From positions 186,001-250,000 of the forward strand of contig NZ_BOPF01000007.1 in NCBI RefSeq assembly GCF_016863615.1: a stretch of 64,000 nt of DNA, given 5' to 3'. The notes beneath the pieces were generated by a model that did no database searches, was not told the DNA's origin, and worked only from the letters and a program-made list of their open reading frames with translations. This DNA comes from Virgisporangium aliadipatigenens (GTDB lineage Bacteria; Actinomycetota; Actinomycetes; Mycobacteriales; Micromonosporaceae). Positions 1 through 64,000 of the stretch are shown here, one piece after another. Position 1 is the first letter of the stretch. Each line of letters opens with the position of its first letter. The position numbers and the translations under genes were made by a program.

Positions 1-16
1 AGCGGAGACCTGACCA

Positions 17-2164
17 ATGACGCAGCAGCGCTACGACCGCGACGCCGTGCGGGCGATTCTCGACCGCGTGCGGGAGGAGGGGCGCAGTGCCCTGACGGCC
101 CCCGAGGGGCGCACGGTCGCCGAGGCCTACGGGATCGACACCCCGAAGGAGGGCCTCGCGGAGACCGCCGACGCGGCCGTCGCCCTGGCAACGGAGGTCG
201 GCTACCCGGTCGTCATGAAGATCGTGTCGCCGGACATCCTGCACAAGACCGAGGCCGGCGGCGTGCTCGTCGGGATCGGCGACGACGCGGGCGCGGCGGC
301 GGCGTTCGCGTCCATCGTGGACAACGCCCGCGCCTACGACGCCGACGCGCGCGTCACCGGGGTGCAGGTGCAGCGGATGCTCTCCGGCGGGCACGAGGTC
401 ATCGTCGGCGCGGTCACGGATCCGGCGTTCGGCAAGGTGGTGGCGTTCGGGCTCGGCGGGGTGCTGGTCGAGGTGCTCAAGGACGTGACGTTCCGGCTGG
501 CGCCGACCGACGCCGAGACCGCCCGTTCGATGGTGGACGGGATCGCCGCCGCCGAGATCCTGCGCGGCGTACGGGGTGCCGCACCGGCGAACAGGGACCT
601 GCTGGCGTCCGTCATCCAGCGCGTCTCGGACCTCGTGAACGACTTCCCGGAACTGTCCGAAGTGGACCTGAACCCGGTGCTCGCCACCGAGGACTCGGCC
701 GTCGCCGTGGACGTGCGCGTCATCGTGGACCCCGCGGCGGCGGTGCGGCCGACGGCGTTCACCCAGGAGGAGATCCTGGCGTCGATGAACCGCATCATGC
801 GGCCCGCGTCGATCGCGGTCATCGGCGCCTCCGCGGAGGCCGGCAAGATCGGCAACTCCGTCATGCGGAACCTGGTCGACGGCGGCTACCGGGGCGAGAT
901 CTACCCGATCAACCCGAAGGCCGCGGAGATCCTGGAACGCAAGGCGTTCGCCAGCATCTGCGACGTGCCGGGCGACGTCGACGTGGCGGTCTTCGCCATT
1001 CCCGCGAAGTTCGTCGCGAAGGCGCTGGACGAGGCCGGCCGCAAGGGTGTGGCCGGCGCGATCCTCATCCCGTCCGGCTTCGGCGAGACGGGCAACCACG
1101 AACTCCAGGAGGAGGTGGTCGAGGTGGCCCGCCGGCACGGCGTCCGGGTGCTCGGGCCGAACATCTACGGCTACTACTACACGCCGCAGCGCCTCTCGGC
1201 GACGTTCTGCACACCCTATGACGTGCGTGGTGGTGTCGCGCTGTCGTCGCAGAGCGGCGGTATCGGCATGGCGATCCTGGGCTTCAGCCGTTCCACCGAA
1301 ATGGGCGTGTCCGCGATCGTGGGGGTCGGCAACAAGGCCGACATCGACGAAGATGACTTGTTGACGTTCTTCGAACACGACGACGACACCCGACTGATCG
1401 CCATGCACCTGGAGGACCTGAAGGACGGCCGCGCCTTCGCCGAGACGGCGAAGCGGGTCTCGGCCCGCAAACCCGTCATCGTCCTGAAGGCCGGACGCAC
1501 CGACCAGGGCGCGAAAGCGGCGAGCTCGCACACCGGCGCGCTCGCCGGAAACGACAAGGTGTACGACGACATCCTGCGCCAGAGCGGCGTCATCCGCGCG
1601 CCCGGCCTGGGCGACATGCTCGAATACGCCCGCGGCGTGCCGCTGCTGCCCACGCCCACGGGGGAGAACGTCGTCATCATCACCGGCGCCGGCGGCTCCG
1701 GCGTGCTGCTCTCCGACGCCTGCGTCGACAACGACCTGACGCTTATGAGCATCCCGCCCGACCTCGACGAGGCGTTCCGCGCGTACATCCCACCGTTCGG
1801 CGCGGCCGGCAACCCGGTGGACATCACCGGCGGCGAACCGCCGTCCACCTATCGCAACACCATCGCGTTGGGTCTGTCCGACCCGCGGATCCACGCGTTG
1901 ATTCTCGGCTACTGGCACACCATCGTGACCCCGCCCATGGTCTTCGCCGAACTCGTCGTCGACGTGGTCCAGGAGTTCCGGGCCAAGGGTGTGCACAAGC
2001 CGGTGGTCGCCTCGCTCTCCGGTGACGTGGAGGTCGAGGAGGCCAGCGAACACCTGTACCGACACGGCATCGTGGCCTATCCGTACACGACGGAGAAGCC
2101 GGTGGCGGTCCTCGGCGCCAAGTACCGGTGGGCCCGCGCCGCCGGTCACGTCACGGGAGGCTAG
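17..2164 (+). CDS. NDP-forming acyl-CoA synthetase (fused), candidate oxalate/formate-CoA ligase
   Basis: 715-aa fused acyl-CoA synthetase of the acetate-CoA ligase (ADP-forming) superfamily, which interconverts an acid, CoA and ATP with acyl-CoA, ADP and Pi. The domain order is unusual: the ATP-grasp part comes first (about residues 20-235, with the GYPVVMKI and HKTEAGGV motifs), then the CoA-binding Rossmann part (about 260-385, IAVIGASAEAGKIGNS), then the ligase part carrying SSHTGALAG. In that motif His505 matches the phospho-histidine of the family. The ATG at 17 follows GGAGA at 4-8. It lies 193 nt upstream of the OFA transporter gene on the same strand and a hairpin separates them. Substrate is inferred only from context: no CoA-transferase is visible in this oxalate locus, so activation of oxalate, or recovery of ATP from formyl-CoA, are the candidate roles. 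The family call is firm; the substrate is a guess. Confidence 0.85.
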   Translation: MTQQRYDRDAVRAILDRVREEGRSALTAPEGRTVAEAYGIDTPKEGLAETADAAVALATEVGYPVVMKIVSPDILHKTEAGGVLVGIGDDAGAAAAFASIVDNARAYDADARVTGVQVQRMLSGGHEVIVGAVTDPAFGKVVAFGLGGVLVEVLKDVTFRLAPTDAETARSMVDGIAAAEILRGVRGAAPANRDLLASVIQRVSDLVNDFPELSEVDLNPVLATEDSAVAVDVRVIVDPAAAVRPTAFTQEEILASMNRIMRPASIAVIGASAEAGKIGNSVMRNLVDGGYRGEIYPINPKAAEILERKAFASICDVPGDVDVAVFAIPAKFVAKALDEAGRKGVAGAILIPSGFGETGNHELQEEVVEVARRHGVRVLGPNIYGYYYTPQRLSATFCTPYDVRGGVALSSQSGGIGMAILGFSRSTEMGVSAIVGVGNKADIDEDDLLTFFEHDDDTRLIAMHLEDLKDGRAFAETAKRVSARKPVIVLKAGRTDQGAKAASSHTGALAGNDKVYDDILRQSGVIRAPGLGDMLEYARGVPLLPTPTGENVVIITGAGGSGVLLSDACVDNDLTLMSIPPDLDEAFRAYIPPFGAAGNPVDITGGEPPSTYRNTIALGLSDPRIHALILGYWHTIVTPPMVFAELVVDVVQEFRAKGVHKPVVASLSGDVEVEEASEHLYRHGIVAYPYTTEKPVAVLGAKYRWARAAGHVTGG

Positions 2165-2176
2165 CCCTCAGCAGCC

Positions 2177-2210
2177 GCCGTCGCCCCGCGCCGCTCCGTG
2201 GGGCGACGGC
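2177..2210 (+). terminator. Hairpin after the acyl-CoA synthetase gene
   Basis: An 11-bp perfect stem (2177-2187 with 2200-2210) and 12-nt loop begin 13 nt after the stop codon of the acyl-CoA synthetase gene. There is no T tract, as is common in actinomycetes. It probably limits read-through into the transporter gene. Confidence 0.5.
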
Positions 2211-2356
2211 TCCGACCGCCATGTCCCTTCGCTTGTCCGGGCCGGAAGGCATAGGCCCGGAAAGAACAGATGCCTACCGGAGGTGCAGAACCACATAACC
2301 CTCAGTGGCCCGGGCCCGCCCGCCCGGCCGCACCGCCCCGCCCAAGGAGGTCCGGC

Positions 2357-3778
2357 GTGCCCGCTTCCGACATGCCCGAAGCAAACGCTACCGCTCCGCA
2401 AGCAACCCTTTCCCGCCCCGACTCCGCCTTCCGCGAGGTCACCGACCACAACGGCCGGGTCTACCGCATCGGTGAGACCGACCGGCAGCTGATGGGCCGT
2501 TCCCGGGTCTGGATGGTGATCCTGCCCTGGTTCGCCATGATGGCCATCAGCTCCTCGGAGTACGCGTTCACCTCCGCGGAGGAGACGCTCGCCGAGGGCC
2601 ACAACTGGCACGGCGCACACATCTTCTGGCTCCTCGGCGTCTGGGTGTTCTTCCAGGCCGCCATCGCCTTCCCTGCCGGCAAACTGCGCGAGAACGGCAC
2701 CCTCTCGGCCCGCAACGCGATGATTCTCGGAGCGGTCGGCACGGTGCTGGGCTACCTCGCACTCGCCTACGCCCCGAACGTCTTCTGGGCCTACCTCGGT
2801 TTCGGCTTCTTCGGCGGCTCCGGCGCCGGCCTCGTCTACGCCACGTGCGTCAACATGGTCGGCAAGTGGTACCCGGAACGCAAGGGCGGCAAGACCGGCT
2901 TCGTCAACGGCGGCTTCGCCTACGGGTCCGTGCCGTTCATCTTCCTCTTCAAGTCCTACATGGACACCAGCAACTACGGCGGCGTGCTGCTCGTCGTCGG
3001 CCTCTTCCTGGCCGCCACGGTGGCCGCGAGCGGCTTCTTCTTCAAGGACCCGCCGAAGAACTGGTGGCCGGCGCACGTCGACCCGTTGACCGTCGCCACC
3101 GACGACCCGCGGGTGCGCCGTTCGCTGCTCAAGAACCCGCCGGCCGATCACCAGTACACGCCCATGGAGGCGGTCCGCACCGGTGTGCTTCCGCTGATGT
3201 GGTTCTGCCTGCTGTGCACCGCCGGCGTGAACATCTTCGGCATCGCCTTCCAGGTGCCGTTCGGTGACGAGATGGGCTTCGCCGGCGGGATCGTGGCACT
3301 GGCGATGAGTCTCAAGGCGATCATCAACGGCACCGGCCGCGGCGTCATCGGCTGGATCTCCGACCGGTACGGCCGGCGCCAGACCCTCACGTTCGTGTGT
3401 GTGGTGCTGGGCCTGTCGCAGTTCGCGGTGTACTTCTCCGGTTCGATCGGCAGCCTGCCGCTGTTCCTCATGGCGTCGATGGTCTCCGGATTCGGCGGCG
3501 GCGCCATCTTCCCGCTGTTCGCGGCGATGACCGCGGACTACTTCGGGGAGAACAACAACGCCTCCAACTACGGCCTCGTCTACTCCTCCAAGCTGGTGTC
3601 CGGCCTCGTCGGCTCCGGCCTCGGCGCGGTGGTCGTCGCGGCGTGGGGCTACGGCGGCGCGTTCATCCTGGCCGGCTCGATCGGCCTCTTCGCCGGCGGA
3701 CTCTCGCTCTTCCTGCGTCGCCCGAAGCCCGTGATCCCGGCGACCCCGCCGGACGCACTGGCGCTCAGCCGCGCGTGA
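2357..3778 (+). CDS. OFA-family MFS transporter, oxalate/formate antiporter-like
   Basis: 473-aa major facilitator with about 12 hydrophobic segments, of the oxalate:formate antiporter (OFA) family. The first helix contains WMVILPWFAMMAISSSEYAF. The middle of the protein has an MFS motif A form, GWISDRYGRRQTL, and a late helix has YSSKLVSGLVGSGLGAVV with a membrane Lys like the substrate-binding Lys of OxlT. I chose GTG at 2357 because AAGGAGG (2344-2350) lies 6 nt upstream. An in-frame upstream start would add an unlikely Pro-rich leader. It probably brings oxalate in and lets formate out; uptake without exchange is possible because formate can be oxidised by the formate dehydrogenase encoded nearby. 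No copy of the locus operator was found directly upstream. Confidence 0.85.
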   Translation: MPASDMPEANATAPQATLSRPDSAFREVTDHNGRVYRIGETDRQLMGRSRVWMVILPWFAMMAISSSEYAFTSAEETLAEGHNWHGAHIFWLLGVWVFFQAAIAFPAGKLRENGTLSARNAMILGAVGTVLGYLALAYAPNVFWAYLGFGFFGGSGAGLVYATCVNMVGKWYPERKGGKTGFVNGGFAYGSVPFIFLFKSYMDTSNYGGVLLVVGLFLAATVAASGFFFKDPPKNWWPAHVDPLTVATDDPRVRRSLLKNPPADHQYTPMEAVRTGVLPLMWFCLLCTAGVNIFGIAFQVPFGDEMGFAGGIVALAMSLKAIINGTGRGVIGWISDRYGRRQTLTFVCVVLGLSQFAVYFSGSIGSLPLFLMASMVSGFGGGAIFPLFAAMTADYFGENNNASNYGLVYSSKLVSGLVGSGLGAVVVAAWGYGGAFILAGSIGLFAGGLSLFLRRPKPVIPATPPDALALSRA

Positions 3779-3785
3779 CAGAACC

Positions 3786-3826
3786 GGTGCGGTGGTGGGT
3801 TCCTCGCCCGAACCCACCACCGCACC
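3786..3826. terminator. Bidirectional hairpin between convergent genes
   Basis: A 17-bp perfect stem (3786-3802 with 3810-3826) and 7-nt loop sit between the ends of the transporter gene and the convergent gntR gene. It can act as a terminator for both strands. Confidence 0.7.
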
Positions 3827-3844
3827 TCCACCCCACGGGAATGT

Positions 3845-4525
3845 CTAGGGCGCCCCGGCGATCTGCCGCCGGTAGAACTCGGTCGTCCGCTCGGTGTGTT
3901 GGCGCATCAGGCTCTCCGCCCGGTCGGCGTCGCCGGCGGCGATCGCCTCGATGACGGCGTGGTGCTCCTTCCAGGCGTCCTCGCCCCGGGGGCGGGCGAT
4001 CGGGGTGTAGTACCAGCGGACGCGGCGGTCGACCTGAGCGATCAGCTCGGCCAGCACGGCGTTTCCGGAGATCTCCGTGATGAACGCGTGCAGCGCCGCA
4101 TTGGCGGTCACGAGCCGCCGCGGCCGGGCTCCCGCGCCGAGCGCGTCGAGTCCTTCCTGCTGCAGCTGCCACAGCCGCTCGACGTGGCCGGTGTCGGCGT
4201 GACCCGCGGCCAGGCGCGCGGAGTGCGTCTCCAGCACGGCGCGGGTCCCCAGGAGCTGCACCGCCTCCTCAGGGCTGGGCGTGTGCACGAACGCCCCACG
4301 CGTCGGGCGCAGGTCCACCCACCCTTCGGACTGCAGTCGCTGCAACGCCTCCCGGACCGGCTGCCGGCTCACGCCCAACTGGGCGGCCAGCTCGCCCTCC
4401 ACGAGGTGCTGCCCGGGGCGCAGGGCACCGTTGACGATCAGGTCCCGCAGCGCCTCGTGCACGGCCTGGCGCAGCGGGGCCGGGCGGGCCACCCGCCGGG
4501 CCGACAACGCATCGGTGCTGTTCAC
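3845..4525 (-). CDS. GntR-family regulator with FCD domain (first of two paralogues)
   Basis: 226-aa transcriptional regulator. The winged HTH is at about residues 15-85, with ELAAQLGVSRQPVREALQRL as recognition part, and an FCD ligand domain covers about 95-215 (LHAFITEISGN, DRRVRWYY). FCD regulators usually bind an acid effector and release DNA. It is divergent from the panE-like gene, with 117 nt between starts holding one clear and one degenerate copy of the locus palindrome. It closely resembles the second GntR protein in the locus, including an identical recognition helix, so both probably read the same operator. The start is GTG with no evident Shine-Dalgarno. Oxalate, oxalyl-CoA or glyoxylate are the likely effectors, by inference. 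Confidence 0.9.
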   Translation of the reverse strand: MNSTDALSARRVARPAPLRQAVHEALRDLIVNGALRPGQHLVEGELAAQLGVSRQPVREALQRLQSEGWVDLRPTRGAFVHTPSPEEAVQLLGTRAVLETHSARLAAGHADTGHVERLWQLQQEGLDALGAGARPRRLVTANAALHAFITEISGNAVLAELIAQVDRRVRWYYTPIARPRGEDAWKEHHAVIEAIAAGDADRAESLMRQHTERTTEFYRRQIAGAP

Positions 4526-4533
4526 GGTACGAC

Positions 4534-4553
4534 CATACCGTATTTCGTATGCA
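4534..4553. promoter_or_regulatory. Degenerate operator in front of the first gntR gene
   Basis: CATACCGTAT followed by CGTATGC, just upstream of the gntR start, resembles the CATAC/GTATG halves of the locus palindrome but does not form a good full site. It may serve autoregulation. Confidence 0.35.
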
Positions 4554-4609
4554 ATAGACCAAGCCTTCTGTCGCCTTCCCCTCGTGAGACATCTCTCAGT
4601 ACACTACAT

Positions 4610-4621
4610 ACTGTATACAAG
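4610..4621. promoter_or_regulatory. Locus operator copy A (panE/gntR intergenic)
   Basis: ACTGTATACAAG matches 10 of 12 positions of the palindrome ACTGTATACAGT. It lies 21 nt before the panE-like start codon and overlaps the region where a -10 element would be, which fits repression. Confidence 0.65.
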
Positions 4622-4642
4622 ATCCCGAGACGGGAGCCCATT

Positions 4643-5647
4643 GTGAAGATCGCGATTCTCGGCGCCGGCGCGATCGGTGCCTACGTCGGCGCGGCCCTGC
4701 ACCGGGCCGGGGCCGAGGTCTCCCTGGTCGCCCGCGGCGCCCACCTGGCGGCGCTGCGGCGCGACGGCGTGCGCGTGCTCAGTCCCCGCGGCGACTTCGT
4801 CGCCCGGCCGTTCGCCACGGACGACCCCGCGCTGGTGGGTCCGGTCGACTATGTCTTCCTCGGGCTCAAGGCGCACTCCTACGCCACCTGCGGCCCCCTG
4901 CTCGCGCCGCTGCTGCACGAGGGGACGGCGGTGATCGCCGCCCAGAACGGCATCCCGTGGTGGTACTTCCACGGCCTGGCCGGCCATCCGCTCGAGGGGC
5001 GGCGGATCGAGTCGGTCGACCCGGGCGGGGCGGTCACCGCGACGCTGCCGGTGCGCCGCGCGATCGGCTGCGTCGTCTACTGCTCGACCGAGATCGCCTC
5101 GCCCGGCGTGATCCGGCACCTGGAGGGGACCCGCTTCTCGATCGGCGAGCCCGACCGTTCGGTCTCCGAACGCTGCGTCGACTTCGCCCGGGCGATGGTC
5201 GCCGGCGGGCTCAAGTGCCCGGTCGAGCCGGACCTGCGCGACGACATCTGGGTCAAGCTGATGGGCAACGTGGCGTTCAACCCGCTGAGCGCGCTGACCC
5301 GGGCGACGATGGTCGAGATGTGCCGGCACCCCGGGACCCGGGGGTTGGCCGAGGAGATGATGCGCGAGACCGTCGCGATCGCCCGCGCCGCCGGGGCCGA
5401 CCCGACGGTCTCCGTGGAGCGGCGCATGGCCGGGGCGGAGAAGGTCGGCCACCACAAGACCTCGATGCTGCAGGACCTCGAGGTGGGCAAGGTGCTCGAG
5501 CTCGACGCCATCCTCGGCGCGGTCGTGGAGCTCGCCACGCTGACCGGCGTGCCGGCGCCGACGCTGCGCAACGTGCTGGCGGCCGTCGATCTGCTCGCCC
5601 GCAAGGCCGCCGCCGCTTCCGCTGGGCGCGAGGCGCGGGTAGCGTAG
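4643..5647 (+). CDS. panE2: 2-dehydropantoate 2-reductase family protein, probable oxalyl-CoA reductase
   Basis: 334-aa NAD(P)H-dependent reductase of the ketopantoate reductase family. The N-terminal GAGAIGAYVGAAL is the dinucleotide fold. The C-terminal helical domain has Lys205, Asn209 and Asn213 in WVKLMGNVAFNPLSALT, matching the catalytic Lys and substrate-binding Asn residues of PanE. GTG 4643 is preceded by CGGGAG at 4631-4636. In Methylobacterium extorquens a PanE paralogue (PanE2) reduces oxalyl-CoA to glyoxylate. Here the gene stands in an oxalate locus with gcl, glxR and hyi, which use glyoxylate, so the same role is likely. A biosynthetic ketopantoate role is less likely because no pantothenate genes are near. 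Operator copies precede and follow it, so it may be transcribed alone or run into the fds operon. Confidence 0.8.
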   Translation: MKIAILGAGAIGAYVGAALHRAGAEVSLVARGAHLAALRRDGVRVLSPRGDFVARPFATDDPALVGPVDYVFLGLKAHSYATCGPLLAPLLHEGTAVIAAQNGIPWWYFHGLAGHPLEGRRIESVDPGGAVTATLPVRRAIGCVVYCSTEIASPGVIRHLEGTRFSIGEPDRSVSERCVDFARAMVAGGLKCPVEPDLRDDIWVKLMGNVAFNPLSALTRATMVEMCRHPGTRGLAEEMMRETVAIARAAGADPTVSVERRMAGAEKVGHHKTSMLQDLEVGKVLELDAILGAVVELATLTGVPAPTLRNVLAAVDLLARKAAAASAGREARVA

Positions 5648-5659
5648 ACTGCATACAGT
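5648..5659. promoter_or_regulatory. Locus operator copy B (fds operon)
   Basis: ACTGCATACAGT, one mismatch to the palindrome, begins right after the panE-like stop codon and ends 19 nt before the fdsG start. It implies separate control of the formate dehydrogenase operon. Confidence 0.75.
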
Positions 5660-5678
5660 CTCCAGAAGGAGATCGCTC

Positions 5679-6106
5679 ATGCGCATCGAAGAGGTCGAGG
5701 CCGCGGTCCGCAAGGCGGTGGCCGAGCATCGCGACGACCGGGGCCCGCTCCTGCCGGTCCTGCACGCCGTTCACGCCGCGCTGGGCCATGTGCCCGAGTC
5801 GGCGATCCCGTTGCTGGCCAGGGAGTTGAACCTGTCCCGCGCCGACGTGCACGGCGTGGTCACCTTCTACCACGACTTCCGCCGCACCGCCCCCGAGCGC
5901 CGGGTCGTGCGGATCTGCCGTGCGGAGGCGTGCCAGGCGGTCGGTGCCGCCGCGCTCGTCGAGCAGGCCGGCGCGCTGCCCGACATCCTCGCCGAGCAGG
6001 TCTTCTGCCTCGGCAACTGCGCGCTGGGGCCGTCCGTGCAGATCGACGGGAAGACCCACGGCCGGGTGGACGGCCCGCGCCTGCGGGCGATCCTGGAGGA
6101 GACACG

Positions 6107-6110
<4 letters not shown>
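5679..6110 (+). CDS. fdsG: NAD-dependent formate dehydrogenase gamma subunit ([2Fe-2S], NuoE-like)
   Basis: 143-aa thioredoxin-like ferredoxin of the NuoE/FdsG family. Four Cys ligands are visible in CRAEAC and CLGNC, binding one [2Fe-2S] cluster. In soluble NAD-dependent formate dehydrogenases this subunit belongs to the electron path between the Mo subunit and FMN/NAD. AAGGAG at 5666-5671 supports the ATG at 5679. It overlaps the next gene by ATGA and is the first gene of a translationally coupled run of five. Confidence 0.92.
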
Positions 6111-7626
<1,516 letters not shown>

Positions 7627-7630
<4 letters not shown>

Positions 7631-10386
7631 GCCTGTTGAAGGAACCCGACTACGGCACCCCGCCGAAGCCCGGCCCGGCCGTCGTCGACGTCGAGATCGA
7701 CGGCCTGCCGGTGACCGTCGCGGAGGGAACGTCCGTCATGCGGGCCGCCGCGCTCGCCGGCGTGGACATCCCGAAGCTGTGCGCGACCGACCGGTTGGAC
7801 GCGTTCGGGTCGTGCCGGCTGTGCGTCGTCGAGATCGACGGCCGGCGCGGCACACCCGCCTCGTGCACCACGCCGGTGGCGCCGGGCATGAGCGTGCGCA
7901 CCCAGACGCCGAAGGTGGCGAAGCTGCGCCAGGGCGTGATGGAGCTGTACATCTCCGACCATCCGCTGGACTGCCTGACCTGTTCGGCCAACGGCGACTG
8001 CGAGCTGCAGGACATGGCCGGCGCCGTCGGCCTGCGGCAGGTGCGCTACGGCTACCAGGGACAGAACCACCTCGACGCCACCGCCGACCGTAGCAATCCC
8101 TACTTCGACTTCGAACCCTCGAAGTGCATCGCCTGCTCCCGCTGCGTGCGCGCGTGCGGCGAGATCCAGGGGACGTTCGCGCTCACCATCGAGGGCCGCG
8201 GCTTCGACTCCAAGGTGTCCGCCGGTGCCGGTGAGTCCTTCATGGACAGTGAGTGCGTCTCCTGCGGCGCCTGCGTGCAGGCCTGCCCGACGGCCACGCT
8301 CCAGGAGAAGACGGTGCTCCAGCTCGGCATGCCGACCCGTTCCGTCGTGACGACGTGCGCGTACTGCGGGGTCGGCTGCTCGTTCAAGGCGGAACTGCGC
8401 GGCACCGAACTGGTCCGCATGGTCCCGCACAAGGACGGCGGCGCCAACGAGGGGCACTCCTGCGTGAAGGGCCGCTTCGCGTTCGGCTACGCCACCCACC
8501 CGGACCGCCGGCTCAAGCCGATGGTGCGCGAACGCATCACCGACGAGTGGCGCGAGGTCTCCTGGGAGGAGGCGATCGGCACGGTCGCGCGGCGGATGCG
8601 CGAGATCCAGGCGGCGCACGGCCCGGATGCCATCGGCGCGATCTCCTCCTCCCGCTGCACCAACGAGGAGGTGTTCGTGGTGCAGAAGATGGTCCGCGCC
8701 GCCTTCGGCAACAACAACGTCGACACGTGCGCGCGGGTGTGCCACTCGCCGACCGGCTACGGGCTGAAGCAGACGTTCGGCGAGTCTGCCGGCACGCAGG
8801 ACTTCCGTTCCGTCGCGGCGGCCGACGTCATCGTCGTCATCGGCGCCAACCCCACCGACGGGCACCCGGTCTTCGCCTCCCGGATGAAGAAGCGGCTGCG
8901 CGAGGGCGCCCGACTCATCGTCATCGACCCGCGCCGGATCGACCTGGTGCGTTCGCCGCACATCGAGGCGGCGCACCACCTCCAGCTGCGCCCGGGCACC
9001 AACGTGGCCGTCGTCAACGCGCTCGCCCACGTGGCCGTCACCGAGGGCCTGGTGGACAAGGGATTCGTCGCGGACAGGTGCGAGGGCTTCGCGGAGTGGG
9101 CGGCGTTCATCGCCCGGCCGGAGCACAGTCCCGAGGCGGTCGAGGGCATCACCGGGGTACCCGCCGACGAGCTGCGCGCCGCCGCCCGCCTCTACGCGGG
9201 CGCCCCGAACGGCGCCATCTACTACGGCCTCGGCGTCACCGAGCACAGCCAGGGCTCCACGATGGTGATGGGCATGGCAAACCTCGCGATGGCCTGCGGC
9301 AACCTCGGTCGCGACGGCGTCGGCGTCAACCCGCTGCGCGGCCAGAACAACGTGCAGGGCTCCTGCGACATGGGCTCCTTCCCGCACGAGCTGCCCGGCT
9401 ACCGCCACGTCAGCGACGACGCGGTGCGCACGGTGTTCGAGAAACTGTGGGACCGGCCCATCCTGGCGGACCCCGGCCTGCGCATCCCGAACATGTTCGA
9501 CGCGGCCGTCGCGGGCAGCTTCCGCGGCCTGTTCGTGCACGGCGAGGACATCGCCCAGTCCGACCCCAACCTGCAGCACGTGACCGCCGCCCTGACGGCC
9601 ATGGACCTCGTGGTGGTGCAGGACCTGTTCCTCAACGAGACGGCGAAGTTCGCGCACGTGTTCCTGCCCGGCGCGTCGTTCCTGGAGAAGGACGGCACCT
9701 TCACCAACGCCGAACGCCGCATCAACCGGGTCCGCGCCGTCATGAAGCCGAAGTCGGGCAAGCACGAGTGGCAGATCGTGTGCGAGATCGCCACGGCGAT
9801 GGGCTACCCGATGAGCTACACGCACCCGAGCGAGATCATGGACGAGATCGCCTCTGTCACGCCGACGTTCACCGGCGTCTCCTTCGAACTGCTCGACAAG
9901 CTCGGCAGCGTCCAGTGGCCGTGCAACCCGCAGGCGCCCGAGGGCACGCCCGTCATGCACGTGGACGAGTTCACCCGGGGCAAGGGGAAGTTCGTCGTGA
10001 CGGCGTACGTGCCGACGGACGAGCGGTCGACCCGCAAGTTCCCCCTGATCCTCACCACGGGACGGATCCTCAGCCAGTACAACGTCGGCGCCCAGACCCG
10101 GCGGACCGAGAACGTCGCCTGGCACCGGGAGGACATCCTCGAACTGCACCCGCACGACGCGGAGGTGCGCGGCATCACCGACGGCGACACGGTCCGCCTG
10201 GCGAGCCGGGTCGGTCAGACGACGCTGCGGGCGCACATCTCCGACCGGATGCCGACCGGCGTCGTGTACACCACGTTCCACCACCCCGTCACCGGCGCCA
10301 ACGTGGTCACCACGGAGAACTCCGACTGGGCGACGAACTGCCCCGAGTACAAGGTGACCGCCGTCCAGGTGGGACTGGCCATATGA
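7627..10386 (+). CDS. fdsA: NAD-dependent formate dehydrogenase alpha subunit (Mo/W-bis-MGD)
   Basis: 919-aa catalytic subunit, formate + NAD+ to CO2 + NADH, probably cytoplasmic because there is no Tat signal. The N-terminal NuoG-like part has the [2Fe-2S] CRLC region, the His-Cys cluster motif HPLDCLTC, and two [4Fe-4S] sites (CIACSRCVRAC and CVSCGACVQACP). The molybdopterin part begins with the [4Fe-4S] motif CAYCGVGC. Cys372 in ARVCHSPTGYG is the expected Mo ligand, so this is the Cys and not the selenocysteine form. The C-terminal molydop-binding domain includes TTGRILSQYN. In the oxalate setting it oxidises the formate left after formyl-CoA is released. Confidence 0.95.
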
Positions 10387-10595
10387 GTCACGTGATCTCC
10401 GAACAGCGGATGGCCAACCAGATCGCCGCCAATCAGCGGCACCTCCCCGAGGCGGACGCGGTAGCGGCCGTCGCCGGCCACATCGACCGTTTCTGGAACA
10501 GCTTCCTGCGGTCGCGCCTGTACGCACTGGTCGACGCGGGCGCGGCCGGGCTCGACCCGGTGGTGGTCAAAGCGGTGGAAAGGATCAGGACGTGA
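10383..10595 (+). CDS. fdsD: Formate dehydrogenase delta subunit (small)
   Basis: 70-aa protein that begins inside the fdsA stop (ATGA overlap) and ends inside the GTGA start of the aldehyde dehydrogenase gene. The pattern MANQIAANQRH, FWNSFLRSRL and LDPVVVKAVERI is typical of FdsD-like delta subunits (usual length about 65-75 aa). In the FdsABG family this subunit helps cofactor insertion or assembly. It is easy to miss because a longer frame runs across it. Confidence 0.85.
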   Translation: MSHVISEQRMANQIAANQRHLPEADAVAAVAGHIDRFWNSFLRSRLYALVDAGAAGLDPVVVKAVERIRT

Positions 10596-12124
10596 GACAC
10601 AAGCCGGGCACCGAATGGGAAACCACCTACGCGCGGTGCGTCTCGGCCGCGCCCGAGGCGTTCGACCCCGACGGGCTGCTGAACCACTGGGGCGCCGCCT
10701 GGCGGCCGGACGGCTTCGCGCTGCCGTCGGTGTCCCCTGTGGACGGTTCGGCGATCGCCGGCCCGCCCCGCATCGACCGGGACACCGCCACCGCGGCCGT
10801 GCGCGCGGCCGCCGACCGGCACGCCGACTGGCGGCACGTGCCGCTGGCCGACCGCAAGGCGCGCGTCGGCGCGGCACTCGACGCCCTGAACGAGCACCGC
10901 GACCTCCTGGCGATGCTGCTCGTGTGGGAGATCGGCAAGCCCTGGCGGCTGGCCCGCGCCGACGTCGACCGCTGCATCGACGGCGTGCGCTGGTACGTCG
11001 CGGAGATCGACGGCATGCTCGCGGGCCGCGCCCCGCTGGCCGGCCCGGTCAGCAACATCGCCTCGTGGAACTACCCGATGAGCGTCCTCATGCACGCGAT
11101 GCTGGTGCAGGTGCTCGCCGGCAACGCGGCGATCGCCAAGGCGCCCACGGACGGCGGCGTCGCCTGCCTCACGCTCGCCGTCGCCCTGGCCGCCCGGCAC
11201 GGCCTGCCGCTGACGCTGGTGAGCGGCTCCGGCGCCGAACTGTCACCCGTGCTCGTCGGCGCGCCGGAGATCGCCTGTGTGTCCTTCGTGGGCGGTCGGA
11301 CCGTCGGCTCGCGGCTCGTGGCGACCGACAAGCGGCTCGTGCTCGAACAGGAGGGGCTCAACTGCTGGGGCGTGTGGGAGTACTCCCAGTGGGACCGCCT
11401 CGCCGGCGAGGTGCGCAAGTCGTTCGACTACGGCAAGCAGCGCTGCACCGCCTATCCGCGCTACGTCGTCCAGCGTTCCCTCTTCGACGAGTTCCTGGCG
11501 GCGTACCTGCCGGCGGTGCGCAGCGTGGCCTTCGGCAATCCGCTGGCCGTCGCGCGTCCCGACGACCCACTGCCCAGACTGGACTTCGGGCCGCTCATCA
11601 ACGCCACCAAGGCGAAGGAGCTCTCCGACATCGTCGACGAGACGATCGAGCGCGGCGGGGTGCCGCTCTACCGCGGATCCCTGACGGACGGTCGTGCTCC
11701 CGACAAGCACTTCGTCGACGGGCAGGACACCTCGGCCTACCTGGCGCCGGTGGCGATCCTGGGCCCGCCGCCGTCGTCGCCGCTGCACCACGCCGAGCCG
11801 TTCGGGCCGGTCGACACGATCGTGCTCGTCGACACCGAGGCCGAGCTGCTGGCCGCGATGAACGCCAGCAACGGCGCGCTCGTCGCCTCCCTCGCCTGCG
11901 ACGACGAGGAGTACGCCGGCCGGCTGGCGAGCCAGGTGCAGGCGTTCAAGGTGGGCGTCAACCGGCCGCGCTCGCGGGGCGACCGGGAGGAGACGTTCGG
12001 CGGCAAGGGCGCGTCCTGGCGCGGCGCCTTCGTCGGCGGGTCGCTGCTCGTGCACGCCGTCACCGAGGGCCCGGCGGGGGAGCGGCTGCCCGGCAACTTC
12101 CCCGACTACTCGCTCTACCCCTGA
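10592..12124 (+). CDS. Aldehyde dehydrogenase family protein, divergent, substrate unknown
   Basis: 510-aa ALDH-fold protein, the last gene of the fds operon, coupled by a GTGA overlap. Recognisable elements are the N-terminal SNIASWNYPM (catalytic Asn), LVLEQEG (general-base Glu position, normally LELGG), and KQRCTAYPRYVV with the nucleophilic Cys (normally GQ.C.A..R). The section between the Glu and the Cys (LNCWGVWEYSQWDRL) is unlike common ALDHs. The presence of both Glu and Cys favours hydrolytic oxidation over CoA acylation. Possible substrates in this locus are glyoxylate, formaldehyde or tartronate semialdehyde. Its 3' end overlaps the convergent second gntR gene by 10 nt. Confidence 0.8.
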   Translation: MRHKPGTEWETTYARCVSAAPEAFDPDGLLNHWGAAWRPDGFALPSVSPVDGSAIAGPPRIDRDTATAAVRAAADRHADWRHVPLADRKARVGAALDALNEHRDLLAMLLVWEIGKPWRLARADVDRCIDGVRWYVAEIDGMLAGRAPLAGPVSNIASWNYPMSVLMHAMLVQVLAGNAAIAKAPTDGGVACLTLAVALAARHGLPLTLVSGSGAELSPVLVGAPEIACVSFVGGRTVGSRLVATDKRLVLEQEGLNCWGVWEYSQWDRLAGEVRKSFDYGKQRCTAYPRYVVQRSLFDEFLAAYLPAVRSVAFGNPLAVARPDDPLPRLDFGPLINATKAKELSDIVDETIERGGVPLYRGSLTDGRAPDKHFVDGQDTSAYLAPVAILGPPPSSPLHHAEPFGPVDTIVLVDTEAELLAAMNASNGALVASLACDDEEYAGRLASQVQAFKVGVNRPRSRGDREETFGGKGASWRGAFVGGSLLVHAVTEGPAGERLPGNFPDYSLYP

Positions 12125-12846
12125 GCGTTCTCACCCGAGCGGTCCCGGGCGTGATAGCTGTCCCGGGTCCGCTCGGTGTGCTTGCGCATCAGCTCGCCGG
12201 CCTTGCGCGAGTTGCGCGCCTCGATCGCCTCGATCAGCTCCCGGTGCTCGAGCCACGCCTCGGCACCCCGGGAGCGCGCGATCGGCCAGTAGTACCAGCG
12301 CACCCGCCGGTCGACCAGCTCGATCAGCTCCGCCAGCACCTTGTTGCCCGAAAGTTTCACGATGTAGGCGTGCAGCGCCGAGTTGGCGGCCACCATCGCC
12401 TTCTGGTCGTCGTCGGTCACCGCGATGTCGCCCTCGTTGAGCAACGAGTACAGGTGCTCGACCTGCTCCGGCGTGGCGTTCTTGGCCGCCAGCCGCGCGG
12501 ACTCCGCCTCCAGCAGCGTGCGGGTCGCGAGGAGCTGGTCGGCCTCGTCCTCGGTCGGCGTGTGCACGAAGGCGCCCAGCGCCGGCCGCAGGTCGATCCA
12601 GCCCTCGGCGTGCAGGCGCTGCAGGGCCTCACGAACGGGCTGCCGGCTCACGCCCAGTTGCGCCGCGAGCTCGTTTTCCACAAGATGCTCACCGGGCTTC
12701 AGCTCGCCGTTGATGATCATCTCGGCGATCACGTCGAAGACGGCGTGGCGCAGCGGCGCGGGGCGTTCCAACGGCTGGCGGAGAGTGCGGGGCTCGCGGG
12801 GTGGGGTGGACGCCGAGGAGCGACGCCGCCGGGCGGGGGTGGTCAT
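12115..12846 (-). CDS. GntR-family regulator with FCD domain (second paralogue)
   Basis: 243-aa paralogue of the regulator at 3845-4525, with a longer basic N-terminus (TPARRRR). It shares ELAAQLGVSRQPVREALQRL, RPxxGAFVHTP and DRRVRWYYxPIAR with it. I chose ATG 12846 over upstream in-frame starts, because those would place the operator inside the coding sequence. No Shine-Dalgarno is visible, so the mRNA may be leaderless. An operator copy ends the space just upstream, pointing to autoregulation. Two near-identical regulators in one locus could respond to different effectors or form heterodimers. Confidence 0.9.
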   Translation of the reverse strand: MTTPARRRRSSASTPPREPRTLRQPLERPAPLRHAVFDVIAEMIINGELKPGEHLVENELAAQLGVSRQPVREALQRLHAEGWIDLRPALGAFVHTPTEDEADQLLATRTLLEAESARLAAKNATPEQVEHLYSLLNEGDIAVTDDDQKAMVAANSALHAYIVKLSGNKVLAELIELVDRRVRWYYWPIARSRGAEAWLEHRELIEAIEARNSRKAGELMRKHTERTRDSYHARDRSGENAQG

Positions 12847-12851
12847 GGGAT

Positions 12852-12863
12852 TTAGCATACAGT
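12852..12863. promoter_or_regulatory. Locus operator copy C (second gntR)
   Basis: TTAGCATACAGT keeps the right half of the palindrome exactly. It lies 6 nt upstream of the chosen gntR start, overlapping where the promoter or leader must be. Confidence 0.55.
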
Positions 12864-12864
12864 C

Positions 12865-12897
12865 GCCGAGATACCGTCCGGGGGACGGCACCTCGGC
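12865..12897 (-). terminator. Hairpin downstream of the ThDP enzyme gene
   Basis: Two nested inverted repeats (GCCGAG 12865-12870 with CTCGGC 12892-12897; CCGTCC 12874-12879 with GGACGG 12883-12888) lie 19 nt past the stop of the gene at 12916-14646, separating it from the second gntR gene. Confidence 0.55.
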
Positions 12898-12915
12898 GAG
12901 CTGCGGAAAGACGAC

Positions 12916-14646
12916 CTACTTGTACATCGTCTGGTTCATCGTCCCGGGGGCGTAGGCGTCCGGGTCGATCCAGACGTTGATCAGCGACGGCAGGCCCGAC
13001 TCCCGGGCCCGGCGCAGTGCCGGCCCGATGTCCGCCGGGTCGCGGACCTCTTCGCCGTACCCGCCCAGCATCTCGGCGAACCGGTCGTAGTGCACGTCGC
13101 CGAGCGTGTTGCCGACCCGGGCCCGCGCCTCGCCGTACTTACGCTGCTGGCCGAAGCGGATCTGGTTCATCGAGGAGTTGTTGCCCACCACGCCGACGAA
13201 CGGCAGCCCGAAGCGCACCATCGTCTCGAAGTCCCAACCCGTGAGACTGAACGCACCGTCGCCGAGGAGGCACACCACCTCCTTCTCCGGCCGGGCGTAC
13301 TTCGACGCCATCGCGAAGGGCACCCCGACGCCGAGCGTGCCCAGCGGCCCCGGGTCCATCCAGTGGCCCGGCGACTTCGGTTGCACCACCCCGCCGGAGA
13401 ACGTCACCACGTCACCGCCGTCGCCGATGAACACCGAGTCCTCGGTGAGGAACTCGTTGATCTCGTGCGCCAGGCGCAGCGGGTGGATGGGGGAGGCGTC
13501 CGACAGCAGCCGCGGCAGCCGCTTCCGCACGGCGGCGTTCTCCTCGGCGCGCAGCTCGTCGAACCACTCCTTGCGCGCCGCCGAGCCGTTGGCGAGCCGG
13601 CCCGAGGCGGCCTGCGTGACGGCGGCGAGGATCGCGCCCGGGTCGCCGACCAGCCCCAGGTCGATGTCGCGGTTCTTGCCGACGGTGCGGTAGTCCATGT
13701 CGATCTGCACGACCGTGGCGCCCGCGGGCAGCCGGCGCCCGTAGCCCATCCGGAAGTCGAACGGCGTCCCGACGATGATGATGAGGTCCGCGTTGTTGAA
13801 CGCGTACCGCCGCGCCTGGTGGAAGTGGTGCGGGTCGCCGGGCGGCAGCGTGCCGCGGGCGGCGCCGTTCATGAACGCCGGCACGTTGAGCCCGCGCACG
13901 AAGCCGATCGCGTCGTCGGTGGCGCGGGCGGTCCACACCTGGGTGCCGAGCAGCACGGCCGGCTTCCGCGCGTGCACCACGAGGTCGGCGAGGCGTTCGA
14001 CGGCGGCGGGATCGCCCGCGCTGCGGGTCGAGGCGCGGTAGCGGCCGGCCTGCGGGATCACGCAGTCGGCGAGCGCCACCTCGGCGTCGAGCACGTCGCG
14101 CGGGATCTCCAGGAACGACGGCCCGGGCGCGCCGTTGTAGCACTCGCGGAAGGCCATCGACACCATGTCGGCCGCGCGCGAGGTGTGCGGCACCGTCGCG
14201 GCGAACTTCGTGATCGGCGCCATCATGTCGACGTGCGGCAGGTCCTGCAGGGAGCCCATCTTGTGCTGGCTCAGCGCACCCTGCCCGCCGATGAGGAGCA
14301 TCGGGCTCTCCGCCCGGAACGCGTTGGCGACGCCGGTGACGGCGTCGGTGGTGCCCGGGCCGGCGGTCACGACGGCGCAGCCGGGCTTGCCGGTGGCCCG
14401 CGCGTAGCCGTCGGCGGCGTGCGCGGCGACCTGCTCGTGCCGTACGTCGACGACGTCGATGCCCTCGTCCACGCAGCCGTCGTAGATGTCGATGATGTGG
14501 CCGCCGCAGAGGGTGAAGATGACGTCGACTCCCTCGGCCTTGAGGGCCTTCGCCACCAGGTGCCCGCCGGAGATGCGTTCGGAGTCGCGGCTCGGCTCCC
14601 GCAGGATGGCCTCCGCGGCCGCCGCGTCACTCGCCGTCTGGGTCAT
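12916..14646 (-). CDS. ThDP-dependent ILVBL/HACL2-type lyase, probable oxalyl-CoA decarboxylase
   Basis: 576-aa thiamine-diphosphate enzyme. The PYR domain carries Glu71 in DVRHEQVAAHAADG, which activates ThDP. The PP domain has the GDG-x24-NN cofactor motif (Gly462 to Asn490). The pieces LCGGHI, VTAGPG, GTPFDFRMGYGR and PGPLGTLGVGVPFA resemble the ILVBL/HACL2 2-hydroxyacyl-CoA lyase branch more than classical oxalyl-CoA decarboxylase (Oxc). Both families make formyl-CoA. With the transporter, formate dehydrogenase and CoA ligases around it, decarboxylation of oxalyl-CoA to formyl-CoA and CO2 is the most economical role; lysis of a 2-hydroxyacyl-CoA is the alternative. AAGGGAG supports the ATG at 14646. 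It is divergent from the sucC-like gene, with two operator copies between. Confidence 0.85.
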   Translation of the reverse strand: MTQTASDAAAAEAILREPSRDSERISGGHLVAKALKAEGVDVIFTLCGGHIIDIYDGCVDEGIDVVDVRHEQVAAHAADGYARATGKPGCAVVTAGPGTTDAVTGVANAFRAESPMLLIGGQGALSQHKMGSLQDLPHVDMMAPITKFAATVPHTSRAADMVSMAFRECYNGAPGPSFLEIPRDVLDAEVALADCVIPQAGRYRASTRSAGDPAAVERLADLVVHARKPAVLLGTQVWTARATDDAIGFVRGLNVPAFMNGAARGTLPPGDPHHFHQARRYAFNNADLIIIVGTPFDFRMGYGRRLPAGATVVQIDMDYRTVGKNRDIDLGLVGDPGAILAAVTQAASGRLANGSAARKEWFDELRAEENAAVRKRLPRLLSDASPIHPLRLAHEINEFLTEDSVFIGDGGDVVTFSGGVVQPKSPGHWMDPGPLGTLGVGVPFAMASKYARPEKEVVCLLGDGAFSLTGWDFETMVRFGLPFVGVVGNNSSMNQIRFGQQRKYGEARARVGNTLGDVHYDRFAEMLGGYGEEVRDPADIGPALRRARESGLPSLINVWIDPDAYAPGTMNQTMYK

Positions 14647-14672
14647 AGCTGACTCCCTTGGGGGGTATGAAG

Positions 14673-14684
14673 ACTGCATACCGT
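14673..14684. promoter_or_regulatory. Locus operator copy D (ThDP enzyme gene)
   Basis: ACTGCATACCGT matches 10 of 12 positions of the palindrome and is embedded in GCATACCGTATGC. It lies 27 nt upstream of the ThDP enzyme start. Confidence 0.65.
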
Positions 14685-14748
14685 ATGCGGTTCTCCCATC
14701 CTGAACCACCGCCACACGAGGTGTCCATAGTTCTACTGTCTTCCGTTC

Positions 14749-14760
14749 ACTGTATACAGT
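14749..14760. promoter_or_regulatory. Locus operator copy E (sucC-like gene), perfect palindrome
   Basis: ACTGTATACAGT, all 12 positions symmetric, ends 12 nt before the sucC-like ATG. It covers the likely -10 region; the very short leader and lack of a clear Shine-Dalgarno suggest a nearly leaderless mRNA. Confidence 0.8.
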
Positions 14761-14772
14761 ATCCTCAGCCTC

Positions 14773-15930
14773 ATGGACCTTTATGAGTTCCAGGCGAAGG
14801 ACCTCTTCGCCAAGCACGGCGTGCCGGTCCTGCCGGGCGCCGTCGCTCAGACCCCCGCGCTCGCCGAGGAAGCGGCCGCCGCGCTCGGCGGACCCGTCGT
14901 CGTCAAGGCCCAGGTGAAGACCGGCGGACGGGGCAAGGCCGGCGGCGTCAAGCCGGCACCCGACCCGGCCGCCGCGCACGACCGGGCGGGCGACATCCTC
15001 GGCATGGACATCAAGGGCCACACCGTCCACCGCGTGCTGGTGCTCGCCGCCGCCGACATCGCCGCCGAGTACTACGTGTCGTTCCTGCTCGACCGCACCC
15101 GTCGCACGTTCCTCGCCATGGCGTCCGTCCACGGCGGGATGGAGATCGAGGAGGTGGCCGCCACCCATCCCGACGCGCTCGTGCGCGTGCCGGTGGACCC
15201 CCTCGCCGGCCTCACCCGCGAAGCGGCGCTGGGCATCGCGGCGGCGTTCCCCCAACCGGAGCGGGTGGCCGACGTCCTGCTGAGGCTGTGGGCGGCGTTC
15301 GTCGCCGAGGACGCCACCCTCGTCGAGGTGAACCCGTTGGCGCGCACCGCATCCGGGGAGATCGTCGCGCTCGACGGCAAGGTGACCCTCGACGACAACG
15401 CCCGGTTCCGCCACCCCGACCACGCGGCCCTGGACGACAGCGCCGCGGCCGACCCCGTTGAGGCCCGCGCCCGGGAACGGGGGCTCAACTACGTGAAGCT
15501 CGACGGCGGCGTCGGCGTCATCGGCAACGGCGCCGGTCTCGTCATGTCCACATTGGACGTCGTCGCCCACGCCGGCGAACGGTTCGGCGGCGCGCGCCCC
15601 GCCAACTTCCTCGACATCGGCGGCGGCGCCTCGGCCGAGGTGATGGCCGACGGCCTCGACATCGTGCTCGCCGACCCGGACGTGCGCAGCGTCCTGGTGA
15701 ACGTCTTCGGCGGCATCACCGCCTGCGACGCCGTCGCCGACGGGATCGTGCGCGCCTTCGCCCTCCTCGCCGAGCGCGGCGAGCCGGTCGGCAAGCCCGT
15801 CGTCGTGCGCCTCGACGGCAACAACGCCGTCCGCGGGCGGGACATTCTCCGCACCGCCGCGCTGCCCGGCGTCCGGCTGGTGGACACCATGGACGAGGCG
15901 GCCTCGCTCGCCGCCTCGCTCGCTTCGTAA
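14773..15930 (+). CDS. SucC-like ADP-forming CoA ligase beta subunit
   Basis: 385-aa ATP-grasp subunit of the succinyl-CoA synthetase family: [16 protein letters not shown] at the start, [12 protein letters not shown] in the nucleotide site, LVEVNPLA, and the [12 protein letters not shown] and [10 protein letters not shown] motifs of the C-terminal ligase domain. Length is normal for SucC (about 385-400). It carries a perfect locus operator at its start and is divergent from the ThDP enzyme gene, so it is probably not the housekeeping TCA enzyme. Together with the SucD-like gene 94 nt downstream it should form a complete ligase. Oxalate or formate activation is inferred from position only; malate or succinate cannot be excluded. 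Confidence 0.85.
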
Positions 15931-16024
15931 GGCGGTTCGACATGAGCGGACGCTTGCGGGAGCGAATCATGAAGCAGGGCGCACTCGTGTCTCAGGGCGC
16001 CGGGGAGCGAAGCGAGGCGGCGTC

Positions 16025-16894
16025 ATGAGCATCTTCGTCAACAGGAACAGCCGGGTCATCGTCCAGGGGATGACCGGCTCCGAGGGACGCCGGCACACCG
16101 CCCGGATGGTGGCCGCCGGCACCACCGTCGTCGGCGGCGTCAACCCGCGCAAGGCGGGCTCCACAGTGGACGGTCTGCCGGTGTTCGGCGGCGTCGCCGA
16201 GGCGATGAAGGAGACCGGCGCGGACACCACGGTGTCGTTCGTGCCGCCGGCGTTCACGAAGGACGCCGTGCTCGAGGCGATCGACGCCGGCATCGGCCTC
16301 GCCGTCGTCATCACCGAGGGCGTGCCGGTGCACGACACGGCGGCGTTCCGGGCGCGCGCGGTCGCGGCCGGCAACCGCACGCGCGTCATCGGGCCCAACT
16401 GCCCGGGAGTCATCAGCCCGGGCGCGTGCAACGTCGGCATCATCCCGGCCGACATCACCGGCCCGGGCCGGATCGGGCTCGTCTCCAAGTCCGGCACGCT
16501 CACCTACCAGCTGATGCACGAGCTGCGCGAGTTCGGGTTCTCCACCTGCGTCGGCATCGGCGGCGACCCGGTCATCGGCACGACGCACATCGACTGCCTG
16601 GAGGAGTTCGAGAAGGACCAGGAGACCGACGTGATCGTCATGATCGGTGAGATCGGGGGCGACGCGGAGGAGCGGGCGGCGGCCTATGTCAGGGAACGGT
16701 GCACCAAGCCCGTCGTCGCCTACGTGGCCGGCTTCACGGCACCCGAGGGGAAGACGATGGGCCACGCCGGCGCGATCGTCTCGGGTTCCGCCGGGACGGC
16801 CGCGGCCAAGAAGGAGGCGCTCGAGGCGGCCGGAGTGCGGGTCGGCCGCACCCCGACGGAGACCGCCGCCCTGGTCCGCGAACATCTCACCTGA
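16025..16894 (+). CDS. SucD-like CoA ligase alpha subunit
   Basis: 289-aa CoA-binding/phosphohistidine subunit. The N-terminal [16 protein letters not shown] is the CoA-binding fold, [11 protein letters not shown] is the family signature, and GHAGAIVSG near the C-terminus has the active-site His. Length is standard for SucD. It forms a unit with the SucC-like gene and should follow its oxalate-responsive control. The 94-nt gap between them holds no convincing gene. Confidence 0.87.
16160..16171. repeat. Iterated 12-mer TCCACAGTGGAC, copy 1
   Basis: Inside the sucD-like gene, read in frame as Ser-Thr-Val-Asp. One of several copies of the same near-palindrome in the window. Confidence 0.6.
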
Positions 16895-16908
16895 ACGCCG
16901 CGCGGGAC

Positions 16909-16926
16909 AGGCACACGAATGTGCCT
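16909..16926 (+). terminator. Short hairpin after the sucD-like gene
   Basis: A 7-bp perfect stem (AGGCACA with TGTGCCT) and CGAA loop start 15 nt after the stop codon, followed by TCTT. It is a plausible intrinsic terminator for the sucCD-like operon. Confidence 0.5.
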
Positions 16927-16963
16927 TCTTCCGCGGCCGCGCCGGGACGGGGATCCTGGGCCC

Positions 16964-17353
16964 GTGCTCTTCGACGACGACACCCGCGCGCTGCTCGACG
17001 GGAAGAACTTCGCCAGCGTCGCCACCCTGAACCCGGACGGCGGCCCGCAGTCCTCCGTGGTGTGGATGCGCCGCGAGGACGACACGATCGTGTTCACCGC
17101 GATCAAGGGTCGCCGCAAGGTGCGCAACCTCCTGCGCGACCCGCGGGTCAGCGTCACCGTGTTCGACCTCGGAAACCCCTACCACTCCGTGGAGATCCGC
17201 GGCCGCGCGACCGTGACCGACGATCCCGCCAAGGAACTGCCCGAGCACCTCTCGCGGCGCTACCTCGGCGTGTCGCCGCCGCCCGAGCCGGCCGACCTGG
17301 AGCGCGTGGTGGTGCGCGTGATCCCGGAGCGGATCAACGTGTTCAGGGTCTAG
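16964..17353 (+). CDS. PPOX-class (F420/FMN) split-barrel protein
   Basis: 129-aa split beta-barrel protein of the pyridoxamine-5'-phosphate-oxidase-like class, often F420-dependent in actinobacteria. The opening LLDGKNFASVATLNPDGGPQ and the middle RKVRNLLRDPRVSVTV are typical of the family. I chose GTG 16964, which begins the conserved barrel; the longer frame from 16919 would add an Arg/Pro-rich tail without a ribosome site. The substrate is unknown. It is followed 10 nt later by a second member of the same family. Confidence 0.8.
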   Translation: MLFDDDTRALLDGKNFASVATLNPDGGPQSSVVWMRREDDTIVFTAIKGRRKVRNLLRDPRVSVTVFDLGNPYHSVEIRGRATVTDDPAKELPEHLSRRYLGVSPPPEPADLERVVVRVIPERINVFRV

Positions 17354-17363
17354 GTTGGACGGC

Positions 17364-17813
17364 GTGGCCGACCTCGACGACTTCGCCGCCCTCGTTCCCC
17401 GCGACCACGGGCTGTGCGTGGTCAGCACCCTGCGCCCCGACGGCTCGGTGCAGTCCTCGGTGGTCAACGCCGGCGTGCTGGCGCACCCGCACCGCGACGG
17501 GCGGGTCGTGGGCCTGGTGGCCCGCGGCGACAGCCGGAAACTGCGGCACCTGCGGGCCGACCCGCGCGTCACGATCGTCGTGCGGGCCGGCTGGCAGTGG
17601 GTCGCCGTCGAGGGGACCGCCGAGCTGATCGGGCCCGACGACCCGGCGCCGGACGTCGACGCGGAGGCGCTGCGGCTGCTGTTGCGCGAGGTGTTCACCG
17701 CCGCCGGTGGGACGCACGACGACTGGGCGACCTACGACCGGGTGATGGTGGAGGAACGCCGCACCGCCGTGCTCGTCACGCCGCGCCGGGTCTACACCAA
17801 CCCCGGCAACTGA
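17364..17813 (+). CDS. Second PPOX-class split-barrel protein
   Basis: 149-aa protein with the same fold: GLCVVSTLRPDGSVQSSVVNAG at the start and RKLRHLRADPRVTIVVRAG in the middle. A TTG at 17355 is an alternative start, but GTG 17364 (MADLDDFAALV) is as good and gives a normal N-terminus. It probably forms an operon with the preceding paralogue. Its 3' end overlaps the convergent EAL gene by 22 nt. No substrate can be assigned. Confidence 0.75.
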   Translation: MADLDDFAALVPRDHGLCVVSTLRPDGSVQSSVVNAGVLAHPHRDGRVVGLVARGDSRKLRHLRADPRVTIVVRAGWQWVAVEGTAELIGPDDPAPDVDAEALRLLLREVFTAAGGTHDDWATYDRVMVEERRTAVLVTPRRVYTNPGN

Positions 17814-19057
17814 GCCGGCTCCCGCACGCCGGCGGCGGTCGGGGTGACCCAGCGCATCAGTGAACGGGCGGCCTCGATCACCGTCGTGCGGTCGTGCGTC
17901 AGCGCGAAGCCGAAGCGGCGTTCGTGGTCCGGCCCGCCGTCGCCGACGTCCCGGGCGACGAGCGCGGCCGCCTGGTGCGGGCCGACGACGATGACGTTCC
18001 ACTCGCCGTGCAGCGGGTCGTCGGGGGCGAGGCGGGCGCCCCGCACGCCGGGTGCCGGTTCGTCGTCGAGGCCCACGCCGAGCGCGGCGACCAGCGGGCT
18101 GTGCGCGGCGATGCGCGCGAAGCGCACCGCTGTGGCGGGAGTGAAGTGCCGGGCGTCCTGGAAACAGGCCATCAGCACCGGCGGCTGCGAACCGGTGCCG
18201 CAGAGCGCCTCCAGGTGCCGGCTCATCGGCATGAGGAGTTCCTTCGTGCTGCGGGTCACCGGTCGGCGCGCGCCGACCACCCCGAACGGCGTCCGGTCGT
18301 CGCGCCGCGGCGGCTCGATGAACGGCAGTTCGGCCCGTGCCGGGGTGCGCGACGGAAGCGGCGCCGGCCGGCCGAAGTACCAGCCCTGCCCGACGGTGGC
18401 GCCCATCGTGCGGGCGACCGCCAGGTGCGCGGCCGTCTCGATGCCCTCCGCGAGCACCACGGCGCCGCTCGCCTCCGCGTAGGCGGCCACGGCGGCCACC
18501 ACCCGCGCGGTGTGCGGCTCGTCCGGGCGGTGCAGCAGCCCCATGTCGAGCTTCACCACGTCCGGGTGCACGAACGGCATCAGCGCGAGCGAGGCCGGGT
18601 CGGCGCCGACGTCGTCCAGCGCCACGCCCCACCCGGCGGCGCGCACGCTCGCCGTGGCCGCCAGCAGCCCGGACGGGTCCCGCGCGATGGCGCGTTCGGT
18701 CATCTCGGTCACCACGCGCAGGCGTTCGCGCGCCTCGCTCACCAGCGGCCCGAGGTCGTCCGGGCACCCGGCCCGCCAGGCGGCCGGCTCCATGTTGACG
18801 AACCAGGTCAGCGACGGGTCCAGGTCGGCCCGCAGCACCGCCCGGAACGCCACCGCGCGGCACACCCAGTCGAGTTCCGCCTCGCGGCCGACCTCCCGGG
18901 CCGCCCCGAACAGCGCCGCCGGAGACTCCCACGCGGTGCCGGCCGGCCCCCGCGCGAGCGCCTCGTAGCCGACGACGCCGCCGGTGGCGAGGTCGACGAG
19001 GGGCTGGAACACGGGGGTGACGGCCCGCCGGTCGATGAGTTCGTGGATGTCCCGCAC
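17792..19057 (-). CDS. EAL-domain c-di-GMP phosphodiesterase with C-terminal DICT-like domain
   Basis: 421-aa protein. An EAL domain spans about residues 5-240 and keeps the catalytic set: YEALARG (E-A-L), Asn in VNMEPAA, Glu in VTEMTER, ALDDVG (DDFG-type), Lys in VKLDMG, AEGIET, and GQGWYFGRP. It should therefore hydrolyse c-di-GMP. The remaining about 170 residues look like a DICT sensory domain (TRSTKELLMPMSRHLE, FQDARHFTPAT). No membrane segment is seen. GTG 19057 is close to an AT-rich GATAAT box, so translation may be leaderless. It sits inside the oxalate locus without sharing its operator and is convergent with the PPOX pair. Confidence 0.85.
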   Translation of the reverse strand: MRDIHELIDRRAVTPVFQPLVDLATGGVVGYEALARGPAGTAWESPAALFGAAREVGREAELDWVCRAVAFRAVLRADLDPSLTWFVNMEPAAWRAGCPDDLGPLVSEARERLRVVTEMTERAIARDPSGLLAATASVRAAGWGVALDDVGADPASLALMPFVHPDVVKLDMGLLHRPDEPHTARVVAAVAAYAEASGAVVLAEGIETAAHLAVARTMGATVGQGWYFGRPAPLPSRTPARAELPFIEPPRRDDRTPFGVVGARRPVTRSTKELLMPMSRHLEALCGTGSQPPVLMACFQDARHFTPATAVRFARIAAHSPLVAALGVGLDDEPAPGVRGARLAPDDPLHGEWNVIVVGPHQAAALVARDVGDGGPDHERRFGFALTHDRTTVIEAARSLMRWVTPTAAGVREPAQLPGLV

Positions 19058-19063
19058 GCAGGT

Positions 19064-19069
19064 ATTATC
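19064..19069 (-). promoter_or_regulatory. Possible -10 box of the EAL gene
   Basis: GATAAT on the minus strand lies 7-12 nt upstream of the GTG start, a spacing that would give a leaderless transcript. No clear -35 was identified. Confidence 0.35.
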
Positions 19070-19096
19070 GGCACCGCCGGCGGTCGCCGAAGCGTC

Positions 19097-20797
19097 TCAC
19101 TCGAACTCGCGCACCGCGTCGATCGAGGCGCCGTGCGGCGTGTTCGCCTCCCGTTCGATCATGATCTCCACCAGCACCGGGCGGCTCGTCGCCACGGCCT
19201 CCTTGCGCGCCCACTCGATCGCGTCGCGGATCTCGCCGGGCTTGAACACCCGCCGCCCGGCGCACCCGTACGCCTCCATGATCTTCACGTTGTCGGTGCC
19301 GAAGGTGTCGTAGTGGATGTCCACCTCGAAATTGATCCCGTAGGGCAGTTCGGCCTGCCGGATCAGCCCCAGGTACTCGTTGTTCAGCATGATCAGCACG
19401 AACGGCACGTCGTACTGCGCCGCCACGGCCAACTCCTCGACCAGGAACTGGAACGAGTAGTCGCCCACGACGCCGACCACCTCGGCGGCCGGCTCGGTGT
19501 GCTTGAGCGCCTTCTTCACCCCGATCGCCGCCGGGATCTCCCAGCCGAGCGGGCCGGCCTGCCCGCACACGTGGTAGCGGCGCGGGCGGTGCACCTTCTG
19601 GTGCTGGCCGCCCCAGATCTGGTACAGCCCGATGGCCGTCACGAAGTACGTGTCCGGCCCGAAGATCTCGTTGATCTCCTTGTACACGCGGGGTGCCTTC
19701 ACCGGAACGCTGTCGAAGTCCTCCCGCCGGGTGAGCGTCGCGCGCAGCTGGCGGACCCGTTCGGTCCACTCGCCGGGGGTCCGTCCGGCGGCGCGGCGGC
19801 GCGCCAGGTCCAGCAGCGCCCGCAGGAACAGCCGCGCGTCGGCCACCACCCCGAGGTCCGGTTCGAAGACCCGGCCGAGCTGCGTCGGTTCGACGTCGAC
19901 GTGCACGAACGTGCGACCGCCGCGGTACACGTCGAGCGCACCGGTGTGCCGGTCGCCGAAGCGCGCGCCGACGGCCAGCACGAGGTCGGACTCCAGGAAC
20001 GACGCGTTGCCGTAGCGCTGCGACGTCTGGATGCCGGTCATCCCGGCGTGCAGCGGGTGGTCGTCGTCGAGCGCGCCCTTGCCCATCAGCGTGACCTGCA
20101 CCGGCACCTGCAGGTACTCGGCGAGCGCGCGCAGTTCGGCGGAGGCGTCGGCGAGCACCACCCCGCCGCCGGCGAGGATCAGCGGGCGTTGCGCGGCGAG
20201 CAGCATGTCCAGCGCCCGTTCGACCCGGGGCGGGTGCGGCTCCACAGTGGACACCGGCAGCGGAGCGTCCACAGTGGAGTCCCACTCGATCTCCTGCCGT
20301 TGCACGTCCAGCGGCAGGTCGATGAGCACCGGCCCGGGCCGTCCCGAACGCGCCACCCGGAACGCCTCACGGAAGATCCAGGGCGCCTGGGCGGCCTCCT
20401 TCACCTGCACCGCCCACTTGGTGACCGGTGTCGCGATCGCCACGATGTCGACCGCCTGGAACGCCTCCTGGTGCAGCTTGCTCGACACCGCCTGCCCGGT
20501 GACGCACAGGATCGGGATGGAGTCCGCCTGCGCGGTGTACAGGCCGGTGATCATGTTCGTGCCGGCCGGGCCGGAGGTGCCGACGGCGACGCCGACGTTG
20601 CCGGTCACCCGGGACCAGCCGTCGGCCATGTGCGTGGCGCCCTCCTCGTGCCGCACGATGAGATGTTCGATGCGGCCGTCGGTCTCCAGCGCCGCGTAGA
20701 ACGGCAGGATGGCCGCGCCGGGGCAGCCGAACACGGTGTCGACGCCTTCCGAGCGCAGCACGTCGACGACGGCCTGCATGACGGGGACCCTGGGCAT
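19097..20797 (-). CDS. gcl: Glyoxylate carboligase (tartronate-semialdehyde synthase), Glu51 variant
   Basis: 566-aa ThDP/FAD enzyme joining two glyoxylates into tartronate semialdehyde and CO2. It follows E. coli Gcl closely: FGCPGAAILPFY, TSGPAGTNMITGLY, PLGWEIPAAIGV, GDYSFQFLVEEL and LNNEYLGLIRQ. Length and gene order (hyi-glxR-gcl) also fit. The odd point is residue 51: E. coli Gcl has Val51 in RHVEGASH where other ThDP enzymes have Glu; here the codons read RHEEGATH, so Glu is back. This may alter cofactor activation or substrate range, so a related carboligase is possible. AGGAGG lies about 8 nt before ATG 20797. It is the last gene of an operon starting at the hyi operator. Confidence 0.85.
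   Translation of the reverse strand: MPRVPVMQAVVDVLRSEGVDTVFGCPGAAILPFYAALETDGRIEHLIVRHEEGATHMADGWSRVTGNVGVAVGTSGPAGTNMITGLYTAQADSIPILCVTGQAVSSKLHQEAFQAVDIVAIATPVTKWAVQVKEAAQAPWIFREAFRVARSGRPGPVLIDLPLDVQRQEIEWDSTVDAPLPVSTVEPHPPRVERALDMLLAAQRPLILAGGGVVLADASAELRALAEYLQVPVQVTLMGKGALDDDHPLHAGMTGIQTSQRYGNASFLESDLVLAVGARFGDRHTGALDVYRGGRTFVHVDVEPTQLGRVFEPDLGVVADARLFLRALLDLARRRAAGRTPGEWTERVRQLRATLTRREDFDSVPVKAPRVYKEINEIFGPDTYFVTAIGLYQIWGGQHQKVHRPRRYHVCGQAGPLGWEIPAAIGVKKALKHTEPAAEVVGVVGDYSFQFLVEELAVAAQYDVPFVLIMLNNEYLGLIRQAELPYGINFEVDIHYDTFGTDNVKIMEAYGCAGRRVFKPGEIRDAIEWARKEAVATSRPVLVEIMIEREANTPHGASIDAVREFE
20241..20252. repeat. Iterated 12-mer TCCACAGTGGAC, copy 2
   Basis: Exact copy inside gcl. A near-copy, TCCACAGTGGAG, follows at 20268-20279. 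Confidence 0.6.
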
Positions 20798-20808
20798 GCG
20801 TGTGCCTC

Positions 20809-21684
20809 CTAGCGGCCGGAGACGGACTCGAGGACGGTCAGCAGTGCGGAGTGGTCCTGCCCGCCGTGCCCCTGGGCGCGGGCGGCGGCCACCAGTTGGG
20901 CGACGAGGCCGGACACCGGCAGCGCCACGTTCGCGCGGCGGGCGGCGTCCAGCACGATGCCCATGTCCTTGTGGTGCAGGTCGATCCGGAAGCCGGGCGT
21001 GAACTCGCGGGCCAGCATCGAGGCGCGCTTCAGGTCGAGGATGCGGCTCGCGGCCAACCCTCCACCGAGGACGTTCAGGCCGGCCTCGGCGTCCACCCCG
21101 GAGGCGTCCAGCAGCACGATGGCCTCGCTGACGAGCGCGTAGATTCCGGCGACGACGAGCTGGTTGGCCGCCTTCACGACCTGCCCGGCGCCGTGGCCGC
21201 CGACGTGCACCACGGTCCTGCCGAGCACGTCGAACAGCGGCCGCGCGGCGGCGAAGTCGGCCGCGTGCCCACCGACCATGATGGACAGTGCGGCCTGTTT
21301 CGCACCGGCCTCCCCGCCCGAGACCGGGGCGTCGAGCACCCGGACGTCGCGCGTGGCGGCCGCTTCGGCGATCGCCACGGAGGTCTCCGGGCGGATGGTG
21401 CTCATGTCGACGAGCAGGGTCCGCGGCCGCGCGTGCGCGAGCACCCCGCCGTCGCCGAGCACCACCCGTTCCACCTGGGGGTGGTCGGGGAGCATGGTGA
21501 CGACGACGTCCGCGTCCGCGACCGCCTCGGCAACCGACCCGGCCGCCTTGCCGCCCGCGGCGACGAGCCGGTCGACCCCCGCCGGAGCCACGTCGTAGCC
21601 CGTCACGTCGTAGCCGGCGGTCACGAGGTGGCCCGCCATGGGGGAGCCCATGATGCCCAGGCCGACGAAACCGATGTGCCTCAT
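20809..21684 (-). CDS. glxR: Tartronate semialdehyde reductase (2-hydroxy-3-oxopropionate reductase)
   Basis: 291-aa beta-hydroxyacid dehydrogenase that reduces tartronate semialdehyde to D-glycerate. It has the NAD(P) motif GFVGLGIMGSPMAGHL at residues 5-20, the substrate motif DAPVSGGEAGA, and the catalytic Lys171 in GQVVKAANQ. Length is typical (291-296). The start ATG 21684 overlaps the hyi stop as ATGA and follows GAAGGAG. The frame is open far upstream, but the conserved N-terminus fixes the start. Gene spacing to gcl is 11 nt, so the three genes form one operon. A glycerate kinase, needed next, is not in the window. Confidence 0.92.
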   Translation of the reverse strand: MRHIGFVGLGIMGSPMAGHLVTAGYDVTGYDVAPAGVDRLVAAGGKAAGSVAEAVADADVVVTMLPDHPQVERVVLGDGGVLAHARPRTLLVDMSTIRPETSVAIAEAAATRDVRVLDAPVSGGEAGAKQAALSIMVGGHAADFAAARPLFDVLGRTVVHVGGHGAGQVVKAANQLVVAGIYALVSEAIVLLDASGVDAEAGLNVLGGGLAASRILDLKRASMLAREFTPGFRIDLHHKDMGIVLDAARRANVALPVSGLVAQLVAAARAQGHGGQDHSALLTVLESVSGR

Positions 21685-22484
21685 GAGTGCTCCTTCACTC
21701 GTAGCCAGCCGAAACTGTCCACAGTGGACACCGAGGGGACGTATTCCAGGCCGACGTGGCCGGTGTACCCGGCCGCGCCGAGCGCCGTCAGGAGGCCGCG
21801 CACGTCGAGCGCGCCGGTGCCGGGCTCGTGCCGGCCGGGCGCGTCGGCGAGCTGCACGTGCCCGATCCGGCCGATGAGACCGCGCACCACCGCGCCGAGG
21901 TCGTCGCCGTTGACGGCCAGGTGGTAGAGGTCGGCGAGCAGCCGCAGGTTGGTGCGGCGCGGCAACCGGTCCAGCACCGCGAGGGCGTCGGCCGCCCGCC
22001 GCAACGGGTAGCGGGGCGCGCCGCTGAGCGGTTCGAGCAGCACGCTCGCCCCGATGCGCGCGGCCGCCTCGCCGGCGAAGGTGAGGTTCTCCAGCGCGAG
22101 TTCGTCCTGGGCGGCCGGGGCGTAGCCGTCGACCCGGTTGCCGTAGAGCGCGTTGAACGCCGGGCAACCGAGCCGTTCGGCGATGTCGATGGCGACCGCG
22201 ACGGAGTCGCGGAACTCGGCCCGCCGGCCGGGCCAGGAGAGCAGGCCGCGGTCGCCGGCCGGCAGGTCGCCGGCGAAGAAGTTCAGCCCGACGAGGGAGA
22301 CGCCGGCCGCGGCGACGGCGTCCACGAAACGGTCCACGTCGGCGTCGTCCGGTACGGCCACGGGAAAGGGCCACCAGAACTCGATGGCGTCGAAGCCGGC
22401 GGCGCGGGCCGCGGCGGGGCGTTCCAGCAGGGGGAGCTCGGTGAACAGGATCGACAGGTTGACGTCGAAGCGCAGGCCGTCCAT
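21681..22484 (-). CDS. hyi: Hydroxypyruvate isomerase family protein
   Basis: 267-aa TIM-barrel sugar-phosphate-isomerase-like enzyme. It resembles Hyi (RFDVNLSILFTELP, GLNFFAGDLPAGDRGLL, EPLSG, ADLYHL, HVQLADAPGRHEPGTG, GLEYVP), which interconverts hydroxypyruvate and tartronate semialdehyde. ATG 22484 was preferred to the GTG at 22490, which lies in the operator. There is no Shine-Dalgarno and the operator ends just upstream, so the message may be leaderless. First gene of the hyi-glxR-gcl operon. Confidence 0.87.
   Translation of the reverse strand: MDGLRFDVNLSILFTELPLLERPAAARAAGFDAIEFWWPFPVAVPDDADVDRFVDAVAAAGVSLVGLNFFAGDLPAGDRGLLSWPGRRAEFRDSVAVAIDIAERLGCPAFNALYGNRVDGYAPAAQDELALENLTFAGEAAARIGASVLLEPLSGAPRYPLRRAADALAVLDRLPRRTNLRLLADLYHLAVNGDDLGAVVRGLIGRIGHVQLADAPGRHEPGTGALDVRGLLTALGAAGYTGHVGLEYVPSVSTVDSFGWLRVKEHS
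21718..21729. repeat. Iterated 12-mer TCCACAGTGGAC, copy 3
   Basis: Exact copy near the 3' end of hyi; the minus strand reads Val-Ser-Thr-Val-Asp. Confidence 0.6.
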
Positions 22485-22489
22485 CAACA

Positions 22490-22507
22490 CATACTGTATG
22501 CAGTATG
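22490..22507. promoter_or_regulatory. Locus operator copy F (hyi-glxR-gcl operon)
   Basis: CATACTGTATGCAGTATG, an 18-bp palindrome with one central mismatched pair, contains ACTGTATGCAGT (11 of 12). It lies 6 nt upstream of the hyi ATG. Confidence 0.75.
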
Positions 22508-22532
22508 TGCAGGGGTCAACCCGTTCGGGACG

Positions 22533-23681
22533 TCACGTCGAGGAACAGTCCCTGACCCAGACGATCCCGTCGACGCCGGCGAGCCGGGCCGGGTCCAGCG
22601 GGAAGTAGCCGAACCAGTCCTGCGGACGGGCGCGCTCCGCCTTCACCGACCGCGGGTCCACCACGAACCGATCCCCGGGCAACGCGTACAGCTGCCCCTC
22701 GATCGTGTCGGCGGGCGGCTCCCCGACGCCGTGCCCCGGGATCGTGCCGAGCGCACCGGCCACGAACCGGTACTCCGGACCCAGGTGCGCCCGCACGATC
22801 GCGCCGGAGCTCCACCACTCCAGCTCCATGCCGCCCATCTTCATCGTGCTCGGTTCGCGGTGCAGGTGCAGGTTGTGCGTGTGCACCAGGGTCGGCACCC
22901 GCGCGGCGAGGGCGAGGATGTTGTCGGCGATGATCGAGGCGCGCACGCCGAGCAGCCGCGTCATGCGGGCCGGCGTCGGGTCGGCCATCCAGTGGTGGTA
23001 GCGCAGCAGCGCGGTGGCGGCGCGCGCGTAGAGCCGGGCCCGGTCGAGGCCGCGCGTCAGCTGCGGCGTGAAGGCCGAGAGCAGCGCCGTCAGGTCGTCG
23101 GCGATCAGCCGCAGCTCCCGCGCCTGCGGCGAGCGCCCGAACGACCTCGTCGGGTCCGCCACGGCCGCCTCGTCGGTCCAGCGGTCGTCCTCGCCGGCCA
23201 ACGTCTCGATGTGCGCGGCGGTGCAGGGCAGCAGCGTCGGGTCGAGCAGACCCGCCAGGTAGGCGTGCAGGTCCAGCAGCACCCGCCGGGGGCTCTCCCC
23301 GTAGGAGATCTCCTGGGCGCCGTCCAGGCCGGCGAAGCGCACCCGGTCGTGCGCCGGGCGGTCCGCGTTGAACTCGCGCATCCACGCCACCAGCGCGCGG
23401 TTGCCGGCGCCGGCGCCGAAGCCGTGGCTGAAGCCGCGGGCCATCACGTCGTCGAGGTCGCCCTCCCCGGTCGTGACGTAGTCGTCGACGATCAGGCCGC
23501 GCAGGCAGTCGCTCTCGATGCCGACCGCACGGTAGCCGGCCTCCTCGATCAGCCGGGTGAACAGGTCGTTGCGCGCGCGCAGGAGTTCGTCCTGCCAGTG
23601 GGTGGGCTCACCGAGGGCGAGCACGCGCGGACGGGTCGGGAGCAGCCGCAGAACCGCGGCCGCCGAGATGTCGTCAACCAT
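22533..23681 (-). CDS. Erythromycin esterase family protein
   Basis: 382-aa protein of the erythromycin esterase (Ere) family. The N-terminus has LALGEPTHW with His28 at the position of the catalytic His, followed by GIESD; later HTHNLHLHRE and MGG(M)ELEWW match conserved blocks. Characterised members hydrolyse the macrolide lactone, but many homologues have no known substrate. It is divergent from a double-MerR regulator with 58 nt between starts, a typical drug-responsive arrangement. Resistance is plausible but not shown. Confidence 0.8.
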   Translation of the reverse strand: MVDDISAAAVLRLLPTRPRVLALGEPTHWQDELLRARNDLFTRLIEEAGYRAVGIESDCLRGLIVDDYVTTGEGDLDDVMARGFSHGFGAGAGNRALVAWMREFNADRPAHDRVRFAGLDGAQEISYGESPRRVLLDLHAYLAGLLDPTLLPCTAAHIETLAGEDDRWTDEAAVADPTRSFGRSPQARELRLIADDLTALLSAFTPQLTRGLDRARLYARAATALLRYHHWMADPTPARMTRLLGVRASIIADNILALAARVPTLVHTHNLHLHREPSTMKMGGMELEWWSSGAIVRAHLGPEYRFVAGALGTIPGHGVGEPPADTIEGQLYALPGDRFVVDPRSVKAERARPQDWFGYFPLDPARLAGVDGIVWVRDCSST

Positions 23682-23739
23682 GCCCTCAACGCTATCGTTG
23701 AACCTACGGTGGAGACTTTGGCCCGAAAGCAGTCGAGCG

Positions 23740-24501
23740 ATGGCGGAAAAGTTTCAAAGGCCGGTCGACCTGGCTCGGCGGCACGGCCTGTCCACGCAGG
23801 CGGTGCGCAACTACGAGGACGCCGGCATCCTGCCGCCCGCCGCGCGCACCGTGTCCGGCTACCGCGCCTACACGCCGCGGCACGCGGGGGCGCTCGACGC
23901 GTTCCTGGCGCTGCTGCCCGGGCACGGTCACCGGGCCGCCACGGCGATCATGCGGGCGGTCCACCGCGACGCGACGGAGGAGGCGCTGCGCCTGCTCGAT
24001 GAGAGCCACGTGCAGCTCCTGGAGGACCGGCTGCTGCTGGAGGCCGTCGAGGCCGCGCTGCGCGGCGTGGCGTCGGTGACGACGGCGTCGGAGCGGGGGG
24101 ACACGTTCATCGGGCCGCTCGCGCGCCGGCTCGGCGTCAAACCCGCGACGCTGCGCAAGTGGGAACGCGCCGGCCTCCTGACGCCGCGCCGCGACCCGCG
24201 CACCGGCTACCGCGTCTACGGCGCCGCCGAGGTGCGCGACGCCCGCCTGGCGCACCAGCTCCGGCGCGGCGGCTACCCGCTGGCCCGGATCGCGGTCGTG
24301 ATCGCGCAGGTGCGCACCGCCAAGGGGATCGGCCCCCTGGAATCCACCCTGGACGACTGGCGGGACCGGCTCACGACCCGCGGCCGCGCGATGCTCGGCG
24401 GCGCCGCCGCCCTGCACACGTACCTCGCGAGCTTCGACGCGGCTGATCCTCCCGCGCCGACCCGGCACCGCCACGGGCGCGGCGCGGCCGGGTCCGGGTG
24501 A
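23740..24501 (+). CDS. Double MerR-type HTH regulator (TioE-like)
   Basis: 253-aa regulator with two MerR HTH units in one chain: residues about 6-70 (LARRHGLSTQAVRNYEDAGI, then GYRAYTPRHAGAL) and about 115-190 (LARRLGVKPATLRKWERAGL, then GYRVYGAAEVRDARL). The tandem form resembles TioE-family regulators. I chose ATG 23740; the open frame upstream overlaps the divergent esterase gene. It probably controls that gene from the shared 58-nt region. The C-terminal His/Arg-rich tail is unremarkable. Confidence 0.82.
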   Translation: MAEKFQRPVDLARRHGLSTQAVRNYEDAGILPPAARTVSGYRAYTPRHAGALDAFLALLPGHGHRAATAIMRAVHRDATEEALRLLDESHVQLLEDRLLLEAVEAALRGVASVTTASERGDTFIGPLARRLGVKPATLRKWERAGLLTPRRDPRTGYRVYGAAEVRDARLAHQLRRGGYPLARIAVVIAQVRTAKGIGPLESTLDDWRDRLTTRGRAMLGGAAALHTYLASFDAADPPAPTRHRHGRGAAGSG

Positions 24502-24590
24502 CCGTCCCGGGTGGACGGTTCACTCTGGAACCTCACGGATGGCGGATGCTCGGTCGAGGGTTTCGCCGTCGGCTGCGATATGAGTGGACC

Positions 24591-25343
24591 ATGACCTTGT
24601 CCGTCCATGATCTCGCGCCGCAGACGGCCAACCTGCGCGCCCACTGGGTCGCCTGGGGCGGCGCGCCCGACCCCGACGACGCGCTGGTGTACTACCGCAG
24701 CGGCCTGCAGCACCCCATGCTCAACGGCGTGCTGCGGCTGCGCGACCGGCCGCTCGACGAGGCGGCCACCGAGGTCGAACGGCGCCTCGCGGGCCTGCCG
24801 TGGCGCTGGTGGGTCGGGCCCGACAGCGATCCCGGGGTGGCCGCGGGCCTCGCCGCACGCGGGTACGTCCGCCGCGGCGCAGTGCCGATCATGGCGATGG
24901 GGCTCGACCGGATCCCGGAACCACCGCTGCCGGACGGCCTCACGATCGCCCGGTCCGACGCGGCGGAGTACGTCGGCGCCTACGCGGGGCCGTTCGGCGT
25001 CCCGCCCGAGCTGCTCGAGGCCACCGTCGACGCCGAACGCCGGCTGCGCACCGACCTCGGCACGCTGATCCGGCTGGTCGGCCGGGTCGACGGCCGCGCG
25101 GTCGCCGCGGCCGCGGTGCTCCTCACCGGCGAGGTGGCGGGCCTGTACTGGATCGCCACCGACGCGGCCCACCGGCAGAAGGGCATCGCCGCCGCGCTCA
25201 CGGCCGCCGCGATGGCGGCCGGACGCGAACACGGCGGGTCGATCTGCACGCTCCAGGCCAGCAGCCTCGGCGAGCCGGTCTACCGCCGGCTCGGCTTCGC
25301 GACGGTCGCCGAGATACAGGCCTTCACACTGCCTGCCGACTAG
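24591..25343 (+). CDS. GNAT-family N-acetyltransferase, 3' end at an IS boundary
   Basis: 250-aa acetyltransferase. The C-terminal half has the acetyl-CoA motif WIATDAAHRQKGIAAALTAA and the last strand region VYRRLGFATVAEIQAF. ATG 24591 was preferred over a start at 24498, which would add an unlikely leader. The stop TAG (25341-25343) falls inside the left terminal repeat of the IS982-type element, so the insertion may have supplied the stop codon and trimmed a few C-terminal residues. The domain looks complete. Substrate unknown. Confidence 0.8.
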   Translation: MTLSVHDLAPQTANLRAHWVAWGGAPDPDDALVYYRSGLQHPMLNGVLRLRDRPLDEAATEVERRLAGLPWRWWVGPDSDPGVAAGLAARGYVRRGAVPIMAMGLDRIPEPPLPDGLTIARSDAAEYVGAYAGPFGVPPELLEATVDAERRLRTDLGTLIRLVGRVDGRAVAAAAVLLTGEVAGLYWIATDAAHRQKGIAAALTAAAMAAGREHGGSICTLQASSLGEPVYRRLGFATVAEIQAFTLPAD

Positions 25344-26321
25344 ATGAGTAAGTCCTAAGTCGGCCCTGGTGTGGGGGGATGGCGAAGGGTGTCGATGATC
25401 CGTTTGTGACGACAGACCTCAACACCCTTCTGACCGCACTGTACGTGAAGATCGATGACTGGCTGGGACGGCCACGTAGGACCGGTCGCCCGCCGATGCT
25501 CTCGGATGCCGAACTGCTCACGATGGCGGTGGCGCAGGTCCTGCTCGGCGTGCGTTCCGAGGCGCGCTGGCTGCGGTTTCTGCCCCGGGTACTGCCCGGG
25601 GCGTTTCCGTACCTGCCCGGCCAGTCCGGCTACAACAAGCGTCTGCGCGCGGCGGTGCCGCTGCTGAGACGCGCGATCCGCGCCGTCGCGACCGACACCG
25701 ATCTGTGGTCCGACACGACCTGGATCATCGACTCGACCCCGGTCGAGTGCGGCCGCTCCCGCGCCACGGCGAAACGCTCGAACCTGGCCGGATGGGCCGG
25801 CTACGGCTACTGCTCGTCACACTCACGGTTCTTCTGGGGACTACGACTGCATCTGATCTGTACCCCGTCCGGCCTGCCGGTCACGTGGGCACTGGCCACA
25901 CCGAAGATCGACGAACGGCAAGTCCTGACCGCCGTCCTGGACCACGACCCGAACCTGCTCAGCGACCGGCCCGGTCTCCTGATCCTCGCCGACAAGGGCT
26001 ACGTCTCGGCCGAACTGGACCGGTGGCTGACCGATCGTGGGGTTCGGCTACTGAGACCGTCCTACCGCAACCGGACCCCACGACCGGGCGAACACCTACT
26101 CAAATCCGTCCGCCAACTTATCGAGTCGGTCAACGACACCCTCAAAGGCCAACTCGACCTCGAACTCCACGGCGGACGCAGCGACGCAGGCGTGACCGCC
26201 CGCGTCGCGCAACGACTCCTCGCGATGACCGCCGCCATCTGGCACAACCGCGCCACCGGCCAACCCGTCACCCGCTCACTAACCGCCTACGACCACTAAC
26301 CAATAGGACTTACTCGTCTAG
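25340..26321 (+). mobile_element. IS982-family insertion sequence, apparently intact
   Basis: 982-bp element bounded by 18-bp inverted repeats with 17 matches: CTAGATGAGTAAGTCCTA at 25340-25357 and its complement at 26304-26321. It contains one full-length transposase gene. The outermost CTAG may be target sequence and not element. Its right end touches the MITE-like element beginning at 26319. Confidence 0.82.
25379..26299 (+). CDS. IS982-family transposase
   Basis: 306-aa DDE transposase. The first Asp is in WIIDSTPVECGRSR, followed by GYGYCSSHSRFFWGLRLHL (the IS982 block with Gly-Tyr-Cys). The second Asp is in LLILADKGYVS, and the Glu comes with KSVRQLIESVNDTLKGQLDL near the C-terminus. 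Length is normal for the family and there is no frameshift, so the element may be active. Confidence 0.88.
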   Translation: MAKGVDDPFVTTDLNTLLTALYVKIDDWLGRPRRTGRPPMLSDAELLTMAVAQVLLGVRSEARWLRFLPRVLPGAFPYLPGQSGYNKRLRAAVPLLRRAIRAVATDTDLWSDTTWIIDSTPVECGRSRATAKRSNLAGWAGYGYCSSHSRFFWGLRLHLICTPSGLPVTWALATPKIDERQVLTAVLDHDPNLLSDRPGLLILADKGYVSAELDRWLTDRGVRLLRPSYRNRTPRPGEHLLKSVRQLIESVNDTLKGQLDLELHGGRSDAGVTARVAQRLLAMTAAIWHNRATGQPVTRSLTAYDH

Positions 26322-26484
26322 GTCCTGTCTCGCGGACCACGCCGGCCTGCGGCGGACTCAGACGCCGCCCGGCCGCACGCCGGTCACACCCGGATACGAC
26401 ACCGGTATCCGGGCGCGCCCGGCGCACACCCAGCCGACCCCTGAGCCTCGCCTCGGCTCGACGTGATCCACGAGACAGGCCCTA
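26319..26484. mobile_element. MITE-like non-coding element next to the IS
   Basis: 166-bp segment with 22-bp terminal inverted repeats (26319-26340 and 26463-26484, 19 matches, core CCTGTCTCG), starting and ending in TAG/CTA. There is no gene inside. The ends look like those of IS elements that duplicate TA or CTAG targets. It is not related to the IS982 ends, so it must be moved by another transposase. Its right end supplies the stop codon of the DinB-type gene. Confidence 0.65.
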
Positions 26485-27066
26485 ACGGAACTTCTCCGCG
26501 GTCGTCTGCAGCGTCGCGTGATGCCCCACCCAGTCGAACTCGTCCGGCCCCGGCATGTTGGACATCCCGGCCCGGTGCCCGGTCGCCCCGTCGATGAGTT
26601 CGCGCACGATGTCGGCGTGGCCGGCGTGCCGGTGCGTCTCGGCCGTCATGTGGACCAGGATCTGGTGCAGCGTCACCGGATTGCGGTCCGCCGGCCACCA
26701 CGGCACCCGGCCCTCCGCGTCCAGCGGCAGCGCCTCGATCGTGGCGTCGGAGTGCGCCCACGCCCGACGGTAGAGGTCGGTCAGGTACTCCCGGGACTCG
26801 TCCGCGGTGGCCCACATGTCGGCGCCGCGCGGCGCGTCGTCGGCGTACCACGGGATCTCCTCCGGGAACGGCCGCCCGAAGCACTCGCCGAAGTACTCGG
26901 CGTCCACCCCCGCCAGGTGCTTCACCAGACCGAGAAGGTTGGTGCCGGTGGGTACCAGCGGCCGGCGCACGTCGTAGTCGGAGAGGCCGTCGAGCTTCCA
27001 CAGCAGAGCCTCGCGGGCCGTCCTGAGATAGCGGTGCAGGTCCGCCTTCATCGCGTCGTGGTCCAC
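26482..27066 (-). CDS. DinB/DUF664-family protein
   Basis: 194-aa four-helix-bundle protein of the DinB/DUF664 group. Metal-type His residues are in LVKHLAGVDAEYF and in HMTAETHRHAGHADIVREL, a strong family signature. Relatives include thiol (mycothiol/bacillithiol) transferases, but most are uncharacterised. GTG 27066 was chosen for its better upstream context; ATG 27051 is the alternative. The stop TAG lies in the terminal repeat of the MITE-like element, so the original C-terminus may have differed. Divergent from the hypothetical gene at 27111. Confidence 0.75.
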   Translation of the reverse strand: MDHDAMKADLHRYLRTAREALLWKLDGLSDYDVRRPLVPTGTNLLGLVKHLAGVDAEYFGECFGRPFPEEIPWYADDAPRGADMWATADESREYLTDLYRRAWAHSDATIEALPLDAEGRVPWWPADRNPVTLHQILVHMTAETHRHAGHADIVRELIDGATGHRAGMSNMPGPDEFDWVGHHATLQTTAEKFR

Positions 27067-27110
27067 CCCGACAGCATCCCATCGAGGCGCCGTATCGGAC
27101 ACTGGGGGAC

Positions 27111-28022
27111 ATGGCCAGTGCGACAGGAGTGGAAGCGGACCGTCAGGCAGACCCGTTGGCACAGGTGCGACGTCTGTTGCGGCATCGCGAGTACCGCCGG
27201 GCCGTCGAGATGATCGACCGTCGCCTGATCGGCGTCGTCGCCGTCGACACGCGGTTCCCGTTGGAGGATCTCAAGACCTACGCCTACGAGCGGCTCTCCC
27301 GCTTCGGCCCCGGCCCCTCCTGGCGCACCCCGGTCAGCCTGCGCCGGGGCAACCCGGTGAGCCTGCGCCGCCCGGTCACCGTCGACCTGCGCCGCCTCGA
27401 CCGCGCCGAGCTGGAGCAGGTGCTGCGCTGGCTGCTCGCCGGCGAGATCCGGGCCGCCGACGAGGCGCTGCGCGCCGGCGACTGGACCGGCGTCGTCACG
27501 GCCGCGGAGTTCGCCGGGCGGATCGACGACCGCAGCACCCGCATCGCCGCCGCGCACGCCCGCGGCCTGTACGAGCTGGCCGTCGACGCGCTCGACCGTG
27601 AGTCGCCGGACCTCGACGACGTGCTCGGCCAGCTCCAGCGGGCGGCCCGGCTCGCGGCCCGCGCCGGTACCGACCCGTCGCTGGGCGCCGGCCCGAAGAA
27701 GCTCACCGCCGGCATCGAGGAGGTCGCCGCGATCGTCGAGCGCCGCCGCGCCCGGGCCGCCCGGGTCGAGGCGGTGCGCTCGGTGGTGCGCCGGTTCAAC
27801 CGGCTGACCGAGCACTACGCCGACCGGGACCAGCTGATCAGCCACGTGCAGCTGGGCAACGCGCGGGCGTCGCTGGCCCAGATCCGCGGGGACGTCGAGC
27901 GGTTGCTGCCGCAGCACGAGCCGGATTCCCCGGCCAGCCGGATGCTCGCCGACCTCCGCGTCAAGATCGACCAATACAAGATCCAGTTGGAGCGGATCGG
28001 GCGTACCCTGCGCGCCGAATAG
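27111..28022 (+). CDS. Hypothetical helical protein
   Basis: 303-aa protein that I do not recognise. It is soluble and highly charged, with long Arg/Ala/Glu-rich helices (VERRRARAARVEAVRSVVRR). A short internal duplication, PVSLRRGNPVSLRRPV, at about residues 80-95 comes from an 18-bp direct repeat in the DNA. ATG 27111 has GGGGGA just upstream. Codon use matches its neighbours, so it is probably a real gene. A coiled-coil or TPR-like scaffold role is possible but unproven. Confidence 0.6.
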   Translation: MASATGVEADRQADPLAQVRRLLRHREYRRAVEMIDRRLIGVVAVDTRFPLEDLKTYAYERLSRFGPGPSWRTPVSLRRGNPVSLRRPVTVDLRRLDRAELEQVLRWLLAGEIRAADEALRAGDWTGVVTAAEFAGRIDDRSTRIAAAHARGLYELAVDALDRESPDLDDVLGQLQRAARLAARAGTDPSLGAGPKKLTAGIEEVAAIVERRRARAARVEAVRSVVRRFNRLTEHYADRDQLISHVQLGNARASLAQIRGDVERLLPQHEPDSPASRMLADLRVKIDQYKIQLERIGRTLRAE

Positions 28023-28039
28023 AGCTTCATTTCGCGGGG

Positions 28040-28195
28040 CCGTCGGGCGGGTTCGTTGTGCGGATGCCGGTTGATGGATGACGTGTCCGCGTCGGCGGTA
28101 GTGGCTGGTCCTGGCGTCGGCTTGGTGTCGGCGGCGCCAGGTTGACCGGTGCAGCCAGTGGTCGATGGTGCTGATGGTGACGAACCCGGGCTGTC
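28040..28195 (-). pseudogene. Possible remnant of a transposase C-terminus
   Basis: In the 244-nt gap between two plus-strand genes, the minus strand reads DHWLHRSTWRRRHQADARTS followed by HYRRRGH. This Trp-Arg-Arg-His pattern is like the end of several actinobacterial transposases. No start, catalytic core or terminal repeats are present, so it would be a fossil. The rest of the gap shows nothing clear. Confidence 0.3.
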
Positions 28196-28266
28196 GTACT
28201 AGTGGAGTTGTCATGGTTCGACCTCTGTGCGGCTGTGGCCGCGACTCAGGGCAGTACCGTGTCCCG

Positions 28267-28704
28267 GTGATTCGCGTGGAGGTATCGCGGGAGTATCCGA
28301 CCACGACGGCTGCGGCGTTCGACTACATCACCGATCCGGCGAACTGGCCGGACTACTGGCCCGACCTCATCAGAGTCGAAACGCCGGAGCGGTCCTGGGC
28401 CGAGCCGGGCGATGAGATGCGCCTGCGGATGAGGTTCATGCGGAGCGAGGTCGTGATGCAGATGGCTCTCGATCGGCTGGTGCCGGCACAGGTCGTGGAG
28501 TACCACTCGCGGCAAGACGGCATGCCGGAACTGCGGCACGAACGCCACTGGGAGCAGCGTGACAACGGGTTCCGGTACCGGATCGCGGTGTCCTACGAGC
28601 CACGGCCGGGCGCGAAAGGGTTCTTTGATCGCGTCCTGGTGAGACGTGGGGTGAAGAAGGCACTGACGCGCACGCTGGACAATCTGGAGTCACGCCTGAC
28701 ATAG
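28267..28704 (+). CDS. SRPBCC (START-like) family protein
   Basis: 145-aa protein with the polyketide-cyclase/START-like pattern: IRVEVSREYPTTTAAAFDYI, then TDPANWPDYWPDLIRVE, and a C-terminal helix LVRRGVKKALTRTLDNLESRL. GTG 28267 starts exactly at the first conserved strand; the longer frame from 28165 adds an unlikely Cys-rich leader. Such proteins bind hydrophobic ligands; no function can be assigned from context. Its base use is slightly less GC-biased than that of its neighbours. Confidence 0.7.
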   Translation: MIRVEVSREYPTTTAAAFDYITDPANWPDYWPDLIRVETPERSWAEPGDEMRLRMRFMRSEVVMQMALDRLVPAQVVEYHSRQDGMPELRHERHWEQRDNGFRYRIAVSYEPRPGAKGFFDRVLVRRGVKKALTRTLDNLESRLT

Positions 28705-28736
28705 CATCGCGGGTGCGGCCCTGGGCGGCTGTCTTA

Positions 28737-30476
28737 CTAGATCTCGCCACCCAACCGCTTCGCCTGGGCGATCGCGCTGTCGGCCTGGGCGTTGAGTTGT
28801 TCCAGGGCGGTGCGTTGCTGGTCGACCTCCTCGCGGATGAGCGTCGTGGCGGTGCCGATGCCGCCGATGCCGTCGCTCATGCCCTTGATCGCCGAGGCCA
28901 CCGCGCCGGCGTCGGTCTGGAGTTCGCCGATGATCTCGGTGATCTCCTCCGTGAAGCGGGCCGTGTCCCGGGAGAGATCCTTCACCTCGTTGGCCACGAC
29001 GCCGAAGCCGCGGCCGTTCTCGCCGGCGCGCGCGGCCTCGATGGTGGCGTTCAGGGCGAGGAGGTTGGTCTGGTCGGCGACCCGGTTGATCAACGCGGCC
29101 ACGCCGCTGACCCGCCGCAGGCTCTCGCCGAGCGCCAGCACCACCGTGTCGGCCCGCTGCGCCTGATCCACCACCAGCGCGGTCACCCGGTCGGCGGCCG
29201 CCACCTGGTGCTCGATCGACGTGGCCGTCGAACGCACCGCGTGCAGCCGTTCGACCACCTCGTGCAGGGGGCCGGTGACCAGGCCGTTCGTGCCGTCGAG
29301 CAGGGACTCCGCCCGGCCGCGGGCCGCCTCCTCGGCCGCCCGCTGCCGGTTCAGCAGGTCGTGCATCTGCGCGTCGAGGCCGTCGCGTTCGGCCAGCGTG
29401 GCGCGCAGTTCCTCCTGGGCCCGGTCGCGGGCGACGATCTCACCGGCGTTCGCGGCGATGATCCGCTGGTTCTCCCGCATCGTGATCGCCATCCGGACCA
29501 GGGCGACGATCAGGGCGAGCCCGGCCACGGCGACGCCCGCCCAGATCAGCCCGAACGGCTGCGCCAGCACCAGCACGCCCAGCGGCAACACGCTGAACGC
29601 CACCGGCACGAACATGCCGCGGTCGTCCGCCCGCACGTGGCGCTCCGGCACCCGGGTCCAGTGCGTGACGGCGGTGGCCAGCAGCGTGATCCCGGTCAGG
29701 ATGAACGGGTCGCCGTACTTCGACGTCTCGTCGGTCCCGAGCAGGTACCACAGGTCGCCGATCTCCCACGCGAGCACCGCCGCCGCGAGGACGGCCAGTT
29801 TGCGGTCGATCCGCCACCCGTTTAGCGCCACGGCGCTGACCACGCCGCCGAGCAGGATCAGGTCGGCGATCGGGTACGACAGGAACGTCACCTTCGCCCA
29901 GAACGGCGAGCCGCCGTTGCCTGACATGGCCGGTGGCAGCGTCACGCACACGACCACCGCCGCCACGGCGAGGCCGCTCAGCATGCCGTCGAGCCGGGTC
30001 GCGAGCATCGTGCGCCCCACCCGTTGCCGCGTCAGCACCAGCAACGCGACGTACTCGCACGGGTAGATCGCCAGCCACAGCGGATCGGCCCAGGACGGGA
30101 CCGGCACCTCGCCGTCGACCGCGACCAGCGTGGCGACCAGCCCGCCGAGCGCGTCCAGCACGAGGCCGACGCCGACCACGCCGGCGATCCACCGCTGCGA
30201 CGGGTCGACCTGCGCCGCCCGTAGGCACGCGACGGCGGCACCGACGAGCACGCCGTTGAAGACCCACACCGAGTAGAGCGAACTGTCCTCGGCGCCGAGC
30301 CCGAGGAACGCGTGCGCCCACATGATCGCGGCCAGCACCGCGCAGAACGCGAGGATCGGGCGTACCCCGCTCGCCGGCCGCTCGTCGGTGCGCGCTGTCA
30401 CGTTCAGAGCATTCGTCAGACCGGTGGGCGACCTGACCACTTCTCCGCCGTGAACCGTCGTATTCGAGCCGATCAC
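28737..30476 (-). CDS. Membrane chemoreceptor-like (MCP signalling domain) protein
   Basis: 579-aa protein. The N-terminal about 330 residues contain eight to ten hydrophobic segments, resembling integral membrane sensor modules (MASE-type). A short coiled coil follows, then an MCP signalling domain with the conserved hairpin tip [20 protein letters not shown] and [16 protein letters not shown]. No HAMP or periplasmic ligand domain is obvious. No CheA or CheW genes are in the window. The start GTG 30476 is uncertain because no Shine-Dalgarno is visible. It is divergent from the large kinase/cyclase gene, which suggests a shared sensory theme. Confidence 0.8.
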
Positions 30477-30586
30477 CGTCTTGTGACGGAACGCTGCGTG
30501 CCGCTAGCGTCACGGGAATCCTGTAACGGTTGACGGCTCAGGTCCGGGAGCCTGCCTGTCGAAGAAACGGTGTGGATATCGGTCCG

Positions 30587-33500
30587 ATGGCGAACGACAT
30601 CCAGGGCCGGCAGGCGCACGTTCCACCCGACGTGCCCGGTCTTGCCGTGGTGGGCGCCATCGGCCACGGCGCGACAGCCGACGTGTACCGCGTCCGGCGG
30701 CGGGGTGCCGAGTACGCCCTGAAGATCCTGCGCGAGGCGGGCACGCCGGCGACGCGGCGGGCGTTCCGGCGGGAGGCGGCGCTCCTCGCCTGTGTCGACC
30801 ATCCCGGCCTTCCCGACGTGTACGAGGTGGGCCTCGCCGGCGGACGGCCCTACCTGCTGATGGAACTCGTCGCCGGGCGCCGGCTGGGCGAGCTGCTCGG
30901 CACCCCGCACCCCGACGCGCGGGTCATCGCCTGGGGCCTCGACGTCGCCGACGCGCTCGGCGCCGCGCACCGCCTCGAACTCGTGCACCGCGACGTGAAG
31001 CCGGACAACGTCGTCGTCGGTCCGGACGGCCGGGCCCGCCTGGTCGACCTCGGCCTCGCCACCCGGGTCGCCGCGGATCCCACCGACGTGGCCGCCGGCA
31101 CGCTCGCGTACGCCGCCCCGGAACAGTCCGGGGCGCTGCGCCGGGCCGTCGACGGGCGGGCCGACCTGTACTCCCTCGGCGTGGTGCTGTTCGAGGCGGC
31201 GACGGGTGCGCCGCCGTTCGCCGGCTCCGACCCGGGCGAATTGATCCGGATGCACGCCGTCACGCCGGCACCCGACCCGCGAACGCTGCGGGCCGACCTC
31301 TCGCCGGCGCTGGCCGCCGTCATCTGCCGGCTGCTCGCGAAGGACCCCGACGACCGGTACCCGCATGCCGCCGCCGTTCGCGACGACCTGCGCCGGGCGG
31401 CCGACGACCCCGCCCGCACCGACCTGCCCACCCGCCACGCCGGTTCGGCGCCGCACCGCGAACCGCCGCTCGTCGGGCGGCGCGACGAGGTCGACGTGCT
31501 GACCGCGCGCTGGGAACGGGCCCGTTCGGGCGGCGGCGGGTGTGCGCTGCTGACCGGGCCGGCCGGCGGCGGCAAGAGTCGCCTCGCGCGGGAGATCATG
31601 AACCTGGTGCGCCGCGGCGGACACCCGGTGCTGCACGGCAAGGCCGAGGCCGGTGGGACGCTGCCGCTGGCGGCGCTGCGCGCGGCGGTCGACGGGCACG
31701 TGCGCGCGGTGCGGGAACTGCCCGGGCCGGGGCGCGCCGCCGCCCGCGAACGCCTCGTCGCGGCGGCCGGCGAAGAGGCGCCGCTCGTCGCGCGCCTCTC
31801 CCCGGACCTGGCCGAACTGCTGGACGCCGACGCGGCCGACGTGCCGGCGACCGGCGAACAGTTCGCGGCGGCGGTGGCGGCGTTCCTGGCCGGGCTGGCC
31901 GGCGCCGGCGAGCCGGCCCTGCTCTGCCTCGACGACGTGCAGTGGCTCGACGACGTGAGCCGCGCGGTGCTGCGCCGGCTCGCCCCGCTCCTGCCCGGGA
32001 CGTCGCTGCTGGTGCTGGCGACCGCGCGGGACGACGAGGAGAGCGTGCCGGCGCTGACGACGTTCCGCGGAACGATCGGAACGGCGGTGGACCTGGAGGC
32101 GCGCCTCGGACCGCTCACGGTCGACGAGATCGGCGCGCTCGTGACGGCCGAGTGCGGCGGGATGCGGCTGGACCGCGCGGACGCCGCCCGGCTGGCCGCG
32201 CACTCCGACGGCAACCCGTTCGCGCTGCTGGAGGTGGTCAAGGCGGTCGTGGACGCCGGGCTGGCGCGGCCGGACTGGGGCAGTTGGCAGGTCGACCACG
32301 AGGAACTGGCCCGGCTCGACCTGCCCACCGACGTGGCCGCGCTGGTCCTCAAGCGGGTCGACGCGCTCGACGGGCCGAGCCTGCGGCTGCTCGGGCTGGC
32401 CGCCGTCGTCGGCAACCACTTCCCGGTCGACGTCGTCGCCCGCGCGGCCGGCGTCGAGCGCTCCGCCGCGGAGGACGCGCTGACCGACGCCACCCGGCAC
32501 CGCCTCGTGGAGAACTGCGGCGGCGGCCGCTTCGCGTTCCTGCACGACCGGATCCGGGAGGCCCTGCTCGACCGCTTCACCGACGACGAGCGGCGCGCCG
32601 CCCACGACCGGGTCGCCGACGCCCTCGCCGCCCTCGACCGGCGCGACCCGGCGGCGCTGTACGCCCTCGCCGACCACTGCGTGCGCGGCACCGTGGCGCG
32701 CGACCCCGGGCGGGCGGCCCGCGCGGCGGCGGTCGCCGGGCGGCTGGCGCTGGCCGACCACGCCCCGGCGCAGGCGGTCCTCTTCCTGGAGAGCGCCGTC
32801 GCGGCCGCCGAGGTCGCCGGCGAGCCCGCCGACACCGACCTGCTGCGCACCCTCGGCGTCGCCCTGCACCGGGTCGGTCGCTTCGACGACGCCGTCGGGG
32901 TGTTCCGGGCCGCGCTGGCCGTGACGGACGTTCCGACGGAACGGGCCGGACTGCACCGCTCCATCGCCCAGGTCCACGACAGCACGTGGAACACCACCGC
33001 GCAGGCGGCGGCCGTCGAAGCGGGCCTCGCCGAGCTGGGACGCCCGCTGCCGACGAACCCGGTCGGCCTGGCCCTGTCGACCCTCGGCATCGGCGTCGCC
33101 GGCTGGCTCGGCGCGCGCCTCGGCATCGGCAGGGGCACCGCGCGCGGCGCCGAACGCGACACCTACCGCCTCGTCATGGGCCTCTACGACCTCTACGGCC
33201 GCTACCTCATCCGGGACCTGCGGGCGGACCGCTCGGTGGCGCTGAAGGCGCGCGGCGGCTACCTCGCCCACCGGGTCGGCGTCTCGGCGGAGACGGCCCG
33301 CTCCAAATCGGAGGGCGGGCTCATCGCCCGGATGGCCGGCCTGCCCCGGCTCGCCGAACGCCTCGACGCCGCGGCGCTGCGGATGGCGCAGGAGGTCGGT
33401 GACCCCCGGGTCGTGTCGTACCTGGCGTGGCTGCGCGCGTTCGGCATCTTCAGCAGCGGCGCCGACCAGGGGGAGAGCATCCGCCGCGCGATGGCCGAAC

Positions 33501-35809
33501 ACGGCCGGTGGATGGATCCCGGGCACCTGCTCGACTGCTACGCCATGCTCGCCTGGGATCTGATCCTGCGCGGGGACACCGACGCGGCGCGGGAGTGGTT
33601 CGACCGGCGGCGCGCGCTGGTCGAGGCGAGCGGGCAGGTCGGTCCGCTGGTGCTCATCCCGGTCGAGGCGGCGCTGCCGGCGCTCTGCGGCCAGGTCGCC
33701 GAGGCGGCCGCGGTGCTCGGCCGGTTCCGCTCCGGGGAGGGGCTGCCGCGGGCGATGCGGGTCGACACGCTCATCGCCACGATGCAGTCCGCGGTGGAAC
33801 AGCGCGAGTTCGGCGCGATTTTCGACGACGCGGTCGCGCGCTTCGACGAGATGCGGCTGCGCCCCCGGGGCATGCTCGCCACGCTGCACTCGGTGTACGT
33901 GTACCGCGCCTACGGCCGGGTCGAGCAGCTGCGGCTGGGCGCCACCGATCCGGCGAGCGCCCGGGAGGCGGTGCGGCGCCTGGGCACCGTCAGCAACCGG
34001 CCGATCCTCGCCGCGCACCACGCGGTGCTCAAGGCGTCGCTGCACGAGGTGCTCGGCGAGCCCGGTAAGGCGTTGCGCGCGCTCGGCGCCGCCGAACCGG
34101 TGCTGCTCGCCGTCGACGCGCCGCTGGTGGTCTTCGAGACGGCGTTCACCCGGGCGCGGGCGTTGCGGGCGTCGGGATTCCCCGGCGAGGCCGGCCGGCA
34201 GGCGGAGACGGCGCTGCGGGTGGCCGACACCCAGGGCTGGCCGCACCGGGCGCGCTGGGTGCGGGCGGCGTTCGGGATCGGCACCGATGTCCACAGTGGA
34301 CGGCCGGGGCGCAGCGCCGACGCGGTGCACGCCGGCACCTACCGCCGCCGCCTCGCCGCCCTCGAACAGGTCAGTCTCGCCTCGGCGCGGGTGCTCGACC
34401 CGGACCGGCTGGCCCGCATCGCGCTCGACGAGAGCGTGCGCATCCTCGGCGCCGAACGGGCGCTGCTGTTCCTCACCGACGGCCCGTCCGACCGGCTCGT
34501 CCCGCGGGTCGGCCGCGACGCCGACGGTGCCGACCTCGACGGGTTCAGCGGGTACAGCGCCGGACTGGTCGAACGGGTCCGCCGCAGCCGTCGCCCGCTG
34601 GTCGTCGCCGGCACCGACGAGGGCGAGGCGCTCGGTTCGCAGAGCGCCGTCCGGCACGGGCTGCGCAGCATCATCATCGCGCCGATCCTGTTGGAACACC
34701 GCCTGTGGGGCGTGGTCTACCTGGACAGCCGCGTCGCCAAGGGGATCTTCACGCACGACGACGTCGACATCCTGACCGCCGTGACCAACCAGGTGGCGGC
34801 CGCCCTGGAGACGGCCCGCGCCGCCCGCCTGGAACTGGCCGTGGCGACCGTCGCCCGGGAACGCGACCTCGCCGAGACGCTGCGCGCCGCGATGCACGAG
34901 GTGAGCGCCACCCTCGACCCGGCCACGGTGCTGCGGAAGGTGCGCGAGTGCGCGCAGCGCTTCGCCGGCGACAGCGGCGGCTGGCTGGTCACCGTCGACG
35001 GCGCGCACGTCGACCCGCCCGTGGCAGCGCTCGACCCGGCCCGGATCGCGGCGCTGGCCGGCCGCACGGCGCCGGTGCGCGGCACCGCCGCCGAGCCGTG
35101 GACCGGGATGTTCCCGGGGCAGGGCCTGGTGTGCTGGCTCGCGGTGCCGCTGGCCGTGCGCGGGGAACCGATCGGGGTGCTGGTCCTCGCCGCCGCCCGG
35201 CCGGACGCGTTCGGCCCCGCGCAGGTGGAGACCGTGGAGACGATCGCGGCGCAGGGCATGGTGGCCTACGAGAACGCGCGGCTGTTCAGCGAGGTGCGGC
35301 GGCTGGCCAGCGTCGACGGGCTGACCCAGCTGGCCAACCGGCGGCAGTTCATGGAGGCGACCGATCGGGAGGTGGCCACGGCGCGGCGGCACGGGCGCCC
35401 GCTCGCCGCCGTGATGGTCGACATCGACCGGTTCAAACAGGTCAACGACACGTGGGGGCACCAGGTCGGCGACGACGTCATCCGGGCCGTCGCGGCGCGG
35501 CTGCGCCTGCACAGCCGCGAGGTCGACCTGGCCGGCCGCTACGGCGGCGAGGAGTTCGCCCTCGTCCTGCCCGACGTCGGCGACGCGGCCGGCAGCATCG
35601 CCGAACGGCTGCGCGTCGAGGTGGCCGGCGCGCCGGTGGAGACGGCCGCCGGCCCGGTCCCGGTCACGATCAGCCTCGGCGTCGCCTACCTGGAGGCGAC
35701 CGACACCGACGCCGCCCCGCTGCTCGCCCGCGCCGACGAGTGCCTGTACCGGGCCAAGCGCGGCGGCCGCAACCGCGTGGTGGTCCATCCGTCACACGCG
35801 GTCAACTGA
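30587..35809 (+). CDS. Ser/Thr kinase - ATPase - GAF - GAF - GGDEF multidomain signalling protein
   Basis: 1740-aa protein. Residues about 15-275 form a Ser/Thr kinase (GHGATADVYRV loop, YALKIL Lys, HRDVKPDNVVV at 134, DLG for DFG, AAPEQ). Residues about 300-620 are an AAA-type ATPase with Walker A GPAGGGKS at about 322-329 and LLCLDDVQWLDD. About 620-1250 is a helical TPR-like region. Two GAF domains follow (about 1270-1420 and 1430-1570). The C-terminal GGDEF domain has GGEEF at about 1652, with an RxxD inhibitory site (REVD) five residues before it, so diguanylate cyclase activity with product inhibition is likely. ATG 30587 was chosen; GTG 30572 is possible. Its end overlaps the convergent response-regulator gene by 8 nt. 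Confidence 0.88.
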   Translation: MANDIQGRQAHVPPDVPGLAVVGAIGHGATADVYRVRRRGAEYALKILREAGTPATRRAFRREAALLACVDHPGLPDVYEVGLAGGRPYLLMELVAGRRLGELLGTPHPDARVIAWGLDVADALGAAHRLELVHRDVKPDNVVVGPDGRARLVDLGLATRVAADPTDVAAGTLAYAAPEQSGALRRAVDGRADLYSLGVVLFEAATGAPPFAGSDPGELIRMHAVTPAPDPRTLRADLSPALAAVICRLLAKDPDDRYPHAAAVRDDLRRAADDPARTDLPTRHAGSAPHREPPLVGRRDEVDVLTARWERARSGGGGCALLTGPAGGGKSRLAREIMNLVRRGGHPVLHGKAEAGGTLPLAALRAAVDGHVRAVRELPGPGRAAARERLVAAAGEEAPLVARLSPDLAELLDADAADVPATGEQFAAAVAAFLAGLAGAGEPALLCLDDVQWLDDVSRAVLRRLAPLLPGTSLLVLATARDDEESVPALTTFRGTIGTAVDLEARLGPLTVDEIGALVTAECGGMRLDRADAARLAAHSDGNPFALLEVVKAVVDAGLARPDWGSWQVDHEELARLDLPTDVAALVLKRVDALDGPSLRLLGLAAVVGNHFPVDVVARAAGVERSAAEDALTDATRHRLVENCGGGRFAFLHDRIREALLDRFTDDERRAAHDRVADALAALDRRDPAALYALADHCVRGTVARDPGRAARAAAVAGRLALADHAPAQAVLFLESAVAAAEVAGEPADTDLLRTLGVALHRVGRFDDAVGVFRAALAVTDVPTERAGLHRSIAQVHDSTWNTTAQAAAVEAGLAELGRPLPTNPVGLALSTLGIGVAGWLGARLGIGRGTARGAERDTYRLVMGLYDLYGRYLIRDLRADRSVALKARGGYLAHRVGVSAETARSKSEGGLIARMAGLPRLAERLDAAALRMAQEVGDPRVVSYLAWLRAFGIFSSGADQGESIRRAMAEHGRWMDPGHLLDCYAMLAWDLILRGDTDAAREWFDRRRALVEASGQVGPLVLIPVEAALPALCGQVAEAAAVLGRFRSGEGLPRAMRVDTLIATMQSAVEQREFGAIFDDAVARFDEMRLRPRGMLATLHSVYVYRAYGRVEQLRLGATDPASAREAVRRLGTVSNRPILAAHHAVLKASLHEVLGEPGKALRALGAAEPVLLAVDAPLVVFETAFTRARALRASGFPGEAGRQAETALRVADTQGWPHRARWVRAAFGIGTDVHSGRPGRSADAVHAGTYRRRLAALEQVSLASARVLDPDRLARIALDESVRILGAERALLFLTDGPSDRLVPRVGRDADGADLDGFSGYSAGLVERVRRSRRPLVVAGTDEGEALGSQSAVRHGLRSIIIAPILLEHRLWGVVYLDSRVAKGIFTHDDVDILTAVTNQVAAALETARAARLELAVATVARERDLAETLRAAMHEVSATLDPATVLRKVRECAQRFAGDSGGWLVTVDGAHVDPPVAALDPARIAALAGRTAPVRGTAAEPWTGMFPGQGLVCWLAVPLAVRGEPIGVLVLAAARPDAFGPAQVETVETIAAQGMVAYENARLFSEVRRLASVDGLTQLANRRQFMEATDREVATARRHGRPLAAVMVDIDRFKQVNDTWGHQVGDDVIRAVAARLRLHSREVDLAGRYGGEEFALVLPDVGDAAGSIAERLRVEVAGAPVETAAGPVPVTISLGVAYLEATDTDAAPLLARADECLYRAKRGGRNRVVVHPSHAVN
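34290..34301. repeat. Iterated 12-mer TCCACAGTGGAC, copy 4
   Basis: Exact copy inside the kinase/GGDEF gene, read in a different codon phase (Val-His-Ser-Gly), so the motif is conserved as DNA and not as peptide. Confidence 0.6.
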
Positions 35810-36416
35810 CCAACCCTCTGCGGAACGCCTCCGCGACGGCCGCCGCCCGGTCCCGCACGCCGAGCTTGTCGTAGATGTGCAGCAGGTGCGTCTTGACGCT
35901 CGCCTCGCTGATCAACAGCCGCGCCGCCGCCTCCCGGTTGCCGGCCCCGTCGGCGAGCAGCCGCAGCACCTGGAGTTCCCGTTCGGTGAGGGCGCCGTGG
36001 GCCGGGCGGCGCACGTGTCCCATGAGGCGACCCGCGACGGCCGGCGCCAGCACCGCCTCGCCGCGCGCGGCGGCCCCGACGGCCCGCAGCAGCTCCTCGA
36101 CCGGCGCGTCCTTGAGCAGGTAACCGGTCGCGCCGGCCGCGATCGCCGGCAGCACGTCGGCGTCGGTGTCGAACGTCGTCAGCACGAGCACCTTCACGCG
36201 GGGCGCCAACTGCCGGATGGCCGCCACGCCGCCCGTTCCGGGCATCCGCAGGTCCATCAGCACCACGTCCGGCCGCAGCGCGGCGGCCCGCCGGACGGCC
36301 TCCGCCCCGTCGGCCGCCTCGCCCACCACCTCGAACCCGTCCGCGCCGGCGAACGCCCCGCGCAGCCCGTGCCGCACGATCGGATGGTCGTCCACGACGA
36401 GCACGCGGATCACCAT
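35802..36416 (-). CDS. NarL/LuxR-family response regulator
   Basis: 204-aa response regulator. The receiver domain has VVDDHP, phospho-acceptor Asp in VVLMDLRMPG, and the switch TTFDTDADV and Lys in YLLKDAP. The LuxR-type HTH is at about 140-200 (LTERELQVLRLLADGAGNREAAARLLISEASVKTHL, in two parts). The gene is preceded by its cognate kinase with 3 nt between them. The probable target is the adjacent ABC-2 permease operon. Confidence 0.92.
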   Translation of the reverse strand: MVIRVLVVDDHPIVRHGLRGAFAGADGFEVVGEAADGAEAVRRAAALRPDVVLMDLRMPGTGGVAAIRQLAPRVKVLVLTTFDTDADVLPAIAAGATGYLLKDAPVEELLRAVGAAARGEAVLAPAVAGRLMGHVRRPAHGALTERELQVLRLLADGAGNREAAARLLISEASVKTHLLHIYDKLGVRDRAAAVAEAFRRGLVS

Positions 36417-36419
36417 CGG

Positions 36420-37730
36420 CTACTCCCGCTCGGTCAGCGCCGGGACGCTGGCGTTGACGACCGTGCCGTCGCCGGCGGCGCTCTCCACGGCGAGCGTGCC
36501 GCCGACCCGTTCGACGCGCTGGCGGATGACCCGCAGGCCGTAGCGCTCGGGGCGGGCCGCGTCCGGGTCGAACCCGTCGCCGTCGTCGCGCACGTCCAGC
36601 AGCACCACGTCGTCGAGGTAGGTGAGGGTGACGGCCGCGCGGGTGGCGTTCGCGTGCCGGGCGACGTTGGCGAGGGCCTCCTGCGCCACCCGGAACAGGG
36701 CCACCTCGACGTCGGTCAGCAGCTGCCGGGGTTCGCCCGCGGTCTCGACGTGCACCGCCACGTGCGCCGTGTGCGACCAGCGGGCCGCGAGGCCGGCGAC
36801 CGCCTCCGGCAGGCGGGTGCCGTCGAGCTCGGGCGGGCCGAGCGCCGCGACGGAGCGCCGGGCCGCCGCGAGGCTGTCGCGGGCGAGCGCCTCGATGCGC
36901 TCCAGGTGCTCGCCCCGTTCTCCGGGGGAACGGCGGGCCGCCTGCGACTGCGCGACGATGCCGGCCAGCCCCTGGGCCAGCGTGTCGTGGATCTCCCGGG
37001 CCATCCGCTGCCGCTCGTCGTGCACACCGGCCTCGCGGGCCTGGACGAGGAGCTGCGCGTGCAGGCCGGCGTTCTCGGCGAGGGCCTGCTCGAGGGCGAT
37101 GACGACGCGGCGGCGTTCCGCGCTCTCCCGGTCGGAACGGAATCCCAGCTGGCCGAACCAGCCGATGAGCAGCGTCTGCAGCACGATCACGGTGAACACC
37201 AGCGCCAGCCGGTCCGGATCGCCGGGCAGCCCGTCCGGGACGACGTTGATCACCACCGAGGTCGCCAGCACCAGCCCGAACGCCCACCCCGCCGGCAGCA
37301 GCTCGTGCGCCTGCACGAACCCGACGACGGCGAACGCGATGAACACCTGCTGCCGGGCGGTGAGCACGCCGGCGATCGCCAGCTGCCCGCCGAGGTACGC
37401 CAGCATCGGGCCGGTGCGCGCCCGCCACGCCGCCGGCCGGGAGGTGTACGCCGCGAACACCCACGCCGCCGCGAGGGCCGCGACGCCCAGCGTCACCAGC
37501 CGGTCGGCGGCGGCGCGGCCGGGCACCACGAGCGCCACGGCGGTGGAACCCGCCAGCAGCACGTAGGGCAGCACGGCCAGCGCCCGCCGGAGGGTGGCGC
37601 GCGCGTCGCGGCGTCCGGCTCGGGTGCCCGAGCGCGCGGCGGCGAAGCCCAAGGGGGCGGGCGCGGCCGCGGCGCCGGCGGGCGTCTCGCCGGTGCCGGC
37701 GCGCAGCGGGTCGTCGACTGCGGGGGTCAC
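36420..37730 (-). CDS. Histidine kinase of the DesK/NarX (HisKA_3) type
   Basis: 436-aa sensor kinase. About six membrane segments in residues 45-205 are followed by a coiled coil, the HisKA_3 motif ERQRMAREIHDTLAQGL with the phospho-His, and an ATPase domain with FRVAQEALANVARHA and RDDGDGFD. There is no large extracellular sensor, as in DesK-like membrane-state sensors. The N-terminal Ala/Pro-rich 40 residues look disordered. It pairs with the downstream response regulator and follows the ABC-2 permease gene by 3 nt. Confidence 0.9.
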   Translation of the reverse strand: MTPAVDDPLRAGTGETPAGAAAAPAPLGFAAARSGTRAGRRDARATLRRALAVLPYVLLAGSTAVALVVPGRAAADRLVTLGVAALAAAWVFAAYTSRPAAWRARTGPMLAYLGGQLAIAGVLTARQQVFIAFAVVGFVQAHELLPAGWAFGLVLATSVVINVVPDGLPGDPDRLALVFTVIVLQTLLIGWFGQLGFRSDRESAERRRVVIALEQALAENAGLHAQLLVQAREAGVHDERQRMAREIHDTLAQGLAGIVAQSQAARRSPGERGEHLERIEALARDSLAAARRSVAALGPPELDGTRLPEAVAGLAARWSHTAHVAVHVETAGEPRQLLTDVEVALFRVAQEALANVARHANATRAAVTLTYLDDVVLLDVRDDGDGFDPDAARPERYGLRVIRQRVERVGGTLAVESAAGDGTVVNASVPALTERE

Positions 37731-37733
37731 GCC

Positions 37734-38474
37734 TCAATCCCAGCGGAAGAAGCGCACCGCGGCCAGCCCCGCGGCGATCGCGTACGCGGCGAGCACCGCG
37801 ATCCCGCCGGCCGACGGCCAGGCCCCTTCAGTGGTGTCGCGCAGCCCCTGCGCGGCGGCGGCCAGCGGCGTCAGGTCGCCGAGGCGCACCAGTGCCGGCG
37901 GCATGAGTTCGCGCGGCGCCCACAACCCGGCGAGGAACATCAGCGGGAAGAAGAGCAGCGCGCCGGCGCCGTTGGCGACCCGGCCGGACGGCACGACGGC
38001 GGCGATCAGCAGCCCGATCCCGAACATCGCCACCGCCGTGAGCACGAGCACCGGCGCGTACCCCAGCGGCCGGCGCGGCAGCGGAACGTCGAACGCCGCG
38101 GCCGCCACGCCGAGCAGCACGCACACGGTCACCACGGCGGCCGCCACCTGAACGACGAGCTGCGCGGCGAGGACCCGCCCGGCGCCGATCGGGGTGGTGG
38201 CGAGGCGGCGCAGGACGCCGCGTTCGCGATAGTGCGCCAGGAACAGCGGCGTGATCCACAGCGCGGTGGCCGCCACCGACATGAGCGCCAGCACCGGCAC
38301 GTACAGCTCGATCAGGCGGCGCCCGCCGACGGTCGGGTCGGGCCGGTCGAAGACCGGCACGTTGCCCAGGATCACCAGCAGCACGAGGGGGAAGAGCACG
38401 CTCAGCACGTAGGCGTGCGGCTCCCGCAGGAACAACCGCGCTTCGACGGCCACGAGCCGCAGGAGTCCGATCAC
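37734..38474 (-). CDS. ABC-2 type transporter permease
   Basis: 246-aa integral membrane protein with six hydrophobic segments and the ABC-2 pattern ([20 protein letters not shown] at the start, [13 protein letters not shown] near the end). Such permeases export drugs, lipids or peptides with a separate ATPase, normally encoded just upstream. Here the upstream neighbour is a PurA-like gene after a 148-nt gap, and no ATPase gene is present. The gene may use an ATPase encoded elsewhere, or the ATPase was lost. Confidence 0.82.
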
Positions 38475-38622
38475 GCAGCCGATCCTGCGGCAGCCACGGG
38501 GCGGGGGGATCCACCGTCGGGCCCACCGATCGGTGGATGGGCTTTCGCCGATCTTGCACTTGTGGCGCCCGGCGTGCCCGCATTCGTGGGGCGATGTCGC
38601 AGCCGCGACTGCAAGATCGCCG
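38475..38622. repeat. Intergenic dyads, REP-like palindrome
   Basis: The gap holds two dyads: ATCCACCG with CGGTGGAT (around 38510-38535), a possible terminator for the PurA-like gene, and a longer element with 10-bp perfect ends CGATCTTGCA (38549-38558) and TGCAAGATCG (38610-38619) enclosing about 50 nt of GC-rich sequence. The second looks like a dispersed intergenic repeat. Confidence 0.45.
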
Positions 38623-39831
38623 TTACAGCAGCCCGTGCTTGTCCGCCGACGTCTCGCCCCTCGACTCCAGCAGCACGGGCGCGTTCAGGGCCTGCGCGAT
38701 CGACTCCCTCAGGTCCGGCACGACGTCGCCGTAGACCGGGCGGCACTCCAGGAGGAGGCGGGTGAGCTTCTCCTGGCGGTCGAGGTCGCCGGGCGGCCCC
38801 GGCACGATCCGGTCCAGGCGGTCGTAGCTGTCGCACCGGCGCAGCGGCAGCCCGGCGAGGTCCAGGTGGGTGAGCGCGAGCCCGTCGACGCCGCCGCAGA
38901 CCTCCAGCGCGTACCGGTGCGCGACCGCGTCGAAGTGGCCGAAGCGGAACGCGCCCTGCCACGGGTTCGTCGGATTGTGCCGGTCGGCGAGCGGTAGCGT
39001 CGGATCCTCCGTCACCAGCGGGCCCGGGCCGTGGCGGGTCGTCACGACGCGCAGCACGCCGAGCCGGGTCGCCGTGTGGCCCGCCTCCGCGAGGAGTGCC
39101 TGCGCGTTGCCGAACGTCGTCGTGCTCCACGTGGTGTACGGGTGGAAGCCGTGCCACTCGTCGAGCAGGACGCCCTGCGCGCCCTCGAAGACGACGGTGC
39201 CCTCGTCCAGCAGGCGGGCCGTGTGCGATCCGTCCACAATGGACACCCGGGAGGCGAACGCCCGGTACGCCGCGACGCAGTCCGCCGGCGGCGGCGTGTC
39301 CAGGACGCCCAGCCGGTGGCGCAGCAGCGTCAGCTTGTCCCGCAGCAGGGCCGGGGTCAGGCAGTCGCGCACCCGCGGTGCGTCCGCCCCGAACTCGAGC
39401 AGGTACGCCATCGTCTCGCCGACGCCCATGCCGCAGGAGCCGTGCCGGTCCGCGCCGCGCGCCAGTTCGCGGGCCCGGTTGGCGGCCCGGTGGTAAGGCG
39501 TCGCCAGCGGGGCGTCGCCGTCGACGGTGAGCCGCTCCAGCGCGTCGGTCACCCCGATGGACGCCAGATGGTCGGCCTCCGGCGCGAGTGCGAGCGGGTC
39601 CACCACCACGTACCGGGACAGGTGGGTGCGCACGCCGGGTCGCAGGGTCCCCGCGCCGAACTGGGCGAAGGTGTGCCGCCGCCCGTCGGGCAGGACCACG
39701 GTGTGCGCGGCCTGCCCGCCCCCGTTGAAGCGGACCACCGCGTGGACCGGCCGGCTCGCGCACAGCCAGTCCACCACGGTGCCCTTGCCCGCGTCGCCGT
39801 AGCCCAGGTCGACGACGATCACGTGGCTCAC
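38623..39831 (-). CDS. Divergent adenylosuccinate synthetase-like (PurA-family) protein
   Basis: 402-aa PurA-fold protein. It keeps the P-loop GYGDAGKG with Asp13, the catalytic His43 in GGQAAHT, and the middle block [20 protein letters not shown] with TTFGNA. However, the Asp-binding signature of true PurA (a TGRRRRTGW-like block) is replaced by [15 protein letters not shown], the IMP-side TTGRGIGP by a GSCGMGVGE form, and it is about 30 residues short. So it may ligate something other than aspartate to IMP. It starts GTG one base after the stop of the VWA gene and is the last gene of the NrtR cassette. Housekeeping purA is probably elsewhere. Confidence 0.8.
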
Positions 39832-39832
39832 G

Positions 39833-40786
39833 TCAGAGCCGTTCGACCGGGGTGCCGCCGCCGAGCGCGGGCAGGGCGGACCGGGCGACCCGGCCGGCGC
39901 CGACGTGAGCCAGCGCCTTCGACACCGTGGCGCCGGCGTCGGAGCCCGCGTCCCGCAGGTCGGCGAGGCCGGTGTCGAGGTCGACGGCCTCCTCGCCGAG
40001 GCCCACGGTGAGCGCGATCGTCTCGCAGGCGGCGTCGAGGTCGTCCAGTTCGAGCGCCTGCTGGCCGAGCAGGTCGCGCCAGAACGTCAGCACCCGCTTG
40101 TCCCGCCCGTAGCCGGCGTCGCTCGGCAGCAGGTAGTAGGTGTCCCACCGGCTGCGTACCTCGTCGAGGATGGCGCGGGTCGGAATGTCCTCTGTGGACC
40201 GTCCGCCGATGACGGCGCGCACCTCGTTCGCCTTGACCCTGGAGTAGGCCAGCTCGTCGCCGATGATGAACAGGTAGCCGCGCCGGCCGCGCTTGTCCCA
40301 CGCGTCGGTCCGCACGTGGCGGGCCATGAAGTACAGGGCCAGTTCGTACGACTCGGTCATCTGGCCGCCCCCGCCGCCCTCCAGGAGGATGCGGCCGAGG
40401 TCGTCGTCCATCCGGTTGTCCGACTCGAACTGCCCCACCTGCAGCGGCGCCCGGTCGCAGGTGGCGTCGCCGATGGCGCCGAACATGATCTGCGGGTCCT
40501 TCGCGTAGCCGCCCCGCAGCAGCAGCCCGAGCAGCTGCGGCAGCTTCTCCTGCAGCCGCCGGGGGACGTGTCCCATGGAGCCGGTGACGTCGAAGAGCAC
40601 CGCGATCGGCAGGGACTGCGGGTGTTCGTCGCTGTCGCGGCTCTCCCGCACGGCGGCGCGCGGGTCGAGTGCACTGTGGACGGTGCGCGCGCCGCTGTCG
40701 GTGTGGGCGAACGCGCTCCTGCCGGTCGAGGCGCGGTAGCGCGACGCGGCGTCGTAGACGTCGGTGGACCAGATTCCGCTTCCCAT
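39833..40786 (-). CDS. VWA-domain protein of the NrtR cassette
   Basis: 317-aa protein with a von Willebrand A fold. The metal site DVTGS is at residues 66-70 (FDVTGSMG), preceded by hydrophobic strand PIAVLF, with later GGGGGQMTESYELALYF and GYLFIIGDEL. No signal peptide or membrane segment is seen, so it is cytoplasmic. AGGAGG lies just before ATG 40786. The gene starts 8 nt after the pseudokinase gene stop and is followed after 1 nt by the PurA-like gene. The role is unknown; VWA proteins often act as metal-dependent adaptors. Confidence 0.8.
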   Translation of the reverse strand: MGSGIWSTDVYDAASRYRASTGRSAFAHTDSGARTVHSALDPRAAVRESRDSDEHPQSLPIAVLFDVTGSMGHVPRRLQEKLPQLLGLLLRGGYAKDPQIMFGAIGDATCDRAPLQVGQFESDNRMDDDLGRILLEGGGGGQMTESYELALYFMARHVRTDAWDKRGRRGYLFIIGDELAYSRVKANEVRAVIGGRSTEDIPTRAILDEVRSRWDTYYLLPSDAGYGRDKRVLTFWRDLLGQQALELDDLDAACETIALTVGLGEEAVDLDTGLADLRDAGSDAGATVSKALAHVGAGRVARSALPALGGGTPVERL

Positions 40787-40794
40787 GGCTCCTC

Positions 40795-41832
40795 CTAAGG
40801 ATTGAGGCGGAAGGGTGTGAACACGCGCGGGCCGAACAGGCGGTCGAGCACGCCGTCCAGCTCCGCGAGCAGGCGCAGGGCGTCGTCGGGGCGCTGGCGC
40901 AGGTGCGGCAGCCGGCAGCCGGCGGCGAAGTGGGTGAGGGCCTTCGGCGCGCGGTCGCCCATCAGTTCGGTCATGACGCGGGCGGCCATCGCGAGGTCGG
41001 TGCCGGCGAGCGGCGGCTCCTTGGCCGGCACCTCCGGCGGGTACCAGTCGGCGTAGCCGGGCACCATGGCCGGCACCACCCCGGCCGTGTGCGCCAGGGC
41101 GCCCGGGCCGGTGGGCACCGCTGCCGAGCGGCCGTGGTGCGTGCGGCCGGAGAAGTCGACGGAGTAGCACCAGTCGATCAGGACCAGGCCGCGTTCGGCC
41201 GGGTGGATGAGGATGTGCGGGGGGAGCACGGCGCCGTGCACGACCCCGGCGCGGTGCGCCACGGACAGGGCGATGAGCAGCCGGCGCCACATCCAGGCCG
41301 CGTCGCGGGGCGGCAGCCCGTCGGGATAGGCCCGCCGCACCTCGGTGAGCGGGTGCAGGCCGCCGGCGGTGCCGATGACGTTGACGCGGCGTTCGGCTCC
41401 GGTGGCGGGGTCGCGGTGGCGGAAGGAGTCCACGAGCCGCGGCAGGTAGGTGAGGAAGCGCGGGTCGCCGCGGCTCGCGATGGTGCGCAGCGCCGACGTC
41501 TCCCGTTCCATCAGGTCGTTGTCGGAAGGGTGCCGCGGCAGCTTGAGCAACCGGTCGCCACCCACGTCGTAGAGGTCGGCCACGTCGCCGCGATGGCGCG
41601 GCGACGCGCCGAGCCGGTAGGTCGCCGTCGCGGTCCGCAGCGTGACCCCGTCGCGGTGCGTCTCCCACAGCCTTCCCAGCCGGGCGAACGCCTCCGTGGC
41701 GGCGTCCCGCCGGTGCGCGGGAACGGCGTCGGGATGCAGCACCCGGGCCAGCTCGCGGTAGCCGTGCGCGGCGAAGAGGACGGCCGGATCCGTCGTACCG
41801 CACACCACGTCCAGCGCCTCGTCGAACGTCAT
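40795..41832 (-). CDS. J-domain-like plus pseudokinase fusion protein
   Basis: 345-aa protein. The first about 60 residues look like a J domain: an HPD motif (residues 33-35, RVLHPDAV) between two helices. A protein-kinase-like domain follows. It keeps a Lys (RLLKLPR), a Glu (METS-type helix) and the Asp of the metal loop (LIDWCYS), but the catalytic loop reads HGAVLPPHIL, so the catalytic Asp is missing. This indicates a pseudokinase or an unusual nucleotide-dependent enzyme. ATG 41832 shares one base with the NrtR-type gene stop. The J domain suggests a link with Hsp70 chaperones. Confidence 0.78.
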   Translation of the reverse strand: MTFDEALDVVCGTTDPAVLFAAHGYRELARVLHPDAVPAHRRDAATEAFARLGRLWETHRDGVTLRTATATYRLGASPRHRGDVADLYDVGGDRLLKLPRHPSDNDLMERETSALRTIASRGDPRFLTYLPRLVDSFRHRDPATGAERRVNVIGTAGGLHPLTEVRRAYPDGLPPRDAAWMWRRLLIALSVAHRAGVVHGAVLPPHILIHPAERGLVLIDWCYSVDFSGRTHHGRSAAVPTGPGALAHTAGVVPAMVPGYADWYPPEVPAKEPPLAGTDLAMAARVMTELMGDRAPKALTHFAAGCRLPHLRQRPDDALRLLAELDGVLDRLFGPRVFTPFRLNP

Positions 41833-42632
41833 CACCGCACGGCCTCCTCGCGGGAGGGCCGCAGCAGCGCGGGATGCAGCAGCCGCGCGTCGCCGGCCCG
41901 GTACAGCTTCGAGCGGGGACCCCCGCGCGTGCCGCCGCGCTCGGTGGTGGCACCGGTGCTCTCCACGAACCCGGGCACCGACAGCACCTTGCGGTGGAAG
42001 TTGCCCGCGTGCAGGCTGTCCCCCCAGACGGCCTCGTAGACGGCCCGCAGCTCGGCGATCGTGAACTCCGGCCCGGTGAACCGCGTCGCGAGCGGCGTGT
42101 ACTCGAGCTTGCCCCGGGCCCGCTCCAGCCCGTCGGCGAGGATCCGCGCGTGGTCGAACGCCAACCGCCGGCTGGTGCCCGGCCGCTGCCGGACCGGACG
42201 GTCCCGGGAGCCGGCCGCGTCGGGCAGGCCGAGCGCGTCGACCGGGACCCAGGCGGCCTCGCGGGCGTCGCTGCCGGCCGCCGGGTCGGGCAGGTCGGGG
42301 GCGAAGGCCAGGTGCGCCACGGAGACGACGCGCATGCGCGGATCCCGGTCCGGGGCGCCGTAGCTGGCGAGCTGCTCCAGATGGAAGCGACCGAGGGTCG
42401 TCACCCCGGTCTCCTCCAGCAGCTCGCGGGCGGCGGCGGCGCGCAGGTCCTCGTCGGGCTGCACGAAGCCGCCCGGCAGGGCCCACGCCCCTTCGAACGG
42501 CGGCCCGCCGCGCCGCACGAGGAGCACGTGGAGCGCGCCGTCGCGGATGGTCAGCGCCACCACGTCGACGGTCACCGCCACCGCCGGGAACGCCCGCGGG
42601 TCGTAGGCGGCGAGGTACTCCTCCTCGGTCAC
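41832..42632 (-). CDS. NrtR-type Nudix / winged-helix regulator
   Basis: 266-aa protein. A complete Nudix box is present (Gly55 to Gly76: GFVQPDEDLRAAAARELLEE then TGV), so ADP-ribose pyrophosphatase-type catalysis may be retained. The C-terminal part (DGLERARGKLEYTPLATRFT, FTIAELRAVYEAVWG, NFHRKVLSVPGFVE) is the winged helix of NrtR regulators. NrtR proteins bind ADP-ribose and repress NAD metabolism genes; here the only linked genes are the J-pseudokinase, VWA and PurA-like genes. GTG 42632 follows GGAGGG. A perfect palindrome lies 16 nt upstream, probably its own operator. Confidence 0.88.
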   Translation of the reverse strand: MTEEEYLAAYDPRAFPAVAVTVDVVALTIRDGALHVLLVRRGGPPFEGAWALPGGFVQPDEDLRAAAARELLEETGVTTLGRFHLEQLASYGAPDRDPRMRVVSVAHLAFAPDLPDPAAGSDAREAAWVPVDALGLPDAAGSRDRPVRQRPGTSRRLAFDHARILADGLERARGKLEYTPLATRFTGPEFTIAELRAVYEAVWGDSLHAGNFHRKVLSVPGFVESTGATTERGGTRGGPRSKLYRAGDARLLHPALLRPSREEAVR

Positions 42633-42647
42633 GGCGCCCTCCAGTTG

Positions 42648-42662
42648 TACTCAATCTGAGTA
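42648..42662. promoter_or_regulatory. Palindrome upstream of the NrtR cassette, probable operator
   Basis: TACTCA-ATC-TGAGTA is a perfect 6-3-6 palindrome. An outer inverted repeat (CAGTTGT 42642-42648 with ACAACTG 42678-42684) surrounds it. The region is AT-rich against its surroundings and lies directly in front of the NrtR-type gene. Confidence 0.65.
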
Positions 42663-42722
42663 GATCTCGATGTGAGAACAACTGTGCCCGGGAAACGGCC
42701 CGATGTCAACGTCGAATTCGCG

Positions 42723-43097
42723 TCAGACGAAGAAGCGGGCCGGCACGAACACCCGGTGCCCGGAGCCGAACGCCACCCACACGCCCTCGGCCGTCCACTC
42801 CACGGCGAGGCGCGACCGGTCGAGCCCGGGCGCGTCGAGGCGAACCCGGTGGCCGTCCGCGCCGGTCGGGTCGGAGCCGAGCACCACCTCGTGCCGGTCG
42901 ACGCCGACGAACGCGTGCATCCGGACGTGCGCCGCGTAGTGCGTGGCGCCGTCGTAGACCACCGTCGACGGCTGCGGGTACACCTCGACGACGCTCGCGC
43001 GCGGCCAGGCCAGCAGCGCCACGACGATGGCGACGGCGCAGACCCCGACGACGATGAAGTTGGCGGGTGCCGCCCGGCGGAGTTCGAGGTACGCCAC
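42723..43097 (-). CDS. Small membrane-anchored hypothetical protein
   Basis: 124-aa protein with one N-terminal membrane helix (FIVVGVCAVAIVVALLAW) and an extracytoplasmic beta-rich domain (VVEVYPQPSTVVYDGATHYA, HRVFVPARFFV). I do not recognise the family. GTG 43097 follows CTTGGCGG. The frame is open upstream across the neighbouring gene, but the helix and start fit this shorter form. It is encoded between the NrtR cassette and the ADH operon, and its link to either is unclear. Confidence 0.6.
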   Translation of the reverse strand: MAYLELRRAAPANFIVVGVCAVAIVVALLAWPRASVVEVYPQPSTVVYDGATHYAAHVRMHAFVGVDRHEVVLGSDPTGADGHRVRLDAPGLDRSRLAVEWTAEGVWVAFGSGHRVFVPARFFV

Positions 43098-43120
43098 CCG
43101 CCAAGTATCAACGGCTGTCG

Positions 43121-44290
43121 TTAAGGAGTGAACACCGCGCGCACGCAGCCGTCCTTCTTCTCCTTGAAGATCCGGTATCCCGCGGCGCCCTCGTCCAGCG
43201 ACATGGTGTGCGTCGCCAGGTGCTCGGTGACCAGTTCGCCGCGGGACATGCGCTCCAGCAGCATCGGGATGTAACGCTGGCCGTGCATCTGCGCGCCGCG
43301 CACGGTCAGTCCCTTGTTCAGCACCGCACCGAGCGGGAACTTGTCGACGAACCCCGCGAAGACACCGAGCACGAAGACGCTTCCGCCCTTGCGGCAGTGG
43401 TAGATCGCCTCGCGCACCGCCGCCGGGCGGTCCGTCTCCAGGCGGAGCTGCTGCTTCACCATGTCGTAGGCGTGCTGCGGGCCCGGCGTGTGCGCCTCCA
43501 TGCCGACCGCCTCGATGCACACGTCCGGCCCGCGGCCGCCGGTGCGTTCGAGGAGTTCGGCGCCGATGTCGGTGCTCGTGTAGTTGAGCGCCTCGGCGCC
43601 GATGCGGCTCTCCACCATGGCGAGGCGGTACTCGAACCGGTCGATGACGACGACCCGTTCGGCGCCGAGCAGGATCGCGGCGCGCGCCGCCATCTGGCCC
43701 ACCGCGCCGGCGCCCCAGACGGCCACCACGTCGCCGGGGCGCACCCCGCCGAGGTCGGCTCCCATCCAGCCGGTCGGGGCGGCGTCGGAGGCGAAGAGGG
43801 CCCGTTCGTCGCTGACGCCCTCCGGCACCGTGAACGCCCCCACGTCGGCGAAGGGCACCCGGATGTACTCGGCGTGGCTGCCGGCGAAGCCGCCCATGGC
43901 GTGCGAGTAGCCGTAGCATCCGCCGGGCGCCGCGCCCCACATGCCCTCGGTGATGGCCGGGTTGGTGTTCCCGTTGTCGCACAACGAGAACTCCTGATTG
44001 CGGCAGTACCGGCAGCGGCCGCACGAGACGAACGACGAGACCACCACGCGGTCGCCGACGGCGTGGTTGCGCACCCCGTCGCCGACCTCGACGACCTCGC
44101 CGAGGAACTCGTGCCCGAGCACGTCGCCCTTGCGCATGAACGGGATGTAACCGCCGAGCAGGTGCAGATCCGACCCGCAGGTGGTGCTGCGGCGCACCTT
44201 CACGATGACGTCGCCGCTGTTGCGGATCCGCGGGTCCGGCACCTCTCGTACGCCGACGTCGTTGACGCCGTTCCAGCACAACGCCTTCAC
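43121..44290 (-). CDS. Zinc-dependent alcohol dehydrogenase (formaldehyde dehydrogenase-like)
   Basis: 389-aa MDR enzyme. The catalytic Zn site is in TTCGSDLH and GHEFLGEVVEVG, and the structural Zn Cys cluster is in CGRCRYCRNQEFSLC. The NAD motif is WGAGAVGQMAA. The insertion GGCYGYSHAMGGFAG and the general length resemble glutathione-independent formaldehyde dehydrogenases. It overlaps the preceding small gene as GTGA and forms an operon with it and an SDR gene. Confidence 0.88.
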   Translation of the reverse strand: MKALCWNGVNDVGVREVPDPRIRNSGDVIVKVRRSTTCGSDLHLLGGYIPFMRKGDVLGHEFLGEVVEVGDGVRNHAVGDRVVVSSFVSCGRCRYCRNQEFSLCDNGNTNPAITEGMWGAAPGGCYGYSHAMGGFAGSHAEYIRVPFADVGAFTVPEGVSDERALFASDAAPTGWMGADLGGVRPGDVVAVWGAGAVGQMAARAAILLGAERVVVIDRFEYRLAMVESRIGAEALNYTSTDIGAELLERTGGRGPDVCIEAVGMEAHTPGPQHAYDMVKQQLRLETDRPAAVREAIYHCRKGGSVFVLGVFAGFVDKFPLGAVLNKGLTVRGAQMHGQRYIPMLLERMSRGELVTEHLATHTMSLDEGAAGYRIFKEKKDGCVRAVFTP

Positions 44291-44706
44291 AGCCGCCCCT
44301 CCTCCTTGCCGTGCCGGGTCGCGTAGGCGAGGGGTGCGCCGGTGAGCGTGCGCTCCGTCGTCGGCGGCGAGTCCGGTTGCAGGATCTCGCCGACCTCGAC
44401 CAGTTGCCGCGCCTCGCGCAACGCCTTGCGCAGGGCGCGCACCCCGTCGCGCCCGCGGGGTTCGGTCATGCGGGCCGCCAGTTCGGTGCCGCGGCCGCCG
44501 GGTGCCGGCCGGATCACCACCTCGACCGGGAAGCCCAGCGAGTCCAGCGGCGGCGGCAGCGGGCCCAGCTCCTCCGGTTCGCAGGCGATGGTGACGCTGT
44601 GCCAGCGGTCCATGCGTTCGGCCCGGCCGGTCGTCCGGCGCCGCGCCACGGCCACGGCCGCACCCGCTCCGGCGGCCACCGCGGCCGCACCCAGCAGTCC
44701 TCTCAT
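44287..44706 (-). CDS. Hypothetical protein between SDR and ADH genes
   Basis: 139-aa protein with an Ala-rich N-terminal hydrophobic stretch (LLGAAAVAAGAGAAVAVA), then a domain with DRWHSVTIACEPEEL and GTELAARM that resembles the core of SRPBCC/cyclase-like proteins. I cannot name the family. It is coupled to the ADH gene by a GTGA overlap and starts 4 nt after the SDR stop, so the three products likely work together. Confidence 0.65.
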   Translation of the reverse strand: MRGLLGAAAVAAGAGAAVAVARRRTTGRAERMDRWHSVTIACEPEELGPLPPPLDSLGFPVEVVIRPAPGGRGTELAARMTEPRGRDGVRALRKALREARQLVEVGEILQPDSPPTTERTLTGAPLAYATRHGKEEGRL

Positions 44707-44710
44707 CGCC

Positions 44711-45514
44711 CTAACCTCCGTTGCGCCAGTCGTCGTCGGTCAGGTGGGAACCGGCCTGCGGGCCCATCAGCAGCATCCCGCCGTCGACCACCCACGAGGC
44801 GCCGGTGACGTAGCCGGAGTCCGGCCCCGCCAGGAACGCCACGACCGCCGCCACCTCGCGCGCGTCGCCGGGCCGGCCGACCGGCACCCCGGGCCGGCGC
44901 ACCGTGCTCGGGTCGACGTCCTCGTTGCCCGTCATCGGCGTGGCGATCTCGCCGGGGGCCACGGCGTTCACCGTGATGCCGTCGGCCGCCAGTTCCTGCG
45001 CCATCACCTTGGTCAGCAGGCCGAGCCCGCCCTTCGCGGCGCAGTAGGCACCGGAGCCCACCCGCGGCGCGTGCTCGTGCACGCTGGTGATGTTGATGAT
45101 CCGGCCGCCCCGGCCCGCGTCGCGCATCCGCCGGGCGGCCCGCTGCGCACACAGGAACGGCCCGTCGAGGTCGACGGCGAGCACCTCGCGCCACTGCTCG
45201 TACTTCGTGTCGACGACGGGCGCGGAGATGCCGGTGCCGGCGCAGTTCACCAGGACGCCGAGGCCGCCCAGGGTGTCGGCCAGGTCGTCGACGACCGCGG
45301 CGGCGTCCGGTAGTTCGGTCAGATCCAGGCGGCGCACGGCACAGCGGCGACCCGCCTCGCGGACCTCGCGCGCCGTGCCCTCCGCGCCCTCGTCGTCCGA
45401 TCGGTACGTGACGCCGACGTCGAAGCCGGCGCCGGCGAGCGCCACGGCGATCGCCTTCCCGATGCCGGAGTCGGCGCCGGTGACCACGGCGATCCGGTCG
45501 TGTCCGTCCCACAT
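44711..45514 (-). CDS. Short-chain dehydrogenase/reductase
   Basis: 267-aa classical SDR. It has the cofactor motif TGADSGIGKAIA near residue 12, the NCAGTGIS block, catalytic Ser in INITSVHEH, and YCAAKGGLG with Tyr and Lys, then the APGEIATPM loop. It is related to glucose 1-dehydrogenase-type SDRs. First gene of the SDR-hypothetical-ADH operon. The substrate is unknown. Confidence 0.88.
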   Translation of the reverse strand: MWDGHDRIAVVTGADSGIGKAIAVALAGAGFDVGVTYRSDDEGAEGTAREVREAGRRCAVRRLDLTELPDAAAVVDDLADTLGGLGVLVNCAGTGISAPVVDTKYEQWREVLAVDLDGPFLCAQRAARRMRDAGRGGRIINITSVHEHAPRVGSGAYCAAKGGLGLLTKVMAQELAADGITVNAVAPGEIATPMTGNEDVDPSTVRRPGVPVGRPGDAREVAAVVAFLAGPDSGYVTGASWVVDGGMLLMGPQAGSHLTDDDWRNGG

Positions 45515-45601
45515 GGCCGCGGGTCTACCCGCGAATCGGGCGGGTACACCTCAGTGTTTCCCGCTCTGTGTTTCCCGCTCAGTGCACGGCGGCTGGGCGG
45601 C

Positions 45602-46648
45602 TCAGGACAGGATCCGCCGCGCGTTGCCCGCGTAGAGCGCCGGCAGGACCTCCGCCGGCAGGTCCAGCGCGGAGACCTGCCAGCGGCCCTGCGGCGGGAT
45701 CTCGCAGCCGGGCGCGTAGTCGAAGGACTCGTCGTCCGTCTCCAGGAAGCGGTACCAGGTGCGATAGTCCGCTGTGGACGGTGGGAAGGCGTCCGTCCCG
45801 AACACCACCCGGTCCGGGTGGTCCAGGATCAGTTGCCGGGCCGCGCGGGGGCGCCGTCCGAGTTCCGCCATCCGGCCGCCGAGATCGACGTGATAGTTGT
45901 CGAACGCCGTCAGCATCCGATCCACCCGCGCGAGATCCTCGGCGGCACAGCCCACGTGCGCCCCGATGAACGTGGTGCCGGCGGCCCGTCCGACGACCGC
46001 CTCGAGCGCGTCCAGCAGCCGGTCGAACGTCGGCATCCCCGGCCCGCCGAACCACCAGTCGGGATGCGCGGCCAGCTCCTCGACGCGTTCGTTGCGGCGG
46101 TCCAGCGGCTGGAAGAACGCGAGCGGGTCGGCGATGTGGATGAGCACGGGCAGCCCCAGCGCACCCGCGGCGGCGAAGACGTCGGTGAGCCGTTCGTCGT
46201 CGGGGGAGACCAGTGCGCCGTCGGCGTCGCGCACGACGAGGCCGAGATCCTTCCACACCTTGAGCCCCCTGGCGCCGAGGGCCTTGGCGCGTTCGAGCTG
46301 CCTGATCAGCGCACCGGTCGGGTCGGCTCCCTGGAACGCGCTCCAGTCCAGCTGGCAGAAGGTGTAGAAGCGGCCGGGGTGCGCGGCGTCGTAGCGCTCG
46401 AGGTTGGCGGCGAGCTGTTCGTCCCCGCGGCCGTCGAGGTTGACGACCGCCGCCACGCCGCATTCGTCCATTGTGGACAGCAACGCGTCGACGTCGCGCA
46501 CCAGCCAGTCGCCGTCGGGGCTGAGCCAGCGCCCGAGGTGGTTGTGCACGTCCACCACGGGGTGCGCGGGGCGTTCGACCACTGTGGACGGTCGGCGCAA
46601 CGCGGCCGCGGGGGCGTAGTCCTTCAGGAGAAGTTCGTCGAGGTTCAC
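45602..46648 (-). CDS. Amidohydrolase-family (TIM-barrel) metal hydrolase
   Basis: 348-aa protein of the amidohydrolase_2 type. His35 and His37 are in VDVHNHLGRW, with a further His in LIHIADP, another in IGAHVGCAAED and an Asp in VFGTDAFPPS, completing a metal site. Start GTG 46648 overlaps the stop of the DeoR-type regulator gene (GTGA), so the two are cotranscribed. In this sugar cluster it may deacetylate an N-acetyl sugar phosphate or open a lactone; the fold does not decide. Confidence 0.82.
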   Translation of the reverse strand: MNLDELLLKDYAPAAALRRPSTVVERPAHPVVDVHNHLGRWLSPDGDWLVRDVDALLSTMDECGVAAVVNLDGRGDEQLAANLERYDAAHPGRFYTFCQLDWSAFQGADPTGALIRQLERAKALGARGLKVWKDLGLVVRDADGALVSPDDERLTDVFAAAGALGLPVLIHIADPLAFFQPLDRRNERVEELAAHPDWWFGGPGMPTFDRLLDALEAVVGRAAGTTFIGAHVGCAAEDLARVDRMLTAFDNYHVDLGGRMAELGRRPRAARQLILDHPDRVVFGTDAFPPSTADYRTWYRFLETDDESFDYAPGCEIPPQGRWQVSALDLPAEVLPALYAGNARRILS

Positions 46649-47424
46649 TCGGCCACCACCACTGTCGTTCCGGCGCGGCGGATCGCGTCGAGCGCGGCGG
46701 GATCCGCAGACGAGTCGGTGATCAGCTGCGCGACGCCGCCGATCTCGCTGATCCGGGCCAGGCAGACCCGGCCGATCTTCGAGCCGTCGGCCACCACGAT
46801 CACCCGGTCCGAACTGTTGATCATCGTGGCGTTGGTGTGCGCCTCGATCTCGTCGTGCGTGGTGAGCCCGCCGCGGGCGCTGATCCCGTCCACGCCGATG
46901 ACGGCCACCTCGATGTTGAGGCCGGCGAGCGCGCGGTCGGCGATCGGGCCCACCAGTTCGTAGGACTGGGTGCGGCTCACCCCGCCGGTCATGATCAGCT
47001 TGATCCGCGGCCGCAGCGCCAGCTCGGTGGCGATGTTGAGCGCGTTGGTGACCACCGTCAGGTCGACCCGTTCGGCGAGGATGCGCGCGAGCGCGTGCGT
47101 CGTCGTGCCGCCGGTGAGCCCCAGCGTGAACGGCCCCGACGGCAGCGCCTTCGCCGCCCGCCGCGCGATCAGCTGCTTCTGCTCGCGGTTCTGCCCGGTG
47201 CGGAAGCGGACCGGCAGCTCGTAGCTGACGTCGGCGGCGACGGCCCCGCCGTGGGTGCGCGCGAGCAGCTTCTGATCCTCCAGCACCTGCAGGTCGCGGC
47301 GGATGGTGGCGGCGGAGACGCCGAACTCCTCGGCGAGCCGCCCCGCGTCGACCGAACTGTCGTTGGAGAGCCGGTCGAGGATCGTCGACATGCGGTCCGC
47401 GCGGCGGAGCGTACTTCGGGCCAT
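46645..47424 (-). CDS. DeoR/AgaR-family transcriptional regulator
   Basis: 259-aa regulator. The N-terminal DeoR HTH is at about residues 10-65 (LAEEFGVSAATIRRDLQVLE). A DeoRC sensor domain follows (LGLTGGTTTHALARIL, VVTNALNIATEL, AVIGVDGIS), which normally binds a phosphosugar. It is divergent from the GH4 gene with a 116-nt control region and is followed by an amidohydrolase gene. It most likely represses the sugar cluster until a sugar phosphate builds up. Confidence 0.9.
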   Translation of the reverse strand: MARSTLRRADRMSTILDRLSNDSSVDAGRLAEEFGVSAATIRRDLQVLEDQKLLARTHGGAVAADVSYELPVRFRTGQNREQKQLIARRAAKALPSGPFTLGLTGGTTTHALARILAERVDLTVVTNALNIATELALRPRIKLIMTGGVSRTQSYELVGPIADRALAGLNIEVAVIGVDGISARGGLTTHDEIEAHTNATMINSSDRVIVVADGSKIGRVCLARISEIGGVAQLITDSSADPAALDAIRRAGTTVVVAE

Positions 47425-47475
47425 CGGGGGACCTTTCCCGAAACATGATCGTCTTCAAAATGCACAGTGACGATA

Positions 47476-47489
47476 GTTCGTTTGCGAAC
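47476..47489. promoter_or_regulatory. GTTCG-TTTG-CGAAC dyad, candidate DeoR-type operator 1
   Basis: A 5-bp inverted repeat with 4-nt spacer in the regulator/GH4 intergenic region, 51 nt before the GH4 start. A related dyad recurs upstream of the SIS gene. Confidence 0.5.
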
Positions 47490-47540
47490 GTTTGGCCATG
47501 CCTCCTTGCGCGCTTCTGTGCGCGTCACCAGAATCCGTGC

Positions 47541-48848
47541 ATGACGACGATCACCTTCCTCGGCGCCGGCAGCGTGGTGTTCACCCGCGAGCTGCTCGTC
47601 GACATCCTGTCCTTCGACGAGCTGCGCGGCGTCACGCTCGCCCTGCACGACATCGACGCCGAGCGGCTGGAGACCGCCGAGGGCATCGCCCGGCAGACGG
47701 CCGCGCAACTGGGCGCGTCGCCGGTGATCCGCTCGTCCCTCGACCGGCGGGCCGCCCTGGACGGCGCGGACTACGTCATCAACACCATCCAGGTCGGCAT
47801 GCACGAGGCCACCGTGCGCGACTTCGACGTGCCGGCGGCGTTCGGGCTGCGCCAGACGATCGGGGACACCCTGGGCGTCGGCGGGATCTTCCGGGGCTTA
47901 CGGACGTTCCCCGTGCTGGGGGAGATCGCGCGCGACATGCTGGAGATCTGTCCGGACGCCTGGCTGCTCAACTACACCAATCCCATGGCGATGAACATCG
48001 CCTACCTGCACGCGGTCGCGCCCACGCTCAAGGCGGTCGGCCTCTGCCACTCGGTGTACTGGACGGTGCGCGGCCTCTGCGAGGTGATCGACGTGCCGTA
48101 CGAGGAGGTCGTCTACACCAGCGCGGGCGTCAACCACCAGGCGTGGGTGCTGCGCTGGGAGCGCGGCGGCGAGAGCCTCTACCCGCTGCTGGACGAGCGC
48201 ATCGCCGCCGACCCCGAACTGCGCCGGCGGGTGCGGGTGGACATGTACCGGCGGCTCGGCTACTACCCGACCGAGACGAGCGAGCACTCCTCGGAGTACG
48301 TGCCCTGGTACCTGCGCCACGACGCGGAGGTCGAACGCCTGCGCATCCCGGTCGGCGACTACGTGAAGATCAGCCGGGACAACCGCGCCGAGTACGTGGC
48401 CACCCGCGACGCGCTGCGCGAGGGCAAGCCGCTGGACCTGTCGCGGGGCGCCACCGAGTACGCGCCCGAGGTGATCCACGCGATCGAGACCGGCACCCGC
48501 CGGCGGATCTTCGCCAACGTCCCGAACGCCGGCCTGATCGGCAACCTGCCGCAGGGCTACGCCGTCGAGGTGCCGTGCGTCGTCGACGCGCTCGGCGTCC
48601 GGCCCGAGGCGGTGGGCGAACTCCCGCCGCAGTGCGCGGCTGTCAACCGTTCGTTCGTGAGCGTCGGCGAACTGGCGGTGCGCGCCGCGCTCACGGGGGA
48701 TCCGAGGCTCGTCCGGCAGGCCGCCATGGTCGACCCGAACACCGCCGCATCCCTGACGGTGGACCGGATCTGGGAGCTGTGCGACGCGCTCACGCAGGCC
48801 CACGGCGACCTGTTGCCGGCGGCTCTGCGGGAGCCCGTGAAGCTCTAA
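47541..48848 (+). CDS. Glycoside hydrolase family 4 enzyme (alpha-galactosidase/alpha-glucosidase-like)
   Basis: 435-aa GH4 enzyme, which uses NAD+ and a divalent metal. The NAD fold starts FLGAGSVVFTRELLVDIL. Metal ligands are Cys and His in VGLCHSVYW and His in AGVNHQAWVL, and YTNPMAMN is the family block. ATG 47541 starts at the fold; the longer frame adds an unlikely leader. GH4 members cleave alpha- or beta-glycosides, some as 6-phosphates. As an ABC importer is used here, an unphosphorylated alpha-galactoside-type substrate is likely. Confidence 0.9.
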   Translation: MTTITFLGAGSVVFTRELLVDILSFDELRGVTLALHDIDAERLETAEGIARQTAAQLGASPVIRSSLDRRAALDGADYVINTIQVGMHEATVRDFDVPAAFGLRQTIGDTLGVGGIFRGLRTFPVLGEIARDMLEICPDAWLLNYTNPMAMNIAYLHAVAPTLKAVGLCHSVYWTVRGLCEVIDVPYEEVVYTSAGVNHQAWVLRWERGGESLYPLLDERIAADPELRRRVRVDMYRRLGYYPTETSEHSSEYVPWYLRHDAEVERLRIPVGDYVKISRDNRAEYVATRDALREGKPLDLSRGATEYAPEVIHAIETGTRRRIFANVPNAGLIGNLPQGYAVEVPCVVDALGVRPEAVGELPPQCAAVNRSFVSVGELAVRAALTGDPRLVRQAAMVDPNTAASLTVDRIWELCDALTQAHGDLLPAALREPVKL

Positions 48849-48864
48849 CGTGCATCCTGGACTG

Positions 48865-48882
48865 TTCGTTTGTGCGCGAACC
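48865..48882. promoter_or_regulatory. GTTCG-TTTGTGCG-CGAAC dyad, candidate DeoR-type operator 2
   Basis: The same arms and first spacer bases as the site at 47476, but with an 8-nt spacer, in the 71-nt gap between the GH4 and SIS genes. It suggests a second regulated promoter. Confidence 0.45.
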
Positions 48883-48919
48883 ATTGTGCACCTAGGGGAA
48901 GTGAGCATAATCAGCCGTC

Positions 48920-49801
48920 ATGAACGTCACCACGCAGGAGATCGCCAGCCAGCCGGACGTGTGGCAGCGGGCCGTGGCGCTCGCCGCCGAGGCCGGTCCG
49001 CACCTCACCGCCCCCGGTGAGCGCGTGCTCTTCCTGGGCTGCGGCACGTCGTGGTTCGTGGCCCAGTCGCTCGCCACCCTGCGCGAGGGCGCCGGGCTCG
49101 GCGAGTCCGACTACTGGTGCGCCTCGGAGTACCGGGGCGGGCGCACGTACGACCGGGTCGTGGCGATCACCCGTTCCGGTACGACGACCGAGGTGCTCGA
49201 CGTGCTGCGTGGCATCCCGAGCGGGACCCGCCGGACGCTGGTGACCGCCGTGGACGGCATGCCCGCCGAGGCGCTCGCCGACGACCGGATCCTGCTGGAC
49301 TTCGCCGACGAGAAGAGCGTCGTGCAGACCCGGTTCCCGACGGCGACGCTGGCGCTGGCCCGCACGGCGTTCGGGACCGGCACGGACGGGCTGATCGAGG
49401 ACGGGCGCACCGCCGTCACGCAGGCGCTGCCGGCCGTTCCCGAGGGCGAGCCGGCGCACGTGGTGTTCCTCGGCACCGGCTGGACCATCGGGCTGGCCCA
49501 CGAGGCCGCGCTCAAGGTCCGCGAGGCGGCGCAGGGCTGGTCCGAGTCGTATCCGGCGATGGACTACCGGCACGGCCCGATCGCCGTCTCCGGCTCCCGC
49601 ACCCTGGTCTGGTCGTTCGGCCCGCTGCCGGACGGCCTGGCGGAGGACGTCGCCGGTGCCGGCGCCGCCCGCTACGAAAGTTCCCTCGACCCGTTGGCCC
49701 AACTGGTTCTCGCGCAGCGGCTCGCCGTCGCGCTGGCCGAGGCCCGGGGGCTCAACCCCGACGCGCCCCGGCTCCTCACCCGGTCGGTCGTCCTGACCTG
49801 A
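48920..49801 (+). CDS. SIS-domain sugar isomerase/deaminase (AgaS-like)
   Basis: 293-aa protein with two SIS domains. The first has LFLGCGTSWFVAQSLA and TRSGTTTEVLDVL; the second has VFLGTGWTIGLAHEAALKVRE and YPAMDYRHGPIA, a GlmS/AgaS-like substrate loop. AgaS proteins convert galactosamine-6-phosphate to tagatose-6-phosphate. The kinase and aldolase genes downstream fit that route. Fructoselysine-6-phosphate deglycase-type activity is an alternative. The protein is shorter than E. coli AgaS (about 384 aa). Confidence 0.82.
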   Translation: MNVTTQEIASQPDVWQRAVALAAEAGPHLTAPGERVLFLGCGTSWFVAQSLATLREGAGLGESDYWCASEYRGGRTYDRVVAITRSGTTTEVLDVLRGIPSGTRRTLVTAVDGMPAEALADDRILLDFADEKSVVQTRFPTATLALARTAFGTGTDGLIEDGRTAVTQALPAVPEGEPAHVVFLGTGWTIGLAHEAALKVREAAQGWSESYPAMDYRHGPIAVSGSRTLVWSFGPLPDGLAEDVAGAGAARYESSLDPLAQLVLAQRLAVALAEARGLNPDAPRLLTRSVVLT

Positions 49802-49841
49802 ACCTCCCACCCCACCCCGGACCGAACCCCAGAGGTGTCGC

Positions 49842-51179
49842 ATGACATTACGAGCTACCACCACGGGACGCGGGCGTCGCCTCATGGCGCTCGGCGCGGC
49901 GTTGACCGCGCTCACGCTCGCCGCGGCGGGCTGCACCGGTAGCGACCCGGTCGACGACGGCAAGGACGCGGCCGAGGGCTACGACCCCAACGCGAAGGTC
50001 ACCATCCAGTGGTGGACCGGCCAGACCGAGGACATGCAGAAGGTCTCCGAGGATCTCGCCAAGGAGTACATGAAGCTGCACCCGAACGTGACCATCGAGT
50101 CCTCGACCGGCGCCTCGACCACCGACGAGCTGCTCACCAAGCTGTCGGCGGGTTTCACCGGCGGCAACTACCCCGACATCTCCTACGCCTTCGGCTCCTG
50201 GGCCACCCAGCTCGCCGAGAGCGGCCGCACGCAGAACCTCAAGACGTTCGTCGGCACGCCGGAGATCGCCTGGGACGACTTCCCGGCCTCGGCGCGGGCC
50301 ACCGCCACGGTGGGCGACAAGGTGATCGGCTTCCCGGCGATCGTCGACAACCTCGCGCTCATCTACAACAAGAAGCTCTTCGACGCGGCCGGCCTCGCCC
50401 ATCCCACGGACGACTGGTCCTGGGACGACTTCCGCGCGGCGGCCAAGAAGCTCACCAACCCGGCGACGAACACCTACGGCACCGCCTACTCCGTGTCCGG
50501 CAGCGAGGACACCACGTGGCACCTGTGGCCGTTGCTGTGGCAGCGCGGCGGCAAGATCATCGACGGGAAGAAGCCGACGTTCAACAGCGACGCGGGCGTG
50601 CAGGCCCTCGAATCGCTGCGGCAGATGGCCGTCGACGACAAGTCCATGTACCTCGACCAGACCGACGAGAAGTACCAGCCGCTGTTCAACGACGGCCACG
50701 TCGGCATGGTGATGACCGGGCCGTGGGTCCTGCACGAGACGCAGGAGGCCGGCGTCGACTACGGCGTCGTCAACCTGCCCGGCCTGAACGGCGACCACCA
50801 GACCGTCTCCGGGCCGGACCTGTGGGTGCTGTTCAACAAGAAGGACCCCAACCGGGCCGGCGCCTCGCGCGACTTCATCAAGTGGTTGACCTCCAAGGAG
50901 ATCGATCCCAAGTGGACGATGGCCAACGGCAACCTGCCGCTGCGCGCCAGTGAGAAGAACACGCCCGAGTTCGCCACCTATGTGAAGGACTACCCGGGCG
51001 CCCAGAAGTTCTTCGACAACCTGCAGAACTGCAAGCAGCCGCGGCCGACCGTCCCGGGCTACGTGGAGATGTCCGGCTACGTCGGCGACGCCGTCTCGAA
51101 GGTGCTCCAGGGCGCCGCGAAGCCCAAGGAGGCGTTGGACGAGGCGGCCAAGAAGTCGGCATCGGCGCTCGAGGGCTGA
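49842..51179 (+). CDS. ABC sugar transporter substrate-binding lipoprotein
   Basis: 445-aa extracellular solute-binding protein, family 1. A basic N-terminus and hydrophobic stretch end in the lipobox LAAAGC, with lipidated Cys31, so it is anchored outside the membrane. The mature part starts with VTIQWWTGQTEDMQKVSEDL; GDKVIGFPAIVDNLALIYNK is typical of sugar binders. It overlaps the first permease gene by one base. Confidence 0.92.
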   Translation: MTLRATTTGRGRRLMALGAALTALTLAAAGCTGSDPVDDGKDAAEGYDPNAKVTIQWWTGQTEDMQKVSEDLAKEYMKLHPNVTIESSTGASTTDELLTKLSAGFTGGNYPDISYAFGSWATQLAESGRTQNLKTFVGTPEIAWDDFPASARATATVGDKVIGFPAIVDNLALIYNKKLFDAAGLAHPTDDWSWDDFRAAAKKLTNPATNTYGTAYSVSGSEDTTWHLWPLLWQRGGKIIDGKKPTFNSDAGVQALESLRQMAVDDKSMYLDQTDEKYQPLFNDGHVGMVMTGPWVLHETQEAGVDYGVVNLPGLNGDHQTVSGPDLWVLFNKKDPNRAGASRDFIKWLTSKEIDPKWTMANGNLPLRASEKNTPEFATYVKDYPGAQKFFDNLQNCKQPRPTVPGYVEMSGYVGDAVSKVLQGAAKPKEALDEAAKKSASALEG

Positions 51180-52078
51180 TGGCGACGGGGGCACGGAGGG
51201 ACCGCGGGGCGGTCCGGCGGGCGCTCACCGGGTGGGCGTTCGCCGGGCCGGCCACGGCCCTGGTGGTCGGGCTGTCGATCTTTCCGGCGGTGTGGGCGCT
51301 GTTCATCTCCCGCACCAAGTGGAACGGCATCACCGCGCCGAAGGACATCGGCTTCGACAACTACACGCGGATGGCCGAGGACACCGACCTGCACGCGGCC
51401 GTCTGGCACACCGTGGTGCTCGTCGCGCTCTTCGTGCCGGGGTCGATCGTCCTGGGGCTACTCGTGGCGATCGCGCTCAACCAGCGCATCCGGTTCCTCG
51501 GCTTCTACCGGACCTGCATCTTCGTGCCGTACGTCGCCTCGGCCGCGGCCACCGGCATCCTCGCGTCGTTCGTGTTCAACCCGCAGTTCGGCGGCGCGAA
51601 CGAACTGCTGCGCCGGGTGGGCCTGCCCCCGCAGCAGTTCCTGGAGAGCACGTCGCAGGCCATGCTCGTCGTGGTGCTCATCGCGATGTGGGGGCAGATC
51701 GGGTTCGTCAGCGTCATCTACCTCGCCGCGCTCCAGGACGTTCCGGCGGAACTGAAGGAGGCGGCCACGGTCGACGGAGCCAGCCGCCTGCGGGTCTTCT
51801 GGCACGTGGTCGTGCCGGCGCTGCGGCCCGTCACGCTCTTCACGGCGGTGTGGCAGAGCATCACCGCGCTGCAGCTGTTCGACCTGGTGTACGCCACCAC
51901 CCGCGGCGGCCCGCTGAACGCCACCCAGACGGTCGTCTACTACGTCTACGAACTGGCGTTCAAGTCGCAGCGCTACGGCTACGGCTCCGCGGTGGCGTAC
52001 GGGCTGTTCGTCTTCACGATGCTGCTCACCCTGGCGATGATCTGGTACTCGCGGGCCAAGAGGATCGAGGCCTTCTGA
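51179..52078 (+). CDS. ABC sugar transporter permease (MalF-type)
   Basis: 299-aa inner-membrane permease with six hydrophobic segments. The EAA-loop motif KEAATVDGASRLRVFWHVVV, in the second half, docks the ATPase. It is coupled by TGATG overlaps to both neighbours. No ATPase gene is in the cluster, so a shared ATPase such as MsiK, common in actinomycetes, probably energises the importer. Confidence 0.93.
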   Translation: MATGARRDRGAVRRALTGWAFAGPATALVVGLSIFPAVWALFISRTKWNGITAPKDIGFDNYTRMAEDTDLHAAVWHTVVLVALFVPGSIVLGLLVAIALNQRIRFLGFYRTCIFVPYVASAAATGILASFVFNPQFGGANELLRRVGLPPQQFLESTSQAMLVVVLIAMWGQIGFVSVIYLAALQDVPAELKEAATVDGASRLRVFWHVVVPALRPVTLFTAVWQSITALQLFDLVYATTRGGPLNATQTVVYYVYELAFKSQRYGYGSAVAYGLFVFTMLLTLAMIWYSRAKRIEAF

Positions 52079-52899
52079 TGCGACGGCGTCTTCCCTTCTC
52101 GCCCTGGCACCTGTTCCTGTTCCCGGTGGCGCTGCTGTTCGCGCTGCCGCTGGTGCAGATGGTGCTGACGTCGTTCATGCCGGACAAGGAGATCAACAAG
52201 TTTCCGCCCCGGCTGATCCCGAACTCGATCGACCTGACCGGCTACCAGAAGCTGCTGAGCGAGTCGCACATCCTGCAGTGGATGCTGAACTCCGCCATCG
52301 TGTCGGCGATCTCGGTCGTGGCGCACCTGGTGCTCTGTTCGCTCGCCGGCTACGGCTTCGCGCGGCTGCGCTTCCCGGGGCGTACGATCGGGTTCGTCGC
52401 CGTCATCGCCACCATCATGGTGCCGATCCAGCTGCTGATGATCCCGACGTACCTGATGTTCAGCCGGATCGGCATCGTGGACACGCTCGCGGCCGCGTTC
52501 GTGCCGTGGCTGGCCTCCGCGTTCGGCATCTTCCTCATGCGCCAGTTCTTCCTCGCCCTTCCGGCGGAACTGGAGGAGGCCGCGCGCATCGACGGATGCT
52601 CGACGTTCGGGGCGTTCTGGCGGGTGGTGCTGCCGCTGGCCCGTCCGGCCCTGGCCACGCTCGCCGTGTTCACGGTCCTCTCCTCGTGGAACGACCTCGT
52701 GTGGCCGCTCATCGCGATCAGCGACGACCGGGTCTACACGGTGCAGGTGGGGCTGACGACGTTCCAGGGCACGCGGCGCATCCAGTGGCAGGAGCTGATG
52801 GCCGGCAACGTCATGGCGACCGCGCCGCTGCTCGTCGCGTTCCTGGTGGCACAGAAGCGGTTCATCGCGACGATGACGTTCAGCGGGTTGAAGGGGTGA
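52078..52899 (+). CDS. ABC sugar transporter permease (MalG-type)
   Basis: 273-aa second permease with six membrane segments, and the EAA motif EEAARIDGCSTFGAFWRVVL. A hydrophobic N-terminus (WHLFLFPVALLFALPLVQMV) and a C-terminal FIATMTFSGLKG are typical of MalG-like subunits. ATG 52078 overlaps the previous stop by one base. Confidence 0.93.
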   Translation: MRRRLPFSPWHLFLFPVALLFALPLVQMVLTSFMPDKEINKFPPRLIPNSIDLTGYQKLLSESHILQWMLNSAIVSAISVVAHLVLCSLAGYGFARLRFPGRTIGFVAVIATIMVPIQLLMIPTYLMFSRIGIVDTLAAAFVPWLASAFGIFLMRQFFLALPAELEEAARIDGCSTFGAFWRVVLPLARPALATLAVFTVLSSWNDLVWPLIAISDDRVYTVQVGLTTFQGTRRIQWQELMAGNVMATAPLLVAFLVAQKRFIATMTFSGLKG

Positions 52900-52901
52900 G
52901 C

Positions 52902-53813
52902 ATGTTCGACGTTCTCGTCGTCGGGGACGCCAATCCGGATCTGGTGCTGCGCGGTGACGTGCGGCCCCGGTTCGGCCAGGAGGAGCAGCTGCTCGACGCC
53001 GCGGAACTGGTCCTGGGCGGCTCCTCGACGATCACCTCCTCGGGGTGTGCCCGGCTCGGCCTGCGCACCGCCCAGGTGGCCTGCGTCGGCGACGACACGT
53101 TCGGCTCGTTCACCGCGGCGGCGCTGCGGCGAAACGGCGTCGACACCGCGCACCTGGCCGTCCACAGTGGACTGCCGACCGGGTTGAGCGTGATCCTCTC
53201 CGAACCGGGGGACCGGGCGATCCTGACGCAGACCGGTGCCCTGGCGGCGCTGCGCCCGGAGGACGTCACCGACTTCGTGCTGTCCCAGGCGCGGCACCTG
53301 CATGTCGGCGGCTTCTACCTGCTTCCGTCCATTGTGGACGGTGCGGCCGGGCTCTTCGCGCGGGCCAAGGCGGCCGGCCTCTCGACGTCGCTGGACACCA
53401 ACTGGGATCCCAGCGGGAAGTGGGCCGGCGTCGACGCGCTCCTGCCGCACCTGGACTACCTGCTGCCCAACGCCGAGGAACTGTCGGCCCTGACCGGCCT
53501 GTCCGACGTCGAGGCGGCGGCCGCGTCGCTGGTGGCACGTGGCGTCACGGTCGTGCTCAAGGACGGGGCGCGCGGGGCCAGGGCATGGTGGCCGGGTGGC
53601 GCCTGCGCGTCGGCGCCGCCGGCCGTGCAGGTGGTCGACACCACCGGTGCCGGGGACAGCCTCAACGCGGGCTTCCTCGCCGGCCTGCTCGCCGGCGAAC
53701 CGCTGGAGCGCTGCGTCACCTGGGCGGTCACCGCCGGGTCGCTCAGCACCCGTGCCGCCGGCGGCACCGCCGCGCAGGCGACCCGCGACGAACTCCTCGC
53801 CGCGCTGCCGTGA
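52902..53813 (+). CDS. PfkB-family carbohydrate kinase
   Basis: 303-aa ribokinase-fold kinase: N-terminal VVGDANPDLVLRGDV, LGGSSTITSSGCARLG, and the ATP/anion-hole motif VDTTGAGDSLNAGFLAGLL near the C-terminus with the catalytic Asp. It starts 2 nt after the permease stop and overlaps the next kinase gene as GTGA. It probably phosphorylates the imported sugar, for example galactosamine or a ketose at C6, a step that a PTS would otherwise perform. Confidence 0.88.
   Translation: MFDVLVVGDANPDLVLRGDVRPRFGQEEQLLDAAELVLGGSSTITSSGCARLGLRTAQVACVGDDTFGSFTAAALRRNGVDTAHLAVHSGLPTGLSVILSEPGDRAILTQTGALAALRPEDVTDFVLSQARHLHVGGFYLLPSIVDGAAGLFARAKAAGLSTSLDTNWDPSGKWAGVDALLPHLDYLLPNAEELSALTGLSDVEAAAASLVARGVTVVLKDGARGARAWWPGGACASAPPAVQVVDTTGAGDSLNAGFLAGLLAGEPLERCVTWAVTAGSLSTRAAGGTAAQATRDELLAALP
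53161..53172. repeat. Iterated 12-mer TCCACAGTGGAC, copy 5
   Basis: Exact copy inside the PfkB kinase gene, codon phase Val-His-Ser-Gly. Confidence 0.6.
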
Positions 53814-54958
53814 TCCTCACCGTCACGCTGAACCCGGCGCTCGACATCACCTACGGCGTCGACACGCTCACCCGGCACGGGACCCACCGGGTGCGCGCCG
53901 TCGCCGCCCGCCCCGGCGGCAAGGGCCTGAACGTCGCGGGCGTCCTGCGCCAACTCGGCGAACCCGTGCACGCCACCGGCCTGCTCGGCGGGGCGACGGG
54001 CGCGGAGGTGGCGGGGCTGCTGGACGGCGTTCCGCACACCTTCACCCCGATCGCCGGCACCACCCGCCGCACGGTGACGGTGGTCGACGGCGACGCGACG
54101 GGCTTCTGGGAGCCCGGCCCCGCGGTGACCGCCGACGAGTGGCTCTCCTTCGTGGACGCCTTCGCTGCCCTGCTGCGTGACGCGGCGGTCGTGGTGCTGT
54201 CCGGCTCCGTGCCGCCCGGCGTGCCCGCCGACGGCTACGCGGCGCTGGTCGTCCTCGCCCGGCAGGCCGGCGTCCCGGTGATCCTCGACGCCGACGGCGA
54301 CCCGCTGCGCCACGGTCTGGCGGCCGGCCCGGACGTGGTGAAACCCAACGCCGCCGAACTCGCCGGCTGGCTCGCCGCCGGCGCGCAGGCCCCACCCGGC
54401 CCACCCCACGCGCCCGATCCGCCGGACCCGCCCCACGAACGCGCACCGGCCACGGCCCGGCCCACGTCGCAGGCACGGGCACCGGCGGACGGCACCGCAC
54501 GCGACCCGGCGACGCGGTCGCACCCGGACGCGGCGCCCGACAGCGCCCGACGCGCTCCTGCGGACGGGCCGGCCGTGCGGGGCGGCGACGTGCGCCCTGC
54601 CGCGGGCGGGTCGCCCGTGCCGGCCGGCGACGGGACGCTCGACGCGGCGCGGCGGATGCGGGCGGCCGGGGCCGGTGCCGTCATCGCCACGCGGGGCGCC
54701 GAAGGGCTGCTGGCCGTCACGGACACCGGCGCGTGGCGGGCCGCCCCGCCGGAGCCGGTGCCCGGCAACCCCACCGGCGCCGGCGACGCCTGCACCGCCG
54801 CGATCGCCCGGGGCCTGCTGCACGGCACGCCGTGGCCCGAGGTCCTCGCCGACGCGGTGGCGCTCTCGGCGGCCGCCGTCGCGGAGCCGGTCGCCGGCAG
54901 CGTGCACCTGCCCACCTATCGACGCCTTCGTTCCATCGTCCTGACAGAGGAGTGCTGA
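53810..54958 (+). CDS. 1-phosphofructokinase/tagatose-6-phosphate kinase-like protein with an 80-aa insert
   Basis: 382-aa FruK/LacC-type PfkB kinase. It has TVTLNPALDITYGVD at the start, RPGGKGLNVAGVLRQLG, VVLSGSVPPGVP, KPNAAELAGWL at about 178 and NPTGAGDACTAAIARGLL for catalysis. Family members are about 300-315 aa; here residues about 191-272 are an extra Pro/Ala/Asp/Arg-rich low-complexity stretch between the KPNAAEL helix and DAARRMRAAGAGAV. The frame stays open with no stop, so it is an insertion and not an error by this evidence. It likely makes tagatose-1,6-bisphosphate for the next enzyme. Confidence 0.82.
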   Translation: MILTVTLNPALDITYGVDTLTRHGTHRVRAVAARPGGKGLNVAGVLRQLGEPVHATGLLGGATGAEVAGLLDGVPHTFTPIAGTTRRTVTVVDGDATGFWEPGPAVTADEWLSFVDAFAALLRDAAVVVLSGSVPPGVPADGYAALVVLARQAGVPVILDADGDPLRHGLAAGPDVVKPNAAELAGWLAAGAQAPPGPPHAPDPPDPPHERAPATARPTSQARAPADGTARDPATRSHPDAAPDSARRAPADGPAVRGGDVRPAAGGSPVPAGDGTLDAARRMRAAGAGAVIATRGAEGLLAVTDTGAWRAAPPEPVPGNPTGAGDACTAAIARGLLHGTPWPEVLADAVALSAAAVAEPVAGSVHLPTYRRLRSIVLTEEC

Positions 54959-54963
54959 GCAGC

Positions 54964-55797
54964 GTGCTGGTACCAACGGGAGAGATCGTCGCGGGCGCCG
55001 TGGCCGCCGGTTCGGGGGTGGGGGCGTTCAACGTCATCACGGTCGAGCACGCCGAGGCGATCGTGGCCGGCGCGGAGGAGGCCGGGGCGCCGGTCATCCT
55101 GCAGGTCTCCGAGAACGCGGTGCGCTTCCACGGCAACCGGCTCGCCCCGATCGCCGCGGCCGCGAAGGCCGTCGCCGCGGCGTCCACGGTGCCGGTGAGC
55201 CTGCACCTCGACCACGTCGAACGGCGGGACCTGCTGGAACAGGCGCCGGAGCACGGGTTCTCGTCGGTGATGTACGACGCCTCGAAACTGTCCTATGTGG
55301 ACAATGTCGCGGCGACGACGGACGCGGCGGCGTGGGGCCACGCGCGGGGCCTCTACATCGAGAGCGAACTGGGCGAGGTCGGCGGCAAGGACGGCGCGCA
55401 CGCGCCGGGTGTGCGCACCGATCCGGGCGACGCGGCCCGCTACGTGGCGGCCACGGGCGTCGACGCGCTGGCCGTCGCGGTCGGTTCGTCGCACGCGATG
55501 ACCACCCGGTCGGCCGCGCTGGACCACGCGCTGATCGCCGCGCTGCGCGACGCCGTGCCGGTGCCGCTGGTGCTGCACGGCTCTTCGGGCGTTCCCGACG
55601 AGGAACTGGAACGGGCGGTCCGGGCCGGCATGCGCAAAATCAACATCGGGACGGCACTCAACGTCGCGTTCACCGGCGCGGTCCGGGCCGGGGTCGCGGA
55701 CGGCAAGGTCGTCGACCCGCGCCCCTACCTGAGGGCCGGCCGCGAGGCCATGGCCGCGACGGTCGCGCACTTCCTGCGGCTGCTGGCGGGCGCGTAG
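54964..55797 (+). CDS. Class II (zinc) aldolase, tagatose/fructose-bisphosphate type
   Basis: 277-aa class II aldolase. Zn ligands and catalytic Asp are visible in PVSLHLDHVE and VLHGSSGVPDEEL, with YIESELGEVGGKDGAH and MRKINIGTALNVAF as family blocks. Length fits KbaY/GatY-type enzymes (about 284 aa), which split tagatose-1,6-bisphosphate to glycerone phosphate and glyceraldehyde-3-phosphate. GTG 54964 was chosen; AGAGGAG lies 12 nt before, so the GTG at 54951 is possible. It closes the sugar pathway. Confidence 0.87.
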   Translation: MLVPTGEIVAGAVAAGSGVGAFNVITVEHAEAIVAGAEEAGAPVILQVSENAVRFHGNRLAPIAAAAKAVAAASTVPVSLHLDHVERRDLLEQAPEHGFSSVMYDASKLSYVDNVAATTDAAAWGHARGLYIESELGEVGGKDGAHAPGVRTDPGDAARYVAATGVDALAVAVGSSHAMTTRSAALDHALIAALRDAVPVPLVLHGSSGVPDEELERAVRAGMRKINIGTALNVAFTGAVRAGVADGKVVDPRPYLRAGREAMAATVAHFLRLLAGA

Positions 55798-55808
55798 CGT
55801 CGGAGGGC

Positions 55809-57107
55809 ATGACGGCCGCCGAAGTAGTCGAACTCGCCCGCGACCTCATCCGCATCGACACCACCAACACCGGCGACGCCGACACCCTCGTGGGCGAACG
55901 GATCGCCGCCGAGTACGTCGCCGAGAAGCTGTCGGACGCCGGCTACGAGCCCGAGTACCTCGAGGGCGGCGCGGCCCGTCGCGGCAACGTCGTCGTGCGG
56001 CTGCCCGGTGCCGACCGGACCCGGCCGGCGCTGCTGGTGCACGGCCACCTCGACGTGGTGCCGGCCGACGCGTCGGACTGGCGCACGCATCCGTTCTCAG
56101 GCGAGGTCGCCGACGGGTACCTGTGGGGGCGCGGCGCCGTCGACATGAAGCACATGGTCGCCATGAGCCTGGCCGTGGCGCGCCGGTTCAAGCGGCAGGG
56201 GATCGTGCCGGCGCGGGACATCGTCTTCGCGTTCCTCGCCGACGAGGAGGCGGGCGGGGTGCACGGCGCGCGCTGGCTCGTCGACCACCGGCCGGACCTC
56301 TTCGAGGGCTGCACGGAGGCGGTCAGCGAGGTCGGCGGCTTCTCGGTGACGTTCGACAACGGGGCGCGCGCGTACCTCGTCGAGACGGCCGAGAAGGGTG
56401 CGATGGTGCTGACGCTGCGCGCGCGGGGCGCCGCCGGCCACGCCTCGCTGCTGCACGAGCGCACCGCGATCGAGTTGCTGACCGGCGCCGTCGACCGGCT
56501 GAACCGGCACCGCTTCCCGGTGGTGCTCACCGGCCCGGTGCGCGACTTCCTGGAGGCGGTGGCGGCGGTCTCCGGGGTGCCGTTCGACCCGGACGACCCG
56601 GAGGCGACCGTCGCCCGGCTCGGCAACCTGGCCCGACTCGTGGGCGCCACCCTGCGCGACACGGCCACCGTCACGATGCTGGACGCCGGCTACAAGGCGA
56701 ACGTCGTGCCCGGCACGGCGACGGCCACCGTGGACTGTCGCATCCTGCCGGGGCGGCAGCGGGCGTTCCTCAACGAGGTGGCGCGGGTGGTCGGCCCCGA
56801 CGTGGAACGCGAGTGGTACAGCATGCCGGCCATCGAGACGCCGTTCGAGGGGTCCATTGTGGACACCATGACGGCGGCCGTCATCGCGGAGGACCCGGAC
56901 GCGCGGGTGCTGCCGTACATGCTGCCGGCGTCGACGGACGCGAAGAGCTTCGGCCGGCTCGGCATCCGGCACTTCGGCTTCGCCCCGTTGCGGCTGCCGC
57001 CGGGGCTGGACTACGCGTCGCTCTTCCACGGCGTGGACGAACGGGTCCCGGTCGGGGCGCTGGAGTTCGGTGAGCGCGTGCTCGACCGCTTCCTGCGCAC
57101 CGCCTGA
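55809..57107 (+). CDS. M20-family metallopeptidase/deacylase
   Basis: 432-aa M20 hydrolase with two-zinc site: LLVHGHLDVVPAD (His, Asp), WGRGAVDMKHM, LADEEAGG (catalytic Glu and Zn Glu), and a late FHGVDERV (His). The lid region has RGAAGHASLLHE. It follows the aldolase gene by 11 nt and may be cotranscribed. A role as deacylase of an amino sugar or of a dipeptide is possible; peptide metabolism is the family default. Confidence 0.88.
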   Translation: MTAAEVVELARDLIRIDTTNTGDADTLVGERIAAEYVAEKLSDAGYEPEYLEGGAARRGNVVVRLPGADRTRPALLVHGHLDVVPADASDWRTHPFSGEVADGYLWGRGAVDMKHMVAMSLAVARRFKRQGIVPARDIVFAFLADEEAGGVHGARWLVDHRPDLFEGCTEAVSEVGGFSVTFDNGARAYLVETAEKGAMVLTLRARGAAGHASLLHERTAIELLTGAVDRLNRHRFPVVLTGPVRDFLEAVAAVSGVPFDPDDPEATVARLGNLARLVGATLRDTATVTMLDAGYKANVVPGTATATVDCRILPGRQRAFLNEVARVVGPDVEREWYSMPAIETPFEGSIVDTMTAAVIAEDPDARVLPYMLPASTDAKSFGRLGIRHFGFAPLRLPPGLDYASLFHGVDERVPVGALEFGERVLDRFLRTA

Positions 57108-57120
57108 CCCCCGCCATTCG

Positions 57121-58008
57121 CTACCCGACCTGGAAGGTGAAGGTCGGCGCCGGGATTGCAGCAACCGCCGACGTCCGTTCCGGATGCATGGCTACGAGGC
57201 CGAGCGTCGTGAGGAGATTTGTGCAGCAGTTCGCGAGCGAGTTTTCGATGGTTGCGGCGTCGTAGAGCGGGCTGGCGTCCTTGGGGGCCGCCGCGGTCAG
57301 CTCCCGGTGGCCGCGCGCATACTGCGAATAGGTGACGAGGTGCACGTGGCGAGCTGTACGAAACTCATCTTCGCTGACATCGTTTGCCTTGAGTCGCGTC
57401 GCGGCTGTGACACGTGCCCGGATGGTATCGATCATCGATTGGGTCGTCATCGGTGCGGCGGGGTGTCCGACCGCTCTGCGGATCGTCTGGAAATCCGGCT
57501 CGAACACGTTGCGGATCGCCTGTTCCAGCCGGGGATAGTCCGCTCGGCCGGTGTAGGCGATGTCCGCCAGCGTATCCACCAGATCACGCCGGGCCGCCGG
57601 AGACGCGTGCGGGGTGTCGAGTCGCGCGAGTATCTCCGCCGCGCTGTGTCGCGCCTTTCTCAGGCTTGATCGTGAGTCGCCGAGCCAGGTGTTGATCGCG
57701 CGTAGCGCCTGGGATGTCGGTACGAACTCGTCACCGTAGTACGTCCAGACAAAGACGGGCAGCCTGGCGAGACTTCTGATGCCATTCGTCCGGCGATGAT
57801 GGAGCAGGTTCTGCAGAAGGTTGCGCTGGTTGGCCGAGTACAGGGCCTGTTGCGAGCCCTGTCCTCTGCCGGCCGGCCGGCGCTGCGGGTAATCGAGCAG
57901 GCCGCATTCCACCCAGTCGCGCAGCATCCGGGACCGGATTGAGTAGCCCGCTCGGGCCGCGTCGGCGACCAGGTCGTCGATCGTCCCCGGTGTGGTGTGC
58001 AGCTCCAT
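57121..58008 (-). CDS. MerR-like HTH protein of unknown function
   Basis: 295-aa protein. Residues about 8-75 look like a MerR-type winged helix (YSIRSRMLRDWVECGLLDYP, then GSQQALYSANQRNLLQNLL). The rest is helical and unassigned (RHVHLVTYSQYARGHREL). Base composition is less GC-rich than in the neighbours, suggesting acquired DNA. It is divergent from a 51-aa membrane peptide gene across an AT-richer 117-nt region. It is convergent with the M20 gene, with 13 nt between stops. Confidence 0.68.
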   Translation of the reverse strand: MELHTTPGTIDDLVADAARAGYSIRSRMLRDWVECGLLDYPQRRPAGRGQGSQQALYSANQRNLLQNLLHHRRTNGIRSLARLPVFVWTYYGDEFVPTSQALRAINTWLGDSRSSLRKARHSAAEILARLDTPHASPAARRDLVDTLADIAYTGRADYPRLEQAIRNVFEPDFQTIRRAVGHPAAPMTTQSMIDTIRARVTAATRLKANDVSEDEFRTARHVHLVTYSQYARGHRELTAAAPKDASPLYDAATIENSLANCCTNLLTTLGLVAMHPERTSAVAAIPAPTFTFQVG

Positions 58009-58072
58009 GACTTAGAACTTACACGCGTTTGACACCCTCTTTTGTCTAGCCATGCCGTCCACTTCGGAGGAT

Positions 58073-58085
58073 CCTTTTCAAAAGG
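58073..58085. promoter_or_regulatory. CCTTTTCAAAAGG palindrome
   Basis: A perfect 6-1-6 palindrome in the AT-rich gap between the HTH gene and the small membrane peptide gene. It is a candidate operator for the HTH protein. Confidence 0.45.
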
Positions 58086-58125
58086 TTCATCGTCTTGAGC
58101 TACGTAGGAAAGAGAGGAATACGAA

Positions 58126-58281
58126 ATGGCGCGGACAGCTGTCGGCGGGATGTCGGGTGACCCGCTGAAATGGATCGTTCTCGGGAGCGCGCTGGTGGGA
58201 GTGGGCCTCCTTCCGAAGGATTGGAAAAGGGGACTGGCGGTTGCGGCGGCTGCCGTTATCGTCCTGAGAGCGTTGAAATGA
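58126..58281 (+). CDS. 51-aa membrane peptide
   Basis: Small gene ATG 58126 to TGA 58281, with GAGAGGAA upstream as ribosome site. The peptide has two hydrophobic stretches (WIVLGSALVGVGLLP and LAVAAAAVIVL) separated by the basic turn KDWKRG, so it may form a membrane hairpin. No homologue is recognised. Its place opposite a MerR-like regulator suggests regulated expression. Confidence 0.55.
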   Translation: MARTAVGGMSGDPLKWIVLGSALVGVGLLPKDWKRGLAVAAAAVIVLRALK

Positions 58282-58364
58282 CCCGTGGCGCCGGCCCGCG
58301 CGGTGAGCGTGTGCCGGCGCTTTAACGCGTTGACCGTACGGGAGCGCGCCGCGACCCTGGTGGG

Positions 58365-60446
58365 ATGCGGATCACGGTGGGAGCTCAGCGGGTTCTGGTG
58401 CGGCACGGGCTCGTGGCGGTGCCGGATACCGCCGGCGCGGCCGCCTGCGACGAGAGCCTCGCCACCGTCGCCGCGAACATCGCGCACTACGGCTACGCGC
58501 TGTCGGCGCGGGCGTTCGCGGCGCTGCGGCGGGTGGACGAGGACGGGCTGGCGCACTGGTGGGGCGAGGTCGAGCCGGTGCTCGCCGTGCTCACCGGTGA
58601 CGACAGGGGGATGGACCGCTTCGTCGTCTACAAGAACTTCCCGGCCGAGGTGCTCGCGCTGACCGAGGCCGAGTACTGGCTGCGCCAGATCCTCATGTAC
58701 TGGGGCCTGCCCGACGAGTACGTGACCGAGCCCGAGGCTCCCCGACCGGCGCTGAGCGAGGCGCCGGCGCCGCGCGTGCTGCACCTCGCCGACGACGGTG
58801 CGCCGGCGCGCATCCTGGCCGACCTGTTCGCGGTGCCGGCGCGCTGGACCGAGGACCAGTGGCAGGACGTCGAGTTCCTGGTGCCCGACGCGGTCGACCT
58901 GTCCGGCATCCCCTTCGTGGAGAACCGGATCCGCCTCGCCGCGCTGAGCTGCGCGCGCGGCACGGTGTCCACTGTGGACAACGCGACCGACGTGCTGCGG
59001 CTCGCGGCGGCGCTCTCCGACGGGGACGTCTCGCTGCGCGAGCCGGCGCGGCTGCGCCGCTTCGCCCGGCGCGAACGCCGCTTCCTGCTCACCATGCTCG
59101 AGAGCGCCACCCACCTGGCGGAGGACGTGGCGCGGCGGCGGGAGCCGTTCAAGCGGCTGCTGCGCGTACTGCATCCGGGGGAGCGGCCGGACGCGTACCC
59201 GCGCACCGTGGCCGTGTACGACGCGCTCTACAAGGGCGCGCCGCTGCCGAGCTTCGCCTCCGACGTCGAACGCCTCCTCACCGAGGAGGACCCGGCCGTG
59301 CTGAGCCTGCTGGCGACCCGGCCGGGCGAGTTCGCGCGGCGGCTGCGGGTGCTGGCGGTGCTCTTCGGCGACCGGACGGCCGAGGCGTTCGAGGGCGTCG
59401 CGGGGCGGCTCACCACGATCCAGCTGTTGAAGCTGCGCGGGTTCCTGCGCACCGTCCACTCGCGACGGTGGCGGATGTTCCCGCCGCGCGGCAACTGGAA
59501 CCGTGTCGTCGTCGTGCCGGCCGTGTGGCGCGGGCACGTTCCGCGCACCACCCGCACGGCGTTGCTGGAGACGATCGCGCGGGAGCTGACGGCCCGCACG
59601 GAGAAGGTCGGCCCGGTGGCCCTCGCGGCCGAGACGCGGCACGTCAAGCTGCCCACCAACGACGCCGAACTGGCCCCCTACGGCCGCGGCACCGTCTTCC
59701 CGATCCCGGACGGTGTGCGCTTCCTGCGCACGGCGGTCTACTGGAGTTCGGGCCCGACCCGCCACAACATCTGGTACGACAACGGCTGGAACTTCTTCGG
59801 CGCCGACTGGCAGCCGCGCGGCGCCTGCTGCTGGAGCGCGACGATGTATCCCGGCGGCAAGAAGAGCAGCCAGGGGGCGGTCTTCTCGGGCGACCCGACC
59901 AATTCCAAGGACGCGTCGGGCCGGGCGTGTCAGCTCATCGACCTCTACCCGGACCGGCTGCACGAGAAGGGCGTCCGGTACGCGGTGTGGAGCGTGCTCT
60001 GCTACTCGAGGATCATGTTCTCGGAGGCGGAGGAGGTCTTCGCGGCCCTGCAGTGGGGCGAACGCGCGGAGGAGGGCGCGCTCTTCGAGCCGAGCCGGTG
60101 CCAGCTGGCGTTTCCGTTGACGGGCGAGGCGTACACCAAGTTCGTGGCCTACGTGGACCTGCGCCGCCGGGAACTGGTCTACCGCGACGCCAACCTGCCG
60201 GTGCGGGTGGAATCCGCGGCCGCCAACGGCAAGCGGCTCGCGACGACGATGCCGGCGTTCGTGGAGTACCTGGAGACCCTGCCGAGCGTGTACGACCTGT
60301 TCCGGCACGCGCCCGCGGACGAGGCCGGGATGCCGGTGCTCTACGACGACGCGGCGGTGCGCATCGACGGCGGGCCGGCGTACGTGTTCCGACCGTCCAA
60401 CCGGGACAACAATTTCGCGCCGCTCGATCCGGTGACGTTGCTATAG
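58365..60446 (+). CDS. Large protein of unknown function
   Basis: 693-aa soluble protein that I cannot assign with confidence. The N-terminal half is helical (FVVYKNFPAEVLALTEAEYW). The C-terminal half is rich in aromatic blocks (HNIWYDNGWNFFG, FSGDPTNSKDASGRACQLID, YRDANLPV, FVEYLETLPSVYDLFRHA). The layout reminds me of large MXAN_6230/SCO0854-type proteins, but no RING-like Cys/His cluster is visible. No signal peptide or membrane segment is seen. Start ATG 58365 has only a weak ribosome site. Codon use is typical of the host. Confidence 0.7.
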   Translation: MRITVGAQRVLVRHGLVAVPDTAGAAACDESLATVAANIAHYGYALSARAFAALRRVDEDGLAHWWGEVEPVLAVLTGDDRGMDRFVVYKNFPAEVLALTEAEYWLRQILMYWGLPDEYVTEPEAPRPALSEAPAPRVLHLADDGAPARILADLFAVPARWTEDQWQDVEFLVPDAVDLSGIPFVENRIRLAALSCARGTVSTVDNATDVLRLAAALSDGDVSLREPARLRRFARRERRFLLTMLESATHLAEDVARRREPFKRLLRVLHPGERPDAYPRTVAVYDALYKGAPLPSFASDVERLLTEEDPAVLSLLATRPGEFARRLRVLAVLFGDRTAEAFEGVAGRLTTIQLLKLRGFLRTVHSRRWRMFPPRGNWNRVVVVPAVWRGHVPRTTRTALLETIARELTARTEKVGPVALAAETRHVKLPTNDAELAPYGRGTVFPIPDGVRFLRTAVYWSSGPTRHNIWYDNGWNFFGADWQPRGACCWSATMYPGGKKSSQGAVFSGDPTNSKDASGRACQLIDLYPDRLHEKGVRYAVWSVLCYSRIMFSEAEEVFAALQWGERAEEGALFEPSRCQLAFPLTGEAYTKFVAYVDLRRRELVYRDANLPVRVESAAANGKRLATTMPAFVEYLETLPSVYDLFRHAPADEAGMPVLYDDAAVRIDGGPAYVFRPSNRDNNFAPLDPVTLL
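58968..58979. repeat. Iterated 12-mer, copy 6 (reverse-complement form)
   Basis: TCCACTGTGGAC, the TCCA(C/T)(A/T)GTGGAC form in the 693-aa protein gene, read as Ser-Thr-Val-Asp. Confidence 0.5.
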
Positions 60447-60451
60447 TCCCC

Positions 60452-60529
60452 GGTGGGAGGCCATGGCGGTCCTTCCTTCTCGCACGCGGGCAACCGCGTA
60501 ACCAAAAGGGCCGCCGCTTTCCTCCCACC
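60452..60529. other. 78-nt extended stem-loop element
   Basis: The intergenic region folds into one long hairpin. The outer stem is GGTGGGAGG (60452-60460) with CCTCCCACC (60521-60529); the middle stem is GGCGGTCCTT (60465-60474) with AAGGGCCGCC (60506-60515, one G-U). The tip is ACGCGG-GCAA-CCGCGT (60484-60499), a perfect 6-bp stem with a GNRA loop. It begins 6 nt after the stop of the 693-aa gene and ends 70 nt before the LuxR gene. It could be a terminator, a cis-acting RNA or a mobile palindrome. No T tract follows. Confidence 0.6.
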
Positions 60530-60599
60530 TTTCACAGGCCGACTATCGGCTACCTGTCAACAGCCGTCGATCGTCACTTTGCGTGAATAGACTTTGTTC

Positions 60600-63389
60600 A
60601 TGCAAACGGGGGAATTTGCACTGTACGGCCGTGCGCGCGAGTGCGCGTACGTGGACGTGTTGTTGGACAAACTCCGTCACGGCACCGGGTCCGGGGTGGT
60701 CTTCGCCGGCCCGACCGGCATCGGCAAATCCGCACTTGTCGACTACGTTCTGTCACGTTCTGCCGATGACCTGCGGGTCCTGTACGCGCGCGGGGTCGCC
60801 GCCGAGAGCGGGCTTGCGTTCGCCGGGCTGCACGAGCTGCTGGCTCCCGTGCTCGGGTTCCTGCCGGGCATCCCGCAGCGGCAGCGGGCCGTGCTGTCGG
60901 CCGCCTTCGCCCTCTCCGACGACGCGGACGCGGCGGCCGACCCGTTCGTGGCCGGGGCCGGGGCGCTGCACCTGCTCGCCGCGGCCGCCGCCGAGGGGCC
61001 GCCGGTGCTGGTGGTCGTCGACGACCTCGACCGCTGGGACGCGACCTCCCGGCGGGTGCTGCTGTTCGTGGCGCGCCGCGCCGCCTCGGCCGGCATCGGC
61101 ATGGTGCTGACCACGGCCGGCGGGCCGGGCGTCGAGGACGAGTGGGGGCTGCCGGCGCACCGGCTCGCGCCGCTGGACCCGGCGGCGAGCGCCGCGTTGG
61201 TGCGCCGGGCGAGCCCGGTCCCGCCGGCCGAGGCGATCGTGGGACGGCTGGTCGCGGCCGCGTCCGGGTTGCCGCTGGCGCTGGTCGAGCTGCCCGCGCA
61301 GTTGAGCGTCGAGCAGCTCGGCGGGGCGACGCCGGCGCCCGACCCGCTGCCGGTCGGCGAGGCGGTGCGACGGATGTTCGGGGCGCGGCTGGCGGGATAC
61401 GGCCGGCCGGCGCGCACCGCGCTGCTCGTCGCCGCCGCCGCGGGCCCGGTCGGGCTGCGCACCACCCTGGACGCCCTGGTGGCGCTGGGCGTCGCCGAGA
61501 CGGCCCTGGACGTCGCCGAGGACGACGGGCTGGTGACGCTGGACAGCGACGGGGTGGCGTTCCGGCATCCGCTGGTGCGCGCGCTCGCCTACCACGACGC
61601 GCCGCTGCCCGAGCGGCGCGCCGCGCACGCCGCGCTCGCGGCCGTCACGACCGGGGAGGAGCGGGCCCGTCACCTGGCCGCGGGGGTGCCGTGGCCGGAC
61701 GAGCGGGTCGCCGCCGAGCTGGAGCGGGTCGCCACCTCGCCGGTCGGGCACCTCTCCGCCGGGGCCTGCGCCGAGCTGCTGGCCCGCGCCGCCGACCTGT
61801 CCGTGGACCGGACCGCCCGGGCCCGTCGCAGCGTCCGGGCCGCGGAGCTGTGGGGGCTCGCCGGTGCCTGGGATTCCGCGGGAGAACTCCTGGAGCGCGT
61901 CCCGCGCCTCACCGACGACGTCGCCGTGCGGGCCGGCGCGCGGGCGGTGCACGCGCGCGGGGTCCTGCTGCGGGGCCGTCCGGTGTCGGCGCGTCGCGTC
62001 CTGGTGAGCGAGGCGGTGCGGATCCGGGCCGCGCACCCGGCGGGCGCGACGGTGCTGCTGCTGGACGCGGCCGAGGCCTCCTGGCTGGCGGGCGAGGGCA
62101 CCGCGGCGCTGCTGGCCGTGCGGCACGCCCGCCGCCTCGCCGCCCCGGGCCCGCTCGACCTGCTCAGCGCCGTTCAGTCGGCGACGGTGCTGGCGCACTG
62201 CGGGCACGGCGTCGAGGCGCGCGAACTGTTCGACGAGCGCCGCGTCGCGCTGGCCCGCCGGCTGGCCGAGGGGCCGGTCGCACCGGGCTGGTGGCGGGTG
62301 GTGCGCATCCACCTGCCCCGGCTGCTGGCCCGCCTCGGCCACCTCGAGCCGGCCGCCGCGCTGCTGGACGAGACGCTGACCCGCGCGACGCGGCGTTCGG
62401 CGCTCGGGGTGCTGCCCGCGCTGCTGGTGCTGCGGGCCGAGCTGGGGATCGTCTTCGGGGACTGGATCGCCGCGCGGTCCGCCGCCGAACGCGCCGTCGA
62501 GACGGCCGGGCGCACCGGTCAGTCCGCCGACGCCGCGGCCGCGCTGCTGATCCTCGGCTGGCTCGCCGGGACCCGCGGCGACGCGGCCGCCTGCCGGGAG
62601 TTCGTGGCGCGGGCGCGGGAGATCGTCGACCGGCACCGGCTCGGCGGGCTCGACCCGGCGCTGCACGCCGCCGAGGCGCACCTGGACCTGGCGGGCGGCG
62701 ACCCGGAGGCCGCGTTCGCCCGGTTGGAGCGGGCCGGCCGCCAGGCGGAGGCGGACGAACTCGTCGACTGCGGGCCGCTGCCGTGGATCGCCGACCTCGC
62801 GGAGGCCGCCGTCGCCACGGGCCGGACCGGGCAGGCGCAACGGCTGCTGGCCGCCGCGCGGCGGCAGGACCGGCTGGCGCCGCCCGTGCTGGCCCGCGCC
62901 GCCGCGCTGGTGGCCGGGGAGGCGGGCGGGGCGCTGTTCGCCGAGGCGGTGGGCGCCGGTGCGGGGCCGGCCGGGCCGTTCGAGCACGCGCGCGCCGCGC
63001 TCTGCTACGGCGAGTGGCTCACCCGGCGGGGCCAGCGGGGCGAGGCGCTGCCACTGCTGCGGGCCGCACTCGTGACGTTCACCCGGATGAACGTGACTCC
63101 CTGGACCGCTCGCGCGCAGCGGGCCCTGGCCTCGGTGGACGCCGCGTCCCCGGAGCCGGGACCGGCACCACCGGCGCCCGCGGCCGCGGACCTGACCGTG
63201 CAGGAACAGCGGGTCACGATGCTGGTCGGGCAGGGCGCGACCAACCGGGAGGCGGCGCGGGCGCTGTTCGTCAGCCCGAAGACCATCGAGTTCCACCTGC
63301 GCAGCATCTACCGCAAGCTCGGCGTGCGCTCCCGCGCGGAGTTGGCGCACCGCCTCGGGCGGGGCCGGCTGACCGACGCGGCGCGGTGA
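60600..63389 (+). CDS. LAL-type LuxR-family transcriptional regulator
   Basis: 929-aa large ATP-binding LuxR regulator. The N-terminal AAA domain has Walker A GPTGIGKSALV at about residues 39-49 and Walker B VLVVVDDLDRWD. A long helical, TPR-like middle follows. The C-terminal LuxR HTH is at about 865-920 (LTVQEQRVTMLVGQGATNRE, then LFVSPKTIEFHLRSIYRKL). ATG 60600 was chosen over a TTG two codons before. Such regulators act on sugar or secondary metabolite genes; the target is unknown. Confidence 0.88.
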   Translation: MQTGEFALYGRARECAYVDVLLDKLRHGTGSGVVFAGPTGIGKSALVDYVLSRSADDLRVLYARGVAAESGLAFAGLHELLAPVLGFLPGIPQRQRAVLSAAFALSDDADAAADPFVAGAGALHLLAAAAAEGPPVLVVVDDLDRWDATSRRVLLFVARRAASAGIGMVLTTAGGPGVEDEWGLPAHRLAPLDPAASAALVRRASPVPPAEAIVGRLVAAASGLPLALVELPAQLSVEQLGGATPAPDPLPVGEAVRRMFGARLAGYGRPARTALLVAAAAGPVGLRTTLDALVALGVAETALDVAEDDGLVTLDSDGVAFRHPLVRALAYHDAPLPERRAAHAALAAVTTGEERARHLAAGVPWPDERVAAELERVATSPVGHLSAGACAELLARAADLSVDRTARARRSVRAAELWGLAGAWDSAGELLERVPRLTDDVAVRAGARAVHARGVLLRGRPVSARRVLVSEAVRIRAAHPAGATVLLLDAAEASWLAGEGTAALLAVRHARRLAAPGPLDLLSAVQSATVLAHCGHGVEARELFDERRVALARRLAEGPVAPGWWRVVRIHLPRLLARLGHLEPAAALLDETLTRATRRSALGVLPALLVLRAELGIVFGDWIAARSAAERAVETAGRTGQSADAAAALLILGWLAGTRGDAAACREFVARAREIVDRHRLGGLDPALHAAEAHLDLAGGDPEAAFARLERAGRQAEADELVDCGPLPWIADLAEAAVATGRTGQAQRLLAAARRQDRLAPPVLARAAALVAGEAGGALFAEAVGAGAGPAGPFEHARAALCYGEWLTRRGQRGEALPLLRAALVTFTRMNVTPWTARAQRALASVDAASPEPGPAPPAPAAADLTVQEQRVTMLVGQGATNREAARALFVSPKTIEFHLRSIYRKLGVRSRAELAHRLGRGRLTDAAR

Positions 63390-63394
63390 CGCGA

Positions 63395-63428
63395 CGGGCG
63401 GGCCGGGGCAGGAACCCCGGCCCGCCCG
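63395..63428. terminator. Strong bidirectional terminator hairpin
   Basis: A 14-bp perfect GC-rich stem (63395-63408 with 63415-63428) and 6-nt loop CAGGAA between the convergent LuxR gene and the secreted-protein gene. Confidence 0.75.
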
Positions 63429-63438
63429 AGGGGCGCGG

Positions 63439-64000
63439 CTACTGCACGAAGACCGCGGGGCTGCCCGGCGAACTGCTGACGACGGCCGGCGCATAGGTGG
63501 CCGTGAAGAAGCTGCTCGACGGGCAGAGGACCGATCCGGTGGACTTCGCGAAGGCCGCGTTGCTGAACGCGATCGAGTTGTCGGCGTTGGACGTCGTGCC
63601 GCTGAAGGTCTTGTCGACGACCTGGTACACGCACGTGGTGGAGCCGAGGAGCGTGCTCAGCTTGACGGTCGCCTGGATCACGCCGGCGTTGCCCGAGGCG
63701 ATCGTGATGGCGCCGGTGCTGCCGTTGACGGCGGCGTCGAACGGCAGGTTGTTGATGGTGATGCTCTGCACGCCGGTGACGCCGAAGATGTTGGACGTGC
63801 AGGAGGTGAACGTCTGCGCGGTCACCGACTCGGTGGCGACGCCGCCGGCGGGCGGGTTGGCGGTGACGGTGCCGCTGAACGACGACTCCTTGCACGTGAC
63901 ACCGGTCGTGCCGGTGGCCGTGGTGTAGAACGTGGCGGCGGTGCCGGCCTTGAGGCTCGAGGTGATGACCGCGCCGACCGCGACGGCGGGGCCGCCGAGG
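63439..64000 (-). CDS. C-terminal part of a probably secreted protein (5' end outside window)
   Basis: The minus-strand frame is open from the right edge to TAG at 63441-63439, giving 186+ residues. The sequence is Ser/Thr/Gly/Val-rich with few charges and four Cys (VTCKES, TSCTSN, STTCVYQ, VLCPSS), suggesting two disulfides in an exported beta-sandwich. A GTG at 63825 is in frame, but similar composition continues upstream, so the true start lies beyond the window. I do not recognise the family. Confidence 0.7.
   Translation of the reverse strand, partial: LGGPAVAVGAVITSSLKAGTAATFYTTATGTTGVTCKESSFSGTVTANPPAGGVATESVTAQTFTSCTSNIFGVTGVQSITINNLPFDAAVNGSTGAITIASGNAGVIQATVKLSTLLGSTTCVYQVVDKTFSGTTSNADNSIAFSNAAFAKSTGSVLCPSSSFFTATYAPAVVSSSPGSPAVFVQ

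Follow-up and report, generated by a model that had tools for sequence, protein, structure and literature searches.

A predicted J-domain pseudokinase, a VWA protein and a PurA-like ligase are encoded by a conserved three-gene unit that, as comparison of loci shows, is common to phages, plasmids and chromosomes; the bacterial copies add a gene for a putative NrtR-type regulator and a local operator. The core likely originated in phage, since bacterial copies make up only a small part of its diversity, and we infer that it passed from phages to bacteria. We tentatively propose, as a real possibility that may yet prove wrong, that the cassette is phage-derived and responds in bacteria to NAD or ADP-ribose, that its ligase couples a non-aspartate amine to a 6-oxopurine nucleotide, and that the VWA protein and J-pseudokinase act as chaperone-like presenters.

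The window (the whole 64,000-nucleotide stretch analyzed) holds four minus-strand genes where a previous reading of the sequence alone (the sequence-only reading) had placed them (Table 1). Their joints are as tight as it had claimed: base 41832 is common to the NUDIX stop codon and the kinase ATG, giving a 1-nt overlap, and gaps of 8 nt (40787-40794) and 1 nt (39832) follow the kinase and VWA genes, respectively. The domain assignments of that reading were confirmed as well. Pfam recognizes both the full Nudix box protein (NUDIX, 84.3 bits for a cut-off of 21.1) and its NrtR winged helix (NrtR_WHD, 41.1 for a cut-off of 27); the J-domain protein has a kinase fold without the catalytic Asp, the HRD Asp being Ala; the DxTGS motif of the VWA protein is intact (DVTGS, 40577-40591); and the substrate loop of the PurA-like protein is altered, with WQGAFR (38944-38961) in place of the canonical aspartate loop. 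The palindromic operator ahead of the cassette consists of two facing GTTGTWCTCANNNNGAGW half-sites.

Table 1. The cassette and its operator, in window positions.
Feature	Positions	Strand	Basis
PurA-like ligase, 402 aa, GTG start	38623..39831	minus	
VWA protein, 317 aa, Met-Gly start, intact MIDAS	39833..40786	minus	
J-domain (HPD) and pseudokinase fusion, 345 aa	40795..41832	minus	
NUDIX-NrtR_WHD regulator, 266 aa, full Nudix box, GTG start	41832..42632	minus	
Tandem inverted operator, two GTTGTWCTCANNNNGAGW half-sites face to face	42643..42683	. (strandless)	sequence

Linkage of the cassette genes exceeds chance. We compared the best-scoring 80 of 576 bacterial and 80 of 407 viral confirmed stretches; because the best-scoring loci were taken, both sets lean to close relatives, and the viral set includes near-duplicates (L147/L148 and L143/L145). 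Of these loci, which were found via the VWA gene, 79 of the 80 bacterial and 77 of the 80 viral ones have a PurA-like gene. All 78 bacterial loci that contain the three genes, and 59 of the 60 such viral loci, keep the order kinase-VWA-PurA; a kinase-like gene went undetected in 18 of the 80 viral loci. Across 296 genomes of the class, the VWA gene is found in 28 (E 1e-20), and the PurA-like gene (27 genomes, 1e-60) and the kinase gene (26 genomes, 1e-40) occur only within those 28. Some copies in these genomes look broken: among the VWA matches, one carries two stops and another is incomplete; a single stop interrupts each of four kinase matches; and three of the PurA-like matches are incomplete or fragmented. 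A VWA gene without a PurA-like gene was seen at L116, L163, L190, L196 (which ends at a contig end) and L203.

The core occurs in the 407 confirmed IMG/VR stretches, and plasmid copies also exist. The VWA search returned phage records from Mycobacterium (189), Mycolicibacterium (1), Rhizobium (10) and Vibrio (6); the PurA-like search gave identical numbers for the four genera, plus 21 records outside them, and the two genes are adjacent in 4 of the 4 phage records opened. The 190 mycobacteriophage records (189 + 1) include repeats of the same phage, most with M. smegmatis as host. The window proteins match PHROGs families 3043 (kinase, 1.5e-40), 2971 (unknown, 2e-77) and 1211 (3.9e-76), the last labeled '2-aminooxy adenylosuccinate synthetase' under nucleotide metabolism. 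PHROGs lists these three phage core families separately, and the entries returned do not mention a shared cassette. The sequence-only reading, which regarded the four genes as one cassette, had named two outcomes that would refute it, and both checks came out in its favor: the genes stay together in other genomes (296 genomes; best 80 of 576 bacterial loci), and the PurA-like protein is a second, altered PurA. It was also right that the regulator is of NrtR type; it missed the phage nature of the core.

Pfam called neither a kinase domain in the window pseudokinase nor a VWA domain in the window VWA protein, and its DnaJ match to the former is sub-threshold (15.6 bits for a cut-off of 27.8). 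The predicted kinase model (mean pLDDT 93.1) resembles Ser/Thr kinases (PknB, Z 24.4, rmsd 2.0, 223 aligned residues), and the predicted VWA model (mean pLDDT 92.4) resembles VWA/integrin beta-I domains (Z 16.2, rmsd 2.7, 187 aligned); the VWA profile found no match at E 1 among PDB sequences. The HPD motif of the J-domain is conserved, with His, Pro and Asp in 96, 96 and 97% of 82 bacterial rows and in 93, 92 and 95% of the 63 viral rows in which a kinase-like protein was detected. The HRD Asp is replaced by Ala in 97% of the bacterial rows; in the viral rows its place is occupied by Ala (47%), Gly (44%) or Asp (3%). The window protein keeps Lys97 and Glu111.

The MIDAS of the VWA protein is almost invariant: all 84 bacterial and all 81 viral rows have Asp66, Thr68 and Gly69, and Ser70 is present in 100% and 98% of them, respectively. 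A Met-Gly start (Gly2 at 40781-40783 in the window) lies at the first profile position of 153 of 164 VWA proteins. This is the unbiased figure for Gly2, since the rows used for the MIDAS and for variability were trimmed at Met-Gly near the profile start and their 100% Gly2 is not independent. By eye, the other 11 proteins also have the Gly, after an offset Met in 8 and after Leu, Ile or Lys in 3, and six further phage and alphaproteobacterial VWA proteins have the Met-Gly start. Most of residues 8-39 vary widely.

The PurA-like protein belongs to the adenylosuccinate synthetase fold (Pfam Adenylsucc_synt, 190.3 bits for a cut-off of 27), and its family profile aligns nearly full-length with PurA of PDB 3hid (E 1.9e-51). 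This fold and its 39-40% identity to canonical PurA would suit an additional adenylosuccinate synthetase of the ordinary kind, the other genes being passengers, a reading we nevertheless reject as very improbable: this is a second, altered paralogue, canonical PurA being encoded elsewhere in the genome, on contig C49 (606.9 bits versus 189.6), and the family as a whole has lost the aspartate arginines and is strictly nested with the VWA gene in the 296 genomes. Scores also fall below the NCBIfam PurA equivalog cut-offs (155 bits versus 402 for PRK01117.1; 116.6 versus 395.55 for TIGR00184). Canonical PurA rows stand on a separate stem of length 2.67 in an unrooted tree built by a quick method, in which 41 of 91 inner branches have support below 80.

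The phosphoryl-transfer residues Asp13, Lys16, His43, Gln219 and Asp324 are found in all 83 bacterial and all 78 viral rows of the PurA-like alignment; in E. coli PurA, the residues with this role are Asp13, Lys16, His41 and Gln224. The family thus shares with PurA (PDB 3hid, 1ade) the fold, Asp13, Lys16, the His, the Gln and the Asp of TKLD, but lacks the aspartate loop TTGRxRR, TRVG and the TKLD Lys that PurA keeps. Compared with 27 canonical rows, the loop is one residue shorter, [WFY]QGx[FL]R, with Phe or Leu replacing one Arg. In place of TTGRxRR we observe Gln (100%), Gly (100%), Phe (95%) and Arg (100%) in the 83 bacterial rows, and Gln (95%), Gly (94%), Phe (70%) or Leu (16%), and Arg (98%) in the 78 viral rows. 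Loop arginines drop from three to one whatever the gap placement, with which the other column identities vary. TRVG has become TRHG in 100% of bacterial and viral rows, and the Lys of TKLD has become His or Cys. QGx-hydrophobic/Ser-Arg recurs in 6 of 7 further PurA-like proteins; that of Vibrio phage Va1, outside the 161-row set, has Lys, and Asn at the place of Asp324. In canonical PurA, Arg305 is among the aspartate-binding arginines of TTGRxRR.

As the usual amino-acid pocket is gone, what the PurA-like protein attaches to a purine is probably not aspartate. Each of the three functions suggested by the sequence-only reading (a chaperone-linked stress response to NAD breakdown, a nucleotide-modifying defence, synthesis of a modified purine) may still be right; the lost aspartate arginines speak for new nucleotide chemistry, and could also mean an inactive enzyme. 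A non-catalytic IMP/GTP sensor controlling a VWA/J-pseudokinase chaperone complex would agree with the lost aspartate site and with the pseudokinase already adjoining the protein, yet seems unlikely to us: the five residues named above, kept in 161 of 161 rows, would be needless in a pure sensor, and the new residues are nearly as invariant (TRHG His, 100%).

We also doubt that the product is a modified deoxynucleotide destined for phage DNA, by analogy with PurZ and 2-aminoadenine, the bacterial copies having been captured and repurposed. In favor of this idea, the PurA fold occurs in large phages, PurZ/PurZ0 of Z-DNA phages is likewise a phage PurA paralogue, and PHROGs gives a nucleotide-metabolism label. 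Moreover, E. coli PurA Arg303 touches O2' of IMP as well as the aspartate substrate, according to an excerpt of PMC8342488, so its loss could permit deoxy substrates. However, an excerpt of PMC12884076 gives Ser at the Asp13 position in 100% of 147 phage PurZ sequences, aspartate still being used, whereas the PurA-like family keeps Asp13 in 161 of 161 rows and has lost the aspartate site. The NCBIfam PurZ model (NF038379) scores 39.3 bits for a cut-off of 300; with Asp13 retained and the score this low, identity with PurZ is rejected. The best PurZ chain among PDB matches to the family profile, 6fm1, reaches only E 1e-05. Repressor-controlled chromosomal copies would also fit poorly with genome-wide base replacement, and we know of no role for a VWA protein or J-pseudokinase in PurZ systems.

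Under the reading we prefer, that of a ligase using a non-aspartate amine, the PurA-like protein would phosphorylate O6 of a 6-oxopurine nucleotide, and the amine would displace the phosphorylated O6 to yield an N6-substituted purine nucleotide. The VWA protein, with its metal site and a Met-Gly tail that is conserved, may present or supply this amine, and the J-pseudokinase may bring Hsp70 and nucleotide to load or release it. In bacteria, the repressor would leave its operator on ADP-ribose or a related NAD product, for example under phage attack; phages would apply the same chemistry to a host target or to their own. The cassette would then be a phage-derived conflict system retained by bacteria under an NAD/ADP-ribose switch. 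Lost aspartate arginines, the close pairing of VWA and PurA-like genes and the conserved Met-Gly start together leave room for a bolder reading, protein purinylation, in which the N-terminal Gly of the VWA protein, after Met removal, would serve as the amine and the nucleotide would be joined via C6. This is quite unlikely in our estimate; by our own arithmetic, the expected mass shift would be +330.04 Da from IMP, versus +329.05 for AMPylation.

Within the operator, TACTCAATCTGAGTA lies at 42648-42662 and TCTCGATGTGAGA at 42665-42677, both inside the arms AGTTGT (42643-42648) and ACAACT (42678-42683); the GTTGTWCTCANNNNGAGW half-sites lie at 42644-42661 (+) and 42665-42682 (-). With at most one mismatch, GTTGTWCTCANNNNGAGW matches only the two operator sites in the 10.29-Mb genome (one match for a reversed control pattern). 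The shorter WCTCANNNTGAGW has one match in the window, where 0.04 is expected, and two places in the genome versus four for a control pattern, hence no genome-wide enrichment. Upstream of NUDIX genes, the arm TCTCA with a 3-nt spacer occurs in 12 of 51 non-redundant regions (out of 79); the largest count for any arm in 100 mononucleotide shuffles, which preserve base composition only, is 2.

The regulator scores below the NCBIfam equivalog for the ADPR-responsive repressor NtrR (125.4 bits versus 400). By a pattern of our own, the Nudix box is intact in 59 of the 80 loci with a NUDIX match and lost in 21. According to an excerpt of PMC6800001, M. smegmatis NrtR likewise combines NUDIX and DNA-binding domains and adjoins a palindromic operator, and 50 mM ADP-ribose released it from DNA; its operator is GTTTTCGA-N7-TCGAAAAC where that of the window is a tandem GTTGTWCTCANNNNGAGW, and, unlike the window regulator, it adjoins NAD synthesis genes. 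In four of five alphaproteobacterial plasmid loci (L200-L203, not L204), a divergently oriented gene with an above-cut-off NrtR_WHD is likewise next to the cassette; at L204 (Methylorubrum), no kinase or NUDIX gene was found and the VWA ORF lacks its N-terminal part. Given these neighbours and the NrtR type of the regulator, an NAD or ADP-ribose signal is a fair inference. A NUDIX gene is present in 78 of the best 80 bacterial loci (of 576) and a NUDIX match in only 2 of the best 80 viral loci (of 407); the NAD link may therefore concern regulation in bacteria and not the chemistry of the core.

By analogy with the predicted ARG-centred counter-ADP-ribosylation systems, the cassette might instead be a host NAD-stress response in which VWA, J-domain and Hsp70 proteins would handle ADP-ribosylated or damaged proteins. 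An excerpt of PMC9503650 describes in those systems, from actinobacteria and proteobacteria, a Nudix-HTH repressor (a Nudix transcription factor) and a vWA peptide-binding chaperone. We found both components here. Three phage records (L117, the L131 record and Vibrio phage Va1) also have a NADAR gene about 2 kb or less from cassette genes, which speaks for our preferred reading too; these are 3 of 13 NADAR-bearing records among 49 searched, a count without a matched control, and in the others NADAR is at least 10 kb away. ARG-centred systems carry ARG, whereas the cluster and its contig are without it, and the cassette has a PurA-like protein, a J-pseudokinase and a phage-borne core; contig C7 has no ADP-ribosylglycohydrolase (seven in the genome), and the more diverse viral copies nearly always come without the regulator. 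We therefore hold this response to be improbable. By their defining tests, the cassette is neither PurA, nor PurZ, nor an ARG-centred system.

A wider operon was rejected: among the neighbours in 80 bacterial loci, every family found on the cassette's strand within about 2 kb is limited to at most 3 of 21 genus groups (assigned by hand, Micromonospora and close kin counted as one). Rhizobium phage TM30 has PRTase_3 and HAD genes near the cassette; a Ter-type nucleoside module was rejected, relatives of these genes occurring in no other of 84 viral loci. Of the 84, 15 have R2K ATP-grasp genes and 13 have HAD_SAK-like genes, mostly in one phage clade. PADLOC had no model matching the VWA or PurA-like protein; its weak matches of the NUDIX protein to PDC-S07 and of the kinase to PD-T4-6 and MkoA probably reflect shared folds. 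Literature searches, covering few subscription journals, returned no description of the cassette or its phage gene.

If the proposal is true, the adenylosuccinate synthetases would include, next to PurA and PurZ, a further branch that uses a new amine partner; this branch is a common one, being carried by the 190 mycobacteriophage records, repeats included. Phage genes now filed as PurA-like, kinase or hypothetical would then read as one machine. A product that proved to be either a modified nucleotide or a conjugate of nucleotide and protein would represent new chemistry in phage-host conflict, which bacteria would have captured and put under an NrtR-type switch.

The PurA-like ligase encoded by the cassette is a separate protein from the housekeeping adenylosuccinate synthetase. 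In a search of the 10.29-Mb genome, whose relatives are actinobacteria, canonical PurA was found on contig C49 with 606.9 bits, against 189.6 bits for the cassette protein, which rules out the latter as the housekeeping enzyme; both proteins are also present in a relative (G204). The four genes are consecutive on one strand, with a 1-nt overlap followed by gaps of 8 and 1 nt. Pfam matches exceed the cut-off for NUDIX, NrtR_WHD and Adenylsucc_synt; DnaJ matches below it only. Elsewhere in the window, a 1759-aa open frame begins, by eye, like a Ser/Thr kinase (HRDVKPDN) and ends in a GGDEF-type sequence (GGEEF).

Positions of cassette genes and other features (window coordinates unless a locus or genome record is given)
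Feature	Position	Strand	Basis
NUDIX-NrtR regulator	41832-42632	-	sequence; Pfam
J-domain pseudokinase	40795-41832	-	sequence; predicted structure
VWA protein	39833-40786	-	sequence; predicted structure
PurA-like ligase	38623-39831	-	sequence; Pfam
Kinase/GGDEF-type open frame	30530-35809	+	by eye
NADAR genes near cassette, three phage records	L117:4344-5036; L197:6209-6859; G579:C1:252746-253216		
VWA with intein, Mycobacterium phage CharlieB	L199:3501-5282		
Kinase-like gene, Variovorax plasmid	L035:5960-6946		
R2K-clade ATP-grasp ligase, viral locus	L147:8765-9577		
HAD hydrolase, PRTase_3 and NUDIX genes, Rhizobium phage RHph_TM30	L198:2942-5269		

We compared 83 bacterial and 78 viral PurA-like sequences with 27 canonical PurA sequences. 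Asp13, Lys16, His43, Gln219 and Asp324 are kept at 100% in both PurA-like sets. In place of the canonical aspartate loop TTGRxRR stands WQGxFR, one residue shorter, with Gln, Gly and Arg each at 100% and Phe at 95% in bacteria, and Gln at 95%, Gly at 94%, Phe at 70% or Leu at 16%, and Arg at 98% in viruses. Furthermore, every bacterial and every viral sequence (100%) has His for the Val of TRVG, the Lys of TKLD is His in bacteria and Cys or His in most viral sequences, and the Asn preceding AGHT is Gln (100% and 98%, respectively). Seven additional phage and plasmid proteins share TRHG and this type of loop; the one from Vibrio phage Va1 deviates at three sites, where Lys stands for the last loop Arg, Asn replaces Asp324 and the Gln site is Asn as in PurA. 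PMC8342488 describes E. coli PurA Arg303 as contacting both free aspartate and O2' of IMP. With the loop changed and the catalytic residues kept, aspartate is unlikely as the amine and the 6-phosphoryl chemistry appears intact. Identity with PurZ, the PurA paralogue of Z-DNA phages, is excluded: according to PMC12884076, PurZ has Ser in place of Asp13, which our family keeps. In the tree described there (NAR 2026), 365 of 767 PurA homologues lie, by subtraction, outside the PurA and PurZ groups, and the PurA-like family may fall among them.

Structure prediction from alignments of 65 and 56 sequences gave confident models of the VWA protein and pseudokinase (pLDDT 92.4 and 93.1, respectively). 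The VWA model matches integrin beta-I/VWA domains over residues 56-299, the first 55 residues being barely probed by these matches. Its MIDAS is intact, and its Met-Gly start is odd against the wide variation in most of the next 30 residues. In phage CharlieB, the VWA gene, labelled "HNH endonuclease" in the record, carries an in-frame intein that ends SN before Cys, directly before the invariant GDE; inteins tend to prefer critical sites. The pseudokinase model matches Ser/Thr kinases from residue 62 onward. Nearly all its relatives lack the HRD Asp; Lys97 and Glu111 are kept in 98% of bacterial and 53% of viral sequences, and each HPD residue in more than 90% of both. The protein may bind nucleotide and recruit Hsp70. 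In the Variovorax plasmid, a zinc-ribbon-like CxxC...CxxC start replaces the J domain of a kinase-like gene whose best Pfam match is Kdo kinase, just under cut-off.

Scanning one genome per species (84,980 species) with a VWA profile gave at least 576 confirmed stretches, and IMG/VR gave 407; the best 80 of each were analysed. Among these bacterial loci, PurA-like genes occur in 79/80, kinase-like genes in 78/80 and NUDIX genes in 78/80, the two exceptions (L044, L070) being loci that begin at the kinase gene or partway into it. The best 80 viral loci hold PurA-like genes in 77, kinase genes in 62 and NUDIX genes in 2. Loci with all three genes in these best-80 sets show the order kinase-VWA-PurA in 78 of 78 bacterial and 59 of 60 viral cases. 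Across 296 genomes of the class, VWA was detected in 28; the 27 genomes with PurA-like and the 26 with kinase all belong to these 28. Partial copies and copies with stop codons occur among them. Among same-strand genes up to about 2 kb from the bacterial cassette, no further family appears in over 3 of the 21 genus groups. Actinoplanes siamensis (L116) and a Rhodovulum plasmid (L203) have VWA and NUDIX genes with no PurA-like gene found nearby, possibly as decaying copies or a VWA-only form.

The motif [AT]CTCAnnnTGAG[AT] recurs upstream of the NUDIX gene, often in tandem. Of 51 non-redundant regions upstream of this gene, 12 contain the arm TCTCA with a 3-nt spacer (maximum for any arm in 100 shuffles, 2). 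Since both occurrences of the extended half-site in the whole genome sit at the cassette, the regulator looks dedicated to it. Four alphaproteobacterial plasmid loci (L200-L203) have an adjoining, divergent gene with NrtR_WHD over cut-off; two of these genes have a NUDIX part that also passes, a third has one below cut-off, and in the fourth none was found. No such gene is in view in the Methylorubrum locus L204. On Rhodococcus and Tsukamurella plasmids, a NUDIX gene with its WHD under cut-off lies downstream of the cassette. Viral NUDIX-WHD genes immediately precede VWA (L131) or stand some 3 kb ahead of the kinase gene (L168). PMC6800001 reports that 50 mM ADP-ribose released M. smegmatis NrtR from DNA. 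A search of 49 phage records, made without a control set, found NADAR genes in 13; in the three where they lie within about 2 kb of the cassette, we note a second ADP-ribose link beside the NUDIX regulator.

With the RefSeq and GenBank entries for a phage counted separately, VWA occurs in 208 of 50,697 phage records (189 Mycobacterium, 1 Mycolicibacterium, 10 Rhizobium, 6 Vibrio, 2 others) and PurA-like in 227, with identical numbers for the same four genera and 21 further records beyond them. Phage Sebata has the order kinase gp260, VWA gp261, small protein gp262, PurA-like gp263. VWA is present in 21 of 72,556 plasmid records (11 Rhodococcus; the rest Tsukamurella, Variovorax and alphaproteobacteria). 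In a PurA-like tree that is unrooted and weakly supported inside, canonical PurA forms a single group (stem 2.67), 19 of 20 bacterial sequences join viral L117, L118 and L119 in a clade of 22 (support 96), the Variovorax sequence falls outside this clade, and the 64 viral sequences are far more diverse than the bacterial ones. These three viral contigs, near the base of the bacterial clade, encode terminase, portal, phage polymerase or UvsX-like genes. The simplest reading is that the cassette arose in phages and was captured at least twice. Locus L147 and 14 other viral loci, mostly of one phage clade, carry an R2K-clade ATP-grasp ligase close to PurA-like; alongside, 13 viral loci have HAD_SAK_2-like genes and 15 have a DNA-ligase-like gene. 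The 5 kb or so upstream of VWA-PurA in RHph_TM30 hold genes for a HAD hydrolase, PRTase_3 and NUDIX, a set resembling the nucleoside module of Ter systems.

As a tentative model, which we hold possible rather than probable, this would be a phage-derived conflict cassette: the VWA/J-pseudokinase pair would present a non-aspartate amine to the PurA-like enzyme, which would join it into an N6-substituted purine nucleotide or conjugate, and an NrtR-type repressor would switch the cassette in bacteria. The boldest version, in which the amine is the N-terminal glycine of the VWA protein, we consider improbable. Literature and database searches found no known system matching the four-gene set, and the cassette fails defining tests of PurA, of PurZ and of ARG-centred systems (predicted counter-ADP-ribosylation systems based on ADP-ribosylglycohydrolase); each of its parts taken singly has a known fold.
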